A stretch of 26,096 bases of DNA from a virus, in IMG/VR virus record IMGVR_UViG_3300027805_000077, positions 1-26,096 of that record. One strand, written 5' to 3'. Position numbers and translations under genes: made by a program. Each line of letters begins with the position of its first letter. The stretch's first letter is position 1. The notes under the pieces were generated by a model. The model made no database searches and was not told the DNA's origin. It saw only the letters and a program-made list of their open reading frames with translations. This document shows positions 1 through 26,096 of the stretch, one piece after another.

Positions 1-848
1 AGCGCACAACGACCGGCGTTGTTGGCGGCGCAAGCAGCGGCGCAGCACTTGGCGCAGGAATAGGATCGTTTGTTCCAGTAGTCGGCACAGCCGTCGGCGC
101 TGTAATTGGCGGAGTTGTTGGCGCAATAGCCGGCCTCGCTGGCGACAAGTTCGGAAGCTCAAAAGGCAAAAGCCAAGTAATGCGCGATGGCATCCGTAAG
201 GTTTTGAAAGACGGCAAGATCCTCGATGAGAATTACCAAGGCACTCTCGCCGACGGCAGCAAATACGACTTCGGGCAGGACGGCTCTAAGCTCAAATGGA
301 AGGAGATCGACAAGGTAGCCGCGGAGAATAAGAACGCATGGGAAGCCGCGGTCCCTATGGGCGACGCTATGGCCGCCGGGTATGGGTTCGTCGGGCAGAA
401 CGCAAGCGACGTCAATATCATGTACTCAAAGGCCGCGGTGAGTAACGCTAACAACAACCCCGAGGTGGCGCAGGCGAATATGCGCCACTTTGCGAAACAG
501 CAGGGGCTGACGTACGACGGAATCAAACAGAAGCTCGACGAGGCAAAAAGAGACGGCCGGATCGACGAGTCACAATACAATTATTACATCGGCGGCGCGC
601 GGGCGTTATTTCCGGAGGCGTCACCGCAGGCGCCCCAGATGCAGAAGCAAGCACCCGGAGCGGGACCGGTGGTTAATGCCGCCCCTCCTCCTGGTACGCC
701 GGGAGCACCGGCAGCAGCGCCCGCGCCGGCTCTACCAGCTCGCAGCAGGACATCTTCGCCTGGGATTGATCTGCAAGGTCGCCGCATAAACTACAACGTT
801 GACATGGGCAAGCAGCTTGCAAACAGGTTTAACCGCAGGGGCAGATAG
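1..848 (+). CDS. Internal/ejection-type virion protein with glycine zipper (5' partial)
   Basis: The reading frame is open from base 3, so the gene begins upstream of the window; the ATG at 180 is internal and not the real start. The first ~50 visible residues are a glycine- and alanine-rich hydrophobic stretch with repeated small-xxx-small spacing (for example GAGIGSFVPVVGTAVGAVIG), a glycine zipper typical of phage proteins that insert into or cross membranes during DNA ejection. A charged soluble middle follows, then a Pro/Ala-rich linker (roughly bases 620-740) and a basic tail ending NRFNRRGR. The TAG stop overlaps the GTG of the next gene by one base. The position at the head of a run of large virion genes suggests a pilot or internal virion protein. 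Function is inferred from composition and context; no enzymatic domain is visible. Confidence 0.7.
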   Translation, partial: RTTTGVVGGASSGAALGAGIGSFVPVVGTAVGAVIGGVVGAIAGLAGDKFGSSKGKSQVMRDGIRKVLKDGKILDENYQGTLADGSKYDFGQDGSKLKWKEIDKVAAENKNAWEAAVPMGDAMAAGYGFVGQNASDVNIMYSKAAVSNANNNPEVAQANMRHFAKQQGLTYDGIKQKLDEAKRDGRIDESQYNYYIGGARALFPEASPQAPQMQKQAPGAGPVVNAAPPPGTPGAPAAAPAPALPARSRTSSPGIDLQGRRINYNVDMGKQLANRFNRRGR

Positions 849-2425
849 TGGCAAACGTTGGGATACCTCTCCCACCACCGTTTAAGGGGCAAAATGACCT
901 CCTCCCGACGTTCTCGTTGGAGAACCCCTATTGCGTGAAAATGCAGAATTTCACCACGGATCGGGGCATCATGAGCCTTCGAAAGGGGAATAAAAAGTTT
1001 GCGCAAGTAACATCTGGCGCCCCTATCGCTCTATGCCTCGCCGGCTACGGCAGCAAGTTGTTCATGCTCGTAGACGACACCACCTCAAGGCTTAGATTTT
1101 ACGAGATACAGACCGGGACGCCTGTTTCCGTTCACACTACAGGCGCAAGCGGCGGCGGCGATAAGGAGATACAAACCCTCTTTTTCAACAAGTACCTCAT
1201 GTTTTTCGGCGACGGTACTCTCACCTCGGTGGGACCGCAGTACTACAACGGGAGCGCCTGGGGAACGCTTGGTTATACGTTTGACGTGGGCTTCACGCCG
1301 TTTGGCGGGGCGGTTTACAAAAACCGGGCGTACATCATCAACCGAGGCACGGCACAGTATGCATACAGCGGAATAGACGCCATAGCCGGCGCAACGACGA
1401 CCGTCGATCTAAGCACTGTCATCTCCGAAAACGGCTCTCTTTACGGCATTAAATCTATCTCGCTCTCGGAGAACGTCACGCAGCAAAACGTGTTAGCGTT
1501 TGTATTCAGCAGCGGCGAGATCATGGTGTATGGCGGTAGCTATCCTAACTCAGAGTCGTGGAGCCTGTCGGCCCGGCTTAAAACCTCGGGGTTGCTCTAC
1601 ACGGGCGCAGCAATAGACGCCAAGGGCGACTCGTTTCTTCTCACGCAAAGCGAGATCCTGTCTCTTCGAAACCTCATTGCAAAGGGGTACGATTCAGAGG
1701 CAAAAGAGGGTATCGGCGCCACCATCGGCACCCGGTGGAAGCAGATCATCAAGGCACTCACAGCGTACGGAGGATCGGCGATCACCTATATCCGAGGAGT
1801 TTACGACGATGCAAACGATCGGCTGATCATCTCCCTGCCCTACTACGTTGACCCCACCACCTCGCAGGTGCAAAACGGCATTCATCAACTTATCTATGAC
1901 TTCACGCTAGGCTCCTGGTTTGAGTTTTACCAGAGCATAGAGGCGGCGGTAACGTCCTCGATGACTTCCTCTATTACTTACTGGAACGGGGATACGTTTA
2001 TCCTTACAGATGCAGGCGACGGCGTGACTGACTATGCGACGGCGCATAAGCTCGAGAACACCACCAACTATCTCGACGACAATATCAAGACCGGCACCTC
2101 GGGGATCTCTTTTCAGGTAATATCGGCACCGCATCCGCTCAACCGTTACGGCGTGATCACCACGGCTGGCCTCGAGGTATTCATGAAAAGTGATCTCTAT
2201 AGCACTATCAACTTTCGCCTCATCGGGGATCTTGGCGCTCGGCAAACAGAACAGCAAAAGACGACCGGCAACGGAACAAACGTCACCAAAACGTTCGTAA
2301 ACATAGGCATCGAATCAAACCTAGTTCAATACGACATTAGCGGCGTCTCAACGACCTCAAGCGTTGGCATTGAAATTTACGGCACGAATCTTTGGGTAAA
2401 TCCCTCAACAGGAGTTGCGCGATAA
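848..2425 (+). CDS. Propeller-like virion structural protein (possible P22 gp10-type tail hub)
   Basis: 525 residues from a GTG whose first base is the last base of the upstream TAG. The N-terminus (PLPPPFKGQNDLLPTFSLEN, then a segment with RKG) resembles the opening of podovirus tail proteins of the P22 gp10 packaged-DNA-stabilization kind, where short repeated beta blades follow. Along the protein there are repeated hydrophobic-aromatic strands alternating with Gly/Asn/Asp turns (LFMLVDD, YLMFFGDG, RAYIINRG, RLIISLPYY, DTFILTDAGDG), consistent with a beta-propeller. No signal peptide or membrane segment is visible. The stop TAA overlaps the next ATG (TAATG). The structural-protein call is well supported by context; the specific gp10 analogy is from family memory and less certain. 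Confidence 0.6.
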   Translation: MANVGIPLPPPFKGQNDLLPTFSLENPYCVKMQNFTTDRGIMSLRKGNKKFAQVTSGAPIALCLAGYGSKLFMLVDDTTSRLRFYEIQTGTPVSVHTTGASGGGDKEIQTLFFNKYLMFFGDGTLTSVGPQYYNGSAWGTLGYTFDVGFTPFGGAVYKNRAYIINRGTAQYAYSGIDAIAGATTTVDLSTVISENGSLYGIKSISLSENVTQQNVLAFVFSSGEIMVYGGSYPNSESWSLSARLKTSGLLYTGAAIDAKGDSFLLTQSEILSLRNLIAKGYDSEAKEGIGATIGTRWKQIIKALTAYGGSAITYIRGVYDDANDRLIISLPYYVDPTTSQVQNGIHQLIYDFTLGSWFEFYQSIEAAVTSSMTSSITYWNGDTFILTDAGDGVTDYATAHKLENTTNYLDDNIKTGTSGISFQVISAPHPLNRYGVITTAGLEVFMKSDLYSTINFRLIGDLGARQTEQQKTTGNGTNVTKTFVNIGIESNLVQYDISGVSTTSSVGIEIYGTNLWVNPSTGVAR

Positions 2426-3996
2426 TGGCGAAGAAATTCATCAAGACCAAATACGGGACGAAAATAAACGTCGAGGGGCTGACGGATGAGCAGATCAAAA
2501 AGGTTCGCTCTATCGCCGAGGACAATGGAGCCTATGGCGCAAAGGGCGCAGCACTGGCAAACGAACTGCGTACCAAGAACGAGGGGATAGCGAAAACGCA
2601 GCAGCAGCCGACCCCTGCCGGAGTTGTAAAAACGCAGCCGGTTGGGGCTCCGGTAGTTATAGGCGCCGGCACTCAGGGCGCAGGCGCCCCCTCTCCCGAG
2701 CTAAAAACCCAGGGAGCGGCAGCGAGCGGCGGCACTCCGGCAGGCGCTCCGCCAAGACCAAAGACCATCAAGACGAAATACGGCACCGTTATTAACGTCG
2801 AGGGGCTGACGGACGAGCAGATAAAAAAGGTTCGCTCTATCGCCGAGGACAAAGGCGCATATGGCACCAAGGGCGCCGCCCTGGCAAAGGAGCTACAGGC
2901 GAAGAATAAGAAAAAGCAGGAACAGCCGGCACCAAATCCAGATCCCAACCCGAACCCAAATCCAGATGCGGGAGGAACGGATAAGGGACCAGGGGCGGGG
3001 CCGATTGAAAAGAAGCTCGGCGATCTTGGCGTTAAAAAGGACGGAACCATTGACGGCGCAAAGGCGGGCGACGTGCTTGTGACGGCGGAAAACTCGGACG
3101 CATCGCGCACCTTCAATATGAACAATCCCGGAAGGCAGCGCGATGCCTTTGGAAATGAAAGGATTGTGACCATTGATCCAAAAACGGGAGAAGTATCAAC
3201 AGAAGTTCAACTTGGCAGGACGGGCAGCGCGGCAGTCAATTATGTAGACGGCTCCATAACCAACGCGGATAGGGCCGGAGATGTAAACCTCGACAATGAG
3301 ATCGGCAAGGTCAATAAGAATACCATGGATCTCTCGGGTGCTCCTCGCATCTTGGAAAGCGACGACGTGCGCACCGAGGCGCAGAAGGTCGGCGATGCTA
3401 ATTACAACTTCCTGACGCGTAATTTCGAGCGGGACAAGCGCCGGGAGCTCGAGGCGACCAAGCAGGAGTTGGCAAACCGAGGTATTCCGATAGACTTCGG
3501 CAACGCTGATTCTATGTGGAATAAGGCGGTAGGCTCGATAGATCAGAAGTATTCAGATGCCGACCTAGCCGCCTCCAACCAGGCGCTCATGTCGCGCGAT
3601 CAGAGCATGACAACCCTTGCCGGCGTGCAGAACACGGCGCGCGATGCGTTCGTCAAAAGCGCGCAAGCAGAGTTTGACGCAACCAACACAACGGCTAGAG
3701 ATTCTGCAGCGCTCAAAACAACGCAGGCAACGGCAGCGCAAAATCAGCTCACGAATGCCCTCGGCGCAGCCGGAGTCACAACCGGCGACTTTACCGCATA
3801 CGCTGGCGGGTCGGTCGATAACTCCGGGCAGCTTGCCAACCTCATCGGACAGATGAGCGATGCCGAGCTTGCCCGGTACGGCATCGACAAGGATTACGCG
3901 GCCAAGATGAAGGCAATAGCCGCACAGGGAAGAAACAGCGGTGGTGGCGGTGGTAGCAGTAACGGCGGGTTTGCAATTGGAGGAGTAGCACCATGA
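2425..3996 (+). CDS. Virion protein with duplicated N-terminal motif and long helical C-terminal half
   Basis: 523 residues from the ATG at 2425, preceded by AGGAG at 2410-2414. An upstream in-frame ATG at 2392 lies inside the previous gene and lacks a comparable ribosome site, so 2425 is preferred. The N-terminal third carries two nearly identical ~43-residue copies of a motif with core GLTDEQIKKVRSIAED followed by GAYG.KGAALA.EL, separated by a Pro/Ala/Gly-rich linker and followed by an Asn-Pro/Asp-Pro run near 2935-2970. The second half is rich in Ala, Gln and Asp, mostly helical in appearance, with a Gly-rich segment (GGGGGSS) near the end. Flanking genes are probable ejection proteins, so this is likely an internal or tail-associated virion protein. 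No catalytic motif is seen. Confidence 0.65.
   Translation: MAKKFIKTKYGTKINVEGLTDEQIKKVRSIAEDNGAYGAKGAALANELRTKNEGIAKTQQQPTPAGVVKTQPVGAPVVIGAGTQGAGAPSPELKTQGAAASGGTPAGAPPRPKTIKTKYGTVINVEGLTDEQIKKVRSIAEDKGAYGTKGAALAKELQAKNKKKQEQPAPNPDPNPNPNPDAGGTDKGPGAGPIEKKLGDLGVKKDGTIDGAKAGDVLVTAENSDASRTFNMNNPGRQRDAFGNERIVTIDPKTGEVSTEVQLGRTGSAAVNYVDGSITNADRAGDVNLDNEIGKVNKNTMDLSGAPRILESDDVRTEAQKVGDANYNFLTRNFERDKRRELEATKQELANRGIPIDFGNADSMWNKAVGSIDQKYSDADLAASNQALMSRDQSMTTLAGVQNTARDAFVKSAQAEFDATNTTARDSAALKTTQATAAQNQLTNALGAAGVTTGDFTAYAGGSVDNSGQLANLIGQMSDAELARYGIDKDYAAKMKAIAAQGRNSGGGGGSSNGGFAIGGVAP
2441..2896 (+). repeat. In-gene duplication: two ~129-bp direct copies, 327 bp apart
   Basis: Copy 1 spans about 2441-2569 and copy 2 about 2768-2896. 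The spacing of 327 bp is 109 codons, so the frame is kept. The core is almost identical at DNA level, including synonymous positions (three differences in the 60 bases starting ACGTCGAGGGG), which points to a recent or gene-converted duplication. Confidence 0.85.
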
Positions 3997-5105
3997 GCCC
4001 AAACAATTTCCCCGTTCTCGGGTATGACGACCTGAAAACGTTCCAGGGCAACGTCTCAAAAGACAACTTCATGCTGAACCTTGGCCCGGCTCTTAGCGGC
4101 GCCAAGTTCAATATGAGCACGTGGTCCCCTGAAACGCGGGCAACGACCTCCTTTGCGCAAGGGTTCCTCGGCGCAATCCTTCAAGGGTTGGGGCAAAACC
4201 AGGTGGCAGAGCAAACACGGCAAGCAGCCGCCCTTCTTCCCCTCCTCTATTCAAATCCCGACTCGGTGCAGATGCCCGAGGGTATGGATGCTGACGCCTT
4301 CGAATCCCTTCGAGGAGCGGCGCAGCTCACCAAGCTACAGCAGCAGGCATACCGACAACAGGCGACGCAGGAGCTCTACAACGACCTGTTCAAGGCAGGG
4401 GCTATTGAGTCACTGAAGGCCGATGCCGGGGCAAACGCAGCCGGCACCGAGGCATTCAACAAAGTCGTGGGCGAGAACAAGGCGTGGGACGCTATCCGCA
4501 ACATGAGCGCTGGCGAGAGCGTCATGGGCGAGCCTACCAACCCGAAAGATCCGCGCTATCAGGTAAACCAGGACCGGATAAAAAACGCCGACGACCTACG
4601 AAAGCAGCTCGAGACGAAAACGACTGACTTTGCAAACGTTCTCAAGGCTGCCGATGCCATATCGGGCGCTCTAAAAGACTACGGGCGCGTGAGCGATCAG
4701 GAGCTCGTCCGGTACTCTATCCAGATGATCGAGCCGGGCATGGCCGTTCGAGAAGGCGAACAAGCCGCTATTGCTAACAGCCAATCCCTACCGGATGCGT
4801 GGAAATCGCAGCTCAAAGGCGCGTTGGACGGTAGCAGCACCCTCGGCTCGGATGTTCGAGACGGCATCTCCCGGCTGGCGAGTCGCGCCTATAACTCGCA
4901 GCGGCGCGTATACGATAAGGCGGTGACGTACTACGACACCCTGGCATCGTCGCGCGGGCTCCTCGGCGAGGGGCAATCCTTGTCGTACTTAGGGGAGGCG
5001 CCTGACGCCGAAACCATCTTCGGAAGCGTCCCGGTAGCACCAGGACCAAGCGCGGCAGCAGTAGTGAAGGGACCAGACGGCAACCTGTATCAAATAGTGG
5101 ATTAG
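3993..5105 (+). CDS. Probable internal virion / ejection protein
   Basis: 370 residues starting at an ATG that overlaps the upstream TGA (ATGA), with GGAGGA at 3979-3985 as ribosome site. After ~60 N-terminal residues there is a Gln/Ala-rich, mostly helical region (GFLGAILQGLGQNQ, RGAAQLTKLQQQAYRQQA) and further amphipathic helices; the C-terminus is Pro/Ala-rich and ends PDGNLYQIVD. No transmembrane segment or enzymatic motif is visible. The gene sits in a tightly overlapping run with the glycine-zipper and transglycosylase-bearing virion genes, so a role in the injected protein set is inferred. I do not recognise a specific family. Confidence 0.6.
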   Translation: MSPNNFPVLGYDDLKTFQGNVSKDNFMLNLGPALSGAKFNMSTWSPETRATTSFAQGFLGAILQGLGQNQVAEQTRQAAALLPLLYSNPDSVQMPEGMDADAFESLRGAAQLTKLQQQAYRQQATQELYNDLFKAGAIESLKADAGANAAGTEAFNKVVGENKAWDAIRNMSAGESVMGEPTNPKDPRYQVNQDRIKNADDLRKQLETKTTDFANVLKAADAISGALKDYGRVSDQELVRYSIQMIEPGMAVREGEQAAIANSQSLPDAWKSQLKGALDGSSTLGSDVRDGISRLASRAYNSQRRVYDKAVTYYDTLASSRGLLGEGQSLSYLGEAPDAETIFGSVPVAPGPSAAAVVKGPDGNLYQIVD

Positions 5106-7904
5106 ATGGCACCGATACCGATAACTCGAGCGGAGTATGAGGCAAAGTTTGGCGGCGTAGCGGCACCGGCGGCAACGCCTATTCCAATTAGCCGCGCCGA
5201 CTTTGAGGCGAAGTTTAGCCCGGCAGCAGCCTCGGTGCCGTCGATATGGAGCGATCCTATCGACGCGCTTACGTCCTATGACTGGTGGACGACTCGACCC
5301 GATGGGTCGCGCTCCGGAGTTGTTGGGCCGGTGCTGGCAGCCGGGCAAGGCTTAACGCTTGGCACTTTGGATGAGGTTGCAGCGGGCGGTAACGCCCTTC
5401 TAGACCGAATATTCAGCGGCGTTCCTCTCTCAGAGGCGTACGATCAGCGGCTTGAGCAGACGCGCGGGGTGCTCAAGGATTATCAGGAAACAAGCCCAGG
5501 GCAGGCGTTCGCGTTGGAGCTCCTTGGCGGGGCAAACCTACCGATTAAGAGTGCAATCGGTGAAAAGACCGGCCTAGTAGCAAAAACAGCACAAGCAGCA
5601 AAAGAAGGCGGCACCCTCGGGGCTCTCTACGGATACGGCACCGGCGAAGGCGGAGCCTTGGAGCGCGCGAAAGATGCTGCAATCGGCGGAGGCGTTGGCG
5701 CCGGTGCGGGCGCGGTGCTCACTCCGGTGGTTGAGGGTAGCATACGGGGTGCGCAGTGGCTTGCAGATAAGGCCGTCGAGCTCGGTATCACGCCAAAGGC
5801 TTTAGTTGACGATCTGGCCAATAATTTATTTAGCGGCGCGGCAAGTTCAGAGCGTGGATCGTGGAGCCCTCGACCAACCGGGGAAGGCTACACCGCCGCC
5901 GAGTTAGCGGTAGCTCGAGAGCTAAAGAATACAGCACCGGAGAAGATAGCCGGGGCGCTCGATGAGATGAGATCGGCGGTAGGTGATGACATTCCGCTAT
6001 TCCTGCCGGAGGCGGTCGAGTCGCCTAAGGTATTCCGAAACGCTCGATTCATCGCCAACTACGAGCCATCAATGGAGATGGCAGGGCGCGCCATTAAGGA
6101 TCGTGCCGATGATGCTGCCGCTCGAGTAGTCGGCGCTCTCGATAGCGTATCCACCGACGTGGACACGTTCTCGGGCGCTTCGCGTTTTGTAGGTGCTGCA
6201 GACGACATCATAAAGGCAGCGGAAACCAGGCGCGAGGAGATCGCCAAGCCTCTCTATGGTGCAGCCTACTCGGAGATGCCGGAAATCAACAACCCGGCGC
6301 TCACCGAGCTATTAGACAAGGACAAGGTATTGCAGAAGGCTATCAATAGCGTGAAGCAAACCGCCAACAATGCCGATCTGCCGGACAACTCAACCGAGCT
6401 CCTGGTAAAAGCCCGCGCCGAGATTGGCAACCTTATCGAATCGGCAAAGGCTCAAGGGCTTGGACGAAAGGCGCGCGACCTGACGGACACTTACGGGCGA
6501 CTAAATGACATCCTTCACGACGGCAGCAAAAACCCGCTCAAGGTGGCGGATGAAGCCTACCAGGTAGCATCGAAGGGCATCGAGGCGCTTAACGATACTT
6601 TCCTCAGTAACCTTCAACGGATCTCCCCGGACAAGATTCAGAACGTCGGGCAGATTTTCAGCCTACCGGCGCAACGCATCGAGCAGCTCAAAGATACGTT
6701 TGTTGCAGCGGGCAAAGAGGCAGAGTGGAACGCCGGCGTTCGTTCGTTCCTGCAAAACTCTATTGAAGGGACGACCGACGGGCGCAATTTTACCCTGAAA
6801 CTTACCGGCAATAGTATCGCTCGAGATAAGCTACGGGCAGCCCTCGGTGATAGCTACGACGACATCGCGCGACGGCTCGACCTCGAAAATAGGATGTTCG
6901 ACGGCCGCAATAGGTACAACGCGGGATCGACAACGGTCGGCAACCTCAACGAGCAGCAACAGTTTGGCAAGGAAACGACCGCCCTTGCAAAAGGTGTGGT
7001 AGATGGAAAGGTGCGAGAGGTGCTCGCAAAACTGTTCTCTGACGATATACCGGACGAGCTCGCACAGGGTATTGCAGAAATTTATTTCAATCCTCGAGCC
7101 GGCGCCGATACCTTAGGGCGCATCCAGCCGCTTCTCGACGCCTACGGAAAGAACAAATCGGTTGCCGATGCGGTTAGTGCGTTGGGGGGGCTGGCTACTT
7201 CTCGAGGCGCTGCAGTCGGTCGAGAAGAGCTTGAAAGCCTTTCCGGATTAAGCCGTCAAGCTCGTCCGAAAGCCAATTCTGCCGAGCCACAAAGAACAGG
7301 ATCAAAAACAGAAGGCAGTTCGTCAAAACCTGCGACCCCGCAAGAGCAAGCAAAAAATCCAGCCACCGATCAAGATCGGTCCTCTGGGACTCAACTAAAG
7401 AACGGTGGAAAGATTCAGCCGACATATACGGACAACGATAACCTGTTTAACGACCTATTTGAAAGGGCAGACATGCGCAACGTGAAGGACGTCGAAGCAG
7501 AGATTGATCGCGATTCCTACCTTTCCGCTCTCTACGAAGCCGAAAGCGGCAGGAATCCGCAGGCTAAAAACCCAAAATCGACGGCATCGGGCGGGTTTCA
7601 ATTCATAAAGCGCACGGCGGCATCGCTTGGCCTTAAAGATCCGTTCGATCTCGACGAGTCGCTGACGGCAGTCAGGAAGCTCACAGACGAACACAAACGC
7701 CTGTTTGGCGATGATCCGGCGGTGCTGTACTCGGCGCACTATCTTGGATCAACCCTCCTCCGCAAGGTACAGCGGGGCGCCACGCTTACAGCCAAGGAGC
7801 AGGGGATCGTTGATTCGTTGGTTCAGAAGGCGCTGCCCCGCTTCATGCGGATCTATAACAAAGTGACCAAGACGAGCTCGGGTGGCGGGCAGGTGGAAGC
7901 ATGA
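5106..7904 (+). CDS. Large ejection protein with C-terminal lytic transglycosylase-like domain
   Basis: 932 residues; the ATG directly follows the upstream TAG. The N-terminus has a tandem motif (PITRAEYEAKF, then PISRADFEAKF) in an Ala/Pro-rich context. A glycine-rich stretch around residues 160-212 (including AAIGGGVGAGAGAVL) resembles a membrane-active zipper. A long helical middle follows, then a low-complexity linker near 720-780. The C-terminal ~125 residues carry the SLT/lysozyme-like signature: YEAESGRNP, with Glu813 the likely catalytic acid in E-S-G, then KNPKSTASGGFQF and a later YSAHYLG. This layout matches podovirus internal proteins that open the peptidoglycan locally during DNA entry (as in T7 gp16, where the enzymatic domain is at the other end). 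The enzymatic call rests on the motif; activity is untested. Confidence 0.75.
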   Translation: MAPIPITRAEYEAKFGGVAAPAATPIPISRADFEAKFSPAAASVPSIWSDPIDALTSYDWWTTRPDGSRSGVVGPVLAAGQGLTLGTLDEVAAGGNALLDRIFSGVPLSEAYDQRLEQTRGVLKDYQETSPGQAFALELLGGANLPIKSAIGEKTGLVAKTAQAAKEGGTLGALYGYGTGEGGALERAKDAAIGGGVGAGAGAVLTPVVEGSIRGAQWLADKAVELGITPKALVDDLANNLFSGAASSERGSWSPRPTGEGYTAAELAVARELKNTAPEKIAGALDEMRSAVGDDIPLFLPEAVESPKVFRNARFIANYEPSMEMAGRAIKDRADDAAARVVGALDSVSTDVDTFSGASRFVGAADDIIKAAETRREEIAKPLYGAAYSEMPEINNPALTELLDKDKVLQKAINSVKQTANNADLPDNSTELLVKARAEIGNLIESAKAQGLGRKARDLTDTYGRLNDILHDGSKNPLKVADEAYQVASKGIEALNDTFLSNLQRISPDKIQNVGQIFSLPAQRIEQLKDTFVAAGKEAEWNAGVRSFLQNSIEGTTDGRNFTLKLTGNSIARDKLRAALGDSYDDIARRLDLENRMFDGRNRYNAGSTTVGNLNEQQQFGKETTALAKGVVDGKVREVLAKLFSDDIPDELAQGIAEIYFNPRAGADTLGRIQPLLDAYGKNKSVADAVSALGGLATSRGAAVGREELESLSGLSRQARPKANSAEPQRTGSKTEGSSSKPATPQEQAKNPATDQDRSSGTQLKNGGKIQPTYTDNDNLFNDLFERADMRNVKDVEAEIDRDSYLSALYEAESGRNPQAKNPKSTASGGFQFIKRTAASLGLKDPFDLDESLTAVRKLTDEHKRLFGDDPAVLYSAHYLGSTLLRKVQRGATLTAKEQGIVDSLVQKALPRFMRIYNKVTKTSSGGGQVEA

Positions 7905-8266
7905 CCGATCCGATCCGTACCTACGAAATAAGCGGCGAGGTTTGTAAGTTGCAGTGCAAGGCGGTTTCGGTAGCCGTGAGCAATAACGCAACAGTGATCG
8001 CGGCTATAACAGGACGCAAAATCCGCATCATGGGTTTTGTACTTCAAGGAGATGGCGGCGTTTCTAAGATTACGTTTAAGGACGGCAGCGGAGGAGCAAC
8101 GCTTTTCGGTCCGATAACGGTGCCGTCTAGTGCTTCCCCGAGTCAGTTGGCGCTCGGAATTACGACGCCGGGATACTTCGAAACCTCCTCGGGTGTTGGC
8201 CTGTTTGCGGATGTCGTCACCACCGCGGCAAACATGAACGTTTTCTATATTGATTACAAGGCATGA
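7901..8266 (+). CDS. Small beta-rich phage protein, probably virion-associated
   Basis: 121 residues; ATG overlaps the upstream TGA by four bases and follows AGGTGG. The sequence reads as alternating beta strands with Gly/Ser/Asp turns (GRKIRIMGFVLQGDGG, KITFKDGSGGATLFGPI, GYFETSSGVGLFADV, MNVFYIDYKA). This pattern is common in short phage proteins of unknown function encoded near tail or lysis genes, predicted to be beta-sandwiches. No signal peptide is present. It is the last gene before two membrane proteins. Function unknown; a structural role is inferred only from fold-like composition and position. Confidence 0.6.
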   Translation: MTDPIRTYEISGEVCKLQCKAVSVAVSNNATVIAAITGRKIRIMGFVLQGDGGVSKITFKDGSGGATLFGPITVPSSASPSQLALGITTPGYFETSSGVGLFADVVTTAANMNVFYIDYKA

Positions 8267-8598
8267 TGCACAGCCAAAACGGACACGACAAGCATACGCA
8301 TTGCCCGTTCTGGGATGAGTGGCGTGAGCACAAATCCAGGGCGCTCGAGACGGTCGGACGCGTTGAGGCGATAGAAGCAACACTTGTGCGCGTAGCCGAA
8401 AACCTCAACCACCTGGCAACCCTGCCGGCAATCCTCGACCGCCTCGTTGAATCGGCTACCGGGCGCGACCATGTACCAACGCGGGTTGTGCTCCTCATCG
8501 TTGGCGCGATGAGCGGCGTGGTCCTTGGCCTTGTGTTCGTTGTTGTGTTCCTTCTTACCGGCGAAAGCGCCGGGTGGATAAACTCGTTGCATAGGTAG
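8263..8598 (+). CDS. Coiled-coil protein with C-terminal membrane anchor (XhlA-like topology)
   Basis: 111 residues; ATG overlaps the upstream TGA (ATGATG; a second ATG at 8266 is also possible). Residues ~24-65 form an amphipathic helix with heptad-like Leu/Val/Ala spacing (VGRVEAIEATLVRVAENLNHL), and residues ~75-99 are one strongly hydrophobic transmembrane segment followed by a short tail. The N-terminus has His/Cys residues (HDKHTHCPFW) that could bind metal. A coiled coil plus single C-terminal anchor is the layout of XhlA-type haemolysin/holin helper proteins, and the next gene is a holin-like protein, so a lysis role is plausible. An alternative is an unrelated membrane-anchored accessory protein. 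Confidence 0.55.
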   Translation: MMHSQNGHDKHTHCPFWDEWREHKSRALETVGRVEAIEATLVRVAENLNHLATLPAILDRLVESATGRDHVPTRVVLLIVGAMSGVVLGLVFVVVFLLTGESAGWINSLHR

Positions 8599-8602
8599 AA
8601 AT

Positions 8603-8815
8603 ATGAATACAAAACCTTTGATTGCATCCAAATCATTCTGGGGAGCGTTGATCGCCCTCCTCCCTGCCGCATCTGACACCGTACAGCAGCTTTTAGGCTC
8701 GGGTTTCCTACCGCCCCAGGTCACACCATGGCTCGCAGGTGCGGGCGCGTTGTTGGCGCTCCTAGGGCGCGTTACAGCGACCTCGCAAATCAGTGGGGTG
8801 TTGAGCTCTAAGTAG
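8603..8815 (+). CDS. Probable holin
   Basis: 70 residues. Two hydrophobic segments (about residues 12-22 and 41-54) are separated by a short polar loop with a Pro pair, and the end reads GRVTATSQISGVLSSK. The SKSFWGALIALL opening and the GRVTAT close recur in small phage holin-like proteins encoded next to lysis genes. The start ATG at 8603 has a modest GGTAGAA upstream. The TAG stop is immediately followed by the ATG of the nuclease gene. It would form the inner-membrane lesion at the end of infection. No canonical endolysin lies beside it on this strand. Confidence 0.6.
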   Translation: MNTKPLIASKSFWGALIALLPAASDTVQQLLGSGFLPPQVTPWLAGAGALLALLGRVTATSQISGVLSSK

Positions 8816-9088
8816 ATGCGCCGCGCCGCTCGAGTCGATGCCAACCACAAAGAGATCGCCGACGGCTTGCGTGCCGTTGGGCGGTCGGTGTTGTCGCTCC
8901 ATCGGCTCGGGCAGGATGCGCCGGATCTCCTCGTCGGGAACGGGGATCACAACATCCTCGTTGAAGTTAAAACCGCACGGGGTAAACTGTCCGACGGGCA
9001 GAAGGCGTTTTTCGAGTGGTGGCGCGGTCCTCGAGCGGTTGTGCGCAGCCTCGAGGAGGCGATAGAGGCGACCTCACCCAAGCACTGA
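8816..9088 (+). CDS. PD-(D/E)XK nuclease (VRR-NUC-like)
   Basis: 90 residues starting directly after the holin stop. The full motif set is visible: Glu13 in an N-terminal helix (NHKEIADGLRAVG), Asp37 in APDLLVG, and Glu50-Val-Lys52 in ILVEVKTARG, followed by SDGQKAFFEWW and a final VVRSLEEAIE. This is the compact VRR-NUC/Holliday-resolvase-like arrangement seen in many phages, acting on branched or damaged DNA; a role in resolving replicative or packaging intermediates is inferred. Its UGA stop is formed by the first three nucleotides of the downstream tRNA, so RNase P cleavage of a shared transcript would remove the stop codon from the mRNA. Confidence 0.85.
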   Translation: MRRAARVDANHKEIADGLRAVGRSVLSLHRLGQDAPDLLVGNGDHNILVEVKTARGKLSDGQKAFFEWWRGPRAVVRSLEEAIEATSPKH

Positions 9089-9161
9089 TCGGTAATTCAA
9101 TCGGTAGAATGGGCGGCTGTTAACCGCCTCGTTGCAGGTTCGAGCCCTGCCCGATCAGCCA
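9086..9161 (+). tRNA. tRNA-Asn (anticodon GUU), CCA encoded
   Basis: The cloverleaf can be built by hand: acceptor TGATCGG (9086-9092) pairs fully with CCGATCA (9151-9157); D stem ATTC/GAAT (9095-9098, 9107-9110) around a GG-containing loop; anticodon stem GGCGG/CCGCC (9112-9116, 9124-9128) with loop CTGTTAA, anticodon GTT at 9119-9121; T stem GCAGG/CCTGC with loop TTCGAGC; discriminator G9158 and encoded CCA 9159-9161. The U1-A72 pair and G73 fit bacterial tRNA-Asn. It overlaps the stop codon of the upstream nuclease and the 3' end of the convergent HNH gene. It may supplement host Asn decoding. Confidence 0.95.
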
Positions 9162-9613
9162 TCTTTTAGGTCAATTAGGTTTGCTGTGCGGTCTAGTACC
9201 TCCTTCACAACCTGAGGATGCCACTTGCTCTTGCCTGTCTTGGTAGCCACTCCCCTGCTGTTCAGGAGCTCCACAATCTCTCTCAGGGAGTTTCCCTGCT
9301 GTCTCAGGGAGTGCATGACCTTGAGAACCTCATACTCTCCTGGCTGAGGTATAAGCCTCACACCATCGACAAGCTCGAACCCGAAGGGAACTGTCCCTCC
9401 GGTGTGCTCACCCTTGGCTCTCTTGTGACTCAAAGCCTCTTTGGTCAATTCGGATACGCGCCAATTCACAACCTCACCATGCGCGCGCGCATGGCAAGAT
9501 CCACACAAAGGCACGGTAGCGGTGCCGCCGAGACTGCGCGGAATTACATGATGAGAAAAAGTAGCTACTGCGCCGCACTCAAAACAAACGCGATGAGGTT
9601 TGCATTGCTTCAC
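9155..9613 (-). CDS. HNH endonuclease fused to a recombinase-like DNA-binding domain
   Basis: 152 residues from a GTG at 9613 with GGAGG just upstream; the GTG overlaps the stop of the DUF551 gene (GTGA). Residues 4-46 form an HNH-type zinc module: C10xxC13, H21-H22 with VIPRSLGG, then PLC37xxC40H41...H45; the usual Asn of the motif appears replaced by Thr33. Residues ~66-146 resemble the 'Recombinase' domain of large serine recombinases: GGTVPFGFELVDGVRLIP, then a helical part with LNSRGVATKTGKSKWHPQVV. The serine catalytic domain is absent. This suggests a site-directed nuclease, perhaps a free-standing homing-type enzyme. Its stop codon lies in the tRNA 3' acceptor strand. Confidence 0.75.
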   Translation of the reverse strand: MKQCKPHRVCFECGAVATFSHHVIPRSLGGTATVPLCGSCHARAHGEVVNWRVSELTKEALSHKRAKGEHTGGTVPFGFELVDGVRLIPQPGEYEVLKVMHSLRQQGNSLREIVELLNSRGVATKTGKSKWHPQVVKEVLDRTANLIDLKDG

Positions 9614-9813
9614 TTTTCCTCCGTCGGCGGCTCAGGCAACGGTTGCCAATGCGTCGGAGTTGAGCGGTAAAGCTCGTCCAACGTCCAATGCCCGATCCCC
9701 ATTTCGCCTTTATGGAAATATTCTGTCGTCGTCTCACCCTTACGCACAGCCAAATACCACCCCGTTGAGTCGGGGATACGCTCATCAACGCTGATCCAAG
9801 TTTCTTTATCCAT
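9610..9813 (-). CDS. DUF551 family protein
   Basis: 67 residues. It has the DUF551 outline: opening WISVDERIPD, a middle strand WYLAVRKG, and the closing HWQPLPEPP. Members are common in phages and prophages of proteobacteria and have no known function. The ATG at 9813 lies inside the end of the upstream gene, with AGGAG just before it; the TGA overlaps the GTG of the HNH gene. Co-expression with the neighbouring small proteins is likely. No catalytic residues can be assigned. Confidence 0.85.
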   Translation of the reverse strand: MDKETWISVDERIPDSTGWYLAVRKGETTTEYFHKGEMGIGHWTLDELYRSTPTHWQPLPEPPTEEK

Positions 9814-9991
9814 GTTTTAACTCCTGACAATACCGCCAAAAATCTTCCCACGAGACCAGGTGGTCCGCCGGGAAGCACATCTCCTCGCAATCGTCACAAC
9901 GTTCTTGCGTCTCACCGTTCCCACCGGCTTTCAGGTTTTGCACGCAGTCACAATCGGGACACTTCCAAAACTCATACCGCTCATCGCTCAT
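9806..9991 (-). CDS. Small zinc-ribbon-like protein
   Basis: 61 residues. Two cysteine pairs, CPDC (with a further DC) near residues 11-16 and CDDC near 32-35, followed by EEMC, suggest a single zinc knuckle or ribbon. The rest is acidic and aromatic (SWEDFWRYCQEL). The ATG overlaps the upstream TGA by four bases. Such proteins in phages may be small regulators or protein-binding modules; no specific family is recognised. Confidence 0.65.
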   Translation of the reverse strand: MSDERYEFWKCPDCDCVQNLKAGGNGETQERCDDCEEMCFPADHLVSWEDFWRYCQELKHG

Positions 9992-10968
9992 CTGAATGAC
10001 CCCCCTCGAAACGCAGGGTTTACAACCCCAAGCTCACGACCATCGACGACCAGTTTTGCCGTTGGCTTGCCGTGAAGGCGCACGGCGTTCTGCGCTATCC
10101 TGTAGCCGTACTCGTTCCAGTAGTACCGAAAACGCCCGTCATTGAACGGGAGCGCCGGTCCTGCCGTTGCCACAACCTGCCCATTATCGGCGACCAGCTC
10201 CACCTTACGGGCTTGTGGAGGCATGATAAGCACGGGTTTGTATGCTCGAGGTTCAGGGGGCGACTCGTGCCGGTCCGCGTGACTCTTCCACAGGAAGTTG
10301 CGCCGGTACTTAACCGAGCCCGCCGCGTTTTGCAGGTAGATCATCGAGTCAATGAGATCCGCGGTCGGCCATGCCTTGCGCTCCGGACGCGGTGTTTTGT
10401 CGTTGGTGTTGAGGCGTCCGTTGAAGGCCGGATGCCAAAAGTAATACACTTGCGCGCGGGCGTGCGCCGCCTTGTTCTTCTCAACGTCACCATCGACGCA
10501 CGAAATCCCGTCCCAGGAGTAGTTATACGCACCCCTCAGTGCGGCGTGGTCGCCGTGTATCTCGTTCTTAAAGCGCTTCGAGATCCCGCCCTTCCAAGGG
10601 GTATTTACGGGCGTGCAGCTTGGCGCCTCGGTTTTGACTATCTCGAGGTAAGGATCAGGGTTAGCAAGGTTGTGCTCGCAGAACGGGGAAACCTCGATCT
10701 CAACTTGCGGGAACGCGCGTTTCAAAAGCTCGCACCGCCTGGCAAGCGTGCGCACGTTGGGGATGTCACCCGCGCCGAAGTTATGCGCGTCGCTCCACAT
10801 TAGGTGCACGCGAAACAGGGGACACTTCCCCGTCTCAAGCAGCTTACGAATCGCCGGCAAGGCGTTCCCGAACGTCTCAGCAAAACAGCCCGCCGCCCAC
10901 CCTTGAGGGTGTTTTTTAACGGCAAGATCAACAAACTTTGGAAGCCCTAAATAGTCTAGTCCGTACAT
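9988..10968 (-). CDS. Unrecognised protein, possible TIM-barrel glycosidase-like fold
   Basis: 326 residues with AGAGGAGA before the ATG. The first ~220 residues alternate helices and strands ending in polar/acidic residues: FRVHLMWSDAHNF, then VEIEVSPFCEHN with a Glu at the strand end, then AYNYSWDGISCVDGD. That arrangement resembles the active-site strand ends of (beta/alpha)8 glycoside hydrolases. The last ~90 residues (KPVLIMPPQARKVELVADNG to the end) look like a beta-sandwich with RFRYYWNEYGYRI. No signal peptide. Lying across the tRNA from the holin genes, it could be a lysin or a surface-glycan enzyme, but its leftward early-strand location argues against simple late lysis. The fold call is inference. 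Confidence 0.4.
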   Translation of the reverse strand: MYGLDYLGLPKFVDLAVKKHPQGWAAGCFAETFGNALPAIRKLLETGKCPLFRVHLMWSDAHNFGAGDIPNVRTLARRCELLKRAFPQVEIEVSPFCEHNLANPDPYLEIVKTEAPSCTPVNTPWKGGISKRFKNEIHGDHAALRGAYNYSWDGISCVDGDVEKNKAAHARAQVYYFWHPAFNGRLNTNDKTPRPERKAWPTADLIDSMIYLQNAAGSVKYRRNFLWKSHADRHESPPEPRAYKPVLIMPPQARKVELVADNGQVVATAGPALPFNDGRFRYYWNEYGYRIAQNAVRLHGKPTAKLVVDGRELGVVNPAFRGGSFR

Positions 10969-10980
10969 GTATTTTCTCCT

Positions 10981-11535
10981 CTACTCACACGAAAAAATTT
11001 CAGTTTGGCGCGCAAGCCCTTCGGGAAACTCAAGGCGGTTATCCGTAAAGCTCCGCTCACGAAAGACAACGTGGTTGGTTGGTTGAACCGTCAGGCGGCC
11101 GCCGGTCGTTTGAATGAAGCAAAACTCTTTAGCTTGTTCAGGGTACGCACTGAATCCATCACCGACGGGTGCCGCGGTGAACAAATAGGTTCCAGACTTC
11201 TCGTTCTCATTAACAAACGCGACGCATTCAAGCCCCTGCAAGTACCGATACTCAAGCACGGTGAAGCCTTCGCCGTAGCAATCCCAGGTTTGCGCGTCCT
11301 CCGGGTTCCACGGCGTGATCGGTTGTTCGTCAAACGCAATCGCATGGGCCGGGACGTTGCGGTAAATGGCGCCGCACTCGAGCATTACAGTACAGCCCCA
11401 CAACCGCCCCGGATACGACACCAGCCCAAACCAAACGCACGGAACAAACCGCGGCTTTTGCGCCACCTTGTACACGAACTTGCTATCAACGAAACAATAC
11501 AAATGCCGCGGGAGCTCGCCGACCAAGGTATACAT
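10981..11535 (-). CDS. Hypothetical phage protein
   Basis: 184 residues with a strong GGAGGGGGG site before the ATG at 11535. It is aromatic- and Cys-rich (seven or more Cys) with strand-like segments (LYCFVDSKFVYKV, YRNVPAHAIAFDE, GTYLFTAAPVGDG, NHVVFRERSFTDNRLEFP). There is no signal peptide and no obvious transmembrane helix, so the cysteines are probably reduced in the cytoplasm or bind metal. It lies directly upstream (in transcription order) of the possible glycosidase with a 12-base gap, so the two are likely co-translated. I do not recognise an assigned family; the sequence has the feel of a conserved phage protein. Confidence 0.65.
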   Translation of the reverse strand: MYTLVGELPRHLYCFVDSKFVYKVAQKPRFVPCVWFGLVSYPGRLWGCTVMLECGAIYRNVPAHAIAFDEQPITPWNPEDAQTWDCYGEGFTVLEYRYLQGLECVAFVNENEKSGTYLFTAAPVGDGFSAYPEQAKEFCFIQTTGGRLTVQPTNHVVFRERSFTDNRLEFPEGLARQTEIFSCE

Positions 11536-11547
11536 ACGCCCCCCTCC

Positions 11548-11802
11548 CTACGGCCAATCAGCATGGGCGATGAGCCCGTTTTTGCTTACTCGGTCGAGGA
11601 TCTCGATTGCGTTGATACGCGGGATCTCCATTACCCGATCGACGATTGCCCGAGCCGTGAGCCCTTCCGCATCGGCGAGGATCTCAAGCAGGTCGGAGTT
11701 GGTGCCCGTAGTGTGGTCAAACTCGATCCCCTCCTGCCGCCATACGCGGATCTCCCATTGGGTTGTGTGAAACTTAGTCATTGATTCGATAAGTAATGCC
11801 AT
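11548..11802 (-). CDS. Small hypothetical protein
   Basis: 84 residues; the ATG at 11802 has CCGGAGGAAAG immediately upstream. Likely alpha/beta: an N-terminal strand region (KFHTTQWEIRVWRQEG) and a helical C-terminal half (DLLEILADAEGLTARAIVDRVMEI, then INAIEILDRVSKNGLI), the latter resembling a small winged-helix or HTH-like layout. No assigned family. It is the first gene after a 129-base gap in the leftward block. Confidence 0.6.
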   Translation of the reverse strand: MALLIESMTKFHTTQWEIRVWRQEGIEFDHTTGTNSDLLEILADAEGLTARAIVDRVMEIPRINAIEILDRVSKNGLIAHADWP

Positions 11803-11931
11803 CTTTCCTCCGGTAAAAACTTGCTAGGTCAGGGAGGGCAAGGCGTTTGCAAAAACCGCAATTTAAAGCTCGGCATCATGCGTTGCGTTTGTGTCACGCG
11901 GCGCAAAAACCTTTTACCTTGCCCACCCCTG
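11803..11931. other. Intergenic gap with short repeats
   Basis: The largest gap within the leftward small-gene run. It holds a 9-base direct repeat GCAAAAACC (11849-11857 and 11903-11911) and 8-base inverted arms GGGCAAGG (11836-11843) and CCTTGCCC (11917-11924). I could not assign a convincing promoter or terminator. Confidence 0.4.
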
Positions 11932-12222
11932 TTATTTTCTTTCCCCTGGTTGCACCGCATCGGCGAGCGCACACCGCACGGATAGGCGTTGCGCCACCCA
12001 TGCGTCGAACGTGTCGTGGACGTACCAGAGAAAAGAAGTTTTGCGCGCCGCTTCGAATGCGTCTTTCAGCATCATCTCGAGGTCGTACGGGGTGACGAAC
12101 CACCCCTCCTCTATGCGGTCGTCTTTGTCGTAGGGCAGCAGGCAGTCGGCGTGACTACTAACGCGGTACGGCACGCGGGCACCGTCCTCTCTCAAAAACG
12201 AATGAATCCAAACCTTACGCAT
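11932..12222 (-). CDS. Small hypothetical protein
   Basis: 96 residues from the ATG at 12222, which overlaps the 3' end of the MarR gene by eight bases and is preceded by GAGGAG inside that gene. An upstream in-frame ATG at 12243 is possible but lacks this site. The protein is aromatic and charged (MRKVWIHSFLREDG, EEGWFVTPYDLEMMLKDAFEAARKTSFLWYVHDTFDAW). Translational coupling to the MarR regulator suggests a related job or a partner, but no family is recognised. Confidence 0.6.
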   Translation of the reverse strand: MRKVWIHSFLREDGARVPYRVSSHADCLLPYDKDDRIEEGWFVTPYDLEMMLKDAFEAARKTSFLWYVHDTFDAWVAQRLSVRCALADAVQPGERK

Positions 12223-12655
12223 AATGCTCCTCCACAGCGTCAACGATGTTTTTAAAATGTTCGGAAAGCCCTATCATGTCGGCCTCGTCGAAATACTTGG
12301 TTATCTCCTCACAGGCTTGCGCCGCGAGCTCCTCCACCTCACTCAACGCGGCGCGCCCCTCATCGGTCACGCGTACCGATACGATTCGCCGGTCCTCAGG
12401 GTTCCGGGTGCGGTACACCCACCCCATGCGCTCCATACGGTCGAGGATGCGCGTCATATCCGGCCGCTGTACCGAGGCCGCCTTGGCAAGCTCGGTCACT
12501 GACACGGGTATGCCGGCAGCGAGAGCCACGCGCAGGATATGAAAGCTCGTTGTCGTCATCTGGTAACGCCCGAGCACCTGGTTAAGGTGGTGGCGTGCCT
12601 GATTAGCTACTGCGAACAGTTGCCAGACGGTGCGCTCCTTACGATTTAGGTTCAT
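12215..12655 (-). CDS. MarR-family winged-helix regulator
   Basis: 146 residues from the ATG at 12655; a longer frame extends upstream but its extra residues are a Cys/Arg/Ser-rich readthrough of the neighbouring gene in another frame. The MarR fold is clear: N-terminal dimer helix, HTH VSVTELAKAASVQRPDMTRI (residues ~51-70) with recognition helix ~62-78, then the wing YRTRNPEDRRIVSVRVTDEG (81-100) with the conserved D-R-R, and a C-terminal dimer helix. MarR dimers repress by binding short palindromes and are often released by small ligands. It is embedded among small early phage genes and overlaps both neighbours. Its operator is unknown; the TTATCGG palindrome at 15105-15129 is one candidate. 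Confidence 0.9.
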   Translation of the reverse strand: MNLNRKERTVWQLFAVANQARHHLNQVLGRYQMTTTSFHILRVALAAGIPVSVTELAKAASVQRPDMTRILDRMERMGWVYRTRNPEDRRIVSVRVTDEGRAALSEVEELAAQACEEITKYFDEADMIGLSEHFKNIVDAVEEHYA

Positions 12656-12884
12656 GATTGCCCTCCACAAAACGGCGTAATCTTTCAAACTCCACGACCG
12701 GCACGCGCTTGCTATGCTGTAACAACACAAACTGCCGTTGCCGTGCTTGCTCGAGCAGGATCTGAGCACCCTGCAACATCGCGGTCCGAAGCATCGCGCC
12801 GATCTCAGAACGCGATAGTGTGACCTCAAAGTCTTTAGGCGTGTCAGGTACTGCCAACTTTATCTGGTCAAAAAGCTCGCTCAT
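12639..12884 (-). CDS. Small hypothetical protein
   Basis: 81 residues, overlapping the MarR start by 17 bases and the upstream gene by four. Mostly helical, with LSRSEIGAMLRTAMLQGAQILLEQARQRQ in the middle and a basic C-terminal part. No membrane segment, cysteine cluster or known motif. Close overlap with the MarR gene implies translational coupling. Confidence 0.6.
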   Translation of the reverse strand: MSELFDQIKLAVPDTPKDFEVTLSRSEIGAMLRTAMLQGAQILLEQARQRQFVLLQHSKRVPVVEFERLRRFVEGNHEPKS

Positions 12885-13084
12885 TTCACCCGCTGCAGCG
12901 CGCGCTTGTTGGCAGCCGGTTGCATGTAGATCGCAGCCTCGGCGATCCCGCTCAACTTCCCCTCTTCAAAGGCGCGGCCAAGCTGAATAGCGGTTAGTCG
13001 TTGGCGCATATGCACGCCGAGAAAAAACCCGGCAAGCGAGAAGAAGCTCGCAAACAGCAAAAGAAATTCGATATCACTCCTCAT
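12881..13084 (-). CDS. Small single-pass membrane protein
   Basis: 67 residues. Residues ~6-24 (EFLLLFASFFSLAGFFLGV) form one transmembrane helix, followed by a basic stretch MRQRLTAIQLGR, predicting the C-terminus in the cytoplasm by the positive-inside rule. The C-terminal ~40 residues are a short soluble helix region. Both ends overlap neighbours by four bases. Small early phage membrane proteins can act in host takeover or superinfection exclusion; no specific family is recognised. Confidence 0.65.
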   Translation of the reverse strand: MRSDIEFLLLFASFFSLAGFFLGVHMRQRLTAIQLGRAFEEGKLSGIAEAAIYMQPAANKRALQRVK

Positions 13085-13407
13085 ACAGCGACCCCCTTCA
13101 TGCGTTTAAAGTCGAAATAGTCTCGAAAGGCCGGGTACTTCAGCGCGAAGATTCGCGCGTAATACGCCGTCCAGTTGTTTGACACCTTAAAATCCTCGTT
13201 GCGCTCTATCTCGGTTTCCCACCTGACGCGCTCCATGATGGCTTTTGCGCCGAGCTTGCGTTGGGTTTGGATTGCGTCCAGGGCGTAGCGTTCAAACTGC
13301 CGCCATACCGCCGGGTTGGCGGTGAAGCTTTTAATGAAGGCATCGACCCGCTTCGGGTGCGCCCCGTGGTTGATCAGGTGCTCTCGGGCGTTTTCAATCT
13401 TCAGCAT
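13081..13407 (-). CDS. Conserved phage hypothetical protein
   Basis: 108 residues, all-helical in appearance. The segment NPAVWRQFERYALDAIQTQR, then GAKAIMERVRWE and NNWTAYYARIFALKYPAFRDYF, resembles a short protein found in many phage early regions whose function is not assigned (from memory of the family). Rich in Arg and aromatic residues, which would suit nucleic-acid binding. The ATG at 13407 immediately follows the upstream TAA. Confidence 0.7.
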   Translation of the reverse strand: MLKIENAREHLINHGAHPKRVDAFIKSFTANPAVWRQFERYALDAIQTQRKLGAKAIMERVRWETEIERNEDFKVSNNWTAYYARIFALKYPAFRDYFDFKRMKGVAV

Positions 13408-13623
13408 TTAAAACCCCTCCTTGTCGTCGTAAGGACCGTAATCAGGAGCCACCGGCACCACAGGCGGGGGTTGAATCAAGTACCAAACGCCGGGCCGTCG
13501 TTCGCAGTACAGCCGCCCGTATCGGTAATCGTAGAGGCGCCCCGTGTCGTCGCGGTAAAAGTTGTCCTCGAGCTCATAGAGCTTGCGCCCCATAACGATC
13601 TCAACTCTGCCAGTGGGTTTCAT
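13408..13623 (-). CDS. Small hypothetical protein
   Basis: 71 residues; strand-rich (RVEIVMGRKLYELEDNFYRDD, YDYRYGRLYCERRPGVWYLIQ) with a Pro-rich, acidic tail ending PDYGPYDDKEGF. The ATG overlaps the stop of the loader gene by four bases. No known family; the Tyr-rich repeat-like strands suggest a small beta barrel or hairpin. Confidence 0.6.
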   Translation of the reverse strand: MKPTGRVEIVMGRKLYELEDNFYRDDTGRLYDYRYGRLYCERRPGVWYLIQPPPVVPVAPDYGPYDDKEGF

Positions 13624-14144
13624 TTCGCCACCTCCTCGAGCACAGGCATGACCTTTGCGGCAATCGCCGGCGCCATCCTCAAGCGGATCTCGTCACGTGC
13701 GCGAAGCCCGCTGTACACCCGCCAAAAGTGCGCCCGGTTCGCCGCCTCATCCTCCCCGCGCCACGCGCAGATATCAGGCCACCCGAGGGACCGCACCGCA
13801 GCAACGAGGCGCTCACCGCCTTTTGAGCGGAGGTATTCCCGCGCCTGCCCTGGGGAGTACCGACCAAACCGCCGTACGGCCTCGGTGACAACGCCCCAGG
13901 CTTCCCCGTCCGTGAGCTCGTCGGCGCCCTTCATGCGGTCGAGCGTTGCGTACACTTGCCCGATGGTGGGCGGGAAATTACCGGTGTGGCTCTTAAGCGC
14001 TGCGCGCATCACGTCCCACATCTCGGTCGGGGTGATCGAGGGGAACGAGTCACACCACAAACGGATCATCGGCTCAGTGACGACGAAGTGCGGCCACCCA
14101 AGAAAAGCCGTTGTGAGAATCTTGCCCATTTCGCTAGTTCGCAT
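13620..14144 (-). CDS. Probable phage helicase loader (G39P-like)
   Basis: 174 residues from the ATG at 14144, chosen because GGAGGAG lies six bases upstream; an in-frame ATG at 14171 inside the previous gene lacks such a site. Residues ~20-72 (EPMIRLWCDSFPSITPTEMW, then NFPPTIGQVYATLDRM) match the outline of SPP1 G39P-type loader/inhibitor proteins: a helical N-terminal domain with an Asn-Phe-Pro-Pro-Thr-Ile-Gly turn. The C-terminal part is helical, as in G39P where it contacts the replicative helicase. It overlaps the replisome organizer gene by 11 bases, the same pairing as in SPP1. It would deliver host DnaB-type helicase to the origin; no phage helicase is in the window. Confidence 0.65.
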   Translation of the reverse strand: MRTSEMGKILTTAFLGWPHFVVTEPMIRLWCDSFPSITPTEMWDVMRAALKSHTGNFPPTIGQVYATLDRMKGADELTDGEAWGVVTEAVRRFGRYSPGQAREYLRSKGGERLVAAVRSLGWPDICAWRGEDEAANRAHFWRVYSGLRARDEIRLRMAPAIAAKVMPVLEEVAK

Positions 14145-14979
14145 CGCGCTCCTCCGCTTCCAGTTTTGCAATCAAATCCAAGTGAGTTTTTATTTGCTTG
14201 TCCGATTGGGACTCCTGACCAATCGCTAATTCCTCGTTTAAGCCCCTCCACCCCTTCGCTATCGCGCGATCTACCAGCGCCGCGTATCTCCGGGGGTCCG
14301 TTTCAAATTGGCGCATCTGAAGGGCGTATGAGTCGATGACGCAGGGATGACCAGATCGCGCCTTGTACTCGACCCACCGAGCGAGAGCGGCGCGGGCTTG
14401 TGCGCCCCACCGAGGAGGGAAATCAAAATCAGTTTCGGCAAACGAGCGGTACTTCTCCGCGCGCGCGCGTTTCCGATCCTTAGAATTACTATTCTGGTTC
14501 TTATTCTTATTCTGGTTCTTATTCTTATTGGGGCCGTTGAACGAATCGTTAACGACCGTTGAACGGTCGTTCAACGCTCGTTGAGCGCGTTTTTCAGCGG
14601 ATAACCTGCCGGCTTCTTTGCGTTGTTCGATGGCGCGTTGATAACGCTCCATGCGCTCGAGCAGGGATCGGGAGCGAATGGCGCCCGTGTTGTCACGCTC
14701 AAACAGACCAACACTAACGGCAAGGTTTATGAAAGTTTCGAAGTCGGGTGCGCGTTCTCCCAACGAGAGTGCAACGGCAGGCAGGGCGTCGGGGTGGATG
14801 CTGAAATCCGAGTCATCGCGCATCACCTCGAGGCAAGCGAAGTAAAGGCCGTAATAAGCCCAGCCACCGGCAGCGCGAAGGCGAAGTACCTTTTGATCGT
14901 TTCGGGCGTTTGCGTCGTGTATGAAACCGGCGGCTTCTTTCCGACGCTTAGGTTGTGTATTATCGCTGTGGGCGGTCAT
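14134..14979 (-). CDS. Replisome organizer / replication initiator (DUF4373-type N-terminus)
   Basis: 281 residues from the ATG at 14979 with GAGG upstream; a TTG at 14991 is a weaker alternative. Residues ~18-60 (AAGFIHDANARNDQKVLRLR, GGWAYYGLYFACLEVMRDD) match the Lin1244/Lin1753-like DUF4373 winged-helix domain found at the N-terminus of phage replication organizers. Residues ~151-167 are a low-complexity Asn/Lys/Gln run, followed by a basic patch KDRKRARAEK and a helical C-terminal domain (WVEYKARSGHPCVIDSYALQ) typical of DnaD-like/organizer proteins. A repeat cluster inside the gene (14492-14587) could be its own binding site. It opens the leftward replication module, with the loader gene overlapping its end. 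Confidence 0.75.
   Translation of the reverse strand: MTAHSDNTQPKRRKEAAGFIHDANARNDQKVLRLRAAGGWAYYGLYFACLEVMRDDSDFSIHPDALPAVALSLGERAPDFETFINLAVSVGLFERDNTGAIRSRSLLERMERYQRAIEQRKEAGRLSAEKRAQRALNDRSTVVNDSFNGPNKNKNQNKNKNQNSNSKDRKRARAEKYRSFAETDFDFPPRWGAQARAALARWVEYKARSGHPCVIDSYALQMRQFETDPRRYAALVDRAIAKGWRGLNEELAIGQESQSDKQIKTHLDLIAKLEAEERDAN
14492..14587. repeat. Candidate replication origin: AT-rich tandem repeat plus ~11-bp-phased CGTTNAACG sites
   Basis: The unit TTCTGGTTCTTATTCTTA occurs twice in tandem (14492-14509, 14510-14527), pyrimidine-rich on this strand. Next to it lie CGTTGAACG (14535), CGTTAACG (14547), CGTTGAACG (14557), CGTTCAACG (14568) and CGTTGAGCG (14579), at spacings of 12, 10, 11 and 11 bp. 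A perfect inverted repeat sits in the middle: AACGACCGTT (14551-14560), one base, AACGGTCGTT (14562-14571). The layout (phased sites beside an easily melted stretch, inside the initiator gene) resembles lambda O and SPP1 gene 38 origins. Origin function is inferred. Confidence 0.5.
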
Positions 14980-15010
14980 CGATTGCCTCAATCAATCGGT
15001 CCCGCCCACT

Positions 15011-15039
15011 AAACCCGCCTTAGACCAGCGGGTTTTTTT
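15011..15039 (+). terminator. Rho-independent terminator (rightward)
   Basis: Stem AAACCCGC (15011-15018) pairs with GCGGGTTT (15028-15035) around a 9-base loop, followed by a seven-T run (15033-15039). The T run is on the + strand, so it stops rightward transcripts coming from the integrase-replication control region; it has no T run for the leftward direction in which the neighbouring genes are read. Confidence 0.7.
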
Positions 15040-15073
15040 ATTGAGGCGAGACTATACTCGCCACGGTCTAAAA

Positions 15074-15129
15074 TTATCGGACAAATTCGATCCTACAACG
15101 TTACTTATCGGTCAATTATTGTCCGATAA
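15074..15129. promoter_or_regulatory. Three TTATCGG(A/T)CAA sites: operator or attP-core candidate
   Basis: In the 258-base gap between integrase and replisome organizer are TTATCGGACAA (15074-15084), TTATCGGTCAA (15105-15115) and its inverted partner TTGTCCGATAA (15119-15129). The last two make a near-perfect 25-bp palindrome with a 3-base centre. The surroundings are AT-rich. It could be an operator for the leftward replication genes (a MarR-type or other dimer) or, being ~110 bases from the integrase 3' end, the crossover core of attP (9-bp arms around a 7-bp spacer). A weak hairpin at 15187-15214 may end the integrase transcript. Confidence 0.55.
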
Positions 15130-15237
15130 ATAAAAGTGCGGGAGCGGGTCCAACGTGTATCAGACCGTGACACACATCATGCTGAAAGGTGTTGTAAGGG
15201 ATTTCCCCTCACCTGAAAAGTAGGAATTTGATCTATT

Positions 15238-16293
15238 TTAAAAGGTTAGCAGTTGCGCAACGTTATCCGATTGGGCGCGGCGCAGTTTGTCGTAATGCTC
15301 AAGCATAGCAATGCTCGAGTGGCGGCTAAACTTGATAACCTCCCGGTGCGGTACACCGTCCTGCAGGAGCTTGGTGATAGCGGTTGCCCTGGCGCAATGC
15401 GGGCTAAAATTCCCGGTCAAACCAACGCGGCGCATGTACATGGTAAACGCTCGGCGCACGGTGCGGTCGAGCAAAAGTTCGTTAATGGGCTTGTTGGCTT
15501 TGTACTTGGTAAACAGGGGATCGATGTCCTGCGCCCCGTCGCGCTTGCGCATCTCGAGGTATGCCCGGATATGGACGGCCGCCCAGGCGCCTACGGCCTG
15601 ATCCTCGGCACGCTGGCGCTTGGTGTTCCGTAGGGTGAGAATGAGAGCGCCTTCCTGCCCCTCTTTGACGTCGCACAGGCGCAACGCTATGGCCTCGTTT
15701 AACCGAAGCGCACCGCCAAACAGGGCAGCGAGGAGCGCCTTGTCTCGAGCACCGTCGGGTCCGTAGAAGTTAAGCTGAAACAATTCTCGAACCGCCTCGA
15801 ACGGGATGAGCTCATGCGGCCGCCTATCGTTGCCTTTGACGCGCATCATGTCGCGTTTAGGTTTGCGCCACGGGTTTGTTTGCACAGCGCCAAGGTTTAT
15901 GAGCTCGTCCCAGATGCTACACAGCACCGTGAGCTTGTGTTTGACGGTTGCCAGGCTCACCCGGTCGGAGATAAGCGAGCTCCTGCCCGGCTGTGCCGGT
16001 TGCGTGCGCAGGTAGTTGGTAAAGCGCGTCACCTCGGTATGGCCCACGCCCTTCAGTTGCTCAGCGCCCTCTTCCGTTTGCTCGATTGCAAACACGGTGC
16101 AAAATTCCTCGAGGGTTTTTCGGTATTGTCGGGCTGTGTTTTTTGATTTTAGAGCGAACCATTGATCTAGGTCGTCAAACATTCCCCACGCCTCACGCTT
16201 ATCGTTGAAACGGGTATTATTCGACGGTATGGGATTTTTGTTTCCTAGGTCGGTAGTCCTCTGAATGAGGCGCAGGTCGGGGCGGGTGTTCAT
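15238..16293 (-). CDS. int: Tyrosine recombinase / integrase
   Basis: 351 residues, ATG at 16293 with AAGGA upstream. The N-terminal part (~36-140) is a SAM-like core-binding domain (WFALKSKNTARQYRKTLEEF). The catalytic domain has the complete set: Arg197 in GALRLNEAIAL, Lys225 in NTKRQR, His299 and Arg302 in FSPHCARATAI, His325 in FSRHSSIAM and nucleophile Tyr334 in LEHYDK. Length and layout fit a phage integrase or XerC/D-like recombinase. No separate arm-binding domain of the lambda type is obvious, though ~35 extra N-terminal residues exist. It lies between the RecT gene and the replication control region and is read leftward with the early block. A role in dimer resolution instead of integration cannot be excluded. 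Confidence 0.92.
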   Translation of the reverse strand: MNTRPDLRLIQRTTDLGNKNPIPSNNTRFNDKREAWGMFDDLDQWFALKSKNTARQYRKTLEEFCTVFAIEQTEEGAEQLKGVGHTEVTRFTNYLRTQPAQPGRSSLISDRVSLATVKHKLTVLCSIWDELINLGAVQTNPWRKPKRDMMRVKGNDRRPHELIPFEAVRELFQLNFYGPDGARDKALLAALFGGALRLNEAIALRLCDVKEGQEGALILTLRNTKRQRAEDQAVGAWAAVHIRAYLEMRKRDGAQDIDPLFTKYKANKPINELLLDRTVRRAFTMYMRRVGLTGNFSPHCARATAITKLLQDGVPHREVIKFSRHSSIAMLEHYDKLRRAQSDNVAQLLTF

Positions 16294-16343
16294 AACATCC
16301 TTGTTGTTGGGCGGCGACCCTCCCCAGAACCGCCGCCCGCACT

Positions 16344-17189
16344 CTATTCTGTTGATATTTCTCCGGTGTCGAGGTCGATAGTCACGTCACCTTCCACGGC
16401 ACCAAAGAACGCTTCTACTGCCCGCCGGTCCAGCTCGGTGAGCTTGCTGACGTTGGCACGCAGTTTGATTGCGTCGGCTTGGTACGCGTCGCGCACTGAC
16501 TGCCCTTGCAAGCTGCAACGGGTTGTGATGACCCACCGCGCGAGGGCTTCAATGTCCTCACCGTCGATGGCATCCTGCAGCACCTTTGCCGGGTCGCGGT
16601 GAAAATGCTCGGGGATGTCGTCGCCGTCGGGCATGGGCATGATCTTGGCAAGCTTCGGGCGCTCAACAACGGGCGCCTCGTCCATCTCCTCCCGGCTGTA
16701 GAGGCCGCCCAGAACGTCGGCGAACATGTTACGCACGAGGATGGAAACCGCGCGGGCGTACAACATCGCCTTCGGCATCCGCTTCCAGTTGTCCTTGTTC
16801 GTGAGCCCTGCCCTTTGCGCATCCTCCCAGGTGTACGAAGCCGAGTCGGTCCAATCGCCGCGGGTGCACTCGAGCGTGCAGATCCGCTCGGTCCATTCAA
16901 CCGTTTTAATCTTGCCGCCGTGAGCGATGGCAAGCCCCTTCAACGCTTGCGCCTCGAGGGTTGGTTTGCCGTTAATCACGGTGATCGAGTTGAGCGCCCG
17001 TATGGGACTAAATCCGAGCTCTCTACCGTACAGGATAGCCGTGAGCACGCTTTCGGGGCTTCGGTAGTGGGTCGGGAGCATTCCCGATTTCAGCAGCACA
17101 ACGGCCATACTGAGCTTTTGTTGCAGGTTGTTTGCGTAGCTCTCAATCGACGCCGGACCCTCGGTAATCGTTGCCAAATCCTTACTCAT
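16344..17189 (-). CDS. recT: RecT-family single-strand annealing protein
   Basis: 281 residues; ATG at 17189 with GGAGGGGAG upstream, overlapping the stop of the preceding gene by eight bases. The RecT signature is visible: LLKSGMLPTHYRSPESVLTA then GRELGFSPIRALNSITVING and KPTLEAQALKGLAIAHGG (residues ~33-92), followed by TWEDAQRAGLTNKDNWKRMP and ARAVSILVRNMFADVLGGLY with SREEM (~120-170). The C-terminal ~100 residues are acidic and more variable. RecT proteins anneal complementary strands during phage recombination and usually pair with an exonuclease; none is adjacent here. The nearest nuclease in the window is the small PD-(D/E)XK protein at 8816-9088. Confidence 0.85.
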   Translation of the reverse strand: MSKDLATITEGPASIESYANNLQQKLSMAVVLLKSGMLPTHYRSPESVLTAILYGRELGFSPIRALNSITVINGKPTLEAQALKGLAIAHGGKIKTVEWTERICTLECTRGDWTDSASYTWEDAQRAGLTNKDNWKRMPKAMLYARAVSILVRNMFADVLGGLYSREEMDEAPVVERPKLAKIMPMPDGDDIPEHFHRDPAKVLQDAIDGEDIEALARWVITTRCSLQGQSVRDAYQADAIKLRANVSKLTELDRRAVEAFFGAVEGDVTIDLDTGEISTE

Positions 17190-17379
17190 ATCTCCCCTCC
17201 TCCTTGTCTAATTTCCTTAAAAGCGCTTCCAGCTCAGCAGCGCCAACCGACGCGCACTCCCTTGAGCAATACTCACCGTGCCGGGCGATCCACCACGTTT
17301 TAGACTGCCGATACAGGTCACGGCCGCAGCACGAACAGCGGCGCCCCTGGTCCTCCTCTAGCGTACGAACCTCGACCAT
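17182..17379 (-). CDS. Small zinc-finger protein
   Basis: 65 residues; GGGGAG directly before the ATG. Four to five cysteines in two groups, CSCCGRDLY and YCSREC, with intervening Trp-Trp and basic residues, form a treble-clef or FCS-like zinc finger (residues ~15-43). The C-terminal helix ELEALLRKLDKEEG is charged. It overlaps the RecT start, suggesting coupling and possibly a role with nucleic acid or with RecT. No named family is recognised. Confidence 0.7.
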   Translation of the reverse strand: MVEVRTLEEDQGRRCSCCGRDLYRQSKTWWIARHGEYCSRECASVGAAELEALLRKLDKEEGRYE

Positions 17380-17384
17380 CTCCC

Positions 17385-17594
17385 CTACTCCCTGCCGCTA
17401 TTATACCACCCGGCGACGATTGCGGTTGCAGCTTGTACAAGGTGCTCACGCGCGTCGTCGGATAGTTCGGGGTGTTCCATCGCTATGACGCGCTCGATCT
17501 CGGCACGCAGCGCAAGCAGGTGCCGCACAAGGTCGGCAGCGTCGGCCTTATCCCGCGCGGGTAGAGTGAAAGGTGGTTTTGTTTTGGTTGGCAT
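17385..17594 (-). CDS. Small hypothetical helical protein
   Basis: 69 residues from the ATG at 17594, which has GGGAGG six bases upstream; a longer frame begins at 17663 but that ATG has no ribosome site. Basic/Pro-rich opening MPTKTKPPFTLPARDK, then two amphipathic helices (AADLVRHLLALRAEIERVIA; DDAREHLVQAATAIVAGW). No known domain. It precedes the zinc-finger gene with a five-base gap. Confidence 0.6.
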   Translation of the reverse strand: MPTKTKPPFTLPARDKADAADLVRHLLALRAEIERVIAMEHPELSDDAREHLVQAATAIVAGWYNSGRE

Positions 17595-17673
17595 TCGGTC
17601 CTCCCTGACCATCTCGGCAACATCGCCGATCAGCGCCCTACCCTGTTTGGGGTAGGCACTCATTGGCGGTTCT

Positions 17674-17708
17674 GTCGAGGGGGTCCAAAAATTGCGGACC
17701 CCCTCGAC
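17674..17708. other. Perfect 13-bp hairpin in early transcript
   Basis: GTCGAGGGGGTCC (17674-17686) pairs exactly with GGACCCCCTCGAC (17696-17708) around the loop AAAAATTGC. It lies in the 119-base gap between two leftward genes. There is no T run on the leftward side and only a weak T-rich stretch (TTTGGTTATTT) on the rightward side, so it is not a standard leftward terminator; mRNA processing, stabilisation or blocking of antisense transcription are options. Confidence 0.7.
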
Positions 17709-17713
17709 TTTGG

Positions 17714-17908
17714 TTATTTCCTACGTGAGGTGAGCTCCTGCACGTCGCGCGACGACGGCACCGAGAGCTCAACATCGTTCCCCATGACGTGAACGTTAAA
17801 AAACATCCACGACCCCAGGACGCCCAACACGATCATGTCCGTGATGAGCGTGACGGCGATCCCTTTGAAGGTGAAAAGATCCTGTTTGATATCGTTTACT
17901 AAACTCAT
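17714..17908 (-). CDS. Small single-pass membrane protein
   Basis: 64 residues; ATG overlaps the lipoprotein stop by four bases. One transmembrane helix at ~17-38 (IAVTLITDMIVLGVLGSWMF), preceded by a short charged N-terminus and followed by a polar tail ending SRRK. Translational coupling to the lipoprotein suggests the pair acts together at the envelope. Spanin-like pairs combine a membrane protein with a lipoprotein, but the early location and gene order argue against that. No family recognised. Confidence 0.65.
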   Translation of the reverse strand: MSLVNDIKQDLFTFKGIAVTLITDMIVLGVLGSWMFFNVHVMGNDVELSVPSSRDVQELTSRRK

Positions 17909-18102
17909 GATCCCAGTACCTCCTCGGCTTCAGGCTTGCAGTTAACGAACAGGCATTTGAGGGGTGGCGTCTTGAGGGTTTTCTGCGACTGGTACGACTC
18001 ATCAACCTTCATCACCCACGCCTTACCGCCTATTTCCAAGCCGCTGCATCCGGTGGCAAACGCCGCAGATACAGCCAACAAAACCGTCATTATCTTTCTC
18101 AT
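17905..18102 (-). CDS. Small phage lipoprotein
   Basis: 65 residues from the ATG at 18102, which has AAAGGAGG (18111-18118) upstream; the longer frame from 18252 runs back through the promoter region and is not used. Signal peptide: basic MRK, hydrophobic IMTVLLAVSAAFA, lipobox ATGC with lipidation at Cys19 and Ser at +2, which favours the outer membrane. The mature part is ~47 residues with two Cys (CLFVNC). As the first gene after the leftward early promoter it is expected to be made early or in lysogeny. By analogy with T5 Llp and similar lipoproteins it may block superinfection; this is inference. Confidence 0.75.
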   Translation of the reverse strand: MRKIMTVLLAVSAAFATGCSGLEIGGKAWVMKVDESYQSQKTLKTPPLKCLFVNCKPEAEEVLGS

Positions 18103-18126
18103 TTGTGCTTCCTCCTTTAGGTACAC

Positions 18127-18156
18127 ATTAAAACCGTAATAACTATCGTTGTACAA
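18127..18156 (-). promoter_or_regulatory. Leftward early promoter candidate
   Basis: On the minus strand TTGTAC (18156-18151), 18-base spacer, TTTAAT (18132-18127). Expected start is ~18 bases before the lipoprotein ATG, leaving room for AAAGGAGG. The -35 element overlaps the palindrome GTTGTACAAC, so a repressor bound there would block it. Confidence 0.5.
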
Positions 18157-18235
18157 CAAACAATACTTGAGTGAGATGAGCAGATCAAGAGAAGATATGC
18201 AACAAAAGTTGTAACGTGCATGAAAAGATGTACAA
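18148..18235. promoter_or_regulatory. Operator-like TTGTACA sites in divergent control region
   Basis: GTTGTACAAC at 18148-18157 is a perfect palindrome. CAAC-AAAA-GTTG lies at 18200-18211, running into GTTGTAAC (18208-18215). TGTACAA recurs at 18229-18235. The sites overlap the -35 of the leftward promoter and the -35 and -10 of the rightward one, the arrangement of a phage genetic switch. The neighbouring regulator at 18239 is the obvious candidate ligand. Confidence 0.5.
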
Positions 18236-18236
18236 T
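18209..18236 (+). promoter_or_regulatory. Rightward promoter candidate, possibly leaderless
   Basis: TTGTAA (18209-18214), 16-base spacer, TACAAT (18231-18236). Transcription would begin near 18243, almost exactly at the ATG codons at 18245 and 18251 of the regulator, and after the ATG at 18239. There is no clear Shine-Dalgarno site, which fits leaderless translation. Confidence 0.5.
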
Positions 18237-18238
18237 GT

Positions 18239-18478
18239 ATGCTTATGAGCATGAAGCTTCTCGATCAGGTCAAAAAGGAACGCGGGCTGACCAATTACGG
18301 CGTCGCCAAGCAGTTGAGATCCCTAGGCGTTGAAATCACCACGCAGGGCATAGATCAGTATGACAAGGGCAAGGCACGCTCGATGCGTTTAGACGTGCTG
18401 TGCGGGCTCAAGCGGCTTTTAGGAGCGCGTTGGGAAGCCGTCGGCAAGTTGCTCGAGGATGAGTTCGGCAATAAGTGA
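18239..18478 (+). CDS. Small HTH-type regulator (Cro/CI-like role)
   Basis: 79 residues if started at 18239; ATGs at 18245 and 18251 are equally plausible and preferred if the overlapping promoter is real. The helical pattern LLDQVKKERGLTNYGVAKQL then GVEITTQGIDQYDKGKARSM resembles an XRE-like HTH in which the second helix is NYGVAKQL and the recognition helix follows. The C-terminal part LCGLKRLLGARWEAVGKLLE is amphipathic and could dimerise. It is divergent from the early lipoprotein gene and lies upstream of terminase, so it probably controls the switch between leftward and rightward blocks. The family is inferred from pattern, not a strong motif. Confidence 0.65.
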   Translation: MLMSMKLLDQVKKERGLTNYGVAKQLRSLGVEITTQGIDQYDKGKARSMRLDVLCGLKRLLGARWEAVGKLLEDEFGNK

Positions 18479-18515
18479 CGTTGTAAAAGGCGTGGACTGC
18501 CCTTACCTTAGAATT

Positions 18516-18926
18516 ATGGCACAACCTAAACGACCCCCTCCCCCGCGGCCGCCAACAAAAGACAACCCCGAGGTGCGCGCAGAGATCCTTACCCGGTTAT
18601 CTAAGGGCGAATCCCTTAGGCGGATATGTTCCGACCCTCACCTGCCAAACCTTGATACGTTCCTTGACTGGTGCGGGGCTAAACCCGACCTAGCCGAGCA
18701 ATACGCGCGCGCGCGAGCCCGGCAGGCAGATTACTACGCCGAGCAGATCGTGGAGATTGCAGACCACGCAGAGGATGCAAACCTTGCACGCCTGCAGATA
18801 GACGCCCGCAAGTGGGTTGCGGCGCGGTTGCTTCCAAAGAAGTGGGGCGACAAGCAGGAGATCGAGCACTCCGGGAAGATAGAATCGATCACCGTCAACG
18901 TTACGAGGAAAGAACCACCTAAGTGA
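18516..18926 (+). CDS. terS: Terminase small subunit
   Basis: 136 residues from the ATG at 18516; a longer form from the ATG at 18459 overlaps the previous gene, and neither start has a strong ribosome site. The Pro-rich opening PPPPRPPTKDNPEVRAEILT leads into a homeodomain-like HTH (RLSKGESLRRICSDPHLPNL), then RARARQADYYAEQIVEIADH and RLQIDARKWVAARLLPKKWG, a stretch highly typical of phage small terminase/DNA-packaging proteins. The C-terminal strand IESITVNVTRK is the usual oligomer-associated tail. It recognises the packaging site and hands DNA to the large subunit, whose GTG overlaps its TGA. Confidence 0.88.
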   Translation: MAQPKRPPPPRPPTKDNPEVRAEILTRLSKGESLRRICSDPHLPNLDTFLDWCGAKPDLAEQYARARARQADYYAEQIVEIADHAEDANLARLQIDARKWVAARLLPKKWGDKQEIEHSGKIESITVNVTRKEPPK

Positions 18927-20416
18927 ACGTCGAATTAGAGCTCAGTTTGTGGCCTCGGCAGGAGCAAGCGTTCCTAACTGAGGCGACAGAGCTTTTATTC
19001 GGTGGCGCAACAGAAGGTGGAAAGTCGCATTTCGTACGGGTAGCCCTTATCGCGTGGTGCATGGCTATCGCAAACCTTCAATGCGTTCTCATCCGCAAAA
19101 AATACCAAGATATCCTCGACAACCATGTAGAGGGACCGACCGGCTTTCGCGCGCTCCTGACGCCCCTCCTCGAGGGTAAGGCCGCCAAGATAACCGATAG
19201 TGAGATAACCTTTTGCAACGGTAGCCGCATCGCCTTCCAGCACTGCCAGGACGAGCGGCAGTTCTCATCGGCACAGGGTATCGAAAAGCACGTACTGGTC
19301 ATCGACGAGGCAACCCAGATAAGTGAGCGCCTGATCCGGTTCTTTCGGGCATGGGTGCGGATGCCAAACGACATGAAGAAGCTATTGCCGGAGGAGTGGC
19401 GCGGCAAGTTTCCGCGCATCGTGTACACGGCAAACCCTATCGGGCAGTCGGTATCGTTCTTCAAGCGTAACTTTGTTGAGCTATGCAGGGACGAGCAGAT
19501 TGTGCCGGTGGACGGCTTCAAACGGCAGTACCTTCTTTCGAGGTATACCGACAACTACTCAGTGGACGAAGAAGCCCACAAAGGGCGCCTCGACGGTATA
19601 GGCGACGAGCAGCTGGCTCGAGCTCTCGACTTAGGCGACTGGAACGCCATCACGGGTGAGTTCTTCCCGGAGTGGGATGAGGACCGCCACGTTATAAAGT
19701 ACGATTTCCGCGCGCCGTCTCATTGGACGAGGTTCCGCACGTTTGACTGGGGAACAGCCGATCCGTTTGCCGTCTATTGGATGGCGGTAGCCGACGGTGA
19801 GCCGTTCACCTGCCGGGAAGGTAAATCCCGGTGGTTACCTCGAGGTGCGCTCGTCGTGTACCGGGAATGGTACGGGTGCGACCCTAGCGACCCGGCAAAG
19901 GGCAGCCGGGCGCGCAACGAGGACATCGCCGCCGGCATCATCGCGCGCAGTGAGTTAGGGCATGAAAGTATCCCAACGCTCACTGACTCCCTGCCCTTCC
20001 AGGACCGAGGCGGCGAAACGATTGCCGATGTATTCCGCAAGCACGGGGTAATCCTCACGCTCGGCGATACGTCGCGCGTGCCCGGGTGGTCGCAGATGAG
20101 GAGCCGGTTGATAGGCATCCAGATCGATAGCAACGACCCCTTGCGATATCCCCTATTGTATGTAACCGCCGATTGCAAGTATGCTAGGGACTACATTCCA
20201 GCCCTCCCTAGGCATCCATCCGAAACCAAGAAGGAGGATGCCGCCGAACACGGGGAAGCAACCCACGCCTGCGACGCTATCAGGCTCGGTTGTATGGCTC
20301 ACACAATAATCAAAGACAAAAAACTCCCCACCGAGGCACGCATACAACGTGCGCTGGCCTCGAAACCAACGATTAAGAAGATCGCGGCGCGCATGGGCTA
20401 TGGCAATATCGGTTGA
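18923..20416 (+). CDS. terL: Terminase large subunit
   Basis: 497 residues from GTG at 18923 (GTGA overlap with terS). ATPase: Walker A GGATEGGKS at residues 27-35, Walker B VLVIDEAT at 124-131 with catalytic Glu129, coupling motif TANP at 169-172. Nuclease: first acidic strand TFDWGTADP with Asp275, further acidic residues downstream (LTDSLPF and the HACDAIRLG segment near the end). Length and motif order fit phage large terminases that pump DNA into the prohead and cut concatemers. The stop overlaps the portal start by 17 bases, the classic packaging order terS-terL-portal. Confidence 0.95.
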   Translation: MNVELELSLWPRQEQAFLTEATELLFGGATEGGKSHFVRVALIAWCMAIANLQCVLIRKKYQDILDNHVEGPTGFRALLTPLLEGKAAKITDSEITFCNGSRIAFQHCQDERQFSSAQGIEKHVLVIDEATQISERLIRFFRAWVRMPNDMKKLLPEEWRGKFPRIVYTANPIGQSVSFFKRNFVELCRDEQIVPVDGFKRQYLLSRYTDNYSVDEEAHKGRLDGIGDEQLARALDLGDWNAITGEFFPEWDEDRHVIKYDFRAPSHWTRFRTFDWGTADPFAVYWMAVADGEPFTCREGKSRWLPRGALVVYREWYGCDPSDPAKGSRARNEDIAAGIIARSELGHESIPTLTDSLPFQDRGGETIADVFRKHGVILTLGDTSRVPGWSQMRSRLIGIQIDSNDPLRYPLLYVTADCKYARDYIPALPRHPSETKKEDAAEHGEATHACDAIRLGCMAHTIIKDKKLPTEARIQRALASKPTIKKIAARMGYGNIG

Positions 20417-22988
20417 AGAAGTTAAGGCGTTTATCGAGGACGCCAAGAAGGCGCGGGAAAGTTGGCTCACGTGGGCGGAGCGTTCCTGGTCTGAAATCAA
20501 AAAGCGCCAACGCAACAACCGTTTGTTATCCATTAGTCCAAACAGCGCCAAGCGCCGAGCCAAATACCCGGCATGGTACGGCATCTTCAAGATACGCCAA
20601 CCGCTCCTCCTTTCGCGCGTCGGAATCCCTATATGCAAGGACTCAACCCAGGACGGCACCGACAACGTGGGCGCCTCGGCAGCGTTCTTTAAGGAGCGGT
20701 TAGCCGTCAACCTTGCAAAGTCGTTTCCCTTCTTCGATGTATTGAGCACCGCCCGCGACGATTTTCTAGTGACAAACTTCGGCATTCTTCGCGCCTACTA
20801 TGAGCGCGATGAGGTGAAAGAAAAGGTTAAGGAGCGCATCTTCCCGCAGCAGGATGAGATGACCGGCGACGTTGTGTTTGTCGATGGCGCGGGCAATATC
20901 GTACAGAGTGACGACATCGGGCAGGATGATGAGGGGTATTACCTCGAAACCGATGAGGTCATTGACGTAGAGAACGAGCGCGTATGCCTCGACCAAGCCC
21001 TCTACAAGGAGGTTTATATTGACCCCGATATCAAACGCTTTAACCGCTGCGAACGGATGGCGTTTGAGCTCCACTATTCAGTGCCTCAGTTTAAGGCCGT
21101 GTTCGGGGCAAAGGCGTACGCAAGTATCGCCAAGTCAGACGACCCAAAAGAAGGCGTCGATGAGGCAAGCCCCAAGCGCCAAACGATAAAGGTGTTTGAG
21201 TATTGGGATAAGTACGAACGCAAGGTTTTATGGGTTCCCGAGCTAGGGAATGAGTTCATCACGCCTAAGGCGATGCAGATGCCGGAGGAGTTCGACGAAG
21301 GCGAACAGGCAAACGGGTTGTATGACCTCGAGCACTTCTTCCCCGTTCCCGACCCGATTCTATCAAACCAGGCAACCGACGAGTTCTGGCCCGTTCCCGA
21401 GTTTTACCAGCTTGTAGAGCTCATCGAGGATATCCACACAATATTCAGCCGGATGATGGCGCTCACCAAGGCCATCCGCGCCCGCGTCCTGTTTGACAAC
21501 AACGTGGAAGGCTTGCAAGAGGCGTTAGCCGAGGCAACCGAGGGCGATGCCTTCGGTGTACCAAACCTGGCGCAATCGCTTGTATCCAACGGCGGCAGCC
21601 TCGACGCCGTGGTGCAGTATATCCCGGTTGAGAAGATGGTCGGTGCCCTGGCGCAGGTGTACCAGGCGCTCGAGCAGCGGCTTAACACCCTCTATCGTTT
21701 GACGGGTGTATCCGACCTCCTCCAGGGGCTTATCTCAGACGGCACGCAGCGCACGTTTGGCGAACGGCAGATGCTGGAAAAATACGCACTCAACCAGCAC
21801 GCCGAGCCGCAGCGCAAGATGCAGGAGTTTGTGCGCAATTGCTACGAGCTCCTATGCGAGATGGCGCTCAAAAACTTCAAGGACGAATCCCTCGAGCGTT
21901 ACATGCTGCCCGGCACGGCACCCCAGGTACATCAGCAGAATTTCAAATCAGCGCTTGCCCTCTTACAGGATGACCGCAAGAGGTTCCGCATAGAGCTTGA
22001 GACAGACTCTACGATTGCCCTCAATGAGCAATACGACAAGCAGATGAGGGTTGAGTTGGTTAACACCCTTACCGGCGCAATCGAGAAGGTGGCCGGTATA
22101 GCGACCTCCTCCCCTGCCCTGGTAGCGATAGAGCTTCACGCCTTAAAGTTCATGGTGCAGGGCTTCCGCCAAGGCAAGATGTTCCAGCAAGAGATCACCC
22201 AGGCCATTGATCAAGTGATTCAGCAGATGCAGGCCGCAGCCGATCAAGAGCCGGCGCCAAATCCTGATATGATGCGGTTTGAGTTCGAGAAGCAGGTGAA
22301 GGAATCCGAGCTAAAACTCAAGGAATACCAGATCCTGTCGTCAGAGCGCATCGAAACCGCACGGGGACAGCTCGAGCAGCAGGTAAGCAGCATCAAGTCT
22401 CAGCTCGAGCAGATGCGGCTTGAAGCACAAACAAGCGACAACCTCGCCAAACGGCAGCTTGAGTTTGAGCAGGTAAGGAACGAGATAACGGTCGCGCAAA
22501 CCGAGCTTGCGCAGCGGTCGCAGGAGCTCGAGATAGAGGTTGCCAAGCTTAACGACGACCGCAACCGTGCGGCGTACGAGGCAGCAGCCACCGAGCGGCT
22601 TGCCATGATAGACACGGAGCTCAAGACGGCGGCACAGCGGCTCGAGGAGTACCGCGTACAAATGGAAGATGCGCGCACTCAAATGGAGCTTCAGGAGCGG
22701 TGGGCGACCGAGGCACGACTACAGCAGGAATACGAGCTTAACAAGCTCTTGAAGGCCGTAGAGGTGACAAACAAGCAGGCCGAGGGGCAGCAGGCGGCAT
22801 ACCTAGCGATGGCGCAAGCACGGGCCGCGGCGGCGCCTCCTCCTCCTAAGAGCAAAAAGAAAATCAAGGTGAGTCGAGACGCGCTCGGAAACGTTGCCGG
22901 CTATGAGATAGAGGGCGGCGAGGGATACCAGGTTATCCGAGACGAAAACGGCGACATAGTTGGATATGAGCCCGTGGGAGGCATGTAA
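20400..22988 (+). CDS. Portal protein (large P22-like type)
   Basis: 862 residues from the ATG at 20400; an upstream frame extension from 20349 is Arg-rich readthrough of terL. The core fits the podovirus portal with its long stem: N-terminal helix-rich wing with WLTWAERSWSEIKKRQRNNR, central EHFFPVPDPI and the segment FSRMMALTKAIRARVLFDNN, TGVSDLLQG motif near residue 440, then a long coiled coil (~623-800; many QLE, RAAYEA heptads) expected to form the barrel. The C-terminus repeats a short Gly/Asp motif (RDALGNVAGYE and RDENGDIVGYE). It forms the dodecameric DNA channel at the capsid vertex. The C-terminal extension beyond the barrel is longer than in simpler portals. Confidence 0.9.
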   Translation: MAISVEEVKAFIEDAKKARESWLTWAERSWSEIKKRQRNNRLLSISPNSAKRRAKYPAWYGIFKIRQPLLLSRVGIPICKDSTQDGTDNVGASAAFFKERLAVNLAKSFPFFDVLSTARDDFLVTNFGILRAYYERDEVKEKVKERIFPQQDEMTGDVVFVDGAGNIVQSDDIGQDDEGYYLETDEVIDVENERVCLDQALYKEVYIDPDIKRFNRCERMAFELHYSVPQFKAVFGAKAYASIAKSDDPKEGVDEASPKRQTIKVFEYWDKYERKVLWVPELGNEFITPKAMQMPEEFDEGEQANGLYDLEHFFPVPDPILSNQATDEFWPVPEFYQLVELIEDIHTIFSRMMALTKAIRARVLFDNNVEGLQEALAEATEGDAFGVPNLAQSLVSNGGSLDAVVQYIPVEKMVGALAQVYQALEQRLNTLYRLTGVSDLLQGLISDGTQRTFGERQMLEKYALNQHAEPQRKMQEFVRNCYELLCEMALKNFKDESLERYMLPGTAPQVHQQNFKSALALLQDDRKRFRIELETDSTIALNEQYDKQMRVELVNTLTGAIEKVAGIATSSPALVAIELHALKFMVQGFRQGKMFQQEITQAIDQVIQQMQAAADQEPAPNPDMMRFEFEKQVKESELKLKEYQILSSERIETARGQLEQQVSSIKSQLEQMRLEAQTSDNLAKRQLEFEQVRNEITVAQTELAQRSQELEIEVAKLNDDRNRAAYEAAATERLAMIDTELKTAAQRLEEYRVQMEDARTQMELQERWATEARLQQEYELNKLLKAVEVTNKQAEGQQAAYLAMAQARAAAAPPPPKSKKKIKVSRDALGNVAGYEIEGGEGYQVIRDENGDIVGYEPVGGM

Positions 22989-22991
22989 ACG

Positions 22992-23417
22992 ATGGCGAAT
23001 GCGATATACAACAAGGCAAAATATAAATGGATGGCGCCCGGCACGTTGGGCACCAGTCAGGGCGACTCTATCGACCTCCTCGACGATACGATCAAGGTCG
23101 CGTTAATTGACACCGGAACCTATACGTTTTCGCAGTCTGACGAGTATTGGTCTTCGGCATCTTCGGCAGCGGTTGGGACTCCCGTAACGCTTGCATCTAA
23201 AACGGTGACCAACAACGTATTTGACGCAGCCGATCCAACGTTCACGGCCGTTACTGGCACCACAGCCGAGGCGTTCATCATTTACAAGGACACCGGCTCG
23301 GCAGCTACGAGCCCGTTGATTTATTTCTGTGATACCGCGGCGACCGGCCTTCCGGTTACACCAAACGGCGGAGATATAGTCATCAACTTCAATGCCAGCG
23401 GAATCTTTGCACTATGA
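22992..23417 (+). CDS. Conserved beta-rich virion protein
   Basis: 141 residues; GGGAGG 11 bases before the ATG. Opening MANAIYNKAKYKW, then DTIKVALIDTGTYTFSQSDE, later VFDAADPTFTAVTG, AFIIYKDTGSAATSPLIYF and TGLPVTPNGGDIVINF. This exact order of motifs recurs in short phage structural proteins encoded near portal and capsid genes (family known to me, function mostly unassigned). A decoration or head-fibre role is inferred from position and all-beta composition. Confidence 0.7.
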   Translation: MANAIYNKAKYKWMAPGTLGTSQGDSIDLLDDTIKVALIDTGTYTFSQSDEYWSSASSAAVGTPVTLASKTVTNNVFDAADPTFTAVTGTTAEAFIIYKDTGSAATSPLIYFCDTAATGLPVTPNGGDIVINFNASGIFAL

Positions 23418-23635
23418 TCATCGAGATCGTTAATGGCACTGTTAAATATGTTTCTTCCACGGGGGATTGGGTCGCGGAGATGTCGGCAGAGGGATCTACT
23501 ATTTGTGTTTCATTTCTTTCAAACACAGGAACCCCTGAGATGTCGTCGGGAGCAAACTACGATAACCTTGTCACCTTCATTGGCGAAGTAAAAGCCGATG
23601 CTATTTCTCGCGGCGTAAACTGGAGTGGCAACTAA
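23414..23635 (+). CDS. Small hypothetical protein
   Basis: 73 residues; ATG overlaps the previous TGA and the TAA overlaps the next ATG. Beta-rich first half (IIEIVNGTVKYVSSTGDW, STICVSFLSNTG) and a short helical end. Probably a virion or assembly protein by location; no family recognised. Confidence 0.6.
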   Translation: MIIEIVNGTVKYVSSTGDWVAEMSAEGSTICVSFLSNTGTPEMSSGANYDNLVTFIGEVKADAISRGVNWSGN

Positions 23636-24483
23636 TGGCGGCAATCACTGACCTATCAGACTTGATCAACCGATTATCGGGAGGCAATAGCGGAACCCCT
23701 GAAAACATCTTTGCTTTCAAGGCGGGGCGCGTAAACGGCGTTGTGGCCACAACTCCAACCATAGGGCGGTACACATCCTTGTGGCAGTACGATGGGACGT
23801 ACGGAAACGGATCTGCTCCAGGCGCGGTGGCGGTTCCAACTAACAGCACAAGTGGAGCGTTGCCCATTACAAACCCAGGCGGTTCGAGAGAGAAATGGCT
23901 AACTCAGGTTTTTGCGACCTGCTTGGTTCCTGGCGTCTTGATGGTCTACGATAGGCTTCTGCATATCAGTGGGTTGAGTGGCGGATCAGCATTAGATCAA
24001 ACTGTTCAAGGCTCATCCCCATCAGTGACATTGACGCGAAACACCGGCGGGGTAGGTAATATCGCTTTTTATGAAATCTATAGTACCATTGGGACAACGA
24101 GTACAACGCTGACAATGACCTATACTAACAGCGCTGGAACTGGCAGCAGAACCTCGACAATAAACATCGGAGCAACGGGGTTTCGAGAATCTCAAAGAGC
24201 ACAGATCATTCCCCTTGCCGCTGGAGATAAGGGAATCCGAGCAATCGAAAAAGTAAAGCTCACAGCAACGACAGGAACGGCAGGCGATTTTGGCATCACC
24301 ATAGCACGCCCTCTTGCTTATATCCCTCTTGGCGCAGCAGGGCTGCCAGGGTGGAGAGATTTTACAACAGGACTCCCAGGGCTTCCAAAGATTGACACTA
24401 ATGCTTGCATCAGCATGTTGTTCTTGCAAAATGCGGCAACGGTTGGAGAGTTCAGCTGCGGGTTTAGTTTTGTAGAGGCGTAG
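23635..24483 (+). CDS. Virion structural protein, paralogue 1 of tandem pair
   Basis: 282 residues; TAATG overlap start. N-terminal helix (ITDLSDLINRLSGG) then a beta-rich body. Its central part aligns by eye with the next gene: DRLLHISGLSGG, LTRNTGGVGNIAFYEIYSTI, MTYTNSAGTGSRTST, IIPLAAGDKGIRAIEKVKLT and TATTGTAGDFGITI. This repeated organisation suggests a homo- or hetero-oligomeric capsid or fibre protein. GC is visibly lower and the CTCGAG motif is absent here. Location between portal and (unseen) capsid genes supports a head-associated role. Confidence 0.7.
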   Translation: MAAITDLSDLINRLSGGNSGTPENIFAFKAGRVNGVVATTPTIGRYTSLWQYDGTYGNGSAPGAVAVPTNSTSGALPITNPGGSREKWLTQVFATCLVPGVLMVYDRLLHISGLSGGSALDQTVQGSSPSVTLTRNTGGVGNIAFYEIYSTIGTTSTTLTMTYTNSAGTGSRTSTINIGATGFRESQRAQIIPLAAGDKGIRAIEKVKLTATTGTAGDFGITIARPLAYIPLGAAGLPGWRDFTTGLPGLPKIDTNACISMLFLQNAATVGEFSCGFSFVEA

Positions 24484-24484
24484 T

Positions 24485-25309
24485 ATGGCGTTTGCAGACT
24501 ACGATGCGTTCTATACGTCCCTGCAAGAGCAGAACGCGATACTTGCTCAAGTTACAACCAGCACTGCAACCAACACGCGATTGCATGATCTCTACCGCGG
24601 AGCTCTTGATGTAACCACAGGCGTTGTCCCTGCTATTCCAACGACTGCGGTAGCGCTCAGTAAATCCAATACGACCGCCCTCAACTACTACCTGCCAAAC
24701 TATAGCCCTGAATCGCCATATTTAATTGGAGCGAGATTAAACTCAGCTGGAGCACGGGGAACTTACTTTATAATTGACAGACTATCACACCAGGGCGGGT
24801 TGGACGGTACGGCAATCACGGCACAAACCACAAACCTACCAACGGCGGCTTTAACTCGTTACACCGATGGCGTGGGCGTGATCGCTGCCCTAACAATCTA
24901 TACCGCGATTGGAGCAACGGGTACAACCGTCACAGCTAGTTATACAAACCAAGCAGGTACTCCAGGGAAAACCACTGTCGCTCAAGCTATAGGGGCGAGC
25001 ACCGTAAACGCTGGTACTAGAATGGTGATTTTGCCGCTGGCAGCAGGAGACGCAGGGGTGCGGTCGGTTGAAAGTGTGACTCTAACGGCAACCACGGGAA
25101 CAATAGGCAACTTTGGAGTTACGCTCTTCAAAATACTTGGTGTTATTTGCGTCTACGATACTCAGTCACTATTCGTTGGTGACATTATTACGGGCGGATT
25201 GGCGGGTGGGATTCCTGAAATTAAGGATGACGCACACATTAGTCTTTTATTTGTAGGCGACGCTACTTCATCGTCGGGCGCTATCAGTTTGCTTATCGGC
25301 GAGGCGTAG
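24485..25309 (+). CDS. Virion structural protein, paralogue 2 of tandem pair
   Basis: 274 residues, starting one base after the paralogue's stop. N-terminal helix AFADYDAFYTSLQEQNAIL; body with FIIDRLSHQGGLDG, LTRYTDGVGVIAALTIYTAI, ASYTNQAGTPGKTT, ILPLAAGDAGVRSVESVTLT and TATTGTIGNFGVTL, matching the order in paralogue 1. The C-terminal segment ends DDAHISLLFVGDAT, parallel to TNACISMLFLQNAAT in the other copy, so homology runs to the ends. Divergence is substantial, implying distinct positions in the particle. Confidence 0.7.
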   Translation: MAFADYDAFYTSLQEQNAILAQVTTSTATNTRLHDLYRGALDVTTGVVPAIPTTAVALSKSNTTALNYYLPNYSPESPYLIGARLNSAGARGTYFIIDRLSHQGGLDGTAITAQTTNLPTAALTRYTDGVGVIAALTIYTAIGATGTTVTASYTNQAGTPGKTTVAQAIGASTVNAGTRMVILPLAAGDAGVRSVESVTLTATTGTIGNFGVTLFKILGVICVYDTQSLFVGDIITGGLAGGIPEIKDDAHISLLFVGDATSSSGAISLLIGEA

Positions 25310-25310
25310 C

Positions 25311-25841
25311 ATGTCTACGCGAAGGTTTTACGACGGGGCGCAAACTGAGATCGGAAGCTTGCCGGTCGCGGCATCGTCGCAAACTCTCACCATCACCGCG
25401 GATCTATTTACTAACGCAAACACGCTTTATTCGCCGTCGATAACCGTCGGCCCGGTCACAATCCAAGCGGCGTTTTTGTCAAATATAAGCGTCGGTTACC
25501 AGCCTTCGGTATCGACTGGCCCCGTCACAATAACCGCGACCCTGTTCACCAATACCAACGACCTGTATTTGCCGGCGGTGTACCAGCCGGGGGGCTTCCA
25601 GACCATCACGTGCGCCCTCTATACGAACGAAAGCACGTTCCCTCTTCCCGGCCTTATCAAAAGAACGTTTATCGGGTATCCGGGCGCCGTTTCGATGAAC
25701 CCGAGCCTATCGCCGCCCGTTGCTAAAACAAAACAGAAGAAGAAGCGCAGCAAAAAGGAGCTCGAGCAGCTCATGATTCGGCGACAGAAGCAGCGCGTTG
25801 AAGAGGAAGCGTTTTTTATATTCTTGAGTGAAATACTATGA
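25311..25841 (+). CDS. Virion protein with four short beta repeats and a basic tail
   Basis: 176 residues. Residues ~24-115 contain four degenerate ~23-residue repeats of the form T(I)(T/Q)A.LFTN.N.LY.P.(V/I): TITADLFTNANTLYSPSI, TIQAAFLSNISVGYQPSV, TITATLFTNTNDLYLPAV, TITCALYTNESTFPLPGL. Such repeats are seen in phage structural proteins and probably stack as beta hairpins. The C-terminus is very basic (KTKQKKKRSKKELEQLMIRR) and helical, which could contact DNA or acidic partners. The stop overlaps the next ATG. Confidence 0.7.
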   Translation: MSTRRFYDGAQTEIGSLPVAASSQTLTITADLFTNANTLYSPSITVGPVTIQAAFLSNISVGYQPSVSTGPVTITATLFTNTNDLYLPAVYQPGGFQTITCALYTNESTFPLPGLIKRTFIGYPGAVSMNPSLSPPVAKTKQKKKRSKKELEQLMIRRQKQRVEEEAFFIFLSEIL

Positions 25842-26096
25842 GCCAGAAGATACAAACCCGCGTTTTCAACTACGGCGACGAGAAGGAGAGCTCCTGGCCT
25901 CCCATGTTCGGCAAGGGTGGCTCGGGACTCTACCACAGAGGCGACGACGGGAAGTTTCACGAGGGACCGCCTCCGCCAAAGTTTCCAAAGTTCGGCGAGG
26001 CGCCTTACGTCATTCAGGACACCATCGACGCATATCGGCACCCGGCAACCGGTGAGGTCATTGAATCGCGCGAGAAGTTGTTAGCAACTGACCGCG
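25838..26096 (+). CDS. Phage virion/assembly protein, 3' partial
   Basis: ATG at 25838 overlaps the previous TGA, and the frame is open to the window end (86 codons), so the gene is cut off. Visible: QTRVFNYGDEKESSWPPMFG, a Pro-rich PPPPKFPKFGEAP, then DTIDAYRHPATGEVIESREK. The 'date' D.(M/I)..(Y/W)HPATG.(V/I).(S/E)(S/R) motif occurs in short phage proteins encoded just before scaffold/capsid genes, so the major capsid gene probably follows soon. Confidence 0.6.
   Translation, partial: MSQKIQTRVFNYGDEKESSWPPMFGKGGSGLYHRGDDGKFHEGPPPPKFPKFGEAPYVIQDTIDAYRHPATGEVIESREKLLATDR

Follow-up and report, generated by a model that had tools for sequence, protein, structure and literature searches.

The window, the whole 26,096-base stretch of viral DNA that was analysed, is a fragment: about 7.9 kb are missing when it is set against G001, the genome of a relative that is apparently circular, was closed through L003 and has a length of about 33 kb. 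The interval 22992-25841, which includes genes for two adjacent similar proteins (23635-24483 and 24485-25309), corresponds to a place where about 3 kb are missing in G001. ARAGORN placed a single tRNA in the 26,096-base virus record, and this tRNA lies at the meeting point of a rightward late operon and a leftward early operon. The features of the junction, and the integrase further downstream, are:

8816 to 9088, plus strand: small nuclease, probably of the VRR-NUC/PD-(D/E)XK type, 90 amino acids (Pfam VRR_NUC, PHROGs, invariant residues, silent changes)
9086 to 9161, plus strand: tRNA-Asn with GUU anticodon, encoded CCA, acceptor stem UGAUCGG/CCGAUCA and G73 (ARAGORN; Rfam RF00005, 61.1 bits; five compensated pairs)
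9086 to 9088, plus strand: TGA stop codon of the nuclease gene, which is U1-G2-A3 of the tRNA; kept identically in relatives L004 and L005
9155 to 9613, minus strand: gene with an HNH and a serine-recombinase-like domain, 152 amino acids (Pfam, PHROGs); its GTG start overlaps the stop of a DUF551 gene
9157 to 9155, minus strand: TGA that ends the HNH gene, complementary to tRNA nucleotides 70-72
9165 to 9609, no strand assigned: variable cargo slot from the 3' end of the tRNA to the early operon (breaks in homology; boundaries approximate, within a few bases)
15238 to 16293, minus strand: tyrosine integrase (PF00589, E = 1.7e-17; Pfam and PHROGs), found in six of eight related records

A preliminary description had placed a tRNA-Asn at 9083-9161. 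Both ARAGORN and Rfam recovered a cloverleaf with a GUU anticodon, conserved loops and CCA, and this is a genuine phage tRNA-Asn gene with the isotype and 3' end proposed; its start is at 9086, as 9083 includes the last sense codon of the nuclease. The nuclease reading frame (8816-9088) closes with CAC-TGA and the convergent frame (9155-9613) with GGC-TGA. When the coordinates of the reading frames were set against the ARAGORN and Rfam tRNA, the two overlaps in the preliminary description proved right at base level: the nuclease TGA is nucleotides 1-3 of the tRNA, and the TGA of the convergent HNH gene lies at 9157-9155 in the complementary acceptor strand. A single TGA does serve both strands, and this is true of any tRNA beginning with UGA, since nucleotides 1-3 pair with nucleotides 70-72 in every such tRNA. 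Because U1-G2-A3 pairs with U70-C71-A72, the HNH half of the overlap is automatic once an antisense reading frame arrives in frame. Since the CCA is encoded, the convergent frame and the tRNA share 7 nt.

The protein upstream of the tRNA matched Pfam VRR_NUC with E = 1.9e-4 and 21.9 bits, just under the Pfam cut-off of 23.8, and its PHROGs matches were to an endonuclease (1.5e-6) and a Holliday junction resolvase. Residues P36, D37, E50 and K52, which follow the PD-(D/E)XK pattern, were invariant in an alignment of nine sequences. Between the window and L005 the gene shows 22 silent and 2 amino-acid changes, and as silent changes far exceed amino-acid changes, the protein is under strong purifying selection. 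Silent changes occur freely right up to the last codon ahead of the tRNA, which is CAC in the window and CAU in L005. Reading frames, tRNA calls and relatives agree that a real gene upstream has its stop codon inside the tRNA.

A search of viral contigs with the nuclease identified six close relatives. In L004 and L005 the tRNA-Asn starts precisely at the nuclease TGA, and because the overlap is common to these two and the window, it is no sequencing accident. The tRNA is missing from L002 and L003, where the nuclease gene is followed by TGATCAGCC, a scar in which nucleotides 1-5 of the tRNA are fused to its 3' end across a shared GATC repeat. Loss of the tRNA in this lineage spared both the stop codon and the nuclease protein. 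The nuclease genes of L005, which has the tRNA, and L002, which lacks it, are 14 nt apart with no amino-acid difference, and the tRNA-bearing window and L004 lie outside this pair, at 26-29 nt. These silent differences place L005 and L002 as sisters. Since tRNA-bearing and tRNA-less sisters nest inside the tRNA-bearing window and L004, a single loss of the tRNA is simpler than its repeated gain, and in the simplest history the nuclease overlap would be ancestral to all four lineages, in a small sample of three tRNA-bearing lineages, a single tRNA-less one and outgroups. Conservation of the overlap in homologous phages, which the preliminary description had set as a check on its proposal, is divided: the overlap is kept in L004 and L005, whereas in L002 and L003 the tRNA is gone and the nuclease is unchanged.

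In the outgroup L006 the nuclease has the same last residue (KH), followed by a TAG stop, and there is no tRNA-Asn at that position; the junction in L007 and in more distant relatives has no tRNA. A degenerate tRNA-like element, called by ARAGORN as Phe with anticodon aaa, was seen on the minus strand of the late/early junction of L006 (1917-1989), at a distance of about 90 nt beyond the end of the nuclease gene.

Across the three tRNA copies, five stem pairs were changed on both sides, where shuffled controls had a mean of 1.6 and slid pairings had 0, and 98.4% of stem cells were paired (1 of 63 unpaired, over the three lineages). The acceptor stem is invariant in all three copies. This would also fit extra selection on the UGA, and three sequences cannot favour either side.

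The convergent protein is HNH-like at its N-terminus and resembles serine recombinases at its C-terminus, with matches to Pfam Recombinase (E = 1.3e-4), to HNH (E = 0.0044) and to the integrase family phrog_95. Its residues 48-148 are related to plasmid recombinases, the weak plasmid matches being serine recombinases. DNA homology between the window and L004 ends at 9170 and picks up again at 9609; with L005 it ends at 9161, the last base of the tRNA, and resumes at 9802, and with L003 it ends at 9090, at the nuclease stop codon, and resumes at 9988. The HNH gene is thus cargo of a mobile type carried by the window contig only; its place beside the 3' end of the tRNA is seen directly, and its arrival there was probably recent. 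We considered the HNH gene as part of a conserved device and rejected this, as it was absent from every relative and from the viral contigs and phage records searched. As the HNH partner is present in one contig only, the arrangement of two genes around the tRNA does not count as a conserved device.

Beside the cargo slot, most relatives have a conserved 326-residue protein (9988-10968 in the window, minus strand) for which Pfam and PHROGs gave no match. The cargo gene of L003 (2641-3168, minus strand) and L002 (5667-6023) encodes an alanine/tryptophan-rich tandem repeat, the length of which differs between these near-identical phages.

The frequency of such overlaps was estimated in 118 loci fetched for any tRNA-Asn starting with U1, which together comprise 1.06 Mb and 886 distinct viral tRNAs. 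A same-strand reading frame of at least 60 amino acids ended within tRNA nucleotides 1-20 in 48 of the 886, a count that includes spurious frames, although 14 of the 48 exceed 150 amino acids. Nineteen of these 48 end with TAG at U8-A9-G10 (nucleotides 8-10). Convergent frames ended in the last 20 nt of the tRNA in 13 of 886 cases, and overlap at both sides was found in none of the 886. Frames ended within nucleotides 1-12 in 11 of 212 tRNAs, a set enriched for UGA-starting tRNA-Asn. Among 55 distinct UGA-starting viral tRNA-Asn, six have an antisense frame of at least 60 amino acids that ends in the antisense UGA, and three have a same-strand frame of at least 60 amino acids that ends at nucleotides 1-3; two of the three belong to the group of the window, and the third is L032 (IMGVR_UViG_3300031251_000459), in which the TGA of a 479-residue terminase large subunit frame (278-1791) is nucleotides 1-3 of a tRNA-Asn. 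The geometry in L032 is identical, but the phage is unrelated, and unlike the window it has no convergent frame of at least 60 amino acids ending in the antisense strand of the tRNA. Because many viral frames, including some of more than 150 amino acids, and the L032 terminase share the overlap, it is not specific to nucleases.

Taken alone, the nuclease half belongs to a class of overlap that is common and ordinary in phages; the coincidence of both halves, known in one contig, is rare. As in phage genes that stop at nucleotides 8-10 of a downstream tRNA, a same-strand frame borrows letters of the tRNA; in contrast to those, the codon U1-G2-A3 lies wholly within the acceptor stem, and UGA therefore appears on both strands. 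No paper describing overlaps of gene stops with tRNAs in phages was found in the literature searched.

The preliminary description had the tRNA released from the late transcript, a proposal that a separate promoter giving an unlinked tRNA transcript would contradict. A scan for promoters of the sigma-70 type found none in 8500-9700, and no terminator-like site was found at the junction itself; judged from sequence, both results fit a read-through late transcript. For E. coli RNase P, an A at position -2 is favourable, and pairing of the leader with the 3' RCCA over two pairs is inhibitory (PMC9433436). In the leader of the tRNA, position -2 is A and position -1 is C or U, and pairing with the 3' RCCA is limited to a single leader base at most. 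This context looks favourable for RNase P if the E. coli rule carries over to the phage host. The minimum-energy fold of a 136-nt stretch of the transcript was not the cloverleaf, predictions of this kind being unreliable for tRNAs.

The overlap is a feature of a compact genome, and no test shows a regulatory switch. We favour, with a probability of about 0.72, the reading that the phage tRNA-Asn is most likely functional, possibly for lysogeny, and that genome compaction joined it to its neighbours, with the overlap incidental. The tRNA would have been fused exactly at the nuclease stop in the ancestor of the group, where the same UGA is both stop codon and nucleotides 1-3. Most likely it would be transcribed with the late genes and freed by host RNase P and 3' processing. 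An uncut message would yield nuclease, and a message cut at U1 would be a non-stop remnant cleared by host ribosome rescue, which is plausible as a tolerated by-product of RNase P cleavage and not as a control device. The antisense UGA would end the HNH gene because a gene of a mobile type was recently placed by the 3' end of the tRNA, and cargo in this position would read into the paired acceptor strand.

The tRNA may be kept either for general translation or for tRNA-dependent lysogeny. Asparagine codons make up 4.5% of late and 3.9% of early genes, with no sign of a late demand for asparagine. In the second case, the integrase would disrupt a host tRNA-Asn through a short core and the phage tRNA would replace it, the overlap again being incidental. 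PMC10865867 describes phage tRNAs that substitute for a host tRNA destroyed by integration, with cores of about 10 bp and related phages that lack the tRNA. Like Fionnbharth and other phages of this kind, the group studied here combines a tyrosine integrase with one complete tRNA, the genome being about 33 kb long, and some relatives are tRNA-less; the isotypes noted for those phages are Lys, Ile2 and Leu, and not Asn (PMC10865867). No second copy of at least 12 nt of the tRNA was found near the integrase, and there is therefore no long tRNA-type attP core at that place, whereas a core of about 10 bp would be invisible to this search. A long tRNA-type attP was also not found elsewhere in the window with five reference tRNAs, of which two, an E. 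coli one and a generic one, are approximate. Against the lysogeny account, no prophage was found: a search with the nuclease profile returned three distant genomes only, with no tRNA nearby in any. In a search for the host, the tRNA pattern occurred in 0 of 392 genomes of the phylum of L084 and in none of L084-L086. L002, moreover, lacks the tRNA and still has an integrase. We regard tRNA-dependent lysogeny, as the explanation of the tRNA, as possible but doubtful. The integrase gene of the L005 phage (L090, G004:C1:9597-10643) contains one in-frame TAG, and may be broken or misassembled.

The tRNA could itself be the attP core for a host tRNA-Asn, and as a tRNA merely a by-product of attachment. 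In lambda-like maps attP sits at the late/early junction, as the tRNA does here; the window and L005 differ at a single position in nucleotides 46-76, against a variable 5' half, and the cargo differs at the 3' end of the tRNA. However, the tRNA is complete and has phage genes on either side in three contigs, the integrase is 6 kb away, and L002 has no tRNA although its integrase is 73% identical, which makes this account improbable. We give an equally slight chance to the tRNA being mainly a processing or boundary element between convergent operons that takes no part in translation. Its position between convergent genes, the lack of a terminator-like site there and the tRNA-like element at the same junction of L006, on the opposite strand, would suit such a role. 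The conserved anticodon, the compensated stems and the retention of every tRNA landmark argue against it, as does the same gene order in lineages without the tRNA.

The preliminary description had gone further, proposing that RNase P release of the tRNA competes with translation of the nuclease, and that the resulting non-stop messages and their tmRNA tagging limit its synthesis. That a cut before U1 removes the nuclease stop follows from the anatomy; a limit on nuclease synthesis has no support, because the nuclease can do without the overlap, the tRNA-less L002 encoding the same protein as L005. Preservation of the exact overlap in three lineages and the good RNase P context of the leader (PMC9433436) speak for the competition, and the UGA may be selected, as UGA-first tRNA-Asn are uncommon (2 of about 120 matches listed for U1-starting phage tRNA-Asn). 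On the other side, the unrelated L032 has the same arrangement on a terminase frame, stops within tRNA 5' ends are common, and silent changes in the nuclease gene reach its last codon. Any tRNA, moreover, would also be kept from folding by a ribosome halted at a stop a few nucleotides ahead of it, which leaves loss of the stop as the one effect specific to the overlap. Competition that limits the nuclease is unlikely on this evidence, and a UGA selected as a switch tying late nuclease output to tRNA processing and host ribosome rescue is less likely still.

The arrangement resembles the tRNA punctuation of animal mitochondria, in which tRNAs abut or overlap stop codons and excision would remove the stop (PMC4624183, PMC6847864). 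Mitochondria restore UAA by polyadenylation, whereas the phage remnant in its bacterial host would stay non-stop, the phage case being read from sequence. A stop codon restored by polyadenylation is not expected in bacteria. In E. coli, Mohanty and Kushner reportedly described in 2008 a secG-leuU transcript of mRNA and tRNA that is processed by RNase P, and in the phage, too, a protein gene and a tRNA would share one transcript.

Software for annotation should not trim the ends of phage reading frames off tRNAs. If the switch were true, bacteria would have at this locus their own equivalent of mitochondrial tRNA punctuation, with a stop codon destroyed on purpose. The sister phages, of which some have the tRNA and others lack it while the gene ahead of it is otherwise unchanged, are a clean natural experiment, in which the cost of the overlap is testable.
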